Shown here in pieces: positions 1 through 64,000 of a stretch of 64,000 nucleotides of DNA. The number at the start of each line of letters is the position of its first letter. Position 1 is the stretch's first letter. A program made the translations under genes and the position numbers. The stretch comes from Clostridiales bacterium. GTDB taxonomy: Bacteria > Bacillota > Clostridia > Oscillospirales > Oscillospiraceae. The notes below the pieces were generated by a model. The model was given only the letters and a program-made list of their open reading frames with translations. It was not told the DNA's origin and searched no databases. The stretch is from NCBI GenBank assembly GCA_014799505.1, contig JAAVHV010000008.1, positions 25,722 through 89,721 of the forward strand. Direction: 5' to 3'.

Positions 1-309
1 CAGCCCGCCCTGCTCTCCCACAAAATCGTCACGGAGCTGCTGCGGGAAGAGCTGGGCTTTGACGGCGTGGTCATCACCGACAGCTTGAAAATGCAGGCCA
101 TGACCGACCACTACGGCAGCGGCGACATCGCTGTGAGGGCCATCCAGGCGGGGGTGGATCTGCTGCTGTGCCCCCAAAACCTGGAGGAGGCCGTCAATGC
201 CCTCACCCAGGCGGTGGAGGATGGCACCGTCACCCAGGAGCGGCTGGACGAGAGCGTGCTGCGGGTACTGCGGCTGAAGATCGACCGGGGCATCATCCCC
301 ACAGAATAA
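1..309 (+). CDS. Glycoside hydrolase family 3 / beta-N-acetylhexosaminidase, C-terminal part (5' truncated by window edge)
   Basis: Frame open from position 1: QPALLSHKIVTELLREELGFDGVVITDSLKMQAMTDHYG... matches the GH3 NagZ-type 'GFDGVVITDSLKM' active-site region. Confidence 0.85.
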   Translation, partial: QPALLSHKIVTELLREELGFDGVVITDSLKMQAMTDHYGSGDIAVRAIQAGVDLLLCPQNLEEAVNALTQAVEDGTVTQERLDESVLRVLRLKIDRGIIPTE

Positions 310-310
310 G

Positions 311-348
311 GAACGGCCCGGAGGGGGCGCCCTCCGGGCCGTTTTGTC
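311..348. terminator. Bidirectional intrinsic terminator
   Basis: AACGGCCCGGAGGG-GGCG-CCCTCCGGGCCGTT followed by T-run, between convergent genes. Confidence 0.85.
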
Positions 349-2665
349 ATGTTCTCACGTCCAACTTGATGGCGATGACCGTGCGGTCGTCCCCGCTGCC
401 CGAGCGCTCGCCGCTCTCCCGCAGCACCTGGGCCGCCAGCGCCTGGGGGGACAGCCCGTCGAAGTCGGCCAGCAGCCCGCGCACCCATCGGTCGTCCTTG
501 CCGGTGGTCACCCCGTCGCTGACCAGCAGGACGCAGTCCCCCGCGTCAAGCGACAAGGGAAAGGCGTCCGGCCCCGCCATCGCCCCCGCGGCCACCCCCG
601 CCGGCAGGGACTCGCCGCAGAGCCGCTCCACACTGCCGCCCCGGCGGAGATAGGTGGGCGCCGCCCCCAGCTTGTACACCGCGCTGGTCCCGCTGAACAG
701 GTCGATCTGGAGGAGATCCACCGTGGTGAATCCCCCCTCCTCCTCGCCCCGGAGGGCCAGGGCCTCGCCCACGGTGGTCAGCGCCTCCTCCGGCTCCAGC
801 CCCGCCCGGAGGAACTTCTCCATCAGACGCAGGGCCGTCTCGCTGTCCTCCCGGGCGGCGGGGCCGCTGCCCATGCCGTCGCACAGCAGGAAGTTCAGCT
901 TGCCGGAGTCGTCCTTGAACCACACCCCCGCGTCGCCGCTGACGCTCTGGCCCTGGCGGTCCGCCCCCGCCACCCCGGCAATGGCCATCAGGGGCTCCTT
1001 TTGGGTCAGGCGGGCGTATCCCCGGCAGCTGTCCGCGTCCCGCAGGGGACAGCCCAAAATGGCGGACAGGCGCCCGATCTCCCCCTCCCGGCTGAGCTGC
1101 TCCGCACCGGCGCCCTCTACCTCCAATTGCAGGTGGCCGTACTGGTCGGCGTACACCGTGCACCGGCCCTCCAGCCCCAGGGCGGCCAGACGCTGCTTCA
1201 CCAGCCGCTGGCGGCGCACGTCCACCGCCGGCTCCTGGGCCAGCTCCACCGCCGCCCGATCCAGCACCGAGGCCATGTGGCCGTACTGGGCGCACACCGC
1301 CGCCCGGCTCTCCCGCACCCGGCTGTCATACCGCCGCCGGCAGAGCAGGGCGGACAGTTCCCCATTGGCGGCCACCAGAAACGTCTCAAACCGGATGCAC
1401 CGGCTGGAGAAGTGGGGCGGGAAGTCCTCCAGCGCCCCCGCCCCCCGGTCCAGCATGGGGGTGAGCGCGTCGGCCAGGGCGGTCTTGGTGACCTGGTACT
1501 CCCGCTGCCAGCACCGCTCCTTCTGCTTGCACTTGACGCACACCCGATCCGCCGCCCGGTCGAAGATGCGGGCCGCGTCCCCGTCATTGGGGGCGGCTGG
1601 GGCCTGGAACGCCGTGCGCAGCCCCCCGGACACCGCCCGGAACGCCTCGGCGGTCTGCTTCAGGCGGTCGGCGGCAAATTTGCGGGCGTGGACGCTCTCC
1701 TCCTCTGGCTCCTCCTGGCGCACCAGGGCGGACAGCCGCCGGAGGAGCTTGTCCGGCAGCAGGAGGAATACGGCCGTCCCCGCCGCCAGCTCCCAGGCCG
1801 CGGCGCTCCCCGGCCCCAGCTCCCACGTCCACAGGATGGCCGCCGCCCCGCTCAGGGCATAGCCCGCGGCGCACATCAGGCGGCTCTGCTTCACAAAAAT
1901 CCCCGCGATCAGCCCCGGCAGGGCATAGACCAGGGTATAATAGGTGGGCAGTCCGGCGGAAAAGCCCATGGCCAGCCCCGCCGCCACCCCGGCGGCGGCC
2001 CCCAGGCCCACGCCGCCTTTCCATGCGGCGATAAGTACAATGGGCACGCACAGCACCCGGCCCAGCGAGTAGTCCCCCGCCACCGTCACCCGGGTGAGGG
2101 TCATCATCAGCGTAGCGGCCAGGGCGGCGCCTCCCGCCATCTGCCGCACCGAGATATCCCCTCCGGGGCGGCGCTTCTCCCAAAGATCGAACGCCTGACG
2201 GTACAGGTACACCGTCCCGTATGTGAGTACCACCTCGGTGATAAAGCCCACCGCCGATCCCCTGCCCCACCCGGCGGCGGACTGGTAGACAAAGCCCACC
2301 ATACCGTTGAGGGCGGCGGCTACGGTTGGCATAAACCAGGGGCGGTGGTAGATCTCGAACTCCCCCATGGCCAGGGCCACGGCGCACACCATCATGGAGG
2401 CGGCGATGTAGCGCAGGCCCTCCACCACCCCCCGGAAGGACAGGTAGCCCAGCGCCGCGCCCAGCAGGGCCGCGAACCCCTCCATCCCCGGCTGGCACAC
2501 CCCTACCAGCGCCAAGGCGAACAGGGAGTGCCCTCCCATCAGCTCCGCCCCCGCCAGCACTGCCGAGAGCAGGAAGCGCACCCCGCAGTCGGACAGCCGC
2601 ATGATCATCGGTACGGGCAGGCTTCGTCTCTGCTTTTCCCGTTTGGTTCCCTCGTTTGCCGTCAT
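347..2665 (-). CDS. spoIIE: Stage II sporulation protein E (PP2C-type phosphatase)
   Basis: Multi-TM N-terminus, then C-terminal PP2C/SpoIIE domain (LLCDGMGSGPAAREDSE...; LLVSDGVTTG). Start placed at ATG preceded by GGAGGG. Confidence 0.9.
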   Translation of the reverse strand: MTANEGTKREKQRRSLPVPMIMRLSDCGVRFLLSAVLAGAELMGGHSLFALALVGVCQPGMEGFAALLGAALGYLSFRGVVEGLRYIAASMMVCAVALAMGEFEIYHRPWFMPTVAAALNGMVGFVYQSAAGWGRGSAVGFITEVVLTYGTVYLYRQAFDLWEKRRPGGDISVRQMAGGAALAATLMMTLTRVTVAGDYSLGRVLCVPIVLIAAWKGGVGLGAAAGVAAGLAMGFSAGLPTYYTLVYALPGLIAGIFVKQSRLMCAAGYALSGAAAILWTWELGPGSAAAWELAAGTAVFLLLPDKLLRRLSALVRQEEPEEESVHARKFAADRLKQTAEAFRAVSGGLRTAFQAPAAPNDGDAARIFDRAADRVCVKCKQKERCWQREYQVTKTALADALTPMLDRGAGALEDFPPHFSSRCIRFETFLVAANGELSALLCRRRYDSRVRESRAAVCAQYGHMASVLDRAAVELAQEPAVDVRRQRLVKQRLAALGLEGRCTVYADQYGHLQLEVEGAGAEQLSREGEIGRLSAILGCPLRDADSCRGYARLTQKEPLMAIAGVAGADRQGQSVSGDAGVWFKDDSGKLNFLLCDGMGSGPAAREDSETALRLMEKFLRAGLEPEEALTTVGEALALRGEEEGGFTTVDLLQIDLFSGTSAVYKLGAAPTYLRRGGSVERLCGESLPAGVAAGAMAGPDAFPLSLDAGDCVLLVSDGVTTGKDDRWVRGLLADFDGLSPQALAAQVLRESGERSGSGDDRTVIAIKLDVRT

Positions 2666-2823
2666 GGCGCATCCCTCCGTGGTCAAGTCATAAGTACAAA
2701 GTTCCATATTATGGTAACTCCGTCATTATAGGCCAGGCCCATTGGAAAAGGCAGTCGGAACTTGCCTTTTGCGCAAAGAAATGCTATGATATAAAATCAT
2801 TTTGATTAAACAAGGAGGGGCCC

Positions 2824-3819
2824 ATGAAAATCGGCAATGTGGAGCTGAATACCCGGCTGGCCCTGGGCCCCATGGCGGGGGTGACCGACCTGGCCTTCCG
2901 CACGGTGTGCCGGGAGCTGTCCGGGTGCTATACCGTGTCTGAGATGGTCAGCGCCAAGGCCCTGTGTTATGGGGACAAAAAGACCCCCACCCTGTTAAAG
3001 CTGGGGGAGGGGGAGCATCCCGCCGCCGTCCAGATCTTCGGCTGCGACGAGCCGTTTATGGAGAAGGGCGCGGCCCTGGCCCTGGAGGGCTCGGGGGCGG
3101 ACATCATCGACATCAACATGGGCTGCCCCGTCCCCAAGGTGGCAAACTCCGGGGACGGCTCCGCCCTCATGCGGGATCCGGACAAGGCCCAGCGCGTGGC
3201 GGCGGCGGTGGTGCGGGGGGCAGCGGGGAAGCCCGTCACCGTCAAGTGCCGCCTGGGCTGGGACAAGGGCTCCATCAACTGCGTGGAGTTCGCAAAGCGC
3301 ATGGAGGACGCGGGGGTGTCCGCCGTGGCCGTCCACGGGCGGACGAAAACCCAGATGTACTCCGGCAGCGCCAACTGGGACTACATCCGGGAGGTAAAAA
3401 AAGCCGTGTCCATCCCGGTGATCGCCAACGGGGACGTGTTCAGCGCCCGCGACGCGGTGCGGATCTTGACCTATACCGGCGCGGACATGGCCATGGTGGG
3501 TAGGGGGGCCTTCGGCAACCCGTGGCTGCTGGAGCAGTGCGCCGCCGCCCTGGAGGGAAAAGAAATCCCGCCCCTGCCCCCGCTGTCAGCGCGGATGGAC
3601 ACGGCGGCGCGGCAGTTCGAGCTGGCCCTGGCCCACAAAGGGGAGAAGATCGCCTGCCTGGAGATGCGCAAGCACCTGGCCTGGTATCTCAAGGGCGTGC
3701 CCTACGCCTCCTACTGGAAGGAGCGGGCCTGCAAAATTTCCACCCCAGAGGAATTCCATCAGGTGGTCGCCGGCATCAAGCGGGATCTCTCCGACCCGGA
3801 GGAAGCAGTTCATGGGTAA
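2824..3819 (+). CDS. dus: tRNA-dihydrouridine synthase
   Basis: [35 protein letters not shown] motifs typical of the Dus family. Confidence 0.93.
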
Positions 3820-4486
3820 GTGCAAGCTTTCCGAACTCACCGCCGCTTTTTTGGCAGTGGAGGGCATTTTATACGTCTCTTTCCTGCACATGGATCTCAC
3901 CGGCTATGGTGGGGACACAGTCCCCGTCAAATACGCGGGTATCCTGCTGTGCCTGGCCTTCGCCCTGCTGTGCGCCCTGCGGGGCGGCGACTGGTTGGTT
4001 CCCATTGCCCTGGCCCTCACCGCCGGGGCGGACTGGTTCCTGCTGGTGCGAAACGACTGCTACGCCCTGGGGATCGTTCTGTTTTTGTGCGTCCAGACGG
4101 TCTATTTTCTCCGCCTGCGCCGCGCCGGGGCGGGGAGCGGCTATTTCCTCCGCTGCGGACTGGCCCTGGGGGCGGGGCTGGCGGTGTACGCCGCCGGGAT
4201 GGCCACCCCACTGAACCTGCTGGCGGCGCTGTACTTCTCCCAGCTTTTGTCCAACACCGCCCTGGCCTGGACGATGAAGGGCAAACCCTGGCGGCTGTTT
4301 GCCCTGGGGCTCACCCTGTTCGTGGGGTGTGATGCCTGCGTGGGGCTGTTCAACGCCCTGCCTGCCGCGTCTCCCCTGTTCCCCGCCGCGTCCGTGGGGA
4401 TGTGGCTGTTCTATCTGCCCTCCCAGGTTCTCATCGCCCTGTCCGCCCTGCCCGAAAAGGAGGTATCTCATGAAGAAAACCAGTAA
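3812..4486 (+). CDS. Multi-TM membrane protein, possibly YhhN/lysoplasmalogenase-like
   Basis: Overlaps dus end; hydrophobic TM segments with 'AGADWFLL' and 'FVGCDACVG' Asp motifs. Confidence 0.6.
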
Positions 4487-5135
4487 ACCCCTCTCCATCC
4501 TCCTGGCCGTCATGATGGCCCTGGCCCTGCTCACCGGAGCTATTGCCGCGCCCATCCTGTGCCGCCCCTTTTACTATGCCCACATCGGCCCGCTGGCGCT
4601 GGAGGAGCGCACCGGCCTGACCCAAGATGAGATCAAAACCGCCTACGGCGAGATGCTGGACTACTGCCTGGGCCAGCGCCCCGATTTCTCCACCGGCGTG
4701 CTGAAGTGGTCTGACAGCGGCAGGAGCCACTTCACCGACGTGCGGGGGCTGTTCCTGCTGGATCTGACCGCGCTGGCCTGTTCCCTGGGGCTGCTGGCGG
4801 CGCTGGCTTACCTGATCTGGCGGGGTCGGATGAGGCCCGCCCGCCTGCTGGGCCGGGGGCCCGCCTTCTGGGCGGGGGCCGGACTGGGTGGCGTGTTCCT
4901 CCTCATCGCCGCCCTGGCCGCCCTGGATTTTGACCGGGCCTTCGTGGTGTTTCACGCCCTGTTTTTCCCCGGCAAGGACAACTGGCAGTTTGATCCCGCA
5001 CAGGATCAGATCATCAACATCCTGCCCGAAGCGTTTTTCCGCGACTGCGCCATCCTGATTTTGGCCATCCTGGTGCTGGGCTGCGCCGCCCTCATCGCGC
5101 TTGACCTCACCCGCACAAAATCAAAGAAAATTTAG
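4470..5135 (+). CDS. TIGR01906/DUF1461-type integral membrane protein
   Basis: Start MKKTSKPLS; contains 'LDYCLGQRPDFSTGVLKWSDSGRSHFTDVRGLF', characteristic of this family. Confidence 0.7.
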   Translation: MKKTSKPLSILLAVMMALALLTGAIAAPILCRPFYYAHIGPLALEERTGLTQDEIKTAYGEMLDYCLGQRPDFSTGVLKWSDSGRSHFTDVRGLFLLDLTALACSLGLLAALAYLIWRGRMRPARLLGRGPAFWAGAGLGGVFLLIAALAALDFDRAFVVFHALFFPGKDNWQFDPAQDQIINILPEAFFRDCAILILAILVLGCAALIALDLTRTKSKKI

Positions 5136-5146
5136 AACGAACGTTT
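5135..5146 (+). promoter_or_regulatory. Putative LexA (SOS) box overlapping the lexA -35
   Basis: GAACGAACGTTT (GAAC-N4-GTTT) overlapping TTGACA at 5145-5150; identical 12-mer, inverted, in the uvrB promoter. Confidence 0.75.
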
Positions 5147-5173
5147 GACATTTCGAACGCTCTGTGTTATAAT
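5145..5173 (+). promoter_or_regulatory. SigA-type promoter of lexA
   Basis: TTGACA (5145-5150), 17-nt spacer, TATAAT (5168-5173). Confidence 0.85.
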
Positions 5174-5188
5174 GCTGACATGAGCTGA

Positions 5189-5349
5189 GGAAGGGCTGAT
5201 TAAATCGCCAAAAGCGATTTGCGAGAAATTTTGCGGCCACAAGGAGGCGTGATTTTGCGGGCATACTTGTGTGTATGGCAAAAAATCACAACGAACTTGT
5301 GGCGCAAAAGGGCCGCAAAGCGCCGCAGGCGCATTTAATCAGTGCTTCC
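5189..5349. mobile_element. MITE-like non-autonomous element in the lexA leader
   Basis: Terminal inverted repeats GGAAGGGCTGATTAAAT / ATTTAATCAGTGCTTCC; internal near-perfect hairpin GTGATTTTGCGGGCATAC...GTATGGCAAAAAATCAC; no coding capacity. Confidence 0.7.
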
Positions 5350-5438
5350 CTAAGATACGCCTGTTGCAGACCGTAAGGCACAGCCGAAAACGTTCAGCGT
5401 CCCCCCGTCACGGGACGACTTTGGAAGGAGCTTGCACC

Positions 5439-6041
5439 ATGGCTAAATTGACCCCAAAACAGCAGCAGATCTACGACTATATCCTGGCCTTTGCCGATGA
5501 ACACGGCTATCCCCCCTCGGTGCGGGAGATCGCCGAGGCCGTGGGGCTGAAGTCCCCCGCCACCGTCCACTTCCACCTGAAGGGCCTGCGGGAGGCGGGC
5601 TGCATCTCCCAGGCCGAGGGCAAGACCCGGGCCATCACCATCACCGACCCCGCCCACGGCCGCAAAGATCAGGTGCCCCTGGTGGGTTATGTGGCGGCGG
5701 GTTCCCCCATTCTGGCACAGGAGAACATCGAGGAATACCTCACCTTTGACACCGGCGGCCTCACCGGAGAGCACTTCGCCCTTAAGGTTCGGGGCGAGTC
5801 CATGATCGAGGCGGGCATACTCCCCGGCGACCTGGTGGTGATCCACCAGCAGCATCTGGCCCGCAATGGCGATATCGTGGTGGCGCTGTTCGAGGACGAG
5901 GCCACCGTCAAGACCTTCCGCCGGGAGAGCGACGGCCACATCTGGCTTTATCCCGAGAACTCCAGTCCGGAATATCAGCCCATCGACGGCGAGGGCTGCT
6001 CCATCCTGGGCCGTGTGGTGGCGGTCATCCGCCGCTATTGA
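5439..6041 (+). CDS. lexA: Transcriptional repressor LexA
   Basis: MAKLTPKQQQIYDYI; cleavage-region 'GYVAAGSP'; catalytic 'VRGESMIEAGILPGD'. Confidence 0.97.
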   Translation: MAKLTPKQQQIYDYILAFADEHGYPPSVREIAEAVGLKSPATVHFHLKGLREAGCISQAEGKTRAITITDPAHGRKDQVPLVGYVAAGSPILAQENIEEYLTFDTGGLTGEHFALKVRGESMIEAGILPGDLVVIHQQHLARNGDIVVALFEDEATVKTFRRESDGHIWLYPENSSPEYQPIDGEGCSILGRVVAVIRRY

Positions 6042-6067
6042 CCCGTCCCCCGTATGTTACCGTCAGG

Positions 6068-6097
6068 CGCCCCCGCTTTCATGGAAGCGGGGGCGCA
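6068..6097 (+). terminator. Intrinsic terminator-like hairpin after lexA
   Basis: GCGCCCCCGCTTTCATGGAAGCGGGGGCGC. Confidence 0.6.
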
Positions 6098-6282
6098 AGC
6101 GCGTTAAGGGAAAGGGCTGAATCATATAAAAAAGGGTTGCAACTAAAACGGTTATAAGGTAAAATAGTTAATTGCAAAAGGGATGGGTGTCCGCGGCCGT
6201 TGAGGCGTCGTCTGGCCGAGCCGGGCCGTGTTCCACGCCCGTCCGATTGACCAAAATCCATTGAGAAAGGGGATTTCACAAC

Positions 6283-7782
6283 GTGAGAACAGCGGGAATC
6301 CTGATGCCCATCTCCTCTCTGTCCTCTCCTTACGGTATCGGTACGCTGGGCGCGGCCGCCCGGGAATTCGCGGACTTTCTGGCGGCGGCGGGGCAGACCT
6401 ATTGGCAGGTTCTGCCCATCTGTCCTACCAGCTACGGCGACTCCCCCTATCAGTCCTTCTCCTCCTTTGCCGGCAACCCCTATTTCATCGACCTGGACGA
6501 TCTGGCGGCGGACGGGCTGCTGAAGCCGGACGAATACCAGGATCTGAACTGGGGCGGCAACCCGCAGAGCGTGGATTATGGCCTGATGTACATTACCCGG
6601 TATCAGGTGTTGAAAAAGGCGGCCCACCGTTTGCTGGCCAATCCGCCCCGTGAGTACAAAATGTTCTGCAAAACCTCCACCTGGCTGGACGATTACGCCC
6701 TGTTCATGGCCTTGAAAGATAAGCACGGCGGCGCGTCCTGGTTCACCTGGGAGCCGGACATCCGGCTGCGCCGCAAGTCCGCCCTGGCCGCCGCCCAAAA
6801 GGAACTGGCGGACGAGGTCGACTTCTGGAAAGCGGTCCAGTTCCTGTTCATCCGCCAATGGAACGCCTTAAAGACCTATGCCAACGGGCTGGGGATCTCC
6901 ATCATCGGCGACGTCCCCATCTATGTATCCGGGGACAGCGCCGACGTCTGGGCCAACCCCGATCAATTCCAGCTGGACGAGAACGGCCTGCCCACCGAGG
7001 TGGCGGGCTGTCCCCCTGACGGCTTCTCCGCCGACGGCCAGCTGTGGGGCAATCCGCTGTTCAACTGGGATCGGATGAAGCAGGACGGCTACCAGTGGTG
7101 GCTGCGGCGGATCGCGTTCCAGTTCCAGCTCTACGATACCCTGCGCATCGACCACTTCCGGGGCTTCGACGCCTACTACGCCATTCCCTACGGGGACACC
7201 ACCGCCAAAAACGGCCGCTGGCGTCCCGGTCCCGGCCTGGATTTCTTCAAGGCCGTCAACGCGCGGCTGGGCGAGCAGGATATCATCGCCGAGGATCTGG
7301 GCTTCCTCACCGACTCGGTGCGCGAGCTGCTGCGGGACACCGGCTATCCCGGCATGAAGGTGTTGGAGTTCGCCTTTGACAGCCGGGACTCCGGCAGCGA
7401 TTATCTGCCCCACTGCTATCCGACCCACTGCGTGGCGTATACCGGCACCCATGACAACGACACCATCCTGGGCTGGATGGCCACCGCCCCCAAAAAGGAC
7501 GTATCCTTCGCCAAGGCGTACCTCCGTCTGTCCGGCCGGGAGGGCTACCACTGGGGCATGATGCGCGGCGCCTGGGCGTCTCCCGCCGATCTGGCGATCA
7601 TGCAGGCCCAGGATCTGCTGGGCCTGGGCACCGAGGCCCGGATGAACATCCCCTCCACCCTGGGCGAGAACTGGAAATGGCGGGCTCTGCCCGGCGTATT
7701 TACCCCCCAGCTTGCCAAGCGGCTGTACCGGGAGATGCAGGTCTACCAGCGCCTGCCTAAGAAAGCGGTCAAAACCAAATGA
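6283..7782 (+). CDS. malQ: 4-alpha-glucanotransferase (GH77)
   Basis: RTAGILMPISSLSSPYGIGTLG; RIDHFRGFDAYYAIP; IAEDLG; GTHDNDT motifs. GTG start. Confidence 0.95.
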   Translation: MRTAGILMPISSLSSPYGIGTLGAAAREFADFLAAAGQTYWQVLPICPTSYGDSPYQSFSSFAGNPYFIDLDDLAADGLLKPDEYQDLNWGGNPQSVDYGLMYITRYQVLKKAAHRLLANPPREYKMFCKTSTWLDDYALFMALKDKHGGASWFTWEPDIRLRRKSALAAAQKELADEVDFWKAVQFLFIRQWNALKTYANGLGISIIGDVPIYVSGDSADVWANPDQFQLDENGLPTEVAGCPPDGFSADGQLWGNPLFNWDRMKQDGYQWWLRRIAFQFQLYDTLRIDHFRGFDAYYAIPYGDTTAKNGRWRPGPGLDFFKAVNARLGEQDIIAEDLGFLTDSVRELLRDTGYPGMKVLEFAFDSRDSGSDYLPHCYPTHCVAYTGTHDNDTILGWMATAPKKDVSFAKAYLRLSGREGYHWGMMRGAWASPADLAIMQAQDLLGLGTEARMNIPSTLGENWKWRALPGVFTPQLAKRLYREMQVYQRLPKKAVKTK

Positions 7783-7784
7783 GA

Positions 7785-7820
7785 AGAGCGGCACGCCTGA
7801 GGCGTGCCGCTCTTTTTTCT
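7785..7820. terminator. Bidirectional intrinsic terminator
   Basis: AGAGCGGCACGCC-TGA-GGCGTGCCGCTCTTTTTTC between convergent genes. Confidence 0.85.
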
Positions 7821-7833
7821 TTGCTGTTTGGAA

Positions 7834-9024
7834 TTAGAACTCCAGATTCTTGCCGTCCTTGTCGAAGACATGGCACACATTGCCGCTGAAGGTCAGATTC
7901 AGCTTGTCGCCGGAGTGGTAAGAGTCGATGCGCTCACCATCGGCATCCATGGTGGGAACGATCACGACCACATCCTTGCCGTTGGCGTTGGCGTGGAAAT
8001 GAACCTCGCTGCCCATCAGCTCGGACACCTCGATAACGGCGGACAGGGTGTTGGCCGAATCCTTGGACAGCACCATGTGGCTGGGACGAACGCCCATGGT
8101 GACATCCTGCGCGGCCACCTTCTTGGCGGACAGATTCTTCTGCTTCTCCTCGGAGAGAACCACCTTGCAGCCGCCCACGGACACGGCGTACTTGCCGCCC
8201 TCGTTGACCAGCTTGGCGTCGAAGAAGTTCATCTGCGGGGTGCCGATGAAGCCGGCCACGAACAGGTTGGCGGGATGGTCGAACACCTCCTGGGGAGTGC
8301 CGATCTGCTGGATGAAGCCGTCCTTCATGATGACGATACGGTCGCCCAGGGTCATGGCCTCGGTCTGGTCATGAGTGACGTACATGAAGGTGGTGTTGAT
8401 CTTCTGGCGGAGCTTGATGATCTCGGCGCGCATCTGGTTACGGAGCTTGGCGTCCAGGTTGGACAGCGGCTCGTCCATCAGCAGCACCTTGGGCTCACGG
8501 ACGATGGCGCGGCCGATGGCCACACGCTGACGCTGACCGCCGGACAGAGCCTTGGGCTTACGATCCAGATACTGGGTGATGTCCAGGGTCTCAGCCGCCT
8601 CGCGCACAGCCTTGTCGATCTGATCCTTGGGCATCTTGCGGAGCTTCAGGGGGAATGCCATGTTCTCATACACGGTCATGTGGGGGTACAGAGCGTAGCT
8701 TTGGAACACCATGGCGATGTCGCGATCCTTGGGGGCGACGTCGTTCATCAGCTTGCCGTCGATGTACAGCTCGCCGCCGGAAATCTCCTCCAGGCCGGCC
8801 ACCATGCGCAGGGTGGTGGACTTGCCGCAGCCGGAGGGGCCGACCAGCACGATGAACTCCTTGTCCGCGATCTCCAGATTGAACTTCTGGACGGCGATGA
8901 CGCCCTCGTCCGTGACCTGCAGATTGGTCTTCTTCTCGGGCTCGCCCTTCTTCTTCTTCGCCTTCTTCTGGTCGCCGCTGTGGGGATAGATCTTCATGAT
9001 GTTCTTCAGGGACAAACCGGCCAT
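7834..9024 (-). CDS. Sugar ABC transporter ATP-binding protein (MsmK/UgpC/MalK type)
   Basis: Walker [29 protein letters not shown]-terminal TOBE-like region. Start chosen at [11 protein letters not shown]. Confidence 0.9.
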
Positions 9025-9541
9025 AAGTACCCGACTTTGATGGAGCGGCCTCCGCCATCTCCACCTCATTCCCGGACGCATATGTTCCGGGAACCTTGCG
9101 ACAGGTCTCCACACTGCCGCACCGCAAGTCGCAGCGGTATTTTTCCTCCTTTTTTCAGTACCGCGGACTATTTGGAATGGAGTAGTCCGCGGCCCGTCAA
9201 TTTAGTGCGCCCGCAGGCGCTGGTATGGAAAAGCGGCCCATAAGCTCCGCCGGATCCATCATTATGGATGAACGCTATGGTACTGGTAAAAATATAGCAC
9301 GGCCAGTGTAGAATTGTCAAGGGAAAATGGGCCGGAATTTTGTCATTTTTGTTAGCGGCCTCTCATATTTTCCCAGTGTAATGCTCCGCTCTTCCCGTCT
9401 GGCAGATCCGCCACAAATTTTCACCTGAAATATGTCGCTTTATGGCTTGACGCAAGGGGTGGGAAACGATATAATTCTGATAGGTTCGATAATTTTTTAA
9501 CAAATCATACTACTTTTCTAGTTTTTGGAGGAGAAGCTGTC

Positions 9542-11041
9542 ATGCGTCATTATGAAACTACCGTCCAGGAGCTGAAGGACAAGGTACTTACCGCCGTAGC
9601 CCGGCTGGCCTGGAACGACAAGCTCCAGGGCAACGACCTGCTGAACATCCCGGAGGAGATCGTCCCCGGTCCCGAGGCCCAGATGCGCTGCTGCATTTAC
9701 AAGGAGCGGGCCGTGGTCACCAGCCGGGTGAAGATGGCCATGGGCGGCGACCGGGCCAACCCCTCCCTGGTGGAGGTCATGCCCATCGCCTGCGACGAGT
9801 GTCCCGTCACCGAGATCAGCGTGGGCCCGTCCTGCCGGGGCTGTATCGCCCACCGCTGTATGGAGGCGTGCCCCAAGGGGGCCATCCGCATTGAGAACCA
9901 CCGCTCCGTCATCGACCACTCCAAGTGCGTGCTGTGCGGCAAGTGCATCCAGGCCTGCCCCTACGGCGCCATCACCAAGAACGTGCGCCCCTGCGAGCGC
10001 GCCTGCCCGGTCAAGGCCATCTCCATGGGCGAGGACCGCAAGGCCAGCATCGACGCCACCAAGTGCATCTCCTGCGGTGAGTGCGTCATCCAGTGCCCCT
10101 TCGGCGCCATCATGGACAAATCCTACATCGTGGACGTGATCCAGATGCTGATGGGCGCGGACAAGTGGGGCCTGCACGTGTACGCCATTCTGGCCCCCGC
10201 GTTCGTGGGCCAGTTCGACTGCACCCCCGGCCAGATGGTATCCGCCCTGAAAGAGATGGGCTTCTACGACGTGGGGGAGGTGGCCCTGGGCGCCGACCTG
10301 ACCGCCAAGGCGGAGGCCGCCGAGTTCGACGAGCGGGGCGGCGAGTCCATGACCTCCTCCTGCTGCCCGGCCTTCGTGGCCTACGTGGAGCGGCATATGC
10401 CCGACATGGTGCCCAAGGTCTCCACCACCCCCTCCCCCATGGTCATGCTGGGCCGGTACATCAAGGACCGGGACCCCCTGGCCCGGGTGGTATTCATCGG
10501 CCCGTGCGTGGCCAAGAAGCGGGAGTTCCATCTGGGCCGCACCCGCTCCTCCGTGGATCTGGTGCTCACCTTTGAGGAGCTGTACGCCATGCTGGCCGCC
10601 AAGGACATCGACGTGACCAAGATGCCCGAGGCGTCCCTGGACCACGCCAGCGGCTTTGGCCGCAGCTTTGCCGCCAGCGGCGGCGTGGCGGCGGCGGTGG
10701 GTCAGGCCCTGAAGGAGATGGGCAGCTCCGTAGAGGCCAAGACCCTGCCCTGCTCCGGCATTGAGGAGTGCAAGATGGCCCTGCTGAAGATGTCCAAGGG
10801 TGTGCTGCCCGAGAACTTCATCGAGGGCATGGCCTGCCAGGGCGGCTGCGTCCAGGGCCCGGCGGTCATCATGCGCAGCCCCAAAAACAAGGCCGAGGTG
10901 TCCAAGCACGCCAAGCAGGCGGGAGAGCGCACCATCAACGACGCCGTCAACAACGCCGGAGGCTCGGCGGAGCCCACCAGCAGCGAATCCAAGCCCGGCG
11001 GAGCTGTGGAGAAGAACCGGGTAGCCGTTGAACAAGCCTGA
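9542..11041 (+). CDS. Monomeric [FeFe] hydrogenase with 4Fe-4S ferredoxin domains
   Basis: CVLCGKCIQACPYGAI and CISCGECVIQCPFGAI clusters; H-cluster-type motifs TSCCPAF, GPCVAKKRE and GMACQGGC. Confidence 0.9.
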   Translation: MRHYETTVQELKDKVLTAVARLAWNDKLQGNDLLNIPEEIVPGPEAQMRCCIYKERAVVTSRVKMAMGGDRANPSLVEVMPIACDECPVTEISVGPSCRGCIAHRCMEACPKGAIRIENHRSVIDHSKCVLCGKCIQACPYGAITKNVRPCERACPVKAISMGEDRKASIDATKCISCGECVIQCPFGAIMDKSYIVDVIQMLMGADKWGLHVYAILAPAFVGQFDCTPGQMVSALKEMGFYDVGEVALGADLTAKAEAAEFDERGGESMTSSCCPAFVAYVERHMPDMVPKVSTTPSPMVMLGRYIKDRDPLARVVFIGPCVAKKREFHLGRTRSSVDLVLTFEELYAMLAAKDIDVTKMPEASLDHASGFGRSFAASGGVAAAVGQALKEMGSSVEAKTLPCSGIEECKMALLKMSKGVLPENFIEGMACQGGCVQGPAVIMRSPKNKAEVSKHAKQAGERTINDAVNNAGGSAEPTSSESKPGGAVEKNRVAVEQA

Positions 11042-11075
11042 GTTTGAACCCCATCCCCCTTCCCTTGACAGGCAG

Positions 11076-11108
11076 AACTCCCCGGCGTCCGCGCCGGGGA
11101 GTTTTTTC
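11076..11108 (+). terminator. Intrinsic terminator after hydrogenase
   Basis: AACTCCCCGGCG-TCCG-CGCCGGGGAGTTTTTT. Confidence 0.85.
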
Positions 11109-11214
11109 ATCAACCGCCCAGCCTTTTCCGAGCCAGGCCCTTGCAATCCCGGCATTTTTCCTATATAATGTTTTGACTTCATAAATTCAATTCTCACCCA
11201 AGGAAGTGTTCACA

Positions 11215-13635
11215 TTGAAATACGATTTCGCCGCCATTGAGCCCAAATGGCAAAAGCGCTGGGAAGAGGCCAAGGTCTACGCCGCCGCCGACCACAGCGA
11301 CAAGCCCAAGTTCTATGGCCTCATCGAGTTCCCCTATCCCTCCGGCCAGGGGCTCCACGTGGGCCATCCCCGGCCCTACACCGCCATGGACATCGTCACC
11401 CGCAAAAAGCGGATGGACGGGTTCAACGTGCTCTTCCCCATGGGCTTCGACGCCTTCGGCCTGCCCACGGAGAACTACGCCATCAAGAACCACATCCACC
11501 CCGCCGTGGTGACCAAAAACAACATTGCCCGCTTTACCGAGCAGCTCAAGCGGCTGGGTTACGGCTTTGACTGGGACCGGGTGGTGGACACCACCGACCC
11601 CAACTACTACAAGTGGACCCAGTGGATCTTCCTCCAGCTCTATAAAAAGGGTCTGGCCTACAAGGCCACCATGCCGGTGAACTGGTGTACCTCCTGCAAG
11701 TGCGTCCTCGCCAACGAGGAGGTCGTAGAGGGCGTTTGCGAGCGCTGCGGCTCCCCCGTCATCCGCAAGGAGAAGAGCCAGTGGATGCTGAAGATCACCG
11801 AGTACGCCCAGCGGCTCATCGACGACCTGGACGACGTGGACTTCATCGAGCGGGTCAAGATCCAGCAGCGCAACTGGATCGGCCGCTCCACCGGCGCGGA
11901 GGTCACCTTCAAGGCCACCACCGGGGAGGACATCGTGGTGTTCACCACCCGGCCCGACACCCTGTTCGGCGCCACCTATATGGTGCTGTCCCCCGAGCAC
12001 GCTCTGGTAAAGGGCTGGCTGGAGGCGGGCAAGCTGAATAACGCCGACGAGGTCACCGCCTACCAGAAGGCCGCCGCCTCCAAGTCCGATCTGGAGCGCA
12101 CCGAGCTGAACAAGGAAAAGACCGGCGTCTGCCTGGACGGCGTGCGGGGCGTCAACCCGGTGAACGGCCGGGAGATCCCCATCTTCATCTCCGACTATGT
12201 GCTGGCCACCTATGGCACCGGCGCCATCATGGCCGTCCCCGCCCACGACGACCGTGACTGGGAGTTCGCCAAAAAGTTCGGCTGTGAGATCATCGAGGTA
12301 GTGTCCGGCGGCGAGGACGTGCAGAAGGCCGCCTTCACCGCCAAGGACGACACCGGCATCATGGTCAACTCCGAGTTCCTCAACGGCCTGACCGTCAAGG
12401 ATGCTATCCCCGTTATCACGAAATGGCTGGAGGAGAAGGGCATCGGCGAGGCCAAGGTGAACTACAAGCTGCGCGACTGGGTGTTCTCCCGTCAGCGCTA
12501 CTGGGGCGAGCCCATCCCCATGGTGAACTGCGAGAAGTGCGGCTGGGTGCCCCTGCCCGAGAGTGAGCTGCCCCTGCTGCTCCCCGACGTGGAGAGCTAT
12601 GAGCCCACCGACGACGGCGAGTCCCCCATCAGCAAGATGACCGACTGGGTGAACACCACCTGCCCCTGCTGCGGCGGCCCCGCCAAGCGTGAGACGGACA
12701 CCATGCCCCAGTGGGCCGGATCCTCCTGGTACTTCCTGCGGTATATGGACCCCAACAACGACCAGGCGCTGGCCTCCAAGGAAGCGCTGGACTACTGGTC
12801 CCCCGTCGACTGGTACAACGGCGGCATGGAGCACACCACCCTCCATCTGCTCTACTCCCGGTTCTGGCATAAGTTCCTGTACGACATCGGCGTGGTGCCC
12901 ACCAAGGAGCCCTACCAGAAGCGCACCAGCCACGGCATGATCCTGGGCGAGGGCGGCGAGAAGATGTCCAAGTCCCGGGGCAACGTGGTCAACCCGGACG
13001 ACGTGGTAAAGGCCTACGGCGCGGACACCCTGCGTCTGTATATCATGTTCATCGGCGACTTTGAGCAGGCCGCGGTCTGGTCGGACAACGCGGTGAAGGG
13101 CTGCAAACGATTCCTGGACAAGGTGTGGAACCTGGCGGAGAGCTGTTCGGACAGCCTGAACTACACCCGCGAGAACGAGGCGAGCATCCACAAGTGCATC
13201 AAGAAGGTGGCGGACGACATTGAGGCCATGAAGTTCAACACCGCCATCGCCGCCATGATGACCCTGGTGGGCGACTTCCAGAAGAACGGCTGCTCCAAGG
13301 GCGACATGAAAACGCTGGTCACCATGCTGTCCCCCTTCGCCCCCCATGTGGCGGAGGAGCTGTGGGAGATGCTGGGCGGCAAGGGCTTCGTGTGCCAGCA
13401 GCCCTGGCCCGCTTACGATGAGAGCAAGACCGTGGCCGACACCATCCAGATGGCCGTCCAGGTCAACGGCAAGGTGCGGGCCAACATCACCGTCCCCACC
13501 GGAGCGGACAACGAGGCCATTGTGGCGTCCGCCATGGCGGACGCCAAGGTGCGGAAGTTCACCGACGGCATGGCCCTGGTCAAGACCATCGTGGTGCCGG
13601 GGCGGCTGGTCAATCTGATTGTGAAACCGCAGTAA
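11215..13635 (+). CDS. leuS: Leucyl-tRNA synthetase
   Basis: [13 protein letters not shown] (HIGH-like), KMSKSRGN (KMSKS) motifs, CP1 editing domain. TTG start with AAGGAAG upstream. Confidence 0.96.
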
Positions 13636-13639
13636 GCAT

Positions 13640-13780
13640 ATGGGTACAAAATATATGCTGCTGGGCATCGTGCTGTGCCTGTGCGGGATCATATTGGCCG
13701 CTTTCCCCAGCCCCGTTGCTTGGGCCTTTGCGGGCGGCGGGCTGCTCCTGGCGCTCATCGGCCTGTACAAAGAGGGTTGA
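13640..13780 (+). CDS. Small two-TM hypothetical protein (46 aa)
   Basis: MGTKYMLLGIVLCLCGIILAAFPSPVAWAFAGGGLLLALIGLYKEG; starts 5 nt after the leuS stop. Confidence 0.5.
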   Translation: MGTKYMLLGIVLCLCGIILAAFPSPVAWAFAGGGLLLALIGLYKEG

Positions 13781-13943
13781 GGGGACGTCTAACAGCATCT
13801 GCCATCTGAAATCGCAAAATCCCCTATATTTTGCGGTTGACATTGGGACGGTTTTCACATATAATAGTCCTGTTAAAGCCATCGTCAATGGCCCCTAAAG
13901 CATCCTGGAGTTAACCGGATGTTTCGGAGGGAGGGAAATATAG

Positions 13944-14129
13944 ATGTCCGAAGTTCATGTCCGCGAGGGCGAGTCTCTGGAGAACGCGCTGAAGCGCTTT
14001 AAGCGCAGCTGCGCCAAGTCCGGCGTTCTGGCCGAGGTGCGTAAGCGCGAGTTCTATGACAGCCCCAGCGTCAAGCGCCGCAAGAAGAGCGAGGCGGCCC
14101 GGAAGAACCGCAATAAGAAGTTCTATTGA
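13944..14129 (+). CDS. rpsU: 30S ribosomal protein S21
   Basis: [54 protein letters not shown]. Confidence 0.97.
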
Positions 14130-14135
14130 TGATGA

Positions 14136-14170
14136 AGCAGCGTCCTGAAACGGGACGCTGCTTTTATTTT
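14136..14170 (+). terminator. Intrinsic terminator after rpsU
   Basis: AGCAGCGTCC-TGAAAC-GGGACGCTGCTTTTATTTT. Confidence 0.85.
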
Positions 14171-14276
14171 CCCTGAGGCGTTCCCGTTGTAGGGCGTATA
14201 TAAATTGGAATATTTGCCCAAACTTGGCATAGAGTTTGACAGAGGGTCGTGACCCCGTGAAAGGAAGGTGAAGCCC

Positions 14277-14525
14277 ATGGCAGAGGCAGTCCGTTCTAGC
14301 CGCAGGAAGGAGTTGGCGCGGCGGGAGGAGGAGCGCCGGCAGCTGATGGAGGGGATGCGGGAGACCCGCAATCAGCTCAACTGCGCCTACGCCCAGTTCA
14401 ACGCCTACAGCGATCCCGATCTGGTGGATTCCTGCGTCTATCAGATCAACGCCCTGCAAAGCCGTTACTCCTACTTCCTGCGCCAGATGAAGCTGCTGGA
14501 CGCCGCCCAGGAGGAGGCGGTGTGA
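14277..14525 (+). CDS. DUF2508 (YaaL-like) protein
   Basis: Short charged helical protein ending QSRYSYFLRQMKLLDAAQ, immediately upstream of a BofA-like gene. Confidence 0.7.
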   Translation: MAEAVRSSRRKELARREEERRQLMEGMRETRNQLNCAYAQFNAYSDPDLVDSCVYQINALQSRYSYFLRQMKLLDAAQEEAV

Positions 14526-14773
14526 GCGGTTGGATCTGGTGGGCGGCAGGGGGACTGTTGCTTGTCCTGGCCCTCTGCCGCCGCCCCCTGGGCGCCCTGT
14601 GCCGTCTGATCGTCCGGTCTGGGATCGGGCTGGTGTTTCTCTGGCTGTTTCAGGGGCTGGGGACGCTGCTGGGCGTTACCCTGGGGGTCAATCTGCTCAA
14701 CGGCCTGGTGCTGGGCGCGCTGGGCCTGCCCGGCCTGGGCCTGCTGCTCCTGACCCAATGGGCCTGGAAGTGA
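14522..14773 (+). CDS. BofA-like pro-sigmaK processing inhibitor family protein
   Basis: Small hydrophobic protein ending 'GVTLGVNLLNGLVLGALGLPGLGLLLLTQW'; 4-nt overlap with the YaaL-like gene. Confidence 0.8.
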   Translation: MSGWIWWAAGGLLLVLALCRRPLGALCRLIVRSGIGLVFLWLFQGLGTLLGVTLGVNLLNGLVLGALGLPGLGLLLLTQWAWK

Positions 14774-14775
14774 GA

Positions 14776-14805
14776 GCCGTCCGGATCTGCCGGACGGCCC
14801 TTTTC
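14776..14805 (+). terminator. Intrinsic terminator
   Basis: GCCGTCCGG-ATCTG-CCGGACGGCCCTTTT. Confidence 0.8.
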
Positions 14806-14982
14806 TGTCTCATTTTGCCGATATTACTTTAACAATTATTTCACAAAATCAGCATTTGGGCGTTGAACTGATGGGAAGCCTTATGGTATAATATATTGCT
14901 TCTAATCATACCGCATGGCTGGCACAACGCCATCGAAATCCGATACCGCGCGGTCAGGCGCGGCGTTTGGAGGGAGTTCATC

Positions 14983-16080
14983 ATGGGCGGGCATAAGAAC
15001 CACTACGGATATCACGAATACCGGGGCCGGGGCGGCGGCCGGGGCCGGACGGTGCTGCTGTTCATCATCGCCCTGCTGCTGCTGCTGCTGGCGGCGGGCG
15101 CGGCGTTTTACGCCATGGTGGAGCTGGAGTATACCGACAACGGCGTGAAGATCAGCTGGCGAAACGGCCAAGAGGCCACGCCATCCCATCCTCCCGTTGC
15201 CTCCGACCCGCTGGAGATCGTCACCGGCCCGGTGGACGTCACTGTGGGACCCACAGAGACCGTGGAGCCCACCCCCACGCCTCCGCCGGAGCCTGAATAT
15301 CAACCCATCGCCGCCGTAACCGTGACCACGGCCCAGCTGCGCGGCGGCTCCGCCGCCCAGGCCGTGGCCGCCGCCGGGGGAAACGCCCTGGTGGTGGAGA
15401 TGAAAAACGTCAATGGCTACCTGGCCTGGCAGTCTCAGGCGGCTCTGGCCGCCACCATGGGAACCAACGCCGCTGACAACCTTACCGCTCAGGCGGTGCA
15501 GACCCTGGCTCAGACCACCGACCTGTACCTGGTGGCCAAGATCCAGTGCTTCCGGGATCCGCTGCTGGCCACCAATCGAATCGGATCCCTCATGACCAGG
15601 GGGGGCAATGTGTGGCACGATACACAGGGCATGGGCTGGTCCAGCCCCGCCAACCAGCAGGCGGCGGACTATCTGTCCACTCTGTGCCTGGAGCTGGCCG
15701 ACATGGGCTTCGATGAAATCCTGCTGGATAAGGCCGGTTACCCCAACTTCGGCGAGGTCAACGTGCTGGCCACCAGCGACAACCGCCCGGAGGATCTCTC
15801 CATCCCCGTGTCCGCCTTCCTGGAGCGCCTCTCCGGGGAGCTGGCCCAGCGCGGTGTGTGCCTAAGCGTGCTCACCGACGAGACGCTGCTGCCGGGGGAC
15901 GCGGTGCTCACCGGCCTGACCTCCGATGTGCTAGCCGGCCATGTGGGCCGGGTATGGCTGGACGGCAGCGCCAGCGCCCAGCAGTACAGCGCCCTGCTCA
16001 CCGCGGCGGGCTGGAGTGACACCGCTCCCCGGGTGGTAGCGAAAAACGCCCCCTTCGACGGAGGCAGCTGGTATCGCTAA
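14983..16080 (+). CDS. Membrane-anchored glycoside-hydrolase-like protein (putative DUF4015-type TIM barrel)
   Basis: His/Gly/Arg-rich N-terminus, one TM, Thr/Pro linker, then 'GFDEILLDKAGYPNFGEV' resembling that fold. Confidence 0.5.
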   Translation: MGGHKNHYGYHEYRGRGGGRGRTVLLFIIALLLLLLAAGAAFYAMVELEYTDNGVKISWRNGQEATPSHPPVASDPLEIVTGPVDVTVGPTETVEPTPTPPPEPEYQPIAAVTVTTAQLRGGSAAQAVAAAGGNALVVEMKNVNGYLAWQSQAALAATMGTNAADNLTAQAVQTLAQTTDLYLVAKIQCFRDPLLATNRIGSLMTRGGNVWHDTQGMGWSSPANQQAADYLSTLCLELADMGFDEILLDKAGYPNFGEVNVLATSDNRPEDLSIPVSAFLERLSGELAQRGVCLSVLTDETLLPGDAVLTGLTSDVLAGHVGRVWLDGSASAQQYSALLTAAGWSDTAPRVVAKNAPFDGGSWYR

Positions 16081-16085
16081 TACGA

Positions 16086-16120
16086 AAATCCCCCACCGCG
16101 TCGCGGTGGGGGATTTTTCC
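16086..16120. terminator. Bidirectional intrinsic terminator
   Basis: AAATCCCCCACCGCG-TCGCGGTGGGGGATTTTT between convergent genes. Confidence 0.8.
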
Positions 16121-16145
16121 GCTCAAAGGCGGGGAGATCCTATCA

Positions 16146-17570
16146 TCACACGATCAGGAAGAACTTGATGAGGAACAGCGCGGAGATGACATAGGTCAGC
16201 ACAGACACGTCCTTGGCCTTGCCGGAGAACACCTTGATGACGGTGTAGGAGATCAGGCCCAGGCCGATGGCGTGGCCGATGGAGCTGGAGATGGGCATGG
16301 CGATGAGCATCAGCGCCACGGGCACCATCTGATCCATGTCGTCGAACTTCACGTTCTTCAGGCCCTGGAGCATCAGCACGCCCACGTAGATCAGGGCGGC
16401 GGAGGTGGCGGCGGCGGGGATGATGGCCGCGATGGGGGCGATGAACATACAGGCCAGGAAGATGATGCCGCAGGTCAGGGCAGTCAGGCCGGTGCGGCCG
16501 CCCGCTTCCACGCCGGAGGCGGACTCCACGAAGGTGGTGACAGTGGAGGTGCCGGTGCAGGCGCCGGCTACGGTGCCGATGGCGTCGGCCAGCAGGGCCT
16601 CCTTCATGTTGGGCATATTGCCCTGCTTGTCCACCATGCCGGCCCGGGAGGCGGTGCCCACCAGGGTGCCGATGGTGTCAAACATATCGATCATGCAGAA
16701 GGTAATGATCAGGGTAACCACGGTGAACACGCCGATGTCCATGAAGCCCTTGAAGTTGAACTTGAACAGGGTGGTGCTGGCCATATCGGCGAAGGGGGGG
16801 ATGAAGGAGGCGGTGGCCAGGGACTCGAAGGGATTGACCTTCAGGAAGGCGAAGGAGCCGATCCAGTAGATCACGGAGGCGGCCAGCATACCGATCAGCA
16901 CCGCGCCCTTGATGCCCTTCTTGGCCAGCAGGACGATGACGAACAGGCCGATGAACATGGTGGCCACGCTGAGCACCATGGCGGAGTAGCCGGAGCCCAT
17001 GGTGTCCCTGGCGGAGGAGGCGGTGAGCGCGCCGAAGAAGTCACGCATGACGTAGAACGGGCCGCCGTTCTCGGAGTAGATGCCGGCGTTGGAGCCGAAG
17101 CCGATGTTCATCAGCATCAGGCCGATGGCGGGGGCGATGCCCAGGCGCACGCCCAGGGGGATGGCGTCCACGATCTTCTCACGGATGTTGAGCAGGGACA
17201 GGGCGATGAACACGATGCCCTCCACGAGGATGATGACCAGCGCGGCCTGGAAGCAGGACGTATAGTCGTCCGACTTGGTGATGACCATGATGTTGGCCAC
17301 AACCACGGCGAAGAAGCTGTTCAGGCCCATGCCGGGGGCCAGGCAGAAGGGCTTGTTGGCCAGGAAGGCCATGGCAAACATACCGATGGCGGAGGCGATG
17401 CAGGTGGCCAGGAACACGCCGTTCCACAGGGGGGTGCCCACCGCGAAGCCGGTGAGCAGATTGGGGTTCAGGGCGATGATGTAGGCCATCGTCATGAACG
17501 TGGTGAGACCGGCCACGATTTCGGTGCGTACCGTGGTGCCGTTCTCCTTGAGCTTGAAAATTTTCTCCAT
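16146..17570 (-). CDS. NCS2-family purine (guanine/hypoxanthine-type) permease
   Basis: MEKIFKLKENGTTVRTEIVAGLTTFMTMAYIIALNPNLL; CTGTSTVTTFVESASGVEAGGRTGLT; purine riboswitch upstream. Confidence 0.93.
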   Translation of the reverse strand: MEKIFKLKENGTTVRTEIVAGLTTFMTMAYIIALNPNLLTGFAVGTPLWNGVFLATCIASAIGMFAMAFLANKPFCLAPGMGLNSFFAVVVANIMVITKSDDYTSCFQAALVIILVEGIVFIALSLLNIREKIVDAIPLGVRLGIAPAIGLMLMNIGFGSNAGIYSENGGPFYVMRDFFGALTASSARDTMGSGYSAMVLSVATMFIGLFVIVLLAKKGIKGAVLIGMLAASVIYWIGSFAFLKVNPFESLATASFIPPFADMASTTLFKFNFKGFMDIGVFTVVTLIITFCMIDMFDTIGTLVGTASRAGMVDKQGNMPNMKEALLADAIGTVAGACTGTSTVTTFVESASGVEAGGRTGLTALTCGIIFLACMFIAPIAAIIPAAATSAALIYVGVLMLQGLKNVKFDDMDQMVPVALMLIAMPISSSIGHAIGLGLISYTVIKVFSGKAKDVSVLTYVISALFLIKFFLIV

Positions 17571-17616
17571 AAAAAACTCCCTCTCCAGTATTTCCTTCAG
17601 TAAAATCGGGGAGGGA

Positions 17617-17655
17617 AAACAAAATCAGCCCGGAAACGAACCGTAATTCCGCGCT
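17617..17655 (-). terminator. Putative riboswitch-controlled terminator (expression platform)
   Basis: On the minus strand: AGCGCGGAA...TTTCCGGGCT stem followed by GATTTTGTTTT. Confidence 0.6.
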
Positions 17656-17667
17656 TGTTTTTGCAGC

Positions 17668-17728
17668 CGGTAGTTGCCGGATAGGCCGACAGTAGAAACT
17701 CGGGACCCATTTCGCCCCAATTATACCG
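17668..17728 (-). ncRNA. Purine riboswitch (G-box) aptamer
   Basis: Minus strand CGGTATAATTGGGGCGAAATGGGTCCCGAGTTTCTACTGTCGGCCTATCCGGCAACTACCG: P1 CGGTA/TACCG, invariant GTTTCTAC junction, L2 GAAATGG, ACTAC 3' junction. Confidence 0.87.
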
Positions 17729-17815
17729 AAGGATATTGAGTTGACAGGAGAATAATACCATAAATCCGGACGGAATTCTACAGTTTTTTTCTTTTCCGGA
17801 AAACTTCATTACATT

Positions 17816-17844
17816 TTGACAAGAAGGGACAGGGATAGTATAAT
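17816..17844 (+). promoter_or_regulatory. SigA-type promoter for the phosphoribosyltransferase gene
   Basis: TTGACA, 17-nt spacer, TATAAT. Confidence 0.85.
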
Positions 17845-17860
17845 GAGGTTCGTATAAATT

Positions 17861-17927
17861 ACAACGCGGAAGCGCGAAGCCGCGCGTCGCGAACAGGCGT
17901 AGCGTGACAACGCGGAAGCGCGAAGCC
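17861..17927 (+). repeat. Tandem-spaced 21-bp direct repeat in a 5' leader
   Basis: ACAACGCGGAAGCGCGAAGCC at 17861-17881 and exactly repeated at 17907-17927 (period 46). Confidence 0.9.
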
Positions 17928-17961
17928 ACATATTTTATAATATAAGGAGAGATGAACTGCT

Positions 17962-18513
17962 ATGACCTATGAAATGACCGTAGCGGGCCTCAAGCGCCAG
18001 CTGCCCCTGTGTCCCATCAGCGACACCCTGATGATCGGCGCCTTTGTCATCTTCGGCGATGTGGAGCTGACCTGCGCCTGCGCCCGGGAGCTGCTGAAGA
18101 TCGCGCCGGAATTCGACTACATGGTGGCCCCCGAAGCCAAGGCCATCCCCCTGGTTCATGAGATGGCCCGGCAGAGCGGCCGGAACGACTACTTCCTGGT
18201 GCGCAAGAAGAAAAAAGCCTACATGAACGGCGTGTTTGAGGCGGTGGACCGCTCCATCACCACCGAGGGGGAGCAGAAGCTGTATATGGACGGCGCGGAC
18301 GCCAAAAAGATCCGCGGCAAGCGCATCCTTATCCTGGACGACGTGATCTCCACCGGCGGCTCGCTGGCGGCGGTGGAAAGCCTGGTGGAGCAAGCCGGGG
18401 GCACCGTGGTGGGCCGGATGGCCATTCTGGCCGAGGGCAACGCCGCCAAACGGGACGACATCCTCTTCCTGGAGCGGCTGCCCCTGTTCAACGCCGAGGG
18501 CAATCCGCTGTGA
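17962..18513 (+). CDS. Purine-type phosphoribosyltransferase family protein
   Basis: PRPP-binding loop ILILDDVISTGGS; divergent from the purine permease. Confidence 0.8.
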   Translation: MTYEMTVAGLKRQLPLCPISDTLMIGAFVIFGDVELTCACARELLKIAPEFDYMVAPEAKAIPLVHEMARQSGRNDYFLVRKKKKAYMNGVFEAVDRSITTEGEQKLYMDGADAKKIRGKRILILDDVISTGGSLAAVESLVEQAGGTVVGRMAILAEGNAAKRDDILFLERLPLFNAEGNPL

Positions 18514-18541
18514 CAGTTGTTCGTTTTCCTCATTTTTATGA

Positions 18542-18555
18542 CGAACATATGTTTA
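18542..18555. promoter_or_regulatory. Putative LexA (SOS) box
   Basis: CGAACATATGTTTA, 12 of 14 positions of the classic Bacillus-type palindrome CGAACATATGTTCG. Confidence 0.5.
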
Positions 18556-18712
18556 AAATTTGAATAAATTAAAAATTTTTGTTCGATTTCTTGAAAACCA
18601 CTTTACATTTTCCAAAGGCCATGCTATGATGTCAGTGTAAGAGATCGGTCCCCCTATTTGGGAGGAGGGAGGCCGGATCCCCACCCTATATTTAAGAAAT
18701 GAGGTGTCAAGT

Positions 18713-19702
18713 ATGAACCTATGGAAACGGCTGCTTCCCCTGGCCTTGGCCTTGACGCTGCTGGCCGGCTGCGCGTCCACCGGCAATGATATATCGGATG
18801 ACGATATTTACACCAACCGTGTGGAGCTGCAGGAGGTCAACATCGAGGACGAGGCTGTCGCCATGTCCGACGCGCCCGCCGCGCTGAGCACCCTGCTGCT
18901 GCCCGTGGCCTCGGGCACGCAGGTGGAGAAAAACAGCCGGGCGCAGATCGACTACTCCAACATCAAAGACGGCTATGTGATGGTCAAATGCTCTTCCACC
19001 GGCAAAAAGCTGGTGGTGCAGGTGTTCGGCCCCTCTTACTCCGCAAACCAGACCAAGTATACCTATAACCTGAGCGCGGATACGTGGACTACCTTCCCCC
19101 TGTCCGACGGCAACGGCAGCTACAAGGTGACCGTGTACGAGAACACCACCGACAAGAAGTACGCCGCCCTGCTCACCGCCTCCTTCAACGTGACGCTGAA
19201 TGACGAGTTCGCCCCCTTCCTGCGGCCCAACCAGTACGTGGACTACGCCAACGCCCCCAAGGCCGTTGCCAAGGCTGCGGAGCTGGCCGGTAATGAGACC
19301 GACCCGCTCAAGCTGGTGGAGATCATCTACGACTACGTGGTGACCAACCTGACCTACGACAAGAAGCTGGCCGCCACCGTTAAGAGCGGCTATCTGCCCG
19401 TGCTGGACAACGTGCTGGCCAAGAAAACCGGCATCTGCTTTGACTACGCCAGCCTGATGACCGGGATGCTGCGCAGCCTGGGCGTCCCCTGCAAACTGGT
19501 GGTGGGCTACGCCGGAACGCAGTATCACGCCTGGATCAACGTCTGGTCGGAGGAGACCGGCTGGGTGAACGGCGCGGTCTACTTTGACGGCAGCGCCTGG
19601 CAGCGGATGGATCCCACCTACGCCTCCTCGGGCAAGCAGAGCTCGTCCATCATGAAATACATCGGCGACGGGAAAAACTACAACCCGATGTATTTGTACT
19701 GA
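18713..19702 (+). CDS. Transglutaminase-like lipoprotein
   Basis: Signal peptide with lipobox LLAGC; 'KKTGICFDYASLMTGMLRSLGVPCKLVVGYAG..YHAWINVW' Cys/His/Asp transglutaminase core. Confidence 0.85.
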   Translation: MNLWKRLLPLALALTLLAGCASTGNDISDDDIYTNRVELQEVNIEDEAVAMSDAPAALSTLLLPVASGTQVEKNSRAQIDYSNIKDGYVMVKCSSTGKKLVVQVFGPSYSANQTKYTYNLSADTWTTFPLSDGNGSYKVTVYENTTDKKYAALLTASFNVTLNDEFAPFLRPNQYVDYANAPKAVAKAAELAGNETDPLKLVEIIYDYVVTNLTYDKKLAATVKSGYLPVLDNVLAKKTGICFDYASLMTGMLRSLGVPCKLVVGYAGTQYHAWINVWSEETGWVNGAVYFDGSAWQRMDPTYASSGKQSSSIMKYIGDGKNYNPMYLY

Positions 19703-19757
19703 GACCGGGGATAAAAATTTCAAAAAAGCCCTTTACGAATGGACGGGTTTGAATTAA

Positions 19758-19792
19758 AATGGGTCTGTGGTATCCACAGACCCATTTTTTAT
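19758..19792 (+). terminator. Intrinsic terminator
   Basis: ATGGGTCTGTGG-TAT-CCACAGACCCATTTTTT. Confidence 0.8.
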
Positions 19793-19829
19793 GATACATC
19801 ACGCCATAGCGTGCAGATTGGAGCTTTAC

Positions 19830-20873
19830 ATGAAACATAACAGTATTTCTCACGGGGAGCTGTCCTCCCTGTGCCTGGAGCTGTCCATGCTGTTCCACTC
19901 CGGCGTGGGCACAGGGGACGCCCTGACCCTGCTGGCGGAGGAGAGCGACCCGGCTTACCAGGCGATGCTTACTGACATGGCCAGCCGGGTGGACCTCGGC
20001 TCCACCCTGTCCGCCGCCATGCGGGAGACAGGCCGCTTCCCCGCCTATGTCTGCGGACTGGTGGAGGTTGGCGAACGGGCCGGACGCACCGAGGAGGCCC
20101 TGGCCGCCCTGGCCCGGTACTACGAGCGCCGCGCCCGGCTGGACCGGCGGATCAAGAGCGCCCTGCTCTATCCGGCGGTGATGCTGCTGCTGATGCTGGT
20201 GGTCATCGGGGTGCTGCTGATGCGGGTCCTGCCCATTTTTGACGACGTGTACGCCTCCCTGGGCGGGAGGCTCACCGGCGTGGCCGGCGGTCTGCTGACC
20301 CTGGGGCGCTGGCTGGACGGAGCCATGCCCGTGCTGTGGGTGCTGATGGCCGCCGTGACGGTGTTCCTGGCCGCCTTTGCCGCCCTCCCCTCCTTCCGGG
20401 AGAAGCTCACCGCCCTCTGGCGCGGCAGCCGCGGCGACAAGGGCGTAGCCCGGAAGATGAACGATGCCCGGCTGGCCCAGGCCCTGTCCATGGGCATGGC
20501 CAGCGGAATGCCCGTTGAGGAGGCGCTGGAGCTGGCCTCCGGCCTGCTGGACGATGTGCCCCAGACCAAGGAGCGCTGTCTGGAGTGCCGCGCCCGCCTG
20601 GAGCAGGGGGAGCGCCTGGCCGCCGCCATGCGGGGAAGCGACCTGCTGCCCTCCCGGGCCTGCCGCCTGCTGGAGCTGGGCCAGCGCAGCGGCACCGGGG
20701 ACGCCGCCATGGAGAAGATCGCGGACGACCTGTCCGAGGAGAGTGAGGCCGCGCTGGAGGATCGGGTGAGCCGGGTGGAGCCCGCCCTGGTGCTGGTGTG
20801 CTCCATTCTGGTGGGGCTGATCCTGCTGTCTGTGATGCTGCCGCTGATGCACATCATGTCCGCTATCGGGTGA
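19830..20873 (+). CDS. Type II secretion/type IV pilus platform protein (GspF/PilC family)
   Basis: GELSSLCLELSMLFHSGVGTGDAL, two GspF repeats, 3 TM segments. Confidence 0.85.
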   Translation: MKHNSISHGELSSLCLELSMLFHSGVGTGDALTLLAEESDPAYQAMLTDMASRVDLGSTLSAAMRETGRFPAYVCGLVEVGERAGRTEEALAALARYYERRARLDRRIKSALLYPAVMLLLMLVVIGVLLMRVLPIFDDVYASLGGRLTGVAGGLLTLGRWLDGAMPVLWVLMAAVTVFLAAFAALPSFREKLTALWRGSRGDKGVARKMNDARLAQALSMGMASGMPVEEALELASGLLDDVPQTKERCLECRARLEQGERLAAAMRGSDLLPSRACRLLELGQRSGTGDAAMEKIADDLSEESEAALEDRVSRVEPALVLVCSILVGLILLSVMLPLMHIMSAIG

Positions 20874-20879
20874 CGGGCC

Positions 20880-21203
20880 ATGAGGAAACAGAAAGCCCCC
20901 TGGGGGGCCTTGCTCCGCGCCCTGCTGCTGCCCGCGATGATCGTGGCGGTGCTGGTGTTTTTCTCCACCGCCCTCAACAGCATCGAAAGCGGCCGCGGGG
21001 AGGAGAACAAGCGGCAGCTCGAGCAGGCCCTGCGCCGGGGCTGTGTGGCCTGCTATGCCGCCGAAGGGATCTATCCCCCCGACATCGACTATCTGAAGGA
21101 GCACTACGGCGTCCAGGTTGACGAGACGCAGTACGTCGTGTTTTACACGGCGTTCGCGGACAACCTGATGCCCGATATCACCGTTCTGGAGCAGACGCCA
21201 TGA
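20880..21203 (+). CDS. Hypothetical pseudopilin-like protein
   Basis: N-terminal TM, amphipathic helix, 'CYAAEGIYPPDIDYLKEHYG' reminiscent of the GspG-type post-helix region. Confidence 0.5.
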   Translation: MRKQKAPWGALLRALLLPAMIVAVLVFFSTALNSIESGRGEENKRQLEQALRRGCVACYAAEGIYPPDIDYLKEHYGVQVDETQYVVFYTAFADNLMPDITVLEQTP

Positions 21204-21682
21204 GACGAAAGCAGATCCAACATCATATCGACGCGCTGGTCGCCCTGCTGCTGTTCGGGGTGTTCGCCGCGTGCGTCCTGGCGGTGCTGCTCACCGGGGC
21301 GGACGCCTACCGCCGCCTGACCCTGCGGGATCAGGAGGCCTCCACCCGGCGCGCCTGCACCCAGTACATCGCCACCAAGGTGCGGCAGTCCGACGCGGCG
21401 GACAACCTGTCGGTGGCAAACGTTCAGGGTGTCCCGACCCTGATCCTGGGTGGGGACGACGAATATGTCACCTACATCTATTGCTACGGCGGCTGGCTGC
21501 GGGAGCTGTACAGCTGGTCTGAACAGCCCATGTCCCCTGAGGACGGCCGGGAGCTGGTGCAGGCGGAGGCCCTTGACCTGTCCCTGGCGGACGGGCTGCT
21601 CACCGTCCGGGTCACCGACGCCCAGGGCAAAGAGGACACGCTGCTGCTGTCGCTGAGAAGCGAAGGGGGTGGGGCGTCATGA
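21200..21682 (+). CDS. DUF4860-like pseudopilin-like protein
   Basis: N-terminal TM 'HIDALVALLLFGVFAACVLAVLL' and small beta-rich C-domain, in operon with GspF- and PilT-like genes. Confidence 0.5.
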   Translation: MRRKQIQHHIDALVALLLFGVFAACVLAVLLTGADAYRRLTLRDQEASTRRACTQYIATKVRQSDAADNLSVANVQGVPTLILGGDDEYVTYIYCYGGWLRELYSWSEQPMSPEDGRELVQAEALDLSLADGLLTVRVTDAQGKEDTLLLSLRSEGGGAS

Positions 21683-22125
21683 AGAGCAAAGCCCCCCTGG
21701 CCATGATGGAGCAGATCGTCATGCTGCTGGTGTTCGCGCTGGCGGCGGCGCTGTGCCTCCAGGCCTTCGTGAAGTCGGATCAGCTGTCCAAGCGCAGCGA
21801 GGCCCGGGATCACGCGGCGGTGCTGTGCCAGAACGCGGTGGAAGTCCTGCGCTCGGCCAAAGGGGAGACGTGGGCCGTATCCGCGGCGCTGGACTATCCA
21901 TATCCTTATGGCTACACCCGGATGCCCCTGACTATCTACTATGATGATAACTGGGACGTGGTTTCGGAGACAGAAGGCGCCTACTGTCTGAAGGTGGAAC
22001 CTCTGGAGGACAGTGGAGTCCCCGGCCTGGGCAAAGGATATGTCGCGGTGACCGCGACGGGCACCGGCGAGATCCTGTTTGAGCTGGACGTCGCCTGGCA
22101 GGAGGAGGTGGGCGCCCATGGCTGA
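21679..22125 (+). CDS. Hypothetical GspI/PilV-like small membrane protein
   Basis: N-terminal TM 'MMEQIVMLLVFALAAALCLQAFVKSDQ'; 4-nt overlap with the previous ORF. Confidence 0.5.
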   Translation: MKSKAPLAMMEQIVMLLVFALAAALCLQAFVKSDQLSKRSEARDHAAVLCQNAVEVLRSAKGETWAVSAALDYPYPYGYTRMPLTIYYDDNWDVVSETEGAYCLKVEPLEDSGVPGLGKGYVAVTATGTGEILFELDVAWQEEVGAHG

Positions 22126-22633
22126 GCGGAAAAAGGAGGGCATGGCCCCTCCCGCCCTGGGCGGCAGCTCATTGCTGGTGGCCTTCGCGGTGCTGGCCCT
22201 GACGGTGTTCGCCCTATTGAGCCTGTCCACCGTCCAGGCGGACGTGCGGCTGGCGGATGCCTCCGCCCAAGCGGTGGAGGACTACTACGCCGCCGACTGC
22301 CAGGCCCAGGAGATTCTGGCCCGCCTGCGAAACGGCGAGACGGTGGAGGGCGTAGAGAGCCTCATACCGTGGCAGCAGGGAGACGAGGCACCCTCCGTAC
22401 TCTCCTCGCCCCCGGGGACGGAGACCGGCTTCCCGCTGGATGACGAGTACCTCTACACCGCTCCGGCTGCGGCGTACGTGGGCTACACCGTCCCCATCTC
22501 AGATACCCAGGAGCTCCAGGTGGAGGTCATACTATACGGAGCGGACTATGAGATCCTGCGCTGGCAGGCCGTCCCCGTCGGCGAATGGGAGCCTGACGAC
22601 CACCTGAACGTCTGGGGCGGAGAAGAAGAATAA
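22118..22633 (+). CDS. Hypothetical GspK/PilX-like small membrane protein
   Basis: 'GGSSLLVAFAVLALTVFALLSLSTVQADVRLADASAQAVEDYYAAD' N-terminus. Confidence 0.5.
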   Translation: MAERKKEGMAPPALGGSSLLVAFAVLALTVFALLSLSTVQADVRLADASAQAVEDYYAADCQAQEILARLRNGETVEGVESLIPWQQGDEAPSVLSSPPGTETGFPLDDEYLYTAPAAAYVGYTVPISDTQELQVEVILYGADYEILRWQAVPVGEWEPDDHLNVWGGEEE

Positions 22634-22645
22634 GGAGCGGAAACC

Positions 22646-23704
22646 ATGGCAGAACTGTTAGATTATTTGAAGCGGGCGGTGGAGGACAGTGCCTCCGACC
22701 TGTTTATTGTAGCGGGCGGCCCGGTGTGCGAAAAGCTGGACAAGAAGCTGATCCCCATCGGCACGGACCGCGTCATGCCCAAGGACGCGGAGGAGCTGGT
22801 TACCCAGCTCTATGCCCAGGCCGGACGGCCCAGGGATGTCTTTTTGCAGGACGGGGACGACGACTTTTCCTTCTCCGTGCCCGGGCTGGCCCGGTTCCGG
22901 GTGAATACCTACCGGCAGCGCGGCTCCATGGCGGCGGTGGTTCGGGTGGTGGCCTTCGGCATCCCGGACTGGCAGTCCCTGCACATCCCGTCCCAGGTGA
23001 TGGAGCTGGCCGGCCTTACCCACGGCATGGTGCTGGTCACCGGCACGGCGGGCAGCGGCAAGTCCACCACCCAGGCCTGCGTCATTGACCGGATCAACCA
23101 GACCCGGAGCGGCCACATCATTACCCTGGAGGACCCCATCGAGTACCTCCACCGCAACGCCAAAAGCATTGTCTCCCAGCGGGAGATCTCCATCGACACC
23201 CAGGACTACCTCGCCGCCCTGCGGGCCTGCCTGCGGCAGGCCCCCGACGTCATCCTCCTGGGCGAGATGCGCGACCACGAGACCATCCGCACCGCCATGA
23301 CCGCGGCGGAAACGGGCCATCTGCTCATCGCCACGCTGCACACCAAGGGCGCGGTGAACACGGTGGACCGCATCGTGGACTCCTTCCCCAGCACTCAGCA
23401 GGAGCAGGTGCGCTCCCAGCTGTCCATGGTGCTGCGCACCGTAGTGAGCCAGCAGCTGCTGCCCGACAAGGACGGCGGCATGGTGCCCGCCTATGAGATC
23501 ATGCAGATGAACAACGCTATCCGCAGCCTCATCCGGGACAACAAGACCCACCAGATCGACAACGCCATCGCCGCCGGCGGGGCGGAGGGCATGATCTCCA
23601 TGGATCAGTCCATCCTGGCGCTGTACAAGGCGGGGAAAATCACCATGGAGACCGCGCTGGAGTACTCCGACAACCCCGAGCAGCTCCGGCGGCGGCTGGG
23701 CTGA
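22646..23704 (+). CDS. pilT: PilT-like type IV pilus retraction ATPase
   Basis: GTAGSGKSTT Walker A, Asp/His boxes 'ITLEDPIEYLH', 'ILLGEMRDHETIRTAMTAAETGHLLIATLHT'. Confidence 0.9.
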   Translation: MAELLDYLKRAVEDSASDLFIVAGGPVCEKLDKKLIPIGTDRVMPKDAEELVTQLYAQAGRPRDVFLQDGDDDFSFSVPGLARFRVNTYRQRGSMAAVVRVVAFGIPDWQSLHIPSQVMELAGLTHGMVLVTGTAGSGKSTTQACVIDRINQTRSGHIITLEDPIEYLHRNAKSIVSQREISIDTQDYLAALRACLRQAPDVILLGEMRDHETIRTAMTAAETGHLLIATLHTKGAVNTVDRIVDSFPSTQQEQVRSQLSMVLRTVVSQQLLPDKDGGMVPAYEIMQMNNAIRSLIRDNKTHQIDNAIAAGGAEGMISMDQSILALYKAGKITMETALEYSDNPEQLRRRLG

Positions 23705-23726
23705 ACACGGCTTCAAACATGAAAGC

Positions 23727-23753
23727 GCGCCCCCGGCAGATGTCCGGGGGCGC
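23727..23753 (+). terminator. Stem-loop at the end of the pil-like operon
   Basis: GCGCCCCCGG-CAGATGT-CCGGGGGCGC. Confidence 0.6.
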
Positions 23754-23870
23754 TTCGCATTGACAAAGTATTGACAAACTCGGGGTCAAAGGGTAAAATA
23801 GCCATTACGTGAGACGCGGCGGAGAGCGCCGCGCGAACCATAAAATCGTAAAGAAAAGGAGAGTTACACT

Positions 23871-24608
23871 ATGCTGAAAAACAAGACTGCCGTCGTCACC
23901 GGCGGCACCCGGGGTATCGGCTTCGCCATTGTCAAGACCTATCTGGACAACGGCGCCAACGTAGTGGTGGCCGGCTCCCGCCAGGAGACGGTGGACAAGG
24001 CCCTGGCCCAGCTCACCCAGTACGGCGACCGGGTGATGGGCATCTGCCCCGACCTGTGCGACCCCGAGGCCGTGGGCGCGGCTTTTGCCGCCGCCAAGGA
24101 GAAGTTCGGCAGCCTGGACATTTTGGTGAACAACGCGGGCATCTCCTCCCGCACCAGCCTGTACGACTACACCGTGGACGAGTTCGGCAAGATTTTTGAC
24201 CTGAACGTGAAGGCGCTGTTTGTGTGCGCCCAGGCGGCGGCCCGGATCATGAAGGAGCAGGGCGGCGGTGTCATCCTCAACACCAGCTCCATGGTGTCCG
24301 AGTACGGCCAGCCCTCCGGCAGCGGTTACCCCGGCTCCAAGTTCGCCGTCAACGGCCTGACCAAGTCCTGGGCCCGTGAGCTGGGCAAGGATCATATCCG
24401 GGTGAACGCGGTGGCCCCCGGCGTCACCGCCACCGACATGGTGGCCGCGCTGCCCAAGGAGATGGTGGATCGCATCTCCGCCGGCATCCCCCTGGGCCGG
24501 GTGGGCCAGCCCGAGGACGTGGCCAACGCGTTCCTCTACCTGGCCAGCGACCAGGCCAGCTATGTCACCGGCACCGTGCTGAAGGTGGACGGCGCGACCA
24601 TGACCTGA
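23871..24608 (+). CDS. fabG: Short-chain dehydrogenase / 3-oxoacyl-ACP reductase family
   Basis: VVTGGTRGIGFAI, NNAGISS, SGYPGSKFAVNGLTKSWARELG. Confidence 0.88.
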   Translation: MLKNKTAVVTGGTRGIGFAIVKTYLDNGANVVVAGSRQETVDKALAQLTQYGDRVMGICPDLCDPEAVGAAFAAAKEKFGSLDILVNNAGISSRTSLYDYTVDEFGKIFDLNVKALFVCAQAAARIMKEQGGGVILNTSSMVSEYGQPSGSGYPGSKFAVNGLTKSWARELGKDHIRVNAVAPGVTATDMVAALPKEMVDRISAGIPLGRVGQPEDVANAFLYLASDQASYVTGTVLKVDGATMT

Positions 24609-24659
24609 GAAGCCGTTCGGCGCTCCGTCTTTCATCGCAAAAACTGACCGCACAACAAA

Positions 24660-24701
24660 ACCCGGGAACGGGGCCACAGGCCCCGGTCCCGGGTCTTTTT
24701 T
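24660..24701. terminator. Bidirectional intrinsic terminator
   Basis: ACCCGGGAACGGGGCC-ACA-GGCCCCGGTCCCGGGTCTTTTTT. Confidence 0.85.
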
Positions 24702-24713
24702 GCCAAAGCGCCC

Positions 24714-25439
24714 CTAATCCAGCGCCAGGGAAGCGTCCAGCAGCTTTTTTGTATAGGGGTGCTTGGGGTGGTCGTAGATCTCATCCACGTCCCCCATCTC
24801 CACGATCTCGCCCCCCGTCATCACCGCCACCCGGTCACACAGCTGGTACACCACCGCCAGGTCGTGGGAGATGAACAGGTAGGACAGGCCCAGTCTTTCC
24901 TTCAACTCCGCCAACAGACGGAGGATCTGGGCCTGCAAGGTCACGTCCAGCGCGGACACCGGCTCGTCCAGCACGATGAGCCTGCTGCCCTGGATCAGCG
25001 CCGCGGCGATGGCCACCCGCTGCCGCTGCCCGCCGGAGAGCTGAGCGGGCTTGCGGTTCAAATGCTCCTCCTCCAACCCCACCAGGGGCAGAAGCTCCGC
25101 CACTTTTTTGCGGCGCTGATTTTTGTCCTTCACCCCGGCGGCCCGGAGGGGCTCCTCCAAAATCCACCCCACCGTCTTGGCCGGGTTCAGCGAGCCGTAG
25201 GGGTCCTGGAACACCATCTGGGGCCGCCGGCTGTTGACGGTCAGCTCCCCGGTGATGTCGGTGACCATGCCCAGCACACACTTGGCCAGGGTGGTCTTGC
25301 CCGAGCCGGACTCGCCCACAATGCCCAGCACCTCGCCGGGGGCCAGCTCCACGGACACGTCCCGCAGCACCTGCTTGCGCTCCCTGCCCTTCCCGTACCA
25401 GCTACTGAGGTTTCGGACGCGAACAATGGGGTCACTCAC
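24714..25439 (-). CDS. Peptide/nickel-type ABC transporter ATP-binding protein (OppF/NikE-like)
   Basis: [27 protein letters not shown]. Confidence 0.9.
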
Positions 25440-26241
25440 CCTTACCGCCCCCTCTCAGCTTCTTCCGCTTCGGCCGGGAGGCGATGAGCAGCTTGGTGTA
25501 ATCCTCCCGGGGGTGGTAGAACACGTCGTCCACCGGCCCCGACTCCACGATTTTTCCCTGCTTCATCACCACCACCCGGCCGCACAGCGCCTTGATGACC
25601 CCCAGGTCGTGGGAGATGAACAGGATGGCGGTGCCCTCCTTGCGGTTGATGTCCTTCAGCGTCTCCAAAATCTGGGCCTGGATGGTCACGTCCAGCGCGG
25701 TCGTCGGCTCGTCGGCGATGAGCAGCCGGGGCCGCAGCACCAACGCCGAGGCGATCATCACCCGCTGGCGCATTCCGCCGGACAGCTGGTGGGGGTACTG
25801 GCGGTATACCGCCTCTGGGTCGGGCAGGCCCGCCAGCGCCATGGCGTCAAGGGCACGGGCTTTCCGCTCGGCCGGGGACAGCTTTTCGTGGATGCGCAGG
25901 GACTCCTCCACCTGCTTTCCGATGCGCATGGTGGGGTTCAGGCTGGTCATGGGCTCCTGGAAGATGATGGACAGATCCCGGCCCTGGTACTGCCGCAGCT
26001 CAGCCCGGGACAGGGGCAGCAGATCTGTCCCCTCGAACAGGGCCTGGCCGCTCACCGTCACCGAGCTGCGGCGGATGAGCCCCATCAGGGCGTGGGCGGT
26101 CATGGACTTGCCCGAGCCGGACTCGCCCACGATGCCCACGATCTCCCCTTCCTCCATCTGAAGCGAAAAGCGGTCAACGGCCGTAAAGGGCTCTTGCCTA
26201 TCGGTGAACACCACCGACAAATCCCGGATATCCAGCATCAT
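25432..26241 (-). CDS. Peptide/nickel-type ABC transporter ATP-binding protein (OppD/NikD-like)
   Basis: [31 protein letters not shown]. Confidence 0.9.
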
Positions 26242-27044
26242 GACGCCACCCCCATCCGCTCCCGGATGCCCTCGCCCAGCAGGCCCACACCCAGGATGAG
26301 CAGGATCACCACCGCCGCCGGGAAAGCCGTGCACCAGGGCAGGGTAAAGAAATACCCCTGGGCGTCCTTGAGCATATAGCCCAAGCTGGGCTCCTGGGCG
26401 CTGACACCGATGCCCAGGTAGCTCATGGACGCCTCCGCCAACACCGCGTTATTAAACCCGATGGTCAATCCGGACAGTAATACCGGCCAGATGTTGGGCA
26501 GGATATGGACAAAGATGATCCGCAGGTCGGACACCCCCATCAGTCTGGCCGACTGGACGAAATCCCGATCCCGGTATTTAAGGAACTCCCCCCGGACAAG
26601 CCGGGCGAAGCTGGGGATAAACAGCACCCCCAGCGCCCCGATGACATTGTACTTTCCCGGCCCGGTGACCGCCAGCACCACCATGGCCAGCAGTACGCTG
26701 GGGAAGGCGGCGACGGCGTCGCACAGGCGCATGATGAGGGCGTCGGCCGCGCCGCCGTAGTAGCCGCACAGCGCGCCGATCACCAGCCCGCACACCGCCC
26801 CCACCGCCAGCACCGCCAGGGCGATGGTCAGCGTGGAGCCCGCCCCCTCCAGCGTGCGGGAGAAGACGTCCCGCCCAAAGGAGTCACAGCCGAACAGGTG
26901 CCGGAGGGAGGGCCTCCCGTTCCGGTCCCCGGCGCTCATGGCGGAGGGCGCATAGGGCGTCCAGAAGAAGCCCACGGCGATAAATATCAGCATACAGGCC
27001 GTCAAAACGATCCCGATGGTTAGATACCAGTTCTTTTTCCTCAC
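26238..27044 (-). CDS. Peptide/nickel-type ABC transporter permease (OppC/NikC-like)
   Basis: LFGCDSFGRDVFSRTLEGAGSTL; BPD_transp_1-type EAA region. Confidence 0.9.
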   Translation of the reverse strand: MRKKNWYLTIGIVLTACMLIFIAVGFFWTPYAPSAMSAGDRNGRPSLRHLFGCDSFGRDVFSRTLEGAGSTLTIALAVLAVGAVCGLVIGALCGYYGGAADALIMRLCDAVAAFPSVLLAMVVLAVTGPGKYNVIGALGVLFIPSFARLVRGEFLKYRDRDFVQSARLMGVSDLRIIFVHILPNIWPVLLSGLTIGFNNAVLAEASMSYLGIGVSAQEPSLGYMLKDAQGYFFTLPWCTAFPAAVVILLILGVGLLGEGIRERMGVAS

Positions 27045-27048
27045 AGCG

Positions 27049-27990
27049 CTACCTCCCGTCGATCCGGGGATCCATCACCCGGTAGAGCAGGTCGGCCAGG
27101 AAGTTGCACAGCACCACCACCCCGGCCAGCAGCACCACGATGGCCTGCACCACCGGGTAGTCCCGGTTGCCGATGGACGAGATGAGGATGCGGCCCAAAC
27201 CCGGGATGCTGAACACCTGCTCCACCACGATGGAGCCCGCCATGATGTCGCCGATGGCCATGGCCAGGAAGGTCACCACCGGGATCATGGCGTTGCGCAG
27301 CACGTGCCGCCACAGGGCGGAGCCCTGGCTGTTGCCCTTGCTGTAGGCGGTGCGGATGTAGTCCTGGCCCATCTCGCCCAAGATGGAGCCCCGCAGGAGC
27401 TTCACCGTCATGGCGCTCTTGGGCAGGGCAATAGCCAGGGCCGGGAACACCATAAACCGCAGGTGGGCCCCCAGCCCGTCCTCCAGGGGAACGTACTTTG
27501 GCTCAAACCAGTGGAGCACCAGAGCGAACAAGAACATCAGCCCCAGGCCCATGATGAAGTTGGGCACGGACATGGCGATCTGGGTGAGCACCGTCACCGC
27601 CCGATCCACGATCCCTCCCCGGTGTCGGGCGGCAATCAGGCCAAGAGGCAGGGAAATGACCACGATCAGCACAAAGGAGACGGCGGCCAGCACCAGCGTC
27701 ACCTTTGCCTGGGCGGCCACCAGCCGGGACACCGGCATATCGTATTTATAGGACTGGCCGAAGTCCCCGGTGACAAAGGCGGTCAGCCAGCTCCAGTACC
27801 GCTGATAAATGGGCTGATCCAGCCCCAGCTGGGTACGGAGAGCCAAGCGCTGCTCCTCGGTGGCCTCGATGCCCAGGATGGAGTCGGTGGGATCGCCGGG
27901 GATGACGGAAAAGGCCACAAAGGCCAGCACGCTCACCAGCAGCAGGGTGCCGATAAGCAGTCCCGCTCGTTTCAGCAAGGTTTTTCCCAT
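27049..27990 (-). CDS. Peptide/nickel-type ABC transporter permease (OppB/NikB-like)
   Basis: RAGLLIGTLLLVSVLAFVAFSVIPGDP; LRGSILGEMGQDYIRTAYSKG. Confidence 0.9.
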   Translation of the reverse strand: MGKTLLKRAGLLIGTLLLVSVLAFVAFSVIPGDPTDSILGIEATEEQRLALRTQLGLDQPIYQRYWSWLTAFVTGDFGQSYKYDMPVSRLVAAQAKVTLVLAAVSFVLIVVISLPLGLIAARHRGGIVDRAVTVLTQIAMSVPNFIMGLGLMFLFALVLHWFEPKYVPLEDGLGAHLRFMVFPALAIALPKSAMTVKLLRGSILGEMGQDYIRTAYSKGNSQGSALWRHVLRNAMIPVVTFLAMAIGDIMAGSIVVEQVFSIPGLGRILISSIGNRDYPVVQAIVVLLAGVVVLCNFLADLLYRVMDPRIDGR

Positions 27991-28022
27991 GGGGCTTCCC
28001 CCCTTTCGATTTCATGGGAAAA

Positions 28023-28050
28023 GAGCGGGACGCCCGCGGGCGTCCCGCTC
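28023..28050 (-). terminator. Stem-loop between SBP and permease genes (attenuator-like)
   Basis: GAGCGGGACGCCCG/CGGGCGTCCCGCTC perfect palindrome in an intra-operon gap. Confidence 0.7.
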
Positions 28051-28056
28051 CTTCAA

Positions 28057-29724
28057 TTATTTGTAGCTGATCGTCGACATATCGATCACATAGGTGCGGT
28101 AGAAGGTGAAGCCGTCCAGTTCCGGCTTCATGACCACCAGGTCGCACAGATCCTGGATCCACAGGCTGGCCGCCTTCTCGTTGAGGATCTCCTCCGCCCG
28201 CTTGTACAGCGTGACCTGTTCCTCCTCATCGGTGGCAGCCATGGCGCGGGTCAGCACATCGTCGAACTCCTCATCTTGGAAATTGATGAAATTCTTCTGA
28301 TTGTCGCTCATGTACCGCACCAGCATCTCCCGGGCGGTCATGTCGTCGGCGGAGATGCCGCACACCGTAGTCTGGTAGTCCCGGCCCCGGTAGACGTCGG
28401 ACACCCAGCTCTCCCACTCCACCTGCACCAGCTCCGCGGTGATGCCCACCGCCTTGAGCTGCTCGATGATGACCTGGGCGGTATCCACGTGCTGGGCGTA
28501 GTTGGACGGGGCGGTGATGGTCATGGCAAAGCCGTCGGGATAGCCCGCCTGGGCCAGCAGCTCACGGGCCTTCTCCACGTTGGGGGCATAGTTCCCGGCC
28601 AGCTCGGGCATGAAATACTTCTCCTGGGCGGGATACATACTGGTGCCGGTGGGCACCCCCGCGCCGCCGCACACAAAGTCGATGATCTGGTCCACATCAA
28701 TGGCGCAGTACATGGCCTGGCGCACCAGCTCGTTGTCAAAGGGCTTCACAGCGTTGTTGATGTACAGCGCCTGCACCAGCTTCATGGTGTCCTCGTGGAC
28801 GGTGAACGCGTCCTTCACCTCGCCCTCCAGGCTGTTGGGCAGATGGACCACCATGTCCAGCGTGCCGCCCTTCAGGCCGACGACCATGGCGTTCACGTCG
28901 GGGACGATCTTGAAGGTGACCTTATCCAGCCTTGCCGCCTTCTCCTGGTTCCAGTAGCCGCTATACTTCTCCATCACCAGGCTGTCCTGGGGGGCGTAGG
29001 AGACAAATTTGAAGGGCCCGGTGCCGATCATGGTCTCGGTGATGGTGGGGCCGGAGTCCTTGGGGATGATGGCGGCGGTGAGGGCGTTGAGGAACTCCAG
29101 GCTGGGCTCGGCCAGGGTGATGACCACATGGCCGTCGTCGGTTGCCTCGATCCTGGAGACATTAGAAAACGCCGAGACCAGAGGCTTTCCATCGTTCTCC
29201 GATCCGGCGCAGCGTTCCAGGGAATAGACCACATCCTCGATGGTGACTGGATTTCCGTTGTGGAACGTGACGCCTTCCCGCAGGGTGAAGGTGTACGTTG
29301 TGGCGTCCGCGGAGATCTCATAGTCACTGGCGACGGCCGGGATCACCGAGCCGTCGGGGCCGGCCTTCACCAGTCCCTCGAAGATGTTGAACAAAACCTC
29401 ACGAATCCCCGCCGTTTTGGCCAGCTGGGGGTCGAGGTTGCTCAAATCCTGTGCGATACCTACCGTGACTGAGTTCCCGTTGGATCCCTTACTCCCTGTA
29501 CACCCGTACAGTGAAGCCGGCAGCATGGCGATGACTGCCAGCAGCAAAGCGGCCCGTTTGACGGGCATGGGCACTTTGCTTCTTCCTTTGGGTAACTCGC
29601 CCGATTGCGCAGATGCCGAGTCGTTCCCGCTGTGTCCCGTGCCTCCTGTGCATCCGCACAGTGAAGCCGGCAGCATGACGATAGCGGCCAGCAGCAAAAG
29701 GGCCCGTTTCTTGAGCTTGGGCAT
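28057..29724 (-). CDS. Extracellular solute-binding protein family 5 (peptide/nickel), with duplicated signal peptide
   Basis: SBP_bac_5 type 'LDPQLAKTAGIREVLFNIFEGLVKAGPDGSVIPAVASDYEIS'; two successive lipoprotein leaders with ASLCGC and ASLYGC lipoboxes. Confidence 0.9.
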   Translation of the reverse strand: MPKLKKRALLLLAAIVMLPASLCGCTGGTGHSGNDSASAQSGELPKGRSKVPMPVKRAALLLAVIAMLPASLYGCTGSKGSNGNSVTVGIAQDLSNLDPQLAKTAGIREVLFNIFEGLVKAGPDGSVIPAVASDYEISADATTYTFTLREGVTFHNGNPVTIEDVVYSLERCAGSENDGKPLVSAFSNVSRIEATDDGHVVITLAEPSLEFLNALTAAIIPKDSGPTITETMIGTGPFKFVSYAPQDSLVMEKYSGYWNQEKAARLDKVTFKIVPDVNAMVVGLKGGTLDMVVHLPNSLEGEVKDAFTVHEDTMKLVQALYINNAVKPFDNELVRQAMYCAIDVDQIIDFVCGGAGVPTGTSMYPAQEKYFMPELAGNYAPNVEKARELLAQAGYPDGFAMTITAPSNYAQHVDTAQVIIEQLKAVGITAELVQVEWESWVSDVYRGRDYQTTVCGISADDMTAREMLVRYMSDNQKNFINFQDEEFDDVLTRAMAATDEEEQVTLYKRAEEILNEKAASLWIQDLCDLVVMKPELDGFTFYRTYVIDMSTISYK

Positions 29725-29740
29725 TTTGCTTCTTCCTTTC
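29441..29740 (-). repeat. In-frame ~150-bp tandem duplication of leader plus RBS region
   Basis: Start codons 29724 (ATG) and 29574 (GTG, followed by ATG at 29568) lie in near-identical contexts; GGAAGAAGCAAARTGCCC repeated; spacing exactly 150 bp. Confidence 0.85.
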
Positions 29741-29957
29741 CTGGGCAGTCCCGTGAGGGTTCTGCCTGCTGCATTTCTCGCAACTGTCTTTATTCAGTTG
29801 TCGGGCCTATTGTAACATACTCCCTTGAAATTGCAATAGGCAATTTTCACAGCTTCTGTTCCTTCAGCCACAGCAGGAAGCTTTTCGCCATTTCCAGCTG
29901 CTTTTCGTCCATTCCCCGCAGATGGAGGCGGACGAAAGATAACTTCGTCCGCCCCTG

Positions 29958-30521
29958 TCAGCTTTCTTTATTTTTCTGGGACAGCCGCTCCATGGTGTAC
30001 TCCAGGCAGCCCCCCACCAGGATGTCAAAGTCGTCCATCCGCTCAATGACGCTGGAGGGCATTCCCCGCTCCACCCAGCTGAGCACGATGCTGGCCAGCG
30101 CCTGGGTCAGCACCTCCGACATGAAGCCGATCTGATCCTCCGTCACGCTGTACCTCTGTGCGGTCAGCCGGACGCGCGTTTCCACCAGGGGCGCGGCCCA
30201 CTGCCGGAGGTCGTGCTCCACATAGCTGCGCTCATACGCCCGGTAGACGTTAAGCACCACGGTGCGGTTTTCCCGCAGCAGGGTCAGCGTCTTTTCCAGG
30301 GCGGCCCGCCACTGATCCGGGCTGGGCGCTTCAAGCTGCTCCAAAAACCGCTGAATGCCATAGTCTACCACGCCGTACAAGTCGGAAAAGTGATAATAGA
30401 ACGCCTGCCGGGAGATGCCGCACTGCTCCACCAGCTCGGTGACGGTGATGTCGTCCAGCCGTTTGACCCGGAGCAGCCCGCCCAACGCTGTCATGATTTC
30501 ATCTTTGGTAGATTTTGGCAC
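29958..30521 (-). CDS. TetR/AcrR family transcriptional regulator
   Basis: 'ITVTELVEQCGISRQAFYYHFSDLYGVVDYGIQRF' HTH. GTG start with GAGAGAGGG upstream. Confidence 0.85.
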   Translation of the reverse strand: MPKSTKDEIMTALGGLLRVKRLDDITVTELVEQCGISRQAFYYHFSDLYGVVDYGIQRFLEQLEAPSPDQWRAALEKTLTLLRENRTVVLNVYRAYERSYVEHDLRQWAAPLVETRVRLTAQRYSVTEDQIGFMSEVLTQALASIVLSWVERGMPSSVIERMDDFDILVGGCLEYTMERLSQKNKES

Positions 30522-30703
30522 GTTTTTCCCTCTCTCTCCCGGTTTTTGGAGCATTATACCGGGTTTCCCAAGGGTTCGCAAGGAAAGTTTCTTTACATTA
30601 TTTCTATTTTGTCAAAAAAACGGGTCGCTCCTTGCGCTGCCCCGCACAGCGGAAAAAGAATAGTAAGCCCCCGGCCGCGGCATACTGATGCGGGTGATAT
30701 ACG

Positions 30704-31069
30704 GTGAAAAAGGGAAATTCCAAAACTCTGTGGTACGCTCTGGCGGGCGGAGCCGCCGGGGTGGTCAACGGCTTTTTCGGCGGGGGCGGCGGCCAGGTGC
30801 TGGTGCCCATGCTGGCGGGTAAATGCGGCCTGGATCAGCGCCGCGCGTTCGCCACCTCAGTGGCGGTGATCGCGCCGCTGTGCGCCCTGTCCGCCGGGGT
30901 GTACTGGTTCCGGGGGCAGCTGGATCCGGTCATGGCGCTGCCCTATCTGGCCGGGGGGCTGGCGGGCGGCTGGGCCGGCGGAAAGCTGTTCAAAAAAATG
31001 TCCATGGTGTGGCTGCGCCGTGGGTTCGCCCTGCTCATCCTCTACGGCGGGGTCAAGGCGTTTTTATAA
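30704..31069 (+). CDS. TSUP (TauE/SafE) family half-size permease
   Basis: GGAAGVVNGFFGGGGGQVLVPML glycine-rich TSUP motif; 121 aa only. Confidence 0.8.
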   Translation: MKKGNSKTLWYALAGGAAGVVNGFFGGGGGQVLVPMLAGKCGLDQRRAFATSVAVIAPLCALSAGVYWFRGQLDPVMALPYLAGGLAGGWAGGKLFKKMSMVWLRRGFALLILYGGVKAFL

Positions 31070-31425
31070 TGGACTGGCTCATTGCCGCTCTGGCCGGGGC
31101 GGTCACCGGGGTGCTGTCCGGCTTTGGCGTGGGGGGCGGCTCCCTGCTGCTCATCTACATGACCAGCTTTGCCGGGGTGCCCCAGGCCCTGGCTCAGGGC
31201 ATCAATCTGCTCTACTTCCTCCCCACTGCCGCCACCGCCCTGCCCGCTCACTTCAAAAACGGATACGTGGAAAAGCGGGTCCTTCTGCCCGCGATCGGAC
31301 TGGGGCTGATATGCTCCGCCCTCACCGCCTGGGCGGCCACCGCGCTGGACGTGGAAGTGCTGCGGAAGTGCTTCGGCGCGTTCCTCATCGTCATTGGTTT
31401 GCGGGAACTGTTCAAAAAAGGTTGA
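31069..31425 (+). CDS. TSUP (TauE/SafE) family half-size permease, second subunit
   Basis: GAVTGVLSGFGVGGGSLLLIYM motif; ATG overlaps the preceding stop (TAATG). Confidence 0.8.
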   Translation: MDWLIAALAGAVTGVLSGFGVGGGSLLLIYMTSFAGVPQALAQGINLLYFLPTAATALPAHFKNGYVEKRVLLPAIGLGLICSALTAWAATALDVEVLRKCFGAFLIVIGLRELFKKG

Positions 31426-31453
31426 TTTTGTCCAGCGTCCATGCTAATATAGT

Positions 31454-31489
31454 GTCTGCCGGACGGGCCTTGCGGTTCGTCCGGCAGAC
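31454..31489 (+). promoter_or_regulatory. 12-bp perfect-stem hairpin upstream of the ZIP transporter gene
   Basis: GTCTGCCGGACG-GGCCTTGCGGTT-CGTCCGGCAGAC, just after TTGATT-N17-TAATAT. Confidence 0.75.
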
Positions 31490-31510
31490 TGTATTTAGGA
31501 GCGCGTATAC

Positions 31511-32296
31511 ATGAATCCTATCCTGTTCGTCATACTTTTGACCGCCGCCACCGGCGTGGGCGGTCTGGCCCTGGGCGGCGTGCTGGCAGCGCTGTTCAAG
31601 CGGGAGTCCCCCCGAGGGACCAGCCTGCTGCTCAGCTTCACCGCCGGGCTGATGCTGTCCATCGTGGCGCTGGATATGGTGCCCGAGGCCATAGAGGCCG
31701 CCCCCTGGCTGCCCATGGCGCCGCTGCTGTTGGTGGCGGGCTTCGCGGTCACTTACCTGCTCAACTGCTGGATCGACAAGAGCGCCCACCACCAGGACGA
31801 GGCCAACCCCCACCACTGCGCCTGCGGCCACCACGACCTGCACACCGCCGGCATCGTGCTGGCGGCGGCGGTGGCCCTGCACAACGTGCCGGTGGGCATG
31901 GCGGTGGGGGCCACAGTGGCGGTACAGGGCATCTGTCTGTCCAGCGTACTGGCGGCGGTGACCATCGGCCTGCACAACCTGCCCGAGGGCATGAGCATCG
32001 CCACCCCCCTCCTCCATGACGGCTCCAAAACCGTCTCCGCCATCGCCGTGGCGGCGCTCAGCGGCCTGCCCACGGTGCTGGGGGCGGTGGCGGGCTATTT
32101 CATCGGGGAGCAGGCCCCGGCGGCCCTTGCCGCGGCTCTGAGCCTGGCGGGCGGGGCTATGCTGTATGTGGTGTTTTTCGAGCTGCTGCCCGAGGCGGCG
32201 CTCCAGTGGAAGTCCCGCTGGCCCATCCTGGCCACCGTGCTGGGCTTTGCCCTGGGGGTGCTGCTCATCTTCAGCCACAGCCACCACAGCTTTTGA
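31511..32296 (+). CDS. ZIP family metal transporter
   Basis: 'AVALHNVPVGMAVG' and 'TIGLHNLPEGMSIATPL' TM4/TM5 signatures; His-rich loop HHQDEANPHHCACGHHDLH. Confidence 0.92.
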   Translation: MNPILFVILLTAATGVGGLALGGVLAALFKRESPRGTSLLLSFTAGLMLSIVALDMVPEAIEAAPWLPMAPLLLVAGFAVTYLLNCWIDKSAHHQDEANPHHCACGHHDLHTAGIVLAAAVALHNVPVGMAVGATVAVQGICLSSVLAAVTIGLHNLPEGMSIATPLLHDGSKTVSAIAVAALSGLPTVLGAVAGYFIGEQAPAALAAALSLAGGAMLYVVFFELLPEAALQWKSRWPILATVLGFALGVLLIFSHSHHSF

Positions 32297-32429
32297 CCCC
32301 CTTTTTTAATGAGTTGTATTCATCAGGCGGAAGGAATTGACAAAAAGCGTTGATTTGATATAATGTAATATGGTTATATGATCCCACCGGCGGATGCCGG
32401 AAAAAAGTAGAGAGAGAGGTTTAAACACA

Positions 32430-33401
32430 ATGAAGTATTGCCAATTCTGCGGCAAGCAGCTGGAGGACGGCGCCCAGTGCACCTGCGAGGAGGCCCAGGC
32501 CGCCGCGCGGGCGGCAGAGCAGATCCCGCAGCCGGTTCCCCCGCAGCAGCCCCCTCAGTACTCCCAGCAGGTGCCTCCGCAGCAGGTTCCCCCGCAGCAG
32601 CCCCGGCAGCCGTCTGAAATGCAGCAAAAGGCAAAGGCGGCCGCCTCCGGCCTGTGGAGCTACTTAAAGTCCTATTTCGCCTCCCCCGCCCAGGCCGTCC
32701 AGGACTCCCTGGCGCGGCAGGACATGATGGTCAGCACCCTCCTCACCGTCATCCGGGTGCTGGCGCTGGGTCTGGCTATATTCGGCGTACTGCATAAGAT
32801 ATGCAGCACCGTCGTCTCCGCGATCAACGAGTATTCCTACAGCAGGGACGCCGTCAAGGTCAGCGCGCCCCTCTTTGAGAGCCTGCTGTACGGCGGACTG
32901 ATCGCGATCATCGGCATGGCTCTGTTTATCCTGGTGGTATTTGTCGCCGCCAAGGCCCAGAAGAGCACCCTCTCCCTGGGCGGCGCGTGGCAGGCCAGTG
33001 CCAACAACGGCGTGCTGACCACCGTCCTTCTGCTGCTGGCGTTCCTGCTGTCCTTCGTGTCCATCTCCATGGCGCTGACGTTCATCCTCCTGGCGGTGCT
33101 GTCCTCCATTATCTTCGGCGCCCTCTCCGTCCAGTACACCTGCCCCGGCTCCGACTCCGGCCTGTCCTGGCTGGTGTATTTCCTCGGCGCCGCTGTGGTG
33201 ATCTTCATCAGCTATAAGTTCTTCCCCACCCTGCTGTTCAAGGCGGCGGGCGGCATCAAGATGACCGTCGGAAAAGAATCCATGACCCTCGGTACCGCGA
33301 TGGATGAGGCGGCCAAGAGCTTCCAGAACGCGTTCAATGGCGCCTCCTTCGACGAGATTTTTGAGCAAATGATCGAGAGCGCCATGCGCTACGGCTTCTA
33401 A
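32430..33401 (+). CDS. Zinc-ribbon multi-TM hypothetical protein
   Basis: MKYCQFCGKQLEDGAQCTC zinc ribbon, Pro/Gln linker, several TM segments. Confidence 0.7.
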   Translation: MKYCQFCGKQLEDGAQCTCEEAQAAARAAEQIPQPVPPQQPPQYSQQVPPQQVPPQQPRQPSEMQQKAKAAASGLWSYLKSYFASPAQAVQDSLARQDMMVSTLLTVIRVLALGLAIFGVLHKICSTVVSAINEYSYSRDAVKVSAPLFESLLYGGLIAIIGMALFILVVFVAAKAQKSTLSLGGAWQASANNGVLTTVLLLLAFLLSFVSISMALTFILLAVLSSIIFGALSVQYTCPGSDSGLSWLVYFLGAAVVIFISYKFFPTLLFKAAGGIKMTVGKESMTLGTAMDEAAKSFQNAFNGASFDEIFEQMIESAMRYGF

Positions 33402-33429
33402 GCGCCGGCATATTTAAATCAAAACAAAA

Positions 33430-33465
33430 AGCCCGCCTCCCCTGTCAGGGGGAGGCGGGCTCCTT
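33430..33465. terminator. Bidirectional intrinsic terminator
   Basis: AGCCCGCCTCCCC-TGTCA-GGGGAGGCGGGCT. Confidence 0.8.
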
Positions 33466-33473
33466 TATAACAT

Positions 33474-34241
33474 TTACATCATCTTCACAGTGAAGAACAC
33501 CGCCTGGGCAAACAGCCACGCCGCCAAAACATACAGCAGATAGTGGCTCGTGGACACGCCCAGGATCAGGGCCAGCACCATGGCCAGCGCCGCGACACCG
33601 CAAGTGATCCAGGTCATCATATAGTTGGAGCTGGGCGGAAGCACCCGAACGCGCCCCAGCTTTCCGTCGTTGTTCCGCAGCACAAAGGCCAGCGCCGCCG
33701 CAGCCGCCAGAATCACCCAGCCCCCAATGAAGCAGGCCATGATGACGCGGGGGTGAATCAGGTAATACCTTCCATAGAGCCAGACAGCCATCAAAGCGCC
33801 GCCGGTGAGGACTGCGTTATAGAAGAAGGGGCGCTGATAGAGGAAAAAGATGACGATCAGCACCGCCGCCCCCGCAGGCAGCATCAGGAGGATCTTTACA
33901 CCCTCGCTCCACATAAAGCGGCTGAGCATGGACACCAGCCACAGGCCCGCCGCAGCTGCGGTAATGGCCACGGGGAGCGTCAGGGGTCTGCCCATCCGGT
34001 GGTTCAGCACCGCCCAGACGATTCCGCCCACGGTGAGGACAACTCCCGCTATGCAGTATATCTTGAAGAAGTCCAACAGCGTTCCGGCGGGGATTCCGCC
34101 CCATTTCATGTCCACGTACACTTTTTTCAGCAGCAGCAGGAGCAGCTCCACCCCCACCGCGCCAGCCAGCCAGAGAAGCATCCGATTGAATATTCTATCG
34201 TCCTCGCTCTGGCGGCGCTCACGTTTTCCCTTCTCGAACAT
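33474..34241 (-). CDS. Hypothetical multi-TM membrane protein
   Basis: 255-aa hydrophobic ORF; AAAGGA upstream of ATG at 34241. Confidence 0.6.
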   Translation of the reverse strand: MFEKGKRERRQSEDDRIFNRMLLWLAGAVGVELLLLLLKKVYVDMKWGGIPAGTLLDFFKIYCIAGVVLTVGGIVWAVLNHRMGRPLTLPVAITAAAAGLWLVSMLSRFMWSEGVKILLMLPAGAAVLIVIFFLYQRPFFYNAVLTGGALMAVWLYGRYYLIHPRVIMACFIGGWVILAAAAALAFVLRNNDGKLGRVRVLPPSSNYMMTWITCGVAALAMVLALILGVSTSHYLLYVLAAWLFAQAVFFTVKMM

Positions 34242-34508
34242 TGTCATCCGTCCTTTATCTTTAGATGGCCGCGCCCAGGGCTTCCGCCCGGCGCTCCCTG
34301 TTTCGTACAGCGGGACGTATGGGGATCGTACGCCCCCACGCGAACAGCTTATAGTATATCAGAAACTTTCCCGCATTGCAACAACAAAAATCGTCGGGCT
34401 CCTCACTTTTCCCCTTCCGCGCAGGGCAAAAAGCTGGTATACTATAGGATAAGGAGCCGGCCGCGCTCCCTTGCCAAAAAATCCCCGAATCGGAAAGGAG
34501 TTTTTGAT

Positions 34509-34901
34509 ATGACTGACCAAGCCCTGGTGGATCTGGCCTTCACCATGCTGGAGCGCTCCTATGTGCCCTACTCTCATTTTCCCGTGGGCGCGGCCCTGCT
34601 GTGCCCCGACGGCGCCGTGTTCACCGGCTGCAACGTGGAAAACGCCGCCTACGGCTCGTGCATCTGCGCCGAGCGCACCGCCTTGGTGAAGGCCGTCAGC
34701 GAGGGGCACAGGGAGTTTACAACCCTGGCCGTGGTGGGAAAAAGCTCCGACTACTGCTGGCCCTGCGGCTCCTGCCGCCAGATGCTGTATGAGTTCGCCC
34801 CCGATCTCACCGTGCTGGTGGCCCGGGGGGACGGGGAGTATGTGAAACTCCCCTTGAAGGAGCTGCTGCCCCATGGCTTCGGCCCCAGCTCGCTGAACTG
34901 A
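34509..34901 (+). CDS. cdd: Cytidine deaminase
   Basis: SYVPYSHFPVGAALL, CNVENAAYGSCICAERTA, PCGSCRQML. Confidence 0.95.
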   Translation: MTDQALVDLAFTMLERSYVPYSHFPVGAALLCPDGAVFTGCNVENAAYGSCICAERTALVKAVSEGHREFTTLAVVGKSSDYCWPCGSCRQMLYEFAPDLTVLVARGDGEYVKLPLKELLPHGFGPSSLN

Positions 34902-34911
34902 ATGGGAAAAC

Positions 34912-34943
34912 CGAAGGGCCTCCGTGGACACGGAGGCCCTTCG
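34912..34943. terminator. Bidirectional intrinsic terminator
   Basis: CGAAGGGCCTCCGTG/CACGGAGGCCCTTCG. Confidence 0.8.
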
Positions 34944-34947
34944 CCGT

Positions 34948-35376
34948 TTACAGGAAACGCTTCATTTCCTCAATGTTGGCCTGCTCGGTCTTGAGCAGTT
35001 TGTCCGCCAGTCGGCGCACGCCGTCGTCCTTCACATCGCAGTCCCGGATGGTGCGCAGGCTCTTGGTCACCCCCATGGTGGAGCCCTGGATCATCATCTC
35101 CGCGATGTTGGAGGCGGAGCGGTCTGTCATGGCCTTCATGGTGCTCATCATTTCAGAGGAAGCTTTTGCCACGGGGCCCAGCCCCTTTGGCGGCTCCCCC
35201 CGGGCCTGGAGCATGGATCCGGCGGCGCTTTGCAGCTTCTCATACTCGGTGAGCTGACTGTTCAGGGCGGACACCAGTCTGGGCTCCTCGGTGTACTTCA
35301 GCACCGACTGTATGCCCTCCTGGCCCATTTCGGCCGTCTGGTAGATGTGATTGAGCAGTTGGTTTTCGCTGAGCAT
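34948..35376 (-). CDS. Hypothetical helical protein (ferritin-like-fold candidate)
   Basis: MLSENQLLNHIYQTAEMGQEGIQSVLKYTEEPRLVSALNSQLTEYEKL, all-helical. Confidence 0.55.
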   Translation of the reverse strand: MLSENQLLNHIYQTAEMGQEGIQSVLKYTEEPRLVSALNSQLTEYEKLQSAAGSMLQARGEPPKGLGPVAKASSEMMSTMKAMTDRSASNIAEMMIQGSTMGVTKSLRTIRDCDVKDDGVRRLADKLLKTEQANIEEMKRFL

Positions 35377-35433
35377 TGTGATCACCTCAGCGTTAGTATA
35401 CCCGGAACGCCGCGGGAAAACCGCTCAAATCAC

Positions 35434-36723
35434 TTATCCAAATTGGATGGGAGCCTTGGGGGTGTTCTTCTTCCGGGCACTGGTCTTGCCCTCCTCGTGG
35501 ATCTCGCCGGCGGCGACAAGGGAGCGCTTGGTCAGCGCCGGGCCCACCAGCTCATACACCAGCACGGAGAACAGCACCACATTGCGCACCACCGCGCCGT
35601 CCGCCAGCTGCTGGGCGGTGAGGGCCATGCCCAGCGCCACGCCCGCCTGGGGCAGCAGGGTGATGCCCAAATGTTTTTTGATGCTTTCGCTGCACCCGGT
35701 GAGGGCGCAGCTGCCATAGGAGCCCAGGTATTTGCCCAGGGAGCGGAAGATGATATACACCACGCCGATGAGCAGCACCAGGGGATTGGCCAGGATCTTC
35801 AGATCCAGTTCTGCACCGGACAGCACGAAAAACAGCACGAACAGCGGGGTGGTCCAGCCGTCCACACGGGCCATCAGCTCCTCGGAGAAGTCGCAGATGT
35901 TGCAGAAGATGGTGCCGGTCATCATGCACACCAGCAACAGGCTGAAGCCGAAGTGGATGCCGCCCGCCTCAAACTCCACCATGGACAGCCCCACGGTGAG
36001 CAGCACAAAGCCGATGGAGATGGACAGGCGCTTGCTGCGGGAGTGGAAGTACTTCTCCACCCGGTACAGCACCCAGCCCGCCAGACAGCCCAGCACCAGG
36101 GAGAGCGCGATCTCGATCACCGGCTCCACCAGCACGGTGATGATGCTGATGGAACCGCTTTCCAGCGCCGCGGCTACGCCAAAGGAGGCGGAGAACAGCA
36201 CCAGGCCCACCGCATCGTCGATGGCCACCACCAGCAGCAGCAGCTTGGTCAGCGGACCGTCCGCCTTGTACTGGCGCACCACCATCAGGGTGGCGGCGGG
36301 GGCGGTGGCGGCGGCGATGGCGCCCAGGGTAATGGCGGAGGAGATGGAGATGAAGTCGGGGTTGATGAAGTGCAGCGCCACCAGGGCCGCGTCCACCAGG
36401 GCGGTGGTGATGACCGCCTGCGCAATGCCCACCGTGATGGCCTGTTTGCCCATGCTCTTCAGCTGCTCCAGGCGGAACTCGTTGCCGATGGTGAACGCGA
36501 TGAAGCCCAGCGCCACCTGGGAGATGATATCCAGGCTGGCCACCGACTCGGCGGTGGTGAAGCCCAGGGGCGCCAGCTGAAGCGCGCCCAGGCAGTAGGG
36601 GCCCAGCAGCAGCCCCGCCACCAGGTAGGCCGTGACGGCGGGGAGATTGAGCAGCTTGGCCAAACGGGACATCAGCAGCCCGCCTACCATGGAGAAGGAG
36701 AGCTGGATCAGGATCGTTTCCAT
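35434..36723 (-). CDS. Cation:proton antiporter (CPA2/Kef-type)
   Basis: METILIQLSFSMVGGLLMSRLAKLLNLPAVTAYLVAGLLLGP; 'AIDDAVGLVLFSASFG' DD-type motif. Confidence 0.9.
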   Translation of the reverse strand: METILIQLSFSMVGGLLMSRLAKLLNLPAVTAYLVAGLLLGPYCLGALQLAPLGFTTAESVASLDIISQVALGFIAFTIGNEFRLEQLKSMGKQAITVGIAQAVITTALVDAALVALHFINPDFISISSAITLGAIAAATAPAATLMVVRQYKADGPLTKLLLLVVAIDDAVGLVLFSASFGVAAALESGSISIITVLVEPVIEIALSLVLGCLAGWVLYRVEKYFHSRSKRLSISIGFVLLTVGLSMVEFEAGGIHFGFSLLLVCMMTGTIFCNICDFSEELMARVDGWTTPLFVLFFVLSGAELDLKILANPLVLLIGVVYIIFRSLGKYLGSYGSCALTGCSESIKKHLGITLLPQAGVALGMALTAQQLADGAVVRNVVLFSVLVYELVGPALTKRSLVAAGEIHEEGKTSARKKNTPKAPIQFG

Positions 36724-37043
36724 AAAAGACACCTCGATTATGATAAAAAAAGTGCGAACCCGTACTTGCGCCAACGGGCCCGCGTGGCTTTTGAGCGGTA
36801 CACACTATAGCACCTTAAACCGCAAAACGCAAGGCGGGATTGAGAAAAAAATAACGAAAATCCGCCCTTTTTCCCGGTCTGATTTTGGAAGGGTCCGGCC
36901 GGAACCCTTCCAAGCGCTGTCCTTACGACGGATTTTCTTCATACAATCGAAAGATTTCTCCCCGCAAAAGCACCTTGCTGTCCGTGGACGGGCATGATAT
37001 AATAATATGCTTATTCTGATCGGATATTTGTCCAAAAACAGGG

Positions 37044-37072
37044 TTGACATATTAAAACGTTCGTTCTATGAT
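37044..37072 (+). promoter_or_regulatory. uvrB promoter with LexA-box-like site in the spacer
   Basis: TTGACA (37044-37049), 17-nt spacer containing AAACGTTCGTTC (37055-37066), TATGAT (37067-37072). Confidence 0.8.
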
Positions 37073-37108
37073 AAGAACAGGCTGTTGACTTGTTTCAGGA
37101 GGTGCGCT

Positions 37109-39079
37109 ATGCCCAAATTCGAAGTCGTATCGGAATACACCCCCAGCGGCGACCAGCCGGAGGCCATCGCCGCCCTGGCGGCGGGCATCGAGAACGGTTT
37201 GGACGAGCAGACCCTGCTGGGCGTCACCGGCTCGGGCAAGACCTACACCATGGCCAAGGTCATCGAGGCCGTCCAGCGGCCCACCCTGATCCTGGCCCAC
37301 AACAAGACGCTGGCGGCCCAGCTGTGCGCCGAATTCCGGGAGTTTTTCCCCAACAACGCGGTGGAGTATTTCGTATCCTACTACGACTACTACCAGCCCG
37401 AGGCGTATATCCCCCACACCGACACCTTCATCGAGAAGGACTCGTCCATCAACGAGGAGATCGACCGGCTGCGGCTGTCCGCCACGGCGTCCCTGCTGGA
37501 GCGGCGGGACGTGATCGTGGTGTCCTCCGTGTCCTGCATCTACGGCCTGGGCGAACCGGAGGACTATGGCAAAATGATGGTGGCCCTGCGGGTGGGGACG
37601 GTCATCAAAATAGAGGAGCTGCTGAAAAAGCTGGTGGCCATCCGCTACGAGCGCAACGACATCGCCTTTGAGCGCAATATGTTCCGGGTGCGGGGGGATA
37701 CCGTGGAGATCTGGCCCGCCTACTGGAAGGACACCGCCATCCGGGTGGAGTTCTTTGGGGACGAGATCGACCGGCTGTCCGAAATCAATGTGGTCACCGG
37801 AACCCCCATCCGGCGGCTGAACAACATCCCCATCTGGCCCGCCACCCACTACGTCACCCCCAAGGAGAAGATGGACGCCGCCATCCAGGAAATTTACAAG
37901 GAGATGGAGGAGCGGGTGGCCTTCTTCGAGAGCGAGGGCAAGCTCATTGAGGCCCAGCGCGTCAAGCAGCGCACCATGTACGACATCGAGATGATGCAGG
38001 AGCTGGGCTACTGCTCCGGTATTGAGAACTATTCCCGGGTCATCGAGGGCCGGCCGGTGGGCTCGCCCCCCCACACCCTGCTGGACTACTTCCCCAAGGA
38101 TTTCGTGCTGTTCATCGACGAGAGCCACGCCACCCTGCCCCAGGTGCGGGCCATGTTCAACGGCGACCGGGCGAGAAAGACCACCCTGGTGGAGTACGGC
38201 TTCCGCCTGCCCTGCGCCTTTGACAACCGGCCGCTGAAATTTGACGAGTTTGAGAAGCGGCTCAACCAGGTGGTGTATGTCTCCGCCACCCCCGGCGAGT
38301 ACGAGCGGGAGCGCTCCGGCCAGGTGGTGGAGCAGGTCATCCGGCCCACCGGCCTGCTGGACCCCAGGGTGGAGGTTCGTCCGGTGGACGGGCAGATCGA
38401 CGACCTGATCGGCGAGATCACCGAGCGTACCGCTCGGGACGAGCGGGTGCTGGTCACCACTCTCACAAAGAAAATGGCGGAGAGCCTTACCAGCTATCTG
38501 AAAAACGCGGGCATCAAGGTGCGGTATATGCACCACGACATCGACACCATCGAGCGCATGGAGATCATCCGGGATCTGCGGCTGGGCGAGTTCGACGTGC
38601 TGGTTGGCATCAACCTCTTGCGCGAGGGCCTGGACCTGCCGGAGGTGTCCCTGGTGGCCATCCTGGACGCGGACAAGGAGGGCTTCTTGCGCTCGGAGAC
38701 CTCGCTGATCCAAACCATCGGCCGGGCGGCCCGCAACGCCGACGGCATCGTGATTTTGTACGCCGACACCATCACGCCGTCCATGCGAAGAGCCATGGAC
38801 GAGACGGAGCGCCGCCGTGAAAAGCAGGACGCCTATAACCGCGCCCACGGCATTGTGCCCAAGACGGTGAAGAAGGCGGTGCGGGAGCTGATGGCGCTGT
38901 CCGGCGAGGAGAAGCCGGATTACAACGACAAGAACCTGTCCCAGATGACCAAGCTCCAGCGGATGGAGGCCATCGCCAAGCTGGAGAAGGAGATGAAGGA
39001 GGCGGCCAAGATGCTTGAATTTGAGGTGGCCGCGGCCCTGCGGGATCAGATCATCAAGCTACGGGGAGAGGGGAAGTAA
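37109..39079 (+). CDS. uvrB: Excinuclease ABC subunit B
   Basis: [38 protein letters not shown]-terminal UVR motif. Confidence 0.97.
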
Positions 39080-39336
39080 TCTGTTTCTTCTTGTCCATCT
39101 ATCAGGCCGGCGTACAGCATGAGGCCTGCTTTTATCCCATAGTAAAAGGCAAGGGTGCCCCAATTGAGTTTCAAACTGCCGATGTAGTCTTTCGCTGTCA
39201 GATTATCGTCCGGGGACAGCTTCTTTTCCACCTCAAGCCATGCCTCTTTCATGGTATGGTAGGCAGGGGCAAGGAGTATTTCGTCCATCCTCGGCTCCGC
39301 ATACCGCTCGTAGAGCCATTCATAAAAAGGGTTCAT
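39046..39336 (-). CDS. Hypothetical 96-aa protein, divergent from XRE regulator
   Basis: [41 protein letters not shown]...; overlaps the uvrB 3' end tail-to-tail. Confidence 0.65.
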
Positions 39337-39345
39337 ATGTAACCT

Positions 39346-39390
39346 CCAAATATACGATATTTATTATCGTATATTTGGATTATATACGAT
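39346..39390. promoter_or_regulatory. Operator: 14-bp perfect inverted repeat plus third half-site
   Basis: CCAAATATACGATA-TTTAT-TATCGTATATTTGG (39346-39378), then TATATACGAT (39381-39390), between divergent genes. Confidence 0.85.
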
Positions 39391-39423
39391 TTTGTAGATC
39401 GTGTCAAGTGGTGGTGAAAAATT

Positions 39424-39648
39424 ATGGAGTACAATTTAAATTTATTTGCGGAACGTCTGCGGGCATTGCGCAAGGGGCGAAAATTAAAGCAAAAAGAAAT
39501 GGCCGAATTGCTGCATTGTGCCGAACGAAATTACCAGCGATTGGAATATGGAAAGACCAACGTAACAGCGACGACCCTGATGTTCCTTTGCGATTATTTT
39601 AACGTCTCCGCCGACTATCTCTTAGGCCGCTCTGACCATAAGGAATAG
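39424..39648 (+). CDS. XRE-family HTH transcriptional regulator
   Basis: 'RLRALRKGRKLKQKEMAELLHCAERNYQRLEYGKTNVTATTLMFLCDYFNVSADYLLGR'. Confidence 0.92.
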   Translation: MEYNLNLFAERLRALRKGRKLKQKEMAELLHCAERNYQRLEYGKTNVTATTLMFLCDYFNVSADYLLGRSDHKE

Positions 39649-39656
39649 GTGAAGTT

Positions 39657-40148
39657 ATGTCCAAACAAAAAGAGGAAAAAACCAACGTCATGCGGGTCTT
39701 AGACCAAAAAAAGATCCCCTACGCCGCCCACGTCTACCCGGTCGGTGACACAGCCCCCGACGGCGTGAGCGTCGCCCAAATGCTGGGCCAGGATCCCGCC
39801 GCTGTGTTTAAAACCCTGGTGGCAAAGGGGGCGTCCGGCGGGTACTACGTGTTCGACATCCCGGTGGCGGACACCCTGGACTTGAAAAAAGCGGCGAAAG
39901 CCGTAGGCGAGAAATCCATCGCCATGCTGCCGGCCCGCGAGCTGCTGCCCCTGACGGGGTACGTCCACGGCGGCTGTTCCCCGGTGGGGATGAAAAAGCG
40001 GTTTCCCACCGTGTTCCATGAGAGCTGTCTGGATCATGAAACCATCTGCGTCTCCGCCGGAAAAATCGGCTTCCAGGTAGAGGCGAAGCCTGCCGATCTC
40101 ATCGCCCTGGTGGGTGGGACGACGGCAGATGTGATCATGGAGGGATAG
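39657..40148 (+). CDS. ybaK: Cys-tRNA(Pro)/Cys-tRNA(Cys) deacylase, YbaK family
   Basis: KTNVMRVLDQKKIPYAAHVY; VHGGCSPVGMKK signature. Confidence 0.93.
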   Translation: MSKQKEEKTNVMRVLDQKKIPYAAHVYPVGDTAPDGVSVAQMLGQDPAAVFKTLVAKGASGGYYVFDIPVADTLDLKKAAKAVGEKSIAMLPARELLPLTGYVHGGCSPVGMKKRFPTVFHESCLDHETICVSAGKIGFQVEAKPADLIALVGGTTADVIMEG

Positions 40149-40152
40149 AGAG

Positions 40153-41115
40153 ATGACAGAGCAGTCCAACAAAATCATGGCCGAGATGCAGGTGCGCAAA
40201 TCCAAAAAGCAAAAGGAAAGCTTCCGCGCCTGGCTGTGCGGGGAGCTGGAGGCGGCGGGGTACGCCCCCACGGTGGAGAAGGGCCTCGCCGCCCGGAACG
40301 TAGTGGTGGGCGACCCGGACAAGGCCCAGGTGCTGCTCACCGCCCACTATGACACTCAGGCAGTGCTACCCATCCCCAACTTCATCACCCCACGCAATCT
40401 GTTTTTCTTCCTGCTTTACCAGATCGCCATCGTCCTGCCGCTGTTCATCGTGCTCGGCGTGGTGGAGGGCGTGCTCCTCTCCGTAGGAAACGCGCTGGGG
40501 GCAGGGGATACGCTGGCGGGCACATTGGTGCTGACGATCTTGATGCCTTTGACCTCCATGGGCATCTGCGTCTTTTTCATCTGGTGGATCCTGGACGGCA
40601 AAGCCAACAAACACACCGCCAACGACAACACCAGCGGCGTGCTCACGCTCGTGGAGACCGCCCTGGCCCTGCCCCCGGAGCACCGGGATCGGGTGTGCTT
40701 CGTGTTCTTCGACAACGAGGAGAAGGGAATGTTTGGCTCCGCCGCCTTTGCGAAGAAGCACAAGCAGGCGAAGAAGAAAACCACCGTACTCAACTTCGAC
40801 TGCGTGGGCGATGGGGACTCCATCCAATTCTTCCCCCAAAAAAAGCTGAAAAAGGACGAGGACGCCCTCCGGTGCATCGAGGCCGCCTTTCTCCCCGCCG
40901 GGGGCAAGGACGTGCAGGTGGTGCGCAGTTTCAGTATGTACCCCTCCGACAACGCCAATTTCAAGCGGGGCGCGGGCGTATGCGCGCTGAAACACAAAAA
41001 AATCGTCGGCTACTACATGGACCGCATCCACACCAGCAAGGACACTGTGCTGGACGAGGCCAACATCGCCCTGCTGCGGGACGGGGCCCTGCGGTACATC
41101 GCCGGGCTGGACTGA
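40153..41115 (+). CDS. M28-family metallopeptidase with inserted TM segments
   Basis: LLTAHYDTQ, NDNTSGV, FVFFDNEEKGMFGS metal/catalytic motifs; TM pair in between. Confidence 0.8.
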   Translation: MTEQSNKIMAEMQVRKSKKQKESFRAWLCGELEAAGYAPTVEKGLAARNVVVGDPDKAQVLLTAHYDTQAVLPIPNFITPRNLFFFLLYQIAIVLPLFIVLGVVEGVLLSVGNALGAGDTLAGTLVLTILMPLTSMGICVFFIWWILDGKANKHTANDNTSGVLTLVETALALPPEHRDRVCFVFFDNEEKGMFGSAAFAKKHKQAKKKTTVLNFDCVGDGDSIQFFPQKKLKKDEDALRCIEAAFLPAGGKDVQVVRSFSMYPSDNANFKRGAGVCALKHKKIVGYYMDRIHTSKDTVLDEANIALLRDGALRYIAGLD

Positions 41116-41131
41116 CAAGGAGGACAAATCC

Positions 41132-41515
41132 ATGAAATATGAATGGCTGGACAAATATCTGCTGGACAAGCCCGGCGCGGAGAAAGACTATAAGCTGGAA
41201 TGGGGCTGGCACCGCTACATGGTGCGGGGCAAGCTGTTCGCCGCCGTGTGCTCCCCCCGTGGGATGAAGGACGAGCGCTACAACGACCACGACCTGGTGA
41301 ACCTCAAGTGCGACCCCCGGCTGGCTGAGGCGTTCCGGGAGCAGTACCCCGAAATCCTCCCCGGCTTCTACTGCGATAAGCGGCTGTGGGTGGCCGCCCT
41401 GCTGGACGGGGAGCTGCCGGACATCGTATTGCGCGACCTGTGCGATATGTCCTACGAACTGGTGCTATCCAAGCTGCCCAAGTACGTGCAGAAGGAGCTG
41501 AAGGGCGATGGCTGA
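41132..41515 (+). CDS. MmcQ/YjbR-family protein
   Basis: 'FAAVCSPRGMKDERYNDHDLVNLKCDPRLAEAFREQYPEILPGFYCDKRLWVAALLDGELPDIVLRDLCDMSYELVLSKLPK'. Confidence 0.8.
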   Translation: MKYEWLDKYLLDKPGAEKDYKLEWGWHRYMVRGKLFAAVCSPRGMKDERYNDHDLVNLKCDPRLAEAFREQYPEILPGFYCDKRLWVAALLDGELPDIVLRDLCDMSYELVLSKLPKYVQKELKGDG

Positions 41516-41810
41516 GCTTGGCCTCTATCCCTGCCCCTGCTGCGGGTATCTCACCTTTCCCGTCCTAAAGGAGGACGCAATCGCCTATATCTGCCCGGTG
41601 TGCTTTTGGGAGAACGACGTGTTTGACCCCGGCGAGGACGATCCCAGCGACGAGAACCGTGGCATGACCCTGCGCCAGGGCCGGGAGAACTTCAAGCAGT
41701 ACGGCGCGGTGCGGCCCGATCTGGTTCAGTATGTCCGTCCGCCCCGACCGGTCGAAATCCCACCCGGTTTGTCCGATTCTCACAACATTTCCAATGAAAG
41801 CAGGGGTTGA
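41508..41810 (+). CDS. CPCC-type cysteine-rich protein
   Basis: 'YPCPCCGYLTF..YICPVCFWENDVFDPGEDDPSDENRGMTLRQGRENF'. Confidence 0.8.
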   Translation: MAELGLYPCPCCGYLTFPVLKEDAIAYICPVCFWENDVFDPGEDDPSDENRGMTLRQGRENFKQYGAVRPDLVQYVRPPRPVEIPPGLSDSHNISNESRG

Positions 41811-41835
41811 CATTAAAAATTCGTTTCATTATTCT
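41807..41835 (+). promoter_or_regulatory. Putative uvrA promoter with degenerate LexA-like spacer
   Basis: TTGACA, 17-nt spacer (TTAAAAATTCGTTTCAT), TATTCT. Confidence 0.6.
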
Positions 41836-41878
41836 ATAGTTCGGGCCCAAATTTTACAGATACTAAGGAGAAATATCC

Positions 41879-44707
41879 ATGCAGGATAAAATCGTCATCA
41901 AAGGCGCACGAGAAAACAACCTGAAAAACATTGACGTCACCATCCCCCGGGACAAGCTGGTGGTACTCACCGGCCTGTCCGGATCGGGCAAGTCCTCCCT
42001 GGCCTTTGAGACGCTGTACGCCGAGGGCCAGCGGCGGTATGTGGAGTCCCTGTCCTCCTACGCCCGGATGTTTCTGGGCCAGATGGAGAAGCCGGACGTG
42101 GACTACATCGAGGGGCTGTCCCCCGCCATCTCCATCGACCAGAAGACCACCTCCAAAAACCCCCGCTCCACCGTGGGCACGGTGACGGAGATTTACGACT
42201 ACCTGCGCCTGCTGTGGGCCCGGGTGGGCACCCCCCACTGCCCCAACTGCGGCAAGGAGATCAAGCAGCAGACCATCGACCAGATCATCGACCAGGTGAT
42301 GACCCTGCCCGAGGCCACCCGCATCCAGGTGCTGGCCCCCGTGATCCGGGGAAAGAAGGGCGAGCACAATAAGGTGTTCGAGGACGCGCGCAAGTCGGGC
42401 TACGTCCGCGTCCGCGCCGACGGCTCCTTATACGACCTCACCGAGGAGATCAAGCTGGACAAAAACAAAAAGCACTCCATCGAGATCGTGGTGGACCGTC
42501 TGGTCATCCGGGAGGACATCACCCGGCGGCTCACCGACAGCGTGGAGGTGGCCTCCAACCTGTCCGGCGGCATCGTGATCATCAACGTCCTGGGCGATGA
42601 GGAGCGGGATATCCTGTTCTCCCAGAACTACGCCTGCGAGGACTGCGGCGTGTCCATCGACGAGCTCACCCCCCGTATGTTCTCCTTCAACAACCCCTTT
42701 GGCGCCTGCCCCGCCTGCACCGGCCTGGGCAGCCAGATGAAAATAGACCCGGACCGCATCATCCCCAACCGTTCCCTGTCCATCCTGGAGGGGGCCATCA
42801 CCGCCTCCGGCTGGAACCACATCAAGTCGGACGGCATCTCCCGGATGTACTTTGACGCCCTGGCGAAAAAGTACCGCTTTAAGCTCACAGACCCGGTGGA
42901 GAAGCTGTCCGGCGAGGTGATGGACATCATCCTCTACGGCACCAAGGGGGAAAAGCTGACCCTGAACTACGACCAGCCCCGGGGCAAGGGCACGCTGTAC
43001 CAGCCCTTCGAGGGCATTGTGAACAACCTGGAGCGCCGCTACCGGGAGACCCAGTCCGACGCCATGAAGCGGGAGATTGAGGAGTGCATGAGCGAGTGCC
43101 CCTGCCCCACCTGCCAGGGCAAGCGGCTCAAGCGGGAGGCGCTTGCGGTCACTGTGGGGGGCAGCTCCATCCACGACTTCTGCGAGAAGCCGGTGGACGA
43201 GGCCCTGGCCTTCCTGGACACCGTCACCCTCACCGAGACGCAGAACATGATCGCCGACCAAATCTTGAAGGAAATCCGCTCCCGGCTGGGCTTTTTGCGC
43301 TCGGTGGGCCTGCAATACCTGACCCTGACCCGTCAGGCGGGCACCCTGTCCGGCGGCGAGAGCCAGCGCATCCGGCTGGCCACCCAGATCGGCTCCTCCC
43401 TGATGGGGGTGCTGTATATCCTGGACGAGCCCTCCATCGGCCTGCACCAGCGGGACAACGACCTGCTGCTGGGCACCTTGAAGCACCTCCGGGACCTGGG
43501 CAATACCCTCATCGTGGTGGAACACGACGAGGACACCATGCGGGCGGCGGACTACATCGTGGACATCGGCCCCGGCGCGGGCGTCCACGGCGGCCAGGTG
43601 GTGGCCTGCGGCACCGCCCAGCAGGTCATGGACACCCCCGGCTCCGTCACCGGCGACTATCTGGCGGGGCGGAAAAAGGTACCCGTTCCCGCAGAGCGGC
43701 GGCAGGGCAGCGGCCACACCCTCACCGTGCGCGGCGCGGCGGAAAACAATCTGCGGCACATCGACGTGAGCTTCCCGCTGGGAACGTTTATCGCCGTCAC
43801 CGGCGTGTCCGGCTCGGGCAAGTCATCGCTGGTGAACGAGATTTTGTACAAACGGCTGGGCGCGGAGCTGAACCGCACCAAGGCCCGCCCAGGCAAACAC
43901 GACGGCATGGAGGGCATCGAGCACCTGGACAAGGTCATCGCCATCGACCAGTCCCCCATCGGCCGCACCCCGCGGTCAAACCCCGCCACCTATACGGGGC
44001 TGTTCAATGACATCCGGGATCTGTTCGCCTCCACCCCGGACGCCAAAAGCCGCGGTTACGGCCCGGGCCGGTTCTCCTTCAACGTCCGGGGCGGGCGGTG
44101 CGAAGCCTGCTCCGGTGACGGCCTTCTCAAGATCGAGATGCACTTCCTTCCAGACATATACGTGCCCTGCGAGGTGTGCAAGGGCAAGCGGTACAACCGG
44201 GAGACGCTGGAGGTGCGCTATAAGGGCAAGAACATCCACGAGGTGCTGGAGATGACGGTGGAGGAAGCCCTGCCCTTCTTTGAGAATCTGCCCAAGCTGT
44301 ACAACCGGGTTAAGACCCTGAAAGAAGTGGGCCTGGGCTATGTGAAGCTGGGCCAGCCCTCCACCACCCTGTCCGGCGGCGAGGCCCAGCGGGTAAAACT
44401 GGCCACCGAGCTGTCCAAGCAGTCCACCGGCTCCACCATCTATATCCTGGACGAGCCCACCACCGGCCTGCACACCGCCGACGTCCACCAGCTGGTGGAT
44501 GTGCTCCAGCGGTTCGTGGACAACGGAAACACAGTGGTGGTCATCGAACACAACCTTGACGTCATCAAGACGGCGGATTATATTATAGATTTAGGGCCAG
44601 AGGGCGGCTCCGGCGGCGGCAGCGTGGTGTGCACCGGCACGCCCGAGCAGGTGGCCCAGTGCCCCGAGAGCTACACGGGCAAATATCTGAAAACGGTGCT
44701 GAAGTAA
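41879..44707 (+). CDS. uvrA: Excinuclease ABC subunit A
   Basis: [35 protein letters not shown]; two ABC cassettes, zinc motifs. Confidence 0.98.
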
Positions 44708-44719
44708 AAGGAGCAGACC

Positions 44720-45208
44720 ATGGAGCTGAATCTGCAATGGCTGATGGAAACCATGATGGGGGAGTTCACCCTCACCGTGCTGTTTTCTATGATCCCGGTG
44801 GTGGAGCTGCGGGGGGGCATCCCCTTTGGCGTGACCCTGGGCCTGCCGGTGTGGGCCGCCTTTATCGCCGCCGTCATCGGCAACCTGATCCCCGTCCCCT
44901 TCATCATCGTCTACATCCGGCGGATCCTCCAGTGGATGCGGGAGCGGATCCCCAGGCTGAACCGGCTGGTGGACGCGCTGGAGCGTAAGGCCCATCTGAA
45001 AGGGCGGCGGGTGAGCAAGTACAAATACCTGGGGCTGGCCATTTTTGTGGCCATCCCCCTGCCCGGCACTGGGGCATGGACCGGGGCGCTGGCGGCAGCG
45101 TTCCTGGATATGCCATTGCGTCGCGCCCTCCCCTCGGTGATCGCCGGGGTGGTGACGGCGGGCCTTGCCATCAGCATTTTGACCTACGGAGTCGCCAGCT
45201 TAATCTGA
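44720..45208 (+). CDS. Small multidrug export protein-like (COG2426) membrane protein
   Basis: 'MIPVVELRGGIPFGVTLGLPVWAAF' and 'AIPLPGTGAWTGALAAAFLDMPLRRAL'. Confidence 0.85.
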   Translation: MELNLQWLMETMMGEFTLTVLFSMIPVVELRGGIPFGVTLGLPVWAAFIAAVIGNLIPVPFIIVYIRRILQWMRERIPRLNRLVDALERKAHLKGRRVSKYKYLGLAIFVAIPLPGTGAWTGALAAAFLDMPLRRALPSVIAGVVTAGLAISILTYGVASLI

Positions 45209-45210
45209 TT

Positions 45211-45237
45211 TCTTTCCCCGCCGCAGGCGGGGAAAGA
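45211..45237 (+). terminator. Stem-loop terminator
   Basis: TCTTTCCCCGCC-GCA-GGCGGGGAAAGA. Confidence 0.65.
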
Positions 45238-45265
45238 ATTAAGCATAAACTGGGAGGAGAAAATC

Positions 45266-45853
45266 ATGTATCTCTATCTGGTGCGCCACGGCCAGTCCAC
45301 CGGCAATGAGCGGCAGCTGTTTTTCGGCGTGCGGGATTATCCCCTCACCGAGCTGGGCCGGGAGCAGGCCCGTCAGGCGGCGGACAAACTGAACGAGGTG
45401 GAATTTACCCACTGCGTGGCCAGTCCCCTGTCCCGGGCGTGGGACACTGCCATGATCTGCACCGAGGGCCGGTTCGTGGTTCCGGAAGCCTGCCCCGCCC
45501 TGCGGGAGCAGGACATGGGGGAGCTGGAGGGCTTGACCTGGGGCGCGGCGGAGGCCCGTTTCGGCGACCACATCGGCCGGCTCCTGTCGGACTGGTTCCA
45601 CACCACGCCCTCCGGCGGGGAACCGCCCCAGCAGATGATGGAGCGGGTGGGCGGCTGCGTGGATGAGTTGATCCGGCGGGACGCGGACACCCTGGTGGTG
45701 GCCCACAACGGCTCGCTGTCCCTCATCCTGCACCACCTGGGACTGGTGGGGGAACAGGATCTGCTCCGCCCGGACTGGTTCTTCCGCCACGGAACTTACT
45801 CCTCCATCCACATAGATGAAAACGGGGCGGAGCTGGTGTCCTTCAACCGGTGA
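45266..45853 (+). CDS. Histidine phosphatase family protein
   Basis: LYLVRHGQSTGNERQLFFG; VVAHNGSLSL. Confidence 0.93.
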   Translation: MYLYLVRHGQSTGNERQLFFGVRDYPLTELGREQARQAADKLNEVEFTHCVASPLSRAWDTAMICTEGRFVVPEACPALREQDMGELEGLTWGAAEARFGDHIGRLLSDWFHTTPSGGEPPQQMMERVGGCVDELIRRDADTLVVAHNGSLSLILHHLGLVGEQDLLRPDWFFRHGTYSSIHIDENGAELVSFNR

Positions 45854-45908
45854 CAAAAAAACGTCTGCCGCCATAGAATACCTCAGTTTCAATGAGGAGG
45901 CGGCGGAA

Positions 45909-46220
45909 ATGACGGAAGTCCTTCAATTTTTGGCGGTGCTGCTGGCGGCCTTCGGGCTGGTGAGCCTGGGGTGGCTGGCGGTAGGCGCGCTGCTGCTGCC
46001 GGGGGTGTGCCCCGCCCGGATGGTGATAGACGCAAAAGGGGACGGCGGCGGGTTGGAGCAGACCGTCAAAGCCCTGCTGTGGCTGCGGCGCACCGGACTG
46101 TGGTGGGGCGAGGTGGTCATTGAGGATCGCGGCCTGGACGAGGGCGGCGCGGCCCTAGCCCATGCCCTGGCGGAACAGAACGGCGTCCGCCTTTCTGGGA
46201 GCGGCCCGGATCACGTTTAG
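45909..46220 (+). CDS. Small hypothetical membrane-anchored protein
   Basis: N-terminal TM, 'KALLWLRRTGLWWGEVVIEDRGLDEGG'. Confidence 0.6.
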   Translation: MTEVLQFLAVLLAAFGLVSLGWLAVGALLLPGVCPARMVIDAKGDGGGLEQTVKALLWLRRTGLWWGEVVIEDRGLDEGGAALAHALAEQNGVRLSGSGPDHV

Positions 46221-46223
46221 AAT

Positions 46224-46239
46224 CGTTTCACGTGAAACG
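46224..46239. promoter_or_regulatory. parS-like centromere site (ParB/Spo0J)
   Basis: CGTTTCACGTGAAACG; central 14 bp GTTTCACGTGAAAC identical to the bacterial parS consensus. Confidence 0.85.
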
Positions 46240-46280
46240 TATGTTCTAATTTAATTGACAAAAGAAATGAGGAATGCACC

Positions 46281-47777
46281 ATGGAACTGAAGGAAGCACT
46301 GGCCAAACTGGCCGAACTGCAAAAGAAGCTGTACGCCTACCAGGCGGCGTCCTCCTCCCTGTACCTGGACGGCACCACCGTGGCCCCCAAGGACACCGCC
46401 GAGGGCCGGGGCGTGGCCCTGGGCATCCTGGCCGGGGAGCGCCACAAGCTGTTCTCCGCCCCCGAGGTGGGGGAGCTGCTGGACTTCCTGTGGGCGCGGA
46501 AGGATGAATTGGAGCACCCCGTCCGCCGCCAGGTGGAGGAGCTGCGCCGCTCCTACGCCCAGCTCACCCGCATCCCGGCGGATGAGTACATGGAGTATGC
46601 CATGCTCACCAACGAGGCCAGCGACGTGTGGCACCGGGCCAAGGAAAAGAGCGACTTTGAACTGTTCCGCCCGGTGCTGGAGAAGCTGGTGGCCTTCAAC
46701 ATCAAATGCGCCGGTTACTATGACAGCACCTAGGCTCCATAAGACGCCCTGCTCAACGAGTACGAGCGCGGGGTGGATATGAAGTATTTGGATCAGTTTT
46801 TCGCCACCCTCCGGGAGCGCATCGTCCCCCTTATCCACGCCATTGGGGAGAAGGAGCAGATCGATGACAGCTTCCTGTGGCGCCCCTATCCCGTGGAGGC
46901 CCAGCGGAAGTTCTCCGACTACCTCATGGAGGTGCTGGGGCTTGACCGCGCCCACTGCACCATCGGCGAGACGGAGCATCCCTACACTCTGGAATTCAAC
47001 AACAAGGACGTGCGCATCACCACCAATTATGACGAGGGCAATGTGAGCTTCTCCATGTACTCCGTCATCCACGAGGGCGGCCACGCCAAGTATGAGCTGG
47101 GCATCTCCGACGACCTCCAGTACACCTGTCTGGCCGGCGGCGTGTCCATGGGCGTCCACGAGAGCCAGTCCCGGTTCTACGAAAACCTGATTGGCCGCTC
47201 CAAGCCCTTTATTGAGGCCATCTTCCCCAAGATGCGGGAGTTCTTCCCCGAGCAGCTCGCCGACGTGACGGCGGAGCAGTTCTACCGCGCCGTCAACAAG
47301 GCCCAGCCCTCCCTCATCCGCACCGAGGCGGACGAGCTGACCTACTGCCTCCACGTCATGGTGCGCTATGAGATCGAAAAGCAGCTCATTGGCGGCACGC
47401 TGGCGGTCAAGGACGTGCCCGCCACCTGGAACCGGCTGTACAAGGAATACCTGGGCGTGGACGTGCCTGATGACAAGCGGGGCTGCCTCCAGGACAGCCA
47501 CTGGTCCGGCGGCTCCTTCGGCTACTTCCCCTCCTATGCCCTGGGCAGCGCCTACGGCGCCCAGATGCTGCGCAACATGGAGCAGGACATCGACGTGTGG
47601 GGCCCCGTCTCCAAGGGCGACCTGTCCCAGGTGTCCAATTGGCTGAGGGAAAAGGTTCATCAGTACGGCGGCCTGATGGAGCCCGCCGACGTGGTAAAGA
47701 ACGCCTGCGGTGACTTCGATCCCACCGTGTTTGCCGACTACCTGGAGAAGAAATACAGCGAACTGTACGGGCTGTAA
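46281..47777 (+). pseudogene. M32-family carboxypeptidase (carboxypeptidase Taq-type) interrupted by two in-frame stops
   Basis: Both halves in the same frame; break reads YYDST-TAG-AP-TAA-DALLNEYERGVDMKYLDQFF; zinc motif region HEGGHAKYE intact. Confidence 0.8.
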
Positions 47778-47803
47778 TCGGGCACAAAATCAATCCAAAC
47801 CAC

Positions 47804-47848
47804 AAAACAGCACCCCTGAAGTCCTCTTCAGGGGTGCTGTTTTGCTCT
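47804..47848. terminator. Bidirectional intrinsic terminator
   Basis: AAAACAGCACCCCTGAAG-TCCT-CTTCAGGGGTGCTGTTTT. Confidence 0.88.
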
Positions 47849-49454
47849 ATGGCTGCTGCCCCGCCCGGAACTTGGACGGCGAGATGCCGAAGTGCCGTTT
47901 GAACACATAACTGAAATAGTTTGGGTCGGCGTAGCCGATGCGCTCAGCGATGAGGTAGGTCTTTTCATCGGTGTCCTGGAGCATCCGGGCGGCCTGCTCC
48001 ATGCGCAGGTCGGTGACATAGGCAGTGAAGCTTTTCTGGGTTTCCCGCTTGAACAGGGTGGAGAAGTAGGCGGGGGACAGGTGGAGGTATGCGCACAGGG
48101 TCTCCACGCTCAGCTCCTTGTCGGCGTAGTGCCGCGCGATGAAGCTCTTGGCCCGCTCCACTGTTTTCCATGTGGAATCGCTGCGCTGGCGGTTGAGCCG
48201 CTCCCACAGCCGCAGGGCGCGCCCCAGCAGCCACTCCTCCAGCTCGTCCAGGGAGCGGAAGTCGGTGATGGACACCATACCGGTGAAGCCGGGGCCGAAA
48301 ATCTCCTCGATATCCGCCTCGCCGGCCCGGGCCATTCGGGTGAGGGCAGTGAAGACCTCCAGGAAGAACATATGGCTCTGCGGCAGAGACAGCCGGGCCT
48401 CCCGCACACGATCCACCTGTTGGTGGATGAGCTGGGCCACCTGCTCCCGGCTGCCCAGCTTGACGGCGGCGGACAGGGCCTGATGATCCGCCTCCTCCAG
48501 GGTGAGGCCGGCAGACCGTCTCGCCTCCAAGCCCCCGATGTAAAGCACCTGCTCCGCCCCCATGAGCACCCGGTAGTCCGTCGCCGCCGCAGCCCCCTCC
48601 ATAGATTTGTGGAGCAGCTCCGGGCCAGGGCAGGGCCGGCCCACCCCCACAAACAGGGTCATGCCCAGCAGAGGGACCGCCAGCGCGCACAGCCGCCCCA
48701 ATTCCTCTGTCAGCGGGTCGATCTGCCCCTCATCCCGCATATGCACCAGCAAAGCCACCATACCGTTGTAGCCCACGGCGCGCAGGGCGCACCTCGCCAG
48801 GGAGAAGCGCCGCTGGAAAAAGGACTGGATGGACACCGTCCGCAATTCGTCCCCATCCGCCTCGCCGGTTCCCTCCTGTGCGTCCGCCAGCACCAGCGCC
48901 GCCGTCCAGCAGCCCTGGGCCAGCTCGATCCCATACCGGGCGGCCTGATCCGCCACCTGCCCGGGGGGAATGCAGCCGTCCAGCAGCCGGGTGTAAAACA
49001 GCTCCCGCAGGATGGGCAGACCCTCCTCATACCGGCGGCGCAGGAACTCGATCTCCCGGCGCTCCTGCCGCTCCCAATCCAGCCGCTCCCGCAGCCGCTC
49101 CAGCGCGCCGCCCAACTCCAGGGCGCTGACGGGCTTCAGGAGGTATTCGAATACGCCCAGTCCCACCGCCTGCCGGGCGCACTCAAACTCGTCAAACCCG
49201 GAGAGCACCACCGTCTTGGTTTCGGGCAGCAGCGGCTTCAGCCTGCGGCACAGCTCCAACCCGTCCATGCGGGGCATTTTGATGTCGGTGAGCACCACGT
49301 CCGGGCGCAGCCGCTGGGCAAGTTCCAAGGCCTCGATCCCGTCGGCCGCGGAACCGGCCAGCTCGAAGCCAAGCTCCGCCCAGTTGATTTTGTGGCGGAT
49401 GCCCTCTCGGATCTCCTCCTCGTCATCCACCAGCAAAACCCGGTATCCTTCCAT
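47847..49454 (-). CDS. Response regulator with AraC-type DNA-binding domain (YesN-like)
   Basis: RVLLVDDEEEIREGIRHKI, VVLTDIKMPRMDGLELC; C-terminal AraC 'IAERIGYADPNYFSYVFKRHFGISPSKFR'. Confidence 0.93.
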   Translation of the reverse strand: MEGYRVLLVDDEEEIREGIRHKINWAELGFELAGSAADGIEALELAQRLRPDVVLTDIKMPRMDGLELCRRLKPLLPETKTVVLSGFDEFECARQAVGLGVFEYLLKPVSALELGGALERLRERLDWERQERREIEFLRRRYEEGLPILRELFYTRLLDGCIPPGQVADQAARYGIELAQGCWTAALVLADAQEGTGEADGDELRTVSIQSFFQRRFSLARCALRAVGYNGMVALLVHMRDEGQIDPLTEELGRLCALAVPLLGMTLFVGVGRPCPGPELLHKSMEGAAAATDYRVLMGAEQVLYIGGLEARRSAGLTLEEADHQALSAAVKLGSREQVAQLIHQQVDRVREARLSLPQSHMFFLEVFTALTRMARAGEADIEEIFGPGFTGMVSITDFRSLDELEEWLLGRALRLWERLNRQRSDSTWKTVERAKSFIARHYADKELSVETLCAYLHLSPAYFSTLFKRETQKSFTAYVTDLRMEQAARMLQDTDEKTYLIAERIGYADPNYFSYVFKRHFGISPSKFRAGQQP

Positions 49455-49629
49455 CTAGGGCCCACCTCCTTCCCGCGCGCAGCTCCGCTTGGCGTTTTGC
49501 TCCGCAAAACGCCATCGCCCATGGGCGATGATGACCCATTATATCACAGACGCGCGGCTCTGGAAATAGAAAATGTCCGCCCGCTTGAAGCGGACGGACA
49601 TTTGAAGCTGTGATAATGGCTCTCTGCGC

Positions 49630-50646
49630 TTACTTCTTGGCCAGGTACTTGCGCAGGTCGAGGGCCACGGCCACGATGATGACCGCACCCTGGGCAATAT
49701 AGGTGTACGCGGGATCCAGGCGGAGGAACTGGAGGCAGATCTTCAGCACCTCGAACACCAGCACGCCCACCAGCACACCAGAGACCTTACCTACGCCGCC
49801 GTTGGCGGATACACCGCCGATGGTACAGGCGGCGATGGCTTCCAGCTCGTAGCCGTAGGCGGTGGCGGTGGATGCGCCGCCGGCCTTGGCGCCCACCAGG
49901 AAGCCGGCCAGGCCGTACAGGATGGAGGCCAGAACATAGATGCGGATGATGGTGGCGGGCACGTTGACGCCGGCCACCTGGGCGGCGTTCTCATTGCCGC
50001 CGATGGCGTACATATACTTGCCGTGGCGGGTCTTGTTGTAGAGGAACCAGATGAAAAGTCCTACAATAAAAGCGAAAATGGCCAGGTAGGGGATATAGTC
50101 CAGGAATTCAATGCCGGTGGCGGCCTTCAGGCTGCCGCTGGCCACCTGCCGGTAGCTCTCCTTGTAGCCGCCCATGGGCTGGTTCCCGGTGGTCACAGAG
50201 CAGATGCCGTACACCACCAGCTGCATACCCAGCGTGGCGATAAAGGGGGGGACCTTCAAAAACGCGATGATGGCACCGTTGATGGCGCCGAATACGGCCA
50301 TAACGGCCATAACGATGAGCATAGCGACGGGCCAGGGGATGTCGGGCAGATTGGGGAACATCTTGGACGCGTAGTCCATCTCCTGGAGCAGCATAGCGGA
50401 CACACAGGCGGCCAGGCCGACCTGGCGGCCCGCCGACAGGTCGGTTCCCTTGATGATCAGACAGCCGGACACGCCGCAGGCGATGATGAACCGGGGGGAC
50501 ACATTGATGATCAGGTTTTTCAGGTTGCTCTGGCTGATGAAGTTTTCCGAATTGAAAGCGGTGAACACCGCCAGCAGCAGGATCAGCAGAATGATCGCGT
50601 TATCGGATACAAACTTTTTGGGGTTGAACGATTTGATTCTCTCCAT
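49630..50646 (-). CDS. mglC: Galactose/methyl-galactoside-type ABC transporter permease
   Basis: 'IIKGTDLSAGRQVGLAACVSAMLLQ', 'IYVLASILYGLAGFLVGAKAGGAST'. Confidence 0.85.
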   Translation of the reverse strand: MERIKSFNPKKFVSDNAIILLILLLAVFTAFNSENFISQSNLKNLIINVSPRFIIACGVSGCLIIKGTDLSAGRQVGLAACVSAMLLQEMDYASKMFPNLPDIPWPVAMLIVMAVMAVFGAINGAIIAFLKVPPFIATLGMQLVVYGICSVTTGNQPMGGYKESYRQVASGSLKAATGIEFLDYIPYLAIFAFIVGLFIWFLYNKTRHGKYMYAIGGNENAAQVAGVNVPATIIRIYVLASILYGLAGFLVGAKAGGASTATAYGYELEAIAACTIGGVSANGGVGKVSGVLVGVLVFEVLKICLQFLRLDPAYTYIAQGAVIIVAVALDLRKYLAKK

Positions 50647-50661
50647 GTTTTTCTCTCCTCC

Positions 50662-52161
50662 TTACTCAAACTGGGTGGCCAGCGCCATAATATTCTCCTG
50701 GTTGGCGTCCTTGCCGTCGATGAAGCCGGTGACCCGCCCGTCACACATGACCATGACGCGGTCGGACATACCGATCAGCTCACCCATTTCGGAGGAGATC
50801 ATGATCACGCTCTTCCCCTTCTTGGCCAGGTCGGCAATGATGCAATAGATCTCATATTTGGCGCCCACGTCGATGCCGCGAGTGGGCTCATCCAGGATAA
50901 AGACGTCCGGATCACGGGCCAGCCAACGGCTGATCAGCACCTTCTGCTGGTTGCCGCCGGACAGGGATTGGATCTGGGTCTTGGAGGAGGGGGTCTTGAT
51001 GGACAGCTTGGCCACGTTGTCCTGCACCAGCTCCTCGATCTTCTTGTCGTCCAGCATGATGCCCCCGATGAGGTACTGGTTCAGGGAGGCAATGGACACA
51101 TTGTCCGCGATGGACAGCACCCCCAGGATGCCGGTGGCCCGGCGGTCCTCCGTGAGCATGGCGATGCCGGCGTCGATGGCGTCCTTGGGCTGGTTGATCT
51201 TCAGTTCCTTGCCCTGGTACGTAATCTTCCCGGCGGAGTGGCACCGCAGGCCGAACAGACCCTCCATCAGCTCGGTGCGCTGCGCGCCCACCAGGCCGGC
51301 CACGCCCAGGATCTCCCCTTTGCGGACGTTGAAGCTCGCATGGCGGAAGCTCTTGGGGTTGATGGAGGTGAAGTCCTCCACCTCGAACACCACCTCGCCG
51401 GGGGTGTTCGACCGCGTGGGATAGAGGTTGGACAGCTCCCGGCCCACCATCTTGGTGATGATGAAGTCGGTGGTCAGCTCTTTGGCCTCCCATGTGCCGA
51501 TGTACTGGCCGTCCCGCATGATGGTGACTTCGTCGCTGATGCGCAGGATTTCGTCCATCTTGTGGGAGATGTACACAATGGATACGCCCTTGCCGCGCAG
51601 CTCGTTTACGATGGTGAACAGCGCCTCCACCTCCGTTGCGGTGAGGGAGGAGGTAGGCTCATCCAGGATAAGCACCTTGCAGTCGGCGGACACCGCCTTG
51701 GCGATCTCCACCAGCTGCATCTGGGACACGCTGAGGGAGCCCAGCTTGGCCTTGGGATCAAAGTTCAGATGGACCTCCTCGAGCACCTTGGCCGCGTCCT
51801 CATACATCTTTTCATGATCCACGAGGAACCCCATTTTCATGGGATAGCGTCCCACATAGATGTTCTCGGCGATGCTCCGCTCGGGGATAGGCTGGAGCTC
51901 CTGGTGAACCATGGCGATGCCCCGGTGCAGGGCGTCCAGCGGCCCCCGGATGTGGACCGGCTCCCCTTCGTAGATCACTTCGCCCTCGTCCATGTGGTAG
52001 ATGCCGAACATACACTTCATCAGGGTTGATTTACCCGCGCCGTTCTCCCCCATCAGGGCGTGGACGCTGCCGGGGCGGAGCTTGAGCTGGGCATGATCCA
52101 GCGCCTTGACGCCGGGAAATGTCTTGACCACGCCGCGCATTTCCAAACGATATTCTGACAA
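50662..52161 (-). CDS. mglA: Sugar ABC transporter ATP-binding protein (two cassettes)
   Basis: GENGAGKSTLMKCMFGIY, LSGGNQQKVLISRWLARDPDVFILDEPTRGIDVG. TTG start with GGGGGA upstream. Confidence 0.88.
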   Translation of the reverse strand: MSEYRLEMRGVVKTFPGVKALDHAQLKLRPGSVHALMGENGAGKSTLMKCMFGIYHMDEGEVIYEGEPVHIRGPLDALHRGIAMVHQELQPIPERSIAENIYVGRYPMKMGFLVDHEKMYEDAAKVLEEVHLNFDPKAKLGSLSVSQMQLVEIAKAVSADCKVLILDEPTSSLTATEVEALFTIVNELRGKGVSIVYISHKMDEILRISDEVTIMRDGQYIGTWEAKELTTDFIITKMVGRELSNLYPTRSNTPGEVVFEVEDFTSINPKSFRHASFNVRKGEILGVAGLVGAQRTELMEGLFGLRCHSAGKITYQGKELKINQPKDAIDAGIAMLTEDRRATGILGVLSIADNVSIASLNQYLIGGIMLDDKKIEELVQDNVAKLSIKTPSSKTQIQSLSGGNQQKVLISRWLARDPDVFILDEPTRGIDVGAKYEIYCIIADLAKKGKSVIMISSEMGELIGMSDRVMVMCDGRVTGFIDGKDANQENIMALATQFE

Positions 52162-52229
52162 TTCACGATCCCCCGTTTCTTTCTCCGCCTTTACCTCTGG
52201 CCTGACCGGGCAGGGCGGCGTTATATAAG

Positions 52230-52264
52230 GCGGGGTGCGTGCGCACAAGCGCCACGCACCCCGC
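52230..52264 (-). terminator. Stem-loop between SBP and ATPase genes (attenuator-like)
   Basis: GCGGGGTGCGTG...CACGCACCCCGC, 12-bp perfect stem. Confidence 0.7.
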
Positions 52265-52284
52265 AGAAGCAGCCGCTTCTAAAA

Positions 52285-53292
52285 TTAGTTCATAAAGTCG
52301 CCAACGTTATCGGGAGTAACCTTCACGTAGGGAACGTACACGCTCTGGTTGCCCTCAGAGTAGGTGGTGCCGCCCAGCAGCTTCTCCATCTGGTTGACAG
52401 CCTCGGTGGCCTGGCCCACGGCGTCGTTCAGCACGGTGCCGGTCATGTTGCCATTCTTCACCTCGTTCAGGGCCGCGTCCAGCGCGTCCACGCCCACCAG
52501 GTAGATGTCCTCGTTGACCTTGCGGCCCGCGGCCTGGATGGCCTGCAGGGCGCCGATGGCCATGTCGTCGTTGTTGCAGAAGATGACCTCGATCTGGTCA
52601 CCGAACTGAGCCAGATCGTTGGCGGCGATCTCCTGGCCGCGGTTACGGTCCCAGTCGCCGCGGGTGAGGTTGAGCTGCTCCACCTCAACGCCGGCGTCCT
52701 TCAGAGCCTTCACGGAGTACTCGGTGCGCAGCTGGGCGTCGATGTTCTCGGGGTCGCCCTGGATCATGATGTAGGAGACCTTGCCGTCGCCGTTGATGTC
52801 GCCCTTGTTGGCGGTGTCCAGGATCAGCTCGCCCTGGAAGGTGCCGGACTGGGCGGCGTCGCAGCCGACGTAGACCAGCTTGTCATAAGCGGCCATCTGC
52901 TCGGCGGTGGGCTCACGGTTAATAAGTACGGTGGGGATGCCGGCATCCTTCACGGTGCTGATGATCTGGTCGGCCGCAGAGGTCATGACCGGGTTGATGA
53001 TCAGCGCCTGGACGCCCTGGCTGATAAAGGTGTTGATCTGCTCGTTCTGCTTGGCCTGGTCGTTGTTGCCGTCCACGACGGAGACCTTGTAGCCCTTGCC
53101 CTCCAGGATCTCCTGGAGCGAGTTGCGGTAGGTGGTCATGAAGGCGTCGTCGAACTTGTAGATGCACACACCGATGGTGCCCTTCTCGCCATCACCGTCG
53201 GAAGTCTTGCCGCCGTCGTCCTTCTTGCTGCAGCCGGCGAACAGGGACATGACCATCAGGGCAGAGAGCAAGAGCGCAATGATCTTTTTCAT
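52285..53292 (-). CDS. mglB: Galactose/glucose-type periplasmic-binding lipoprotein
   Basis: Lipobox LFAGC; 'GVCIYKFDDAFMTTYRNSLQE', Ca-binding 'DINGDGKVSY'. Confidence 0.87.
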   Translation of the reverse strand: MKKIIALLLSALMVMSLFAGCSKKDDGGKTSDGDGEKGTIGVCIYKFDDAFMTTYRNSLQEILEGKGYKVSVVDGNNDQAKQNEQINTFISQGVQALIINPVMTSAADQIISTVKDAGIPTVLINREPTAEQMAAYDKLVYVGCDAAQSGTFQGELILDTANKGDINGDGKVSYIMIQGDPENIDAQLRTEYSVKALKDAGVEVEQLNLTRGDWDRNRGQEIAANDLAQFGDQIEVIFCNNDDMAIGALQAIQAAGRKVNEDIYLVGVDALDAALNEVKNGNMTGTVLNDAVGQATEAVNQMEKLLGGTTYSEGNQSVYVPYVKVTPDNVGDFMN

Positions 53293-53676
53293 TCTTATGT
53301 TCCTCCTATTGAAACTTTAGAATTTTCGGGAAAACTACGCTTCCCATATGGTCATTTTAACGGTTTTCGCCAGAGAAGACGATAGAAAATTCTTTGCTCA
53401 TCTATAAAAAAACTTTGCTTTTCTGTCTTATTTTGAAAAAGGACACCACTCAGAGGTCCGGGCCCCCCTCTGCGGCAGAGATGGAACCGGCATTTCTGCC
53501 AGGATCAGCGGCAGGTGCGTCACGTCAATTTTGCATATTATACAAAAACGCCGCAGGACAGCAGTCCCGAAGATTTTTGCTCGGAAAGAAGTTTACTCCT
53601 CCTTTTAGTAAGAGAATGTTGATTCTACTCCAACTAACATCACATACGGCACTTGACTAAAGCGTTAAAGGTGGTG

Positions 53677-53682
53677 TATAAT
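53677..53682 (+). promoter_or_regulatory. -10 of putative promoter of opp-like operon (TTGACT-N18-TATAAT; -35 at 53653)
   Basis: TTGACT at 53653-53658, 18-nt spacer, TATAAT. Confidence 0.65.
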
Positions 53683-53852
53683 GCATGATATGTTTTTGCC
53701 TCTTCGTTGCTCTTTTTATTGAGATAGGCATGAATATCCGTCATCGGGCCTGGGCCCGATGGTTTCTCCCCGCGCGGGGGAGAAACTCGCTTTGGCGAAC
53801 ACAGGAAAAACCTGTTTGTTCCAAATATATATTAATAGGAGGATAGCAAAAC

Positions 53853-56165
53853 ATGAAAAACGCAAAGAAACTGCTGGCTTTGCTGCTGGCGCTGGTGATG
53901 TGCCTCGGCATGCTGTCTGCTTGCGGCAGCAAGCCTAACAGCGATGCCGACCCCACCGCCACGCCCGACAGCAACGCCAGCGAGCCCGGCACTGACGAAC
54001 AGGGGCCCAAGCTGGACACCCTGACCGTCGGTACCAGTTACTTTGACGGCAAATTTTCCAGCTTCTTCTACACCAATGCCTATGAGAGTGACGTGCTGAG
54101 CTTCATCGTGGGCGGCATGTACGGCACGGACCGCGTGGGCGCCCCCGTTTTCAAGGCCCTCACCGGCGAGACCCGTGAGTATAACGGTGTGGAGTACAAG
54201 TATGAGAACGGCGTGTCCGACGTGGACGTGGTGGATAATCCCGACGGAACCGTTACCTACAAGTTCCAGATGCGCGAGGATCTGAAGTTCTCCGACGGTG
54301 AGCCCGTCACCATCGACGACGCCATTTTCTCCATGTACGTGCAGCTGGACCCCACCTTTGACGGCGTGTCCAGCCTGCCCTCCCTGCCCATCGTGGGTCT
54401 GGCCGAGTACCAGGGCTCCATGAAGAGCAAGTCCGCCGTGATCGCCGCCGCCGGCCGCGACAACACCGACTTCAGCAACTGGACCCAGGACGAGCAGGAC
54501 GCCTTCTGGGCCGCCGTGGCTGACGGCGGCGTGAAGTTCGTCCAGGGCATCGTGGACTACCTGGTCGATGCCGGCGCCAACAGCGCTGACGACGACCTGT
54601 CCGTGGTGGCTCCCAACTGGGGCTTCGAGCTGCCCGAGGGCGCTACCCTCGAGGACTGGTTCGTGGTCATCGGCGATGCCTACGGCTGGAACTTCTCCGC
54701 GATGGAGGCCGAGATCGGCAACTCTGACGCTCTGGCCGACCTGATCCCCGAGGACGTGTACGCCATGGCTACCCAGGGCGTCGTGGTGGGCGAGGACGTG
54801 CCCAATGTGTCCGGCATCGTCCGCACCGGCGACTACTCCATGGAAGTTACCCTGTCCGAACTGGACGTGCAGGCCCAGTACCAGCTGGGCATCACCATCA
54901 ACCCCATGCACTACTACGGCGATCCCGACCAGTATGACTACGACAACAACAAGTTCGGCTTCCCCAAGGGCGACCTGAGCATCGTGCGCGACAAGACCCC
55001 CTCCCCCATCGGCTTCGGCCCCTACACCTTTGTGTCCTGGGAGAACAACACCGTCACCCTGAAGGCCAACCCCAACTACTACCTGGGCGAGCCCAAGATC
55101 AAGAACATCGTTTTCCGTTCCATGGACGACAAGGACCTGATCCCCGCCCTGGAGGCCGGCACGGTGGACGTCGTCAGCCCCAGCTATAACAAGCAGGCCG
55201 TGGAGCAGATCACCAAGATCAACAACGGCGAGGGCGTCACCGGCAGCGTGATCACCACCCAGAGCGTGGCCAACCTGGGCTACGGCTACGCCGGCATCGC
55301 CGCCAAGAACATCAAGGTGGGCGACGACAGCGGCTCCGAGGCCTCCAAGAACCTGCGCAAGGCCATCTGCACCGAGGTGGCGGTCTACCGCAGCCTGGCC
55401 GTGGACTCCTACTACGGCAGCGAGCTGGCCAACGTCATCAACTACCCCATCTCCGACACCTCCTGGGCCGCGCCCCAGGTGACGGACGAGGGCTATCGTG
55501 AGGCTTTCTCCGTTGACGTCAACGGCGATCCCATCTACACCGACGGCATGAGCGCCGAGGAGCGCTACGCCGCCGCCCAGAAGGCCGCCCTGGGCTTCCT
55601 GGAGGCCGCGGGCTACACCGTCGAGGACGGTAAGGTCACCGCCGCTCCCGAGGGCGCCAAGATGGACTATGTGGTCACCGTGGTCGGCGCCGGTACCGGC
55701 GACCACCCGGCGTTCCTGGCTCTGAGCGAGGCCAGCAAGGCCCTGAATGAGATCGGCTTCAACCTGATCGTCAACGACATCAGCGACTTTGCCCAGATGT
55801 CCAACGCCGTCAACGCCGGCGAGGCGGAGATGTTCGCCATGGCGTGGAATGCCACCCCCGACCCCGATATGTTCCAGATCTACCACAGCCAGGGCGGCTC
55901 CAACGAGAAGAGCTACTGGGTGAAGGACGCGGAGCTGGATGAGCTCATCATGGCCGCCCGCAGCTCCAACGACCAGACCTACCGCAAGACCATCTACAAG
56001 GAGTGCCTGGACATCGTGGCCGACTGGGCCGTGGAGATCCCGCTGTATCAGCGCCAGAACGCCATCTGCTTCTCCACTGAGCGCATCAACATCGACACCC
56101 TGACCCCCGCGATCACCACCTACTGGAGCTGGTACAACGACATCGAGCAGCTGGAGATGAACTAA
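53853..56165 (+). CDS. Extracellular solute-binding protein family 5, unusually long
   Basis: Lipobox MLSAC; 'YKFQMREDLKFSDGEPVTIDDAIFSMYVQLDPTFDG'; 770 aa. Confidence 0.9.
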   Translation: MKNAKKLLALLLALVMCLGMLSACGSKPNSDADPTATPDSNASEPGTDEQGPKLDTLTVGTSYFDGKFSSFFYTNAYESDVLSFIVGGMYGTDRVGAPVFKALTGETREYNGVEYKYENGVSDVDVVDNPDGTVTYKFQMREDLKFSDGEPVTIDDAIFSMYVQLDPTFDGVSSLPSLPIVGLAEYQGSMKSKSAVIAAAGRDNTDFSNWTQDEQDAFWAAVADGGVKFVQGIVDYLVDAGANSADDDLSVVAPNWGFELPEGATLEDWFVVIGDAYGWNFSAMEAEIGNSDALADLIPEDVYAMATQGVVVGEDVPNVSGIVRTGDYSMEVTLSELDVQAQYQLGITINPMHYYGDPDQYDYDNNKFGFPKGDLSIVRDKTPSPIGFGPYTFVSWENNTVTLKANPNYYLGEPKIKNIVFRSMDDKDLIPALEAGTVDVVSPSYNKQAVEQITKINNGEGVTGSVITTQSVANLGYGYAGIAAKNIKVGDDSGSEASKNLRKAICTEVAVYRSLAVDSYYGSELANVINYPISDTSWAAPQVTDEGYREAFSVDVNGDPIYTDGMSAEERYAAAQKAALGFLEAAGYTVEDGKVTAAPEGAKMDYVVTVVGAGTGDHPAFLALSEASKALNEIGFNLIVNDISDFAQMSNAVNAGEAEMFAMAWNATPDPDMFQIYHSQGGSNEKSYWVKDAELDELIMAARSSNDQTYRKTIYKECLDIVADWAVEIPLYQRQNAICFSTERINIDTLTPAITTYWSWYNDIEQLEMN

Positions 56166-56213
56166 ACCCTGTTTCCCGCACCCGTATGCCGCAGCCCGTA
56201 TAGGCAAACGCAG

Positions 56214-56245
56214 AACGGAGGGGAGAGGCCTCTCTCCCCTCCGTT
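56214..56245 (+). terminator. Stem-loop between SBP and permease genes (attenuator-like)
   Basis: AACGGAGGGGAGA...TCTCCCCTCCGTT. Confidence 0.7.
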
Positions 56246-56381
56246 TGCCCTTATTGGAGAAAATGTGCCGCACGCGGACAAATGTTCCGATTTTGCTTGC
56301 CCGCGACCGGGACAGTTTCTGATTTCTGCCACCGCACACCGCCGGCCCCGGCGGAAAAACTATACCAAAGGGGGAACCACT

Positions 56382-57374
56382 ATGCGAAAGTTTATCATCA
56401 AACGCCTGCTGTTGTCCGTCGTCATCCTGTTTTTTGTGACCTTCATCATCTATGTGCTGATGCGCTGCCTGCCCACCAGCTACGTGGAGGCGCAGGCCAT
56501 CCGTCTGGCGCAGCAGCCGGGGTCCAAGTCCGTTGAGGAGTGGATGGCCCAGCTGAATGCCCAGTACGGCCTGGACCAGGACATCATCCCGGGCTTCTTC
56601 CAGCAGCTGGGGCATTTGCTGCGCCTGGATTTCGGCGACAGCTGGAAGTTCACCATCCCGGTGCTGGAGAAGTTCCGCCAGGTCATCTGGATCAGCTTCG
56701 CCATGGGCGCGATCTCCCTGGTGCTGGAGCTCATCATCGCCATCCCGCTGGGCATCATCGCCGCGACAAAGCAGTATTCCGCCACGGACTATACCATCTC
56801 CGCCGTGGCCCTGGCGGGCATCAGCTTCCCCACCTTCTTCTTCGCCACACTGCTCAAGCTGGTGCTCTCGGTGAAGCTAGGCTGGTTTGAGCTTAACGGC
56901 CTGCACTCCACTGCCGCCATCGTGGGCAACATGGGCGCGTGGGAGACCTTCATGGACGGGATCTGGCACATGATCATGCCCGTCACCACCCTGGTGATAC
57001 TGAGCATCGGCTCGCTGATGCGCTACACCCGCACCAATATGCTGGAGGTCATGAACGCCGATTACATCCGCACCGCCCGGGCCAAGGGCCTGGACGAGCG
57101 CAAGGTCGTCTACCACCACGCCTTCCGCAACACCCTCATCCCGCTGGTGACCATCATCGGCGGTTCGCTGCCGGGCCTGTTCTCCGGCGCCCTGATCACG
57201 GAGACCATTTTCGCCATCCCGGGCATCGGCAAGGTGTCCTATGACGCCATGGTGGCCGGCGACATCCCGTTCTCATTCTTCTACCTGACCTTTATGGCGG
57301 TGCTGACGCTGGCGGGCAACCTGATCGCAGACATTCTGTACGCGGTAGTAGATCCCCGCGTGCGCATCTCATAA
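56382..57374 (+). CDS. Peptide-type ABC transporter permease (OppB-like)
   Basis: MRKFIIKRLLLSVVILFFVTFIIYVLMRCLPTS; 'YTRTNMLEVMNADYIRTARAKGLDERKVVYHHAFRNTLIPL'. Confidence 0.92.
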   Translation: MRKFIIKRLLLSVVILFFVTFIIYVLMRCLPTSYVEAQAIRLAQQPGSKSVEEWMAQLNAQYGLDQDIIPGFFQQLGHLLRLDFGDSWKFTIPVLEKFRQVIWISFAMGAISLVLELIIAIPLGIIAATKQYSATDYTISAVALAGISFPTFFFATLLKLVLSVKLGWFELNGLHSTAAIVGNMGAWETFMDGIWHMIMPVTTLVILSIGSLMRYTRTNMLEVMNADYIRTARAKGLDERKVVYHHAFRNTLIPLVTIIGGSLPGLFSGALITETIFAIPGIGKVSYDAMVAGDIPFSFFYLTFMAVLTLAGNLIADILYAVVDPRVRIS

Positions 57375-57389
57375 GGAGGTGAACGAAAG

Positions 57390-58934
57390 ATGAGCAAGGA
57401 TATAGACAAGCGGGACGGCGTGCAGGAAGAGGAGCAGTATTCTCTGAATGACGACCGCCGCGTCAAGGTTCTCTCTCCCGGCCGCCTGGTGGCCAAGCGC
57501 TTTTTCCGCAACCGCCTGGCCGTTGTGGGCCTGACCATGCTGATAATCATGTTCCTGTTCTCCTTCGTGGGCGGCTGGATCGTCCCGTACAGCGAGGACC
57601 AGTTCTTTTACACCATGGAGTCCCAGAAAAAGGAGTACGCCGGTGTCACGGAGAACACCGAATACCGCTATCTCATCACCCCGGACCAGGAGCTGCCCAC
57701 GCTGGTGCGGGCCAACCTGGGCCTGGTGCTGGGCAAGGACGACGTGTTCCAATACAAGGGCGCGAACTATTACATTGAGGCCGTGGGCGAGGAGCTCTAC
57801 CAGATAACCGACGACGGGGGCACCCTGCTGGCCCTGGCCTACAAGGACATCATCAACCCCACCCAGTCCGGCGCCAGCCTCAGCTATGAGTTCAGCTATA
57901 ACGCCCTGATGACCTACGCACAGGGCGGCGGCAGCTTCCAGGCCGACGGCAAGGACTACGACATGACCGAGCACGGTGTCATCACCGAGAACGGCCAGGA
58001 TGTGGCCGACGTGGGCCGCATCATCGTCCAGTCCCGGATCAGCGGGCGCAGCATCCCCCAGACCTTTAAGGATCGGGTAGCCCAGGCCATCGAAAACGGC
58101 GAGACCGAGTTTACGCTGACGGTGGACGGCCAGGAGCGCGAGTACACCATGACCTACGACCCGGCCAAGCTGATCTACTCCGTGATGGAGGACACCCCCA
58201 CCCAGGTCTACGACAAGTACGCCGCCCCCAGCCGGACCCATCTGCTGGGCACGGAGGGGAACGGCATGGACGTGCTGACCCGCCTGATGTACGGCGGGCG
58301 CGTGTCACTGATCATCGGATTCATCGTCATTATCATTGAGACGAGCATCGGCGTCGTCATGGGGGGCATTTCGGGATATTTTGGCAGCTGGGTGGACAAC
58401 CTGATCATGCGTATCGTGGACATCTTCTACTGCATCCCCTCCATGCCGCTGATGATCATTCTGGGTTCGGCCATGGATGCCATGCGGGTGGATCCCCAGA
58501 TCCGGATGCTGTATCTGATGCTGCTGCTGGGCTTCCTGGGCTGGCCGGGCATCGCCCGCCTGGTCCGCGGCCAGATCCTCTCCCTGCGGGAGCAGGAGTT
58601 CATGACCGCCACCGAGGCCACCGGCCTGAGCGTGAAGCGGCGCATCTTCTGCCACCTGATCCCCAATGTCATCCCCCAGCTCATCGTCAACATGACCATG
58701 GGTCTGGGCTCCATCATCCTCACTGAGGCCACGCTGAGCTACCTGGGCCTGGGCGTCAAGTTCCCCTTCGCCTCCTGGGGTAATATTATCAACGAGGTCA
58801 ACAACTCCTATGTTCTGACGGAGTATTTGTGGGTATGGATTCCCGCGGGCATCTGCCTGCTGGTAACGGTCCTGGGCTTTAACTTCGTGGGCGACGGCCT
58901 GCGGGATGCCTTTGACCCGAAGATGAAGCGCTGA
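57390..58934 (+). CDS. Peptide-type ABC transporter permease (OppC-like) with long extracytoplasmic insertion
   Basis: TM1 at RNRLAVVGLTMLIIMFLFSFVGGWIV; core 'HLLGTEGNGMDVLTRLMYGGRVSL' only after ~210 aa. Confidence 0.9.
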   Translation: MSKDIDKRDGVQEEEQYSLNDDRRVKVLSPGRLVAKRFFRNRLAVVGLTMLIIMFLFSFVGGWIVPYSEDQFFYTMESQKKEYAGVTENTEYRYLITPDQELPTLVRANLGLVLGKDDVFQYKGANYYIEAVGEELYQITDDGGTLLALAYKDIINPTQSGASLSYEFSYNALMTYAQGGGSFQADGKDYDMTEHGVITENGQDVADVGRIIVQSRISGRSIPQTFKDRVAQAIENGETEFTLTVDGQEREYTMTYDPAKLIYSVMEDTPTQVYDKYAAPSRTHLLGTEGNGMDVLTRLMYGGRVSLIIGFIVIIIETSIGVVMGGISGYFGSWVDNLIMRIVDIFYCIPSMPLMIILGSAMDAMRVDPQIRMLYLMLLLGFLGWPGIARLVRGQILSLREQEFMTATEATGLSVKRRIFCHLIPNVIPQLIVNMTMGLGSIILTEATLSYLGLGVKFPFASWGNIINEVNNSYVLTEYLWVWIPAGICLLVTVLGFNFVGDGLRDAFDPKMKR

Positions 58935-58949
58935 GAAAGGGGAAGAACG

Positions 58950-60107
58950 ATGGCTAAGAAAAACCATGAGGGCTACCTTTCCGGCAAAGAGGCCCGGCGC
59001 ATTTCTAAGGAAAACCGCCGCATCACCAACAAAATGGAGAAGCAGCGCAAGCGCAAAAACGTCCCTGAGAGCGAGTATCTCACCACCATGCACGACCCCA
59101 ACAACGCGGTGGAGTTCGATAATCTGCACACCTACTTCTTCACGGACGCGGGCACGGTCCGCTCTGTGGACGGCGTGACCTTTGAGGTCCCTATCGGCAA
59201 GACCGTGGGCGTTGTGGGCGAGTCCGGCTGCGGCAAATCGGTGACCAGCCTCTCCCTGATGCAGCTGCTCCAGCGGCCCCAGGGCCAGGTCGTGGAGGGC
59301 GAGATCCGTCTGAACCTGGGCGACAAGGCCTACGACGTGACCAAGATGCCCAACGAGAAAATGCAGAATCTTCGGGGCAATTATATCTCCATGATCTTCC
59401 AGGAGCCCATGACGGCTCTGAACCCGGTGTTCCGCATTGGCGACCAGATCAATGAGGTCATTGAGCTCCATGACGGCGAGGGCAAGAGCAAGAACGACAT
59501 CAAAGCCCGCTCCATCGAGCTGCTGGAAATGGTGGGCATCGCCAATTCCGAGGGCGTTTATCAGATGTATCCTCACGAGCTGTCCGGCGGTATGCGCCAG
59601 CGCGTTATGATTGCTATGGCTCTGGCCTGCAATCCCCGGATCATCATCGCCGATGAGCCCACCACCGCTCTGGATGTGACCATTCAGGCCCAGATCCTGG
59701 ATCTGCTGCGCCAATTGAAGGATCGGATCAATTCCTCCATCATGTTCATCACCCACGATCTGGGCGTGATCGCCGAGATGGCGGACTATGTGGTGGTCAT
59801 GTATGCCGGGCGCATTGTAGAAAAGGGAACCGCGGAGGAGATCTTCGCCCATCCCGCCCATCCCTACACCATCGGCCTGATGGCCTCCAAGCCTGTGGTG
59901 GGCAAGAAGGTGGATTCGCTCTATTCCATTCCCGGCAAGGTGCCCAACCCCATCAATATGCCCGACTATTGCTACTTTAAGGATCGCTGCGAGATGCAGT
60001 GCGAGGGGTGCGAGGGGGAGTATCCCCACGAGATAAGCATTTCTCCTACCCATAAAGTAAGCTGTTACCGCTACTATGAGGACAAGAAGGGAGGGGATCA
60101 GAAGTGA
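58950..60107 (+). CDS. Peptide-type ABC transporter ATP-binding protein (OppD-like)
   Basis: [33 protein letters not shown]. Confidence 0.93.
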
Positions 60108-61144
60108 GCACACAGAAAGATTTGAAGAGCGATCTGCACATCTCCCATGATTTTGAGCCCGTGACCTACGATCCCCAGTATATCCTGATGGTCAACGCGC
60201 TTAAGAAGTATTTCCCCATCAAGGGCGGCCTGATGTCCAAAACCGTCGGTTATGTGAAAGCGGTGGACGGCGTCACCTTCAACCTGAAGCGGGGCACCAC
60301 GATGGGCCTGGTGGGCGAGTCCGGCTGCGGCAAGACTACCACCGGACGCACCATCCTACGTCTGTCCGGCCCTAAAACCAGCGGCCAGGTACTCTTTAAC
60401 GGGCAGGAGGTTTATGACCTGTCGCCGAAGGAGATGCGCGATCTGCGGACCAAAATGCAGATTATTTTCCAGGATCCGTTTTCTTCCCTCTCCCCCCGTC
60501 TCCCCATCGGTGAGATCATCGGCGAGGCTGTCCGGGAGCACAATCTGGTTCCGGCGGCAGAATTTGACGATTACATTGACCAGGTCATGGACAACTGCGG
60601 CCTCCAGCCCTTCCACAAAGACCGCTATCCCCACGAATTTTCCGGCGGCCAGCGCCAGCGTATCTGTATCGCCCGCGCCCTGGCTCTGAATCCCGAGTTT
60701 GTGGTGTGTGACGAGCCGGTGTCCGCGCTGGACGTGTCCATCCAGGCCCAGATCATCAACCTGCTGAAAGAACTCCAGGAGAAATACTCCCTGACCTATC
60801 TCTTTATCTCCCATGATTTGTCCGTGGTGGAGCACATCTCGAACACCGTGGGCGTCATGTACCTGGGGAATCTGGTGGAGTACGGCGAAACCGATGACAT
60901 CTTCCGCAATCCGCTGCATCCCTACACCGAGGCCCTGTTCTCCGCCATCCCTATCCCCGATCCCACGGCCAAAATGAACCGCATTGTGCTGGAGGGCTCC
61001 ATTCCCTCTCCGGCCAACCCGCCCTCCGGTTGTAAGTTCCACACCCGCTGCTCCCACTGCACCCAGCGGTGCAAGGAAGAGGCGCCTCGCCAGATTGAGG
61101 TGGAGCCCGGGCACTATGTGGTCTGTCATCTGTTTGACAAGTAA
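60104..61144 (+). CDS. Peptide-type ABC transporter ATP-binding protein (OppF-like)
   Basis: [32 protein letters not shown]. Confidence 0.93.
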
Positions 61145-61425
61145 TGGCGAAAAAAGTTTATGACGATGACGACGGGCGCACCATCGCGGATATGAGCGGA
61201 ATCCAGCGTTCTCCTCTCTTTCTGCCTCGCCTGCCCAAGCGGGATCTCCCTGCCCCTCCGGCGCAGCCTGAACCTGAGCGTGACCGTCCATGGGAGATGT
61301 CGGAGCTAAGCCCTGAGGAGCGCCGGTGGTATATCCTGGGCGCACTGAAGGCCTCCATATTGGTTGCTCTGGCGTTCATCGGAGGGCTGGGACTGATTGT
61401 CCTGCTATTCTACCTATTTGCTTGA
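61144..61425 (+). CDS. Small single-TM hypothetical protein
   Basis: Overlaps the oppF-like stop; Pro-rich cytosolic part plus C-terminal TM. Confidence 0.55.
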   Translation: MAKKVYDDDDGRTIADMSGIQRSPLFLPRLPKRDLPAPPAQPEPERDRPWEMSELSPEERRWYILGALKASILVALAFIGGLGLIVLLFYLFA

Positions 61426-61430
61426 AAACT

Positions 61431-61463
61431 GCCGTCGGGCCAAGGCCCGACGGCAGTTTTTTC
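61431..61463 (+). terminator. Intrinsic terminator of opp-like operon
   Basis: TGCCGTCGGGCC-AA-GGCCCGACGGCAGTTTTTT. Confidence 0.88.
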
Positions 61464-61564
61464 GTTTTTCCAGCAAAGGCCGGTCAGGCCGAAATCGCTG
61501 GAAAAAATTTTTGTTTCCCTCTTGACAGACACTACCATTCCTGCTACAATATCTATTGTTCGTT

Positions 61565-61640
61565 GCGAGTGTAGCTCATCTGGTAGAGCGCCACCTTGCC
61601 AAGGTGGAGGTAGCGAGTTCGAGCCTCGTCACTCGCTCCA
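61565..61640 (+). tRNA. tRNA-Gly (anticodon GCC)
   Basis: GCGAGTGTAGCTCATCTGGTAGAGCGCCACCTTGCCAAGGTGGAGGTAGCGAGTTCGAGCCTCGTCACTCGCTCCA; cloverleaf, encoded CCA. Confidence 0.95.
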
Positions 61641-61644
61641 CATT

Positions 61645-61680
61645 CGAAAGCCCCTGCCGAGTTTGGCAGGGGCTTTCAGT
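61645..61680 (+). terminator. Terminator after tRNA-Gly
   Basis: GAAAGCCCCTGCC-GAGTTT-GGCAGGGGCTTTC then T-rich. Confidence 0.8.
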
Positions 61681-61699
61681 TTTTCAAAACTGTGCGAGC

Positions 61700-61840
61700 C
61701 TTCGGCGACCTACTTTCTGCTTGTGCAGAAAGTAGGCAAAGACACACTTAGGGAGCACCCGCCGGTTCGGCTTCGGGCCGCATGGCGGCCCTAGCTCACA
61801 GGCGGGTTTCCCCCTAAGAATCCCCCTGTTACGGGGGATG
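61700..61840. repeat. Structured intergenic element (candidate dispersed repeat)
   Basis: CCTACTTTCTGC-TTGT-GCAGAAAGTAGG hairpin; nested CTTAGGG...CCCTAAG and ACCCGCC...GGCGGGT; ATCCCCC-TGTTAC-GGGGGAT. Confidence 0.5.
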
Positions 61841-62077
61841 CCCTATACGTCTGTCAGTCCATACCCTGCCGGCGCGTGCGGCTTTCACCCCAGCTCCCCC
61901 CATTTGCGCTGCCGCTTGTCTCTCGTGACTGAACCCGTTTGCCGCCCTCGGTTCTGCGCCTGGAAAGTGCGTCGAGCGACCTTGGTGTTTGAACAATTTC
62001 AGCAAATTCCCCATTGCGTCCGGCCTGTGACGCTGATATAATATCAGTACTTTACATCGAAAAAGGAGCCGATCCTT

Positions 62078-63145
62078 ATGCTGGACATTAAAATCACCCG
62101 CGCCGAGACCCCCAAGCCCCAGCCCGACCCCGATACTCTGGTGTTTGGCAGAACCTTTACCGACCATATGTTCCTGATGAACTACGACGCTGGCCAGGGC
62201 TGGCACGACCCCCGCGTCGTCCCCTATGGCCCCCTGCCCTTTGAGCTGTCCTGCATGGTGTTCCACTACGCCCAGGAGATCTTTGAGGGCATGAAGGCCT
62301 ACCGCACCCCTGACGGCAAGGTGCAGCTCTTCCGCCCCTATGAGAACGCCAAGCGGATGAACTCCTCCTGCCGCCGGATGTGCATCCCCGAGATTCCCGA
62401 GGATGACTTTGTGCAGGCCGTCAAGACCGTGGTGGGCGTAGACCAGGCCTGGGTGCCCAACAAGGTGGGCACCTCCCTGTATATCCGCCCCTTCATCATC
62501 GCCACCGACAACGGCCTGGGCGTCCACGCCTCCCACAGCTATCTGTTCGCCGTCATCTGCTGCCCCGTGGGGGCCTACTACCCCGAGGGCATCAACCCCG
62601 TGAAGATCTACGTGGAGGACGAGGATGTGCGCGCCGTCAAAGGCGGCACCGGCTTCACCAAGTGCGGCGGCAACTACGCCGCCTCCATCCGCGCCGGGGA
62701 GCGGGCGGAGGAGCAGGGCTTCTCCCAGGTGCTGTGGCTGGACGGCGTCCACCGCAAGTATATTGAGGAAGTGGGCTCCATGAACGTCATGTTCAAGATC
62801 AACGGCACTGTTGTCACCCCGGAGCTCACCGGTTCCGTCCTCCCCGGCATCACCCGCAAGAGCTGCCTGGAACTGATCCGCAGCTGGGGCATCCCGGTGG
62901 AGGAGCGGCTCATCTCCGCCCAGGAGCTGTTTGACGCCGCCCAGGCGGGCACCCTGGAGGAAGCCTGGGGCACCGGCACGGCGGCGGTGGTGTCCCCCAT
63001 CGGCCTGCTGGCCTGGGAGGACCGCAAGGAGACCGTCAGCGGCGGCAAGATCGGCGAGCTGACCCAGAAGCTGTATGACACCCTCACCGGCATCCAGTGG
63101 GGCACTGTGGAGGACACCCGCGACTGGATCGTACCTGTGGAATAA
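62078..63145 (+). CDS. ilvE: Branched-chain amino acid aminotransferase
   Basis: 'FEGMKAYRTPDGKVQLFRPYENAKRMNSSCRRMCIP', 'TGFTKCGGNYAASI', 'EEAWGTGTAAVVSPIG'. Confidence 0.95.
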   Translation: MLDIKITRAETPKPQPDPDTLVFGRTFTDHMFLMNYDAGQGWHDPRVVPYGPLPFELSCMVFHYAQEIFEGMKAYRTPDGKVQLFRPYENAKRMNSSCRRMCIPEIPEDDFVQAVKTVVGVDQAWVPNKVGTSLYIRPFIIATDNGLGVHASHSYLFAVICCPVGAYYPEGINPVKIYVEDEDVRAVKGGTGFTKCGGNYAASIRAGERAEEQGFSQVLWLDGVHRKYIEEVGSMNVMFKINGTVVTPELTGSVLPGITRKSCLELIRSWGIPVEERLISAQELFDAAQAGTLEEAWGTGTAAVVSPIGLLAWEDRKETVSGGKIGELTQKLYDTLTGIQWGTVEDTRDWIVPVE

Positions 63146-63158
63146 ACAAACAAGTGGA

Positions 63159-63190
63159 AACCCCGGACGGCATGCCGTCCGGGGTTTTTG
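63159..63190. terminator. Bidirectional terminator
   Basis: ACCCCGGACGGC-AT-GCCGTCCGGGGTTTTTG between convergent genes. Confidence 0.85.
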
Positions 63191-64000
63191 TTACTTCTGT
63201 TTCTTGGCCGCCCCAATAAACTCCCTAAACAGCGGATGGGCCCGGTTGGGCCGGGACTTCAGCTCCGGGTGGAACTGCCCCGCCACAAACCAAGGGTGAT
63301 CCGGCAGCTCCACCATCTCCACAAGCCGTCCGTCCGGGGACAGGCCAGACAGCACCAGCCCCGCCTTCGTCAGCGCCTCCCGGTACTCGTTGTTGAACTC
63401 GTAGCGGTGGCGGTGGCGCTCGTTGATCTCATTTGTCCCGTAAATAGACGCCGCCAGCGATCCCTCGGCCAGCCAGCAGGGGTAGCTGCCCAGCCGCATG
63501 GTGCCGCCCTTGGCCGTCACCCCCACCTGGTCGGGCATCAGGTCAATGACGGGATAGGGTGTCTGGGGCGCCAGCTCGCTGGAATGAGCCCCCGTCAGTC
63601 CGCACACGTTCCGGGCGAACTCCACCACCGCCATCTGCATCCCCAGGCAGATGCCCAGGAACGGGACTTTATTCTCCCTTGCGTAGCGGATGGCCTCGAT
63701 CTTGCCCTCAATTCCCCGGTCGCCGAAGCCGCCGGGCACCAGGATGCCCTGGGCCCCGTCCAGCAGCGCCTCCACCGTATCCGGGGTGACCTCCTCCGAG
63801 TTCACCCAGCGCACCTCCACCGACACGTCGTTTTCAATGCCGCCGTGGGTGAGGGCCTCCACCACCGACAGGTAGGCGTCGTGGAGGGCCACATACTTGC
63901 CCACCAGCGCGATGGTCACCGTCCCTTTGGGGTGCTTGGCCCGGTGGACCATGGTGGCCCACTCGGTCAGGTCGGGCATATGGCAGATCAGCCCCAGCCG
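63191..64000 (-). CDS. pyrG: CTP synthase, C-terminal glutaminase part (truncated by window edge)
   Basis: '[25 protein letters not shown]', '[17 protein letters not shown]', '[20 protein letters not shown]'; frame open to window end. Confidence 0.96.

Follow-up and report, generated by a model that had tools for sequence, protein, structure and literature searches.

Can a machine derived from type IV filaments do without the cleavage of prepilins and without an assembly ATPase of the PilB/GspE type, both of which are regarded as core to this superfamily? The question is raised by positions 19830-23704 of the window, that is, of the whole 64,000-nucleotide stretch of DNA analysed here, where six genes on one strand follow each other at spacings of 6-12 nt or with overlaps of 4-8 nt. 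The initial annotation had read them as a self-contained, tightly packed operon of a GspF/PilC-like platform, four small proteins with a single transmembrane helix each, and a PilT-like ATPase. The packing and the parts list hold; the self-containment does not, as the upstream gene tg, missed at the time, belongs to the cluster as well.

The resulting seven-gene cluster (18704-23704, plus strand) has the order tg-gspF-ORF2-ORF3-ORF4-ORF5-pilT. Upstream of tg lies a sigma-70-like promoter candidate (18602-18630, plus strand; TTTACA-17-TATGAT with TG, 10/12), which rests on a consensus match only. A T-tailed hairpin can be read in the sequence between tg and gspF at 19756-19788 (plus strand), where a strong terminator preceding the cluster had been placed at 19758-19792. 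The hairpin is present, but its role as a border is not supported: it is lineage-specific, kept in three near relatives (G026, G017 and G032) and missing from most relatives looked at. Because many of these have tg and gspF only about 10-20 nt apart without any hairpin, it is a local feature within a conserved seven-gene cluster and not the edge of that cluster. The stem-loop that had been taken to close the operon at 23727-23753, 3' of the last gene, also exists, with a 10-bp GC stem; a pattern scan assigns a T-rich tail to it on the minus strand.

The platform gene gspF (19830-20873) matches T2SSF (PF00482, 2.5e-45) and, under the equivalog cut-off of that family, TIGR02120 (2.4e-51). The ATPase gene (22646-23704) carries a T2SSE domain (PF00437, 6.4e-37 in a profile search), and its product matches PilT 2gsz in the PDB (4.8e-99). 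With 411 bits against a TIGR01420 cut-off of 319 it is a bona fide PilT, the type of motor that normally retracts pili, and no other motor is encoded in the cluster, as had been proposed. Its Walker A and Walker B motifs, Asp and His boxes and AIRSLIRD motif are all present and conserved over 123 homologues. The ATPase reaches just 116 bits against the ComGA equivalog (cut-off 300) and 124.6 bits against GspE (cut-off 630), and gspF reaches 94 bits against ComGB (cut-off 240), so neither ComGA nor ComGB is encoded here and the cluster has no GspE. Two criteria of the type IV filament superfamily in the broad sense, a GspF/PilC platform and a T2SSE/PilT-VirB11-like traffic ATPase, are fulfilled.

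The four small proteins are pilin-like: ORF2 (20880-21203) is GspG/ComGC-like, has a long helix at its N-terminus and carries the motif CYAxEGxYPP; ORF3 (21200-21682) is a GspJ-like pseudopilin of the DUF4860 family (PF16152, 2.4e-22); ORF4 (21679-22125) is GspI/PilV-like; and ORF5 (22118-22633) is PilX/GspK-like. The likeness to minor pseudopilins suggested earlier thus stands; the proposed assignment to GspG, H, I and K does not. Structure models were made with AF2 for ORF2 and ORF3 only, leaving the assignments of ORF4 and ORF5 without this support. The ORF2 model (pLDDT 91) consists of a helix over residues 8-62 and two strands, which would correspond to a pilin-like long helix with a small head; its Foldseek matches, PilA4 and PilE among them, are weak and their E-values not significant. 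Residues C58, Y59, E62, G63, Y65 and P66 are invariant among its homologues. For ORF3 (pLDDT 92; helix 2-64 and eight strands) a pilin-type fold is predicted, and its best full-length PDB fold matches are GspJ pseudopilins, XcpW/GspJ with a Foldseek probability of 0.89, a TM score of 0.43 and a non-significant E-value of 0.27, and EpsJ with a probability of 0.75. Structure prediction thus points to pilin-like folds, as the initial annotation had anticipated for the small proteins, but with weakly scoring fold matches. Profile searches of PDB sequences with the ORF2 and ORF3 HMMs returned nothing significant, and PHROGs and PADLOC searches gave no convincing match.

The loss of cleavage sites becomes visible in comparison with relatives. 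In the tree, the clade of the window (type II) is a single group with an SH-aLRT of 100, while the basal relatives with canonical prepilin sites (type I) form a grade. In type I loci, two or three subunits have such sites (G^FTLIE), with the pattern [GA]^F[TSA][LM][IV]E in ORF4. None of the subunits in the window has a complete class III signal peptide (G^xxxxE), in line with the earlier observation that no clear motif of this kind can be seen. This is fully true of ORF2 and of ORF3, which has Asp at the Glu5 position and no Gly at -1; ORF4 keeps Glu5 with Pro at -1 (AP^LAMME), and ORF5 keeps the Gly (GG^SSLLV, at the membrane helix) without Glu5. The same pattern of a retained Gly without Glu5 is found in GspK/PilX, and the Gly of ORF5 is conserved in 126/127 homologues, preceded in type I by a basic residue or Gln. 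Gly or Ala occupies the -1 position of ORF4 in 9/9 type I and 6/117 type II sequences (3e-10), the latter having Pro in 89 cases and Gly in 6, and -1 Gly of ORF3 is found in 7/9 and 3/118, respectively. A loss of the -1 Gly throughout type II is ruled out by this count, as six ORF4 sequences keep it, among them those of G116, G064 and G486, all without a Peptidase_A24 gene. Glu5 of ORF4, on the other hand, is kept in 117/117 type II sequences and in 126/126 of both types. Glu5 is dispensable for processing but needed for the assembly of homopolymeric pili, while the Gly is "absolutely critical" for processing (PMC4471445). The cleavage sites of ORF3 and ORF4 were therefore lost in a coordinated manner on one branch.

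This bears on the possibility that true pili are still built, with PilT as an assembly or two-way motor and with pilins that are either uncleaved or cut by a non-A24 protease. The invariant Glu5 of ORF4 and the nearly invariant Gly of ORF5 speak for it, systems with one ATPase, such as Com and Tad, are able to extend and possibly also to retract (PMC6668835), and PilT is reported to promote extension of MSHA pili (PMC9815625). Yet assembly is ascribed to PilB, which is said to be essential in all families (PMC6668835), the Gly that is critical for prepilin processing (PMC4471445) is lost in ORF3 and ORF4, and ORF2, the only subunit resembling a major pilin, lacks a prepilin site throughout the homologues examined, those of type I included. 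We consider it unlikely that pili are made in this way.

Since the upstream gene tg directly precedes gspF in 71/80 named loci, it is the seventh member of the cluster; a search around the loci brought no further conserved neighbours to light. It encodes a transglutaminase-like lipoprotein (18704-19702) with the lipobox LLAGC, a Transglut_core domain (PF01841, 2.5e-23) and a Cys245-His275-Asp303 triad, each residue of which is shared by at least 93% of 115 homologues. Its best PDB match is 6g49 (1e-5), a protein-glutamine gamma-glutamyltransferase that we take to be TgpA. With TgpA and other exported transglutaminase-like enzymes it shares a Transglut_core domain outside the membrane; it differs from them in its small size, its lipoprotein nature and its fixed place next to a machine of the PilT type. 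The viability of Pseudomonas aeruginosa reportedly depends critically on TgpA (PMC3507681). A conserved exported enzyme next to subunits that resemble the T2SS tip set G/I/J/K could point to a minimal T2SS-like secretion device, in which the pseudopilins, uncleaved, would carry a substrate across or into the wall, perhaps the one on which tg acts. However, tg has its own lipobox and with it a Sec route, there is no second conserved cargo gene nearby, and a T2SS-specific ATPase is missing, which makes such a device improbable.

The missing components might also reside elsewhere in the genome, as the initial annotation had allowed for pilB and pilD. Absence was judged by family (profile) searches of 24 genomes that carry only this cluster, each at least 92% complete and two of them in a single contig (G143 and G411). 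Neither a PilB nor a Tad ATPase was found in these near-complete type II genomes, where the cluster PilT is the only significant pilus-type (T2SSE) ATPase; closed or near-closed genomes (G143, G411, G571 and G146) and others each have one significant T2SSE and one GspF match. Peptidase_A24 is absent above cut-off from 23/24 of them and present in 24/24 PilB-bearing comparison genomes (Fisher 1.6e-12, the genomes not being phylogenetically independent). The exception, G014, has a lone TadV-like A24 peptidase gene, which is not flanked by pilus genes. A search for Peptidase_A24 in the window's own genome, which is 65% complete, found none. Full-length PilM_2 matches occur only in the canonical genomes G054, G027, G012 and G044, with partial matches at most in the cluster-only genomes, and some of the genomes carry separate Tad loci. 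An accessory or priming minor-pilin module that borrows PilB and PilD from a T4P or Tad system elsewhere is thereby refuted for type II in general and retains very little credibility. It could still hold for type I, whose genomes all have the peptidase and mostly PilB, and there is a precedent in MSH loci without a peptidase that co-occur with systems having one (PMC6668835).

The cluster is not peculiar to the source genome. Many relatives carry it, the cultured type II strains Oscillibacter valericigenes An860 and Flavonifractor sp. An100 among them, and the order tg-F-o2-o3-o4-o5-T, and with it the neighbourhood of the DUF4860-like genes that was proposed for comparison, is kept across about ten families, widespread in Clostridia. 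Because the arrangement is found again in about 140 loci, a number that includes some loci twice, with dN/dS of 0.05-0.65 across all genes (low for PilT and ORF2), the cluster is under purifying selection and not a product of chance. A decaying T4P operon left after the loss of pilB and pilD, to which the -1 Gly loss and the absence of the ATPase beside five intact genes in G048 might be attributed, is the least credible reading and is refuted for the main clade by this selection, by catalytic and structural residues that about 120 homologues have in common, and by the broad synteny.

Directly observed are the composition of the cluster, its conservation, the loss of cleavage sites in ORF3 and ORF4, and the fact that complete relatives have neither a further pilus-type ATPase nor the peptidase. 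The mechanism is inferred, without any experiment. The reading we favour, and hold to be probable, is that of an envelope machine that descends from type IV filaments, needs neither PilB nor a prepilin peptidase, is driven by PilT and coupled to tg, and has uncleaved, anchored pseudopilins; the divergent, possibly uncleaved pseudopilus run by a PilT-family ATPase that was suggested from the outset is supported by the genome content and the pilin-like folds. ORF2-ORF5 would remain uncleaved, held by the N-terminal helix with a short basic N-terminus in the cytosol, and would form a short tip-like complex on GspF, with Glu5 retained for subunit contacts. ATP hydrolysis by PilT may then turn or pump GspF, so that the complex would work through the wall in the manner of a rotor or piston without being extruded as a long pilus, and extracellular tg would be the partner enzyme that cross-links or trims a surface protein or wall component presented by the complex. 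Both the lack of extrusion and the cooperation of tg with the complex remain inferences. An unknown peptidase may still exist and is not excluded, because ORF5 and 6/117 type II ORF4 sequences keep a -1 Gly. Nor can the absence of a major pilin from the cluster-only genomes be claimed, as no search with a prepilin-motif tool stands behind it. The more far-reaching version, in which type II lacks any subunit maturation and forms a permanent membrane-anchored rotor or piston that a PilT-class motor drives and that is linked mechanically to the extracellular transglutaminase-like enzyme, is put forward tentatively, with somewhat less than even confidence.

A large clade common in gut Clostridia lacks both supposedly core features, yet its platform, four pseudopilins and PilT are under selection. 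Type I with sites and type II without them form a natural before-and-after set, with which a role of Glu5 beyond processing and a role of PilT without a PilB-built pilus become testable. If the more far-reaching version holds, the type IV filament superfamily would include a member that neither depends on the peptidase nor extrudes its subunits, a kind undescribed in the literature searched; the search, which covered few subscription papers, found none on DUF4860 or such a system.

Among known systems, the Tad/Flp pilus is similar in having one ATPase, which in some species can work both ways (PMC6668835), but TadA, TadB/C and Flp are missing from the cluster. The monoderm Com pilus (ComGA-GG, ComC) shares the single ATPase, the single platform, few small pilins, a compact operon and the Gram-positive background. 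It differs in its ATPase, which is of the PilT type in the cluster, in the poorly matching ComGB and in its ComC-type peptidase, which the cluster does not have. The type IVa pilus has a PilT-family ATPase, here above the NCBIfam cut-off, a PilC/GspF platform and pilin-like subunits in common with the cluster; it also has PilB, PilD and full-length PilM, which the cluster-only genomes lack (with the A24 exception mentioned), and prepilin sites, which are lost in ORF3 and ORF4 and not visible in ORF2. The T2SS has GspE, GspO and other Gsp proteins where the cluster has only a PilT-type ATPase, but its pseudopilus tip (GspI-J-K with GspG and GspF) resembles the cluster in its subunit types and in the GspJ-like fold of ORF3.

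All six genes that the initial annotation placed at 19830-23704 are present on the plus strand, with gaps of 6-12 nt or overlaps of 4-8 nt. In Pfam and NCBIfam searches gspF/pilC (19830-20873) matches T2SSF (2.5e-45), ORF3 (21200-21682) matches DUF4860 (2.4e-22) and PilT (22646-23704) matches TIGR01420 (411 bits, cut-off 319), with no family match for ORF2 (20880-21203), ORF4 (21679-22125) or ORF5 (22118-22633). Judged by sequence, the ATPase is a true PilT type, because PilT chains are its closest solved structures (2gsz, 4.8e-99) and 123 homologues conserve the Walker A, Asp box, Walker B, His box and much of the AIRSLIRD motif. The AlphaFold models of ORF2 and ORF3 are confident (pLDDT 91 and 92). 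ORF3 combines an N-terminal helix of 63 residues with an eight-stranded head, and its full-length, high-probability Foldseek matches are the GspJ pseudopilins XcpW (probability 0.89, TM 0.43) and EpsJ (0.75), at E-values that are not significant; ORF2 carries a small head on a long helix and its pilin matches are weak. The suggested likeness to minor pseudopilins gains some support for ORF3, within that statistical limit, and only faint support for ORF2. ORF4 and ORF5 are assigned as putatively pilin-like through the prepilin-like N-termini of their type I homologues.

Contrary to what had been proposed, the operon is not self-contained, since a transglutaminase-like exported protein (tg, 18704-19702) upstream of gspF is a conserved seventh member: 71/80 named loci keep the order tg, gspF, ORF2 to ORF5, pilT, and two further loci (L186, L111) place tg after pilT. 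Almost every relative whose flank is long enough has tg as the 5' neighbour of gspF; its catalytic Cys-His-Asp is conserved in the homologue alignment, and 79/115 homologues have a recognisable lipobox. As only 10-20 nt separate tg from gspF in many relatives, the two probably form one operon. The window shares with three near relatives a hairpin between the two genes, which in this lineage may act as an attenuator and not as a simple terminator; a promoter-like site (TTTACG-17-TAAAAT, 19732-19760) lies directly before it. Flank comparison across relatives' loci found no conserved neighbours beyond these seven genes. Elsewhere in the window, a minus-strand purine riboswitch (RF00167, 39.5 bits, 17651-17748) lies a short way 5' of a permease-like gene on the same strand (16146-17570) and is followed by a plus-strand phosphoribosyltransferase-like ORF (17962-18513), and a minus-strand malK-I cis-regulatory RNA (RF03069, 139 bits) occupies 9019-9200.

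Absence of a gene from the window's own genome means little because this MAG is only 65% complete. The cluster-only set comprises 24 genomes of the window's clade (type II), at least 92% complete and without PilB or Tad ATPase (G006, G030, G021, G017, G014, G146, G181, G247, G227, G143, G116, G064, G155, G234, G068, G083, G212, G276, G136, G221, G078, G486, G571, G411), G143 and G411 being single contigs. In family searches the operon PilT is the sole significant match to the pilus-type ATPase family T2SSE in all 24 (G221 has one additional weak, partial match), and no prepilin peptidase (Peptidase_A24) above the family cut-off was found in 23/24, including G234 with a match below it; the exception, G014, has an orphan TadV-like gene (L119:5226-5921, G014:C1, minus strand) with no pilus genes adjoining. 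The peptidase is present in 24/24 PilB-bearing genomes in the same searches (Fisher p 1.6e-12 for its absence versus PilB presence, related genomes not being independent). The lack of pilB and pilD first noticed in the window is shared by these cluster-only genomes, with G014 as the exception for the peptidase. In the family search, canonical genomes alone gave full-length PilM matches, and GspF is single-copy in genomes without a Tad system.

Among the genomes searched (60 relatives, 248 genomes of the order, 393 of the class) the cluster is patchy yet widespread, named carriers including Flintibacter, Lawsonibacter, Oscillibacter, Pseudoflavonifractor and Dysosmobacter. Some contigs that bear the labels Parablautia and Emergencia (L136, L138, L143) have clusters in which ORF2 shares 60-65% identity with that of the window, which may reflect either horizontal transfer or mislabelling. 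Two loci (L239 in G469, L240 in G436) have tg to ORF5 side by side and the PilT-type ATPase about 40 kb off on the same contig, and the cluster can therefore be split. Locus L249 (G048:C2, 4004-6766, minus strand) has gspF and the four pseudopilin genes intact and lacks pilT and tg; G048 is 100% complete without a significant T2SSE ATPase, so that L249 is apparently a motor-less version.

In the PilT tree all type II loci form one clade (SH-aLRT 100) and the nine type I loci a basal grade. The type I loci retain cleavage sites: eight of the nine ORF4 sequences read G^F[TSA]L[IV]E and one A^FTMVE, ORF3 has G^xxxxE in seven loci, and the Gly of ORF5 is preceded by a basic residue or Gln; all nine genomes have the peptidase, one of them (G088) without PilB and without Tad. 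Of 117 type II ORF4 sequences, 89 have Pro at position -1, 6 have Gly and 22 have another residue, yet Glu5 is kept in 117/117; type II ORF3 has Gly at -1 in 3/118 and mostly Asp at position 5, and ORF5 keeps its Gly after a hydrophobic or small residue. According to a review, the Gly is absolutely critical for processing, and Glu5 is needed for homopolymer assembly and dispensable for processing (PMC4471445). Loss of Gly with strict retention of Glu5 is what would be expected of subunits that are still assembled and no longer cleaved.

We infer that the four membrane-anchored pseudopilins (G/I/J/K types) would form a short complex on GspF, which PilT would turn or pump, and that this complex, partnered by the transglutaminase-like lipoprotein, would act through the wall. 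By inference from sequence alone, extrusion of a fibre would be unlikely, because there is no PilB, no cleavage and, within the cluster, no cleavable major pilin. The main rival, in which PilT assembles a true pilus from uncleaved subunits, would accommodate the retained Glu5, and has against it a large superfamily survey that treats PilB-type assembly as essential in all families (PMC6668835). A mere remnant is rejected by dN/dS of 0.05-0.65 for all genes, low in PilT and ORF2 and highest in ORF4 and ORF5.

On DUF4860 or such a system we found no literature, most subscription papers lying outside the search. The cluster, with its likely non-extruding complex, is by descent a member of the type IV filament superfamily, but it lacks two features usually taken as core there. 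MSH loci likewise lack a peptidase, but are reported only beside co-occurring systems that supply one (PMC6668835).
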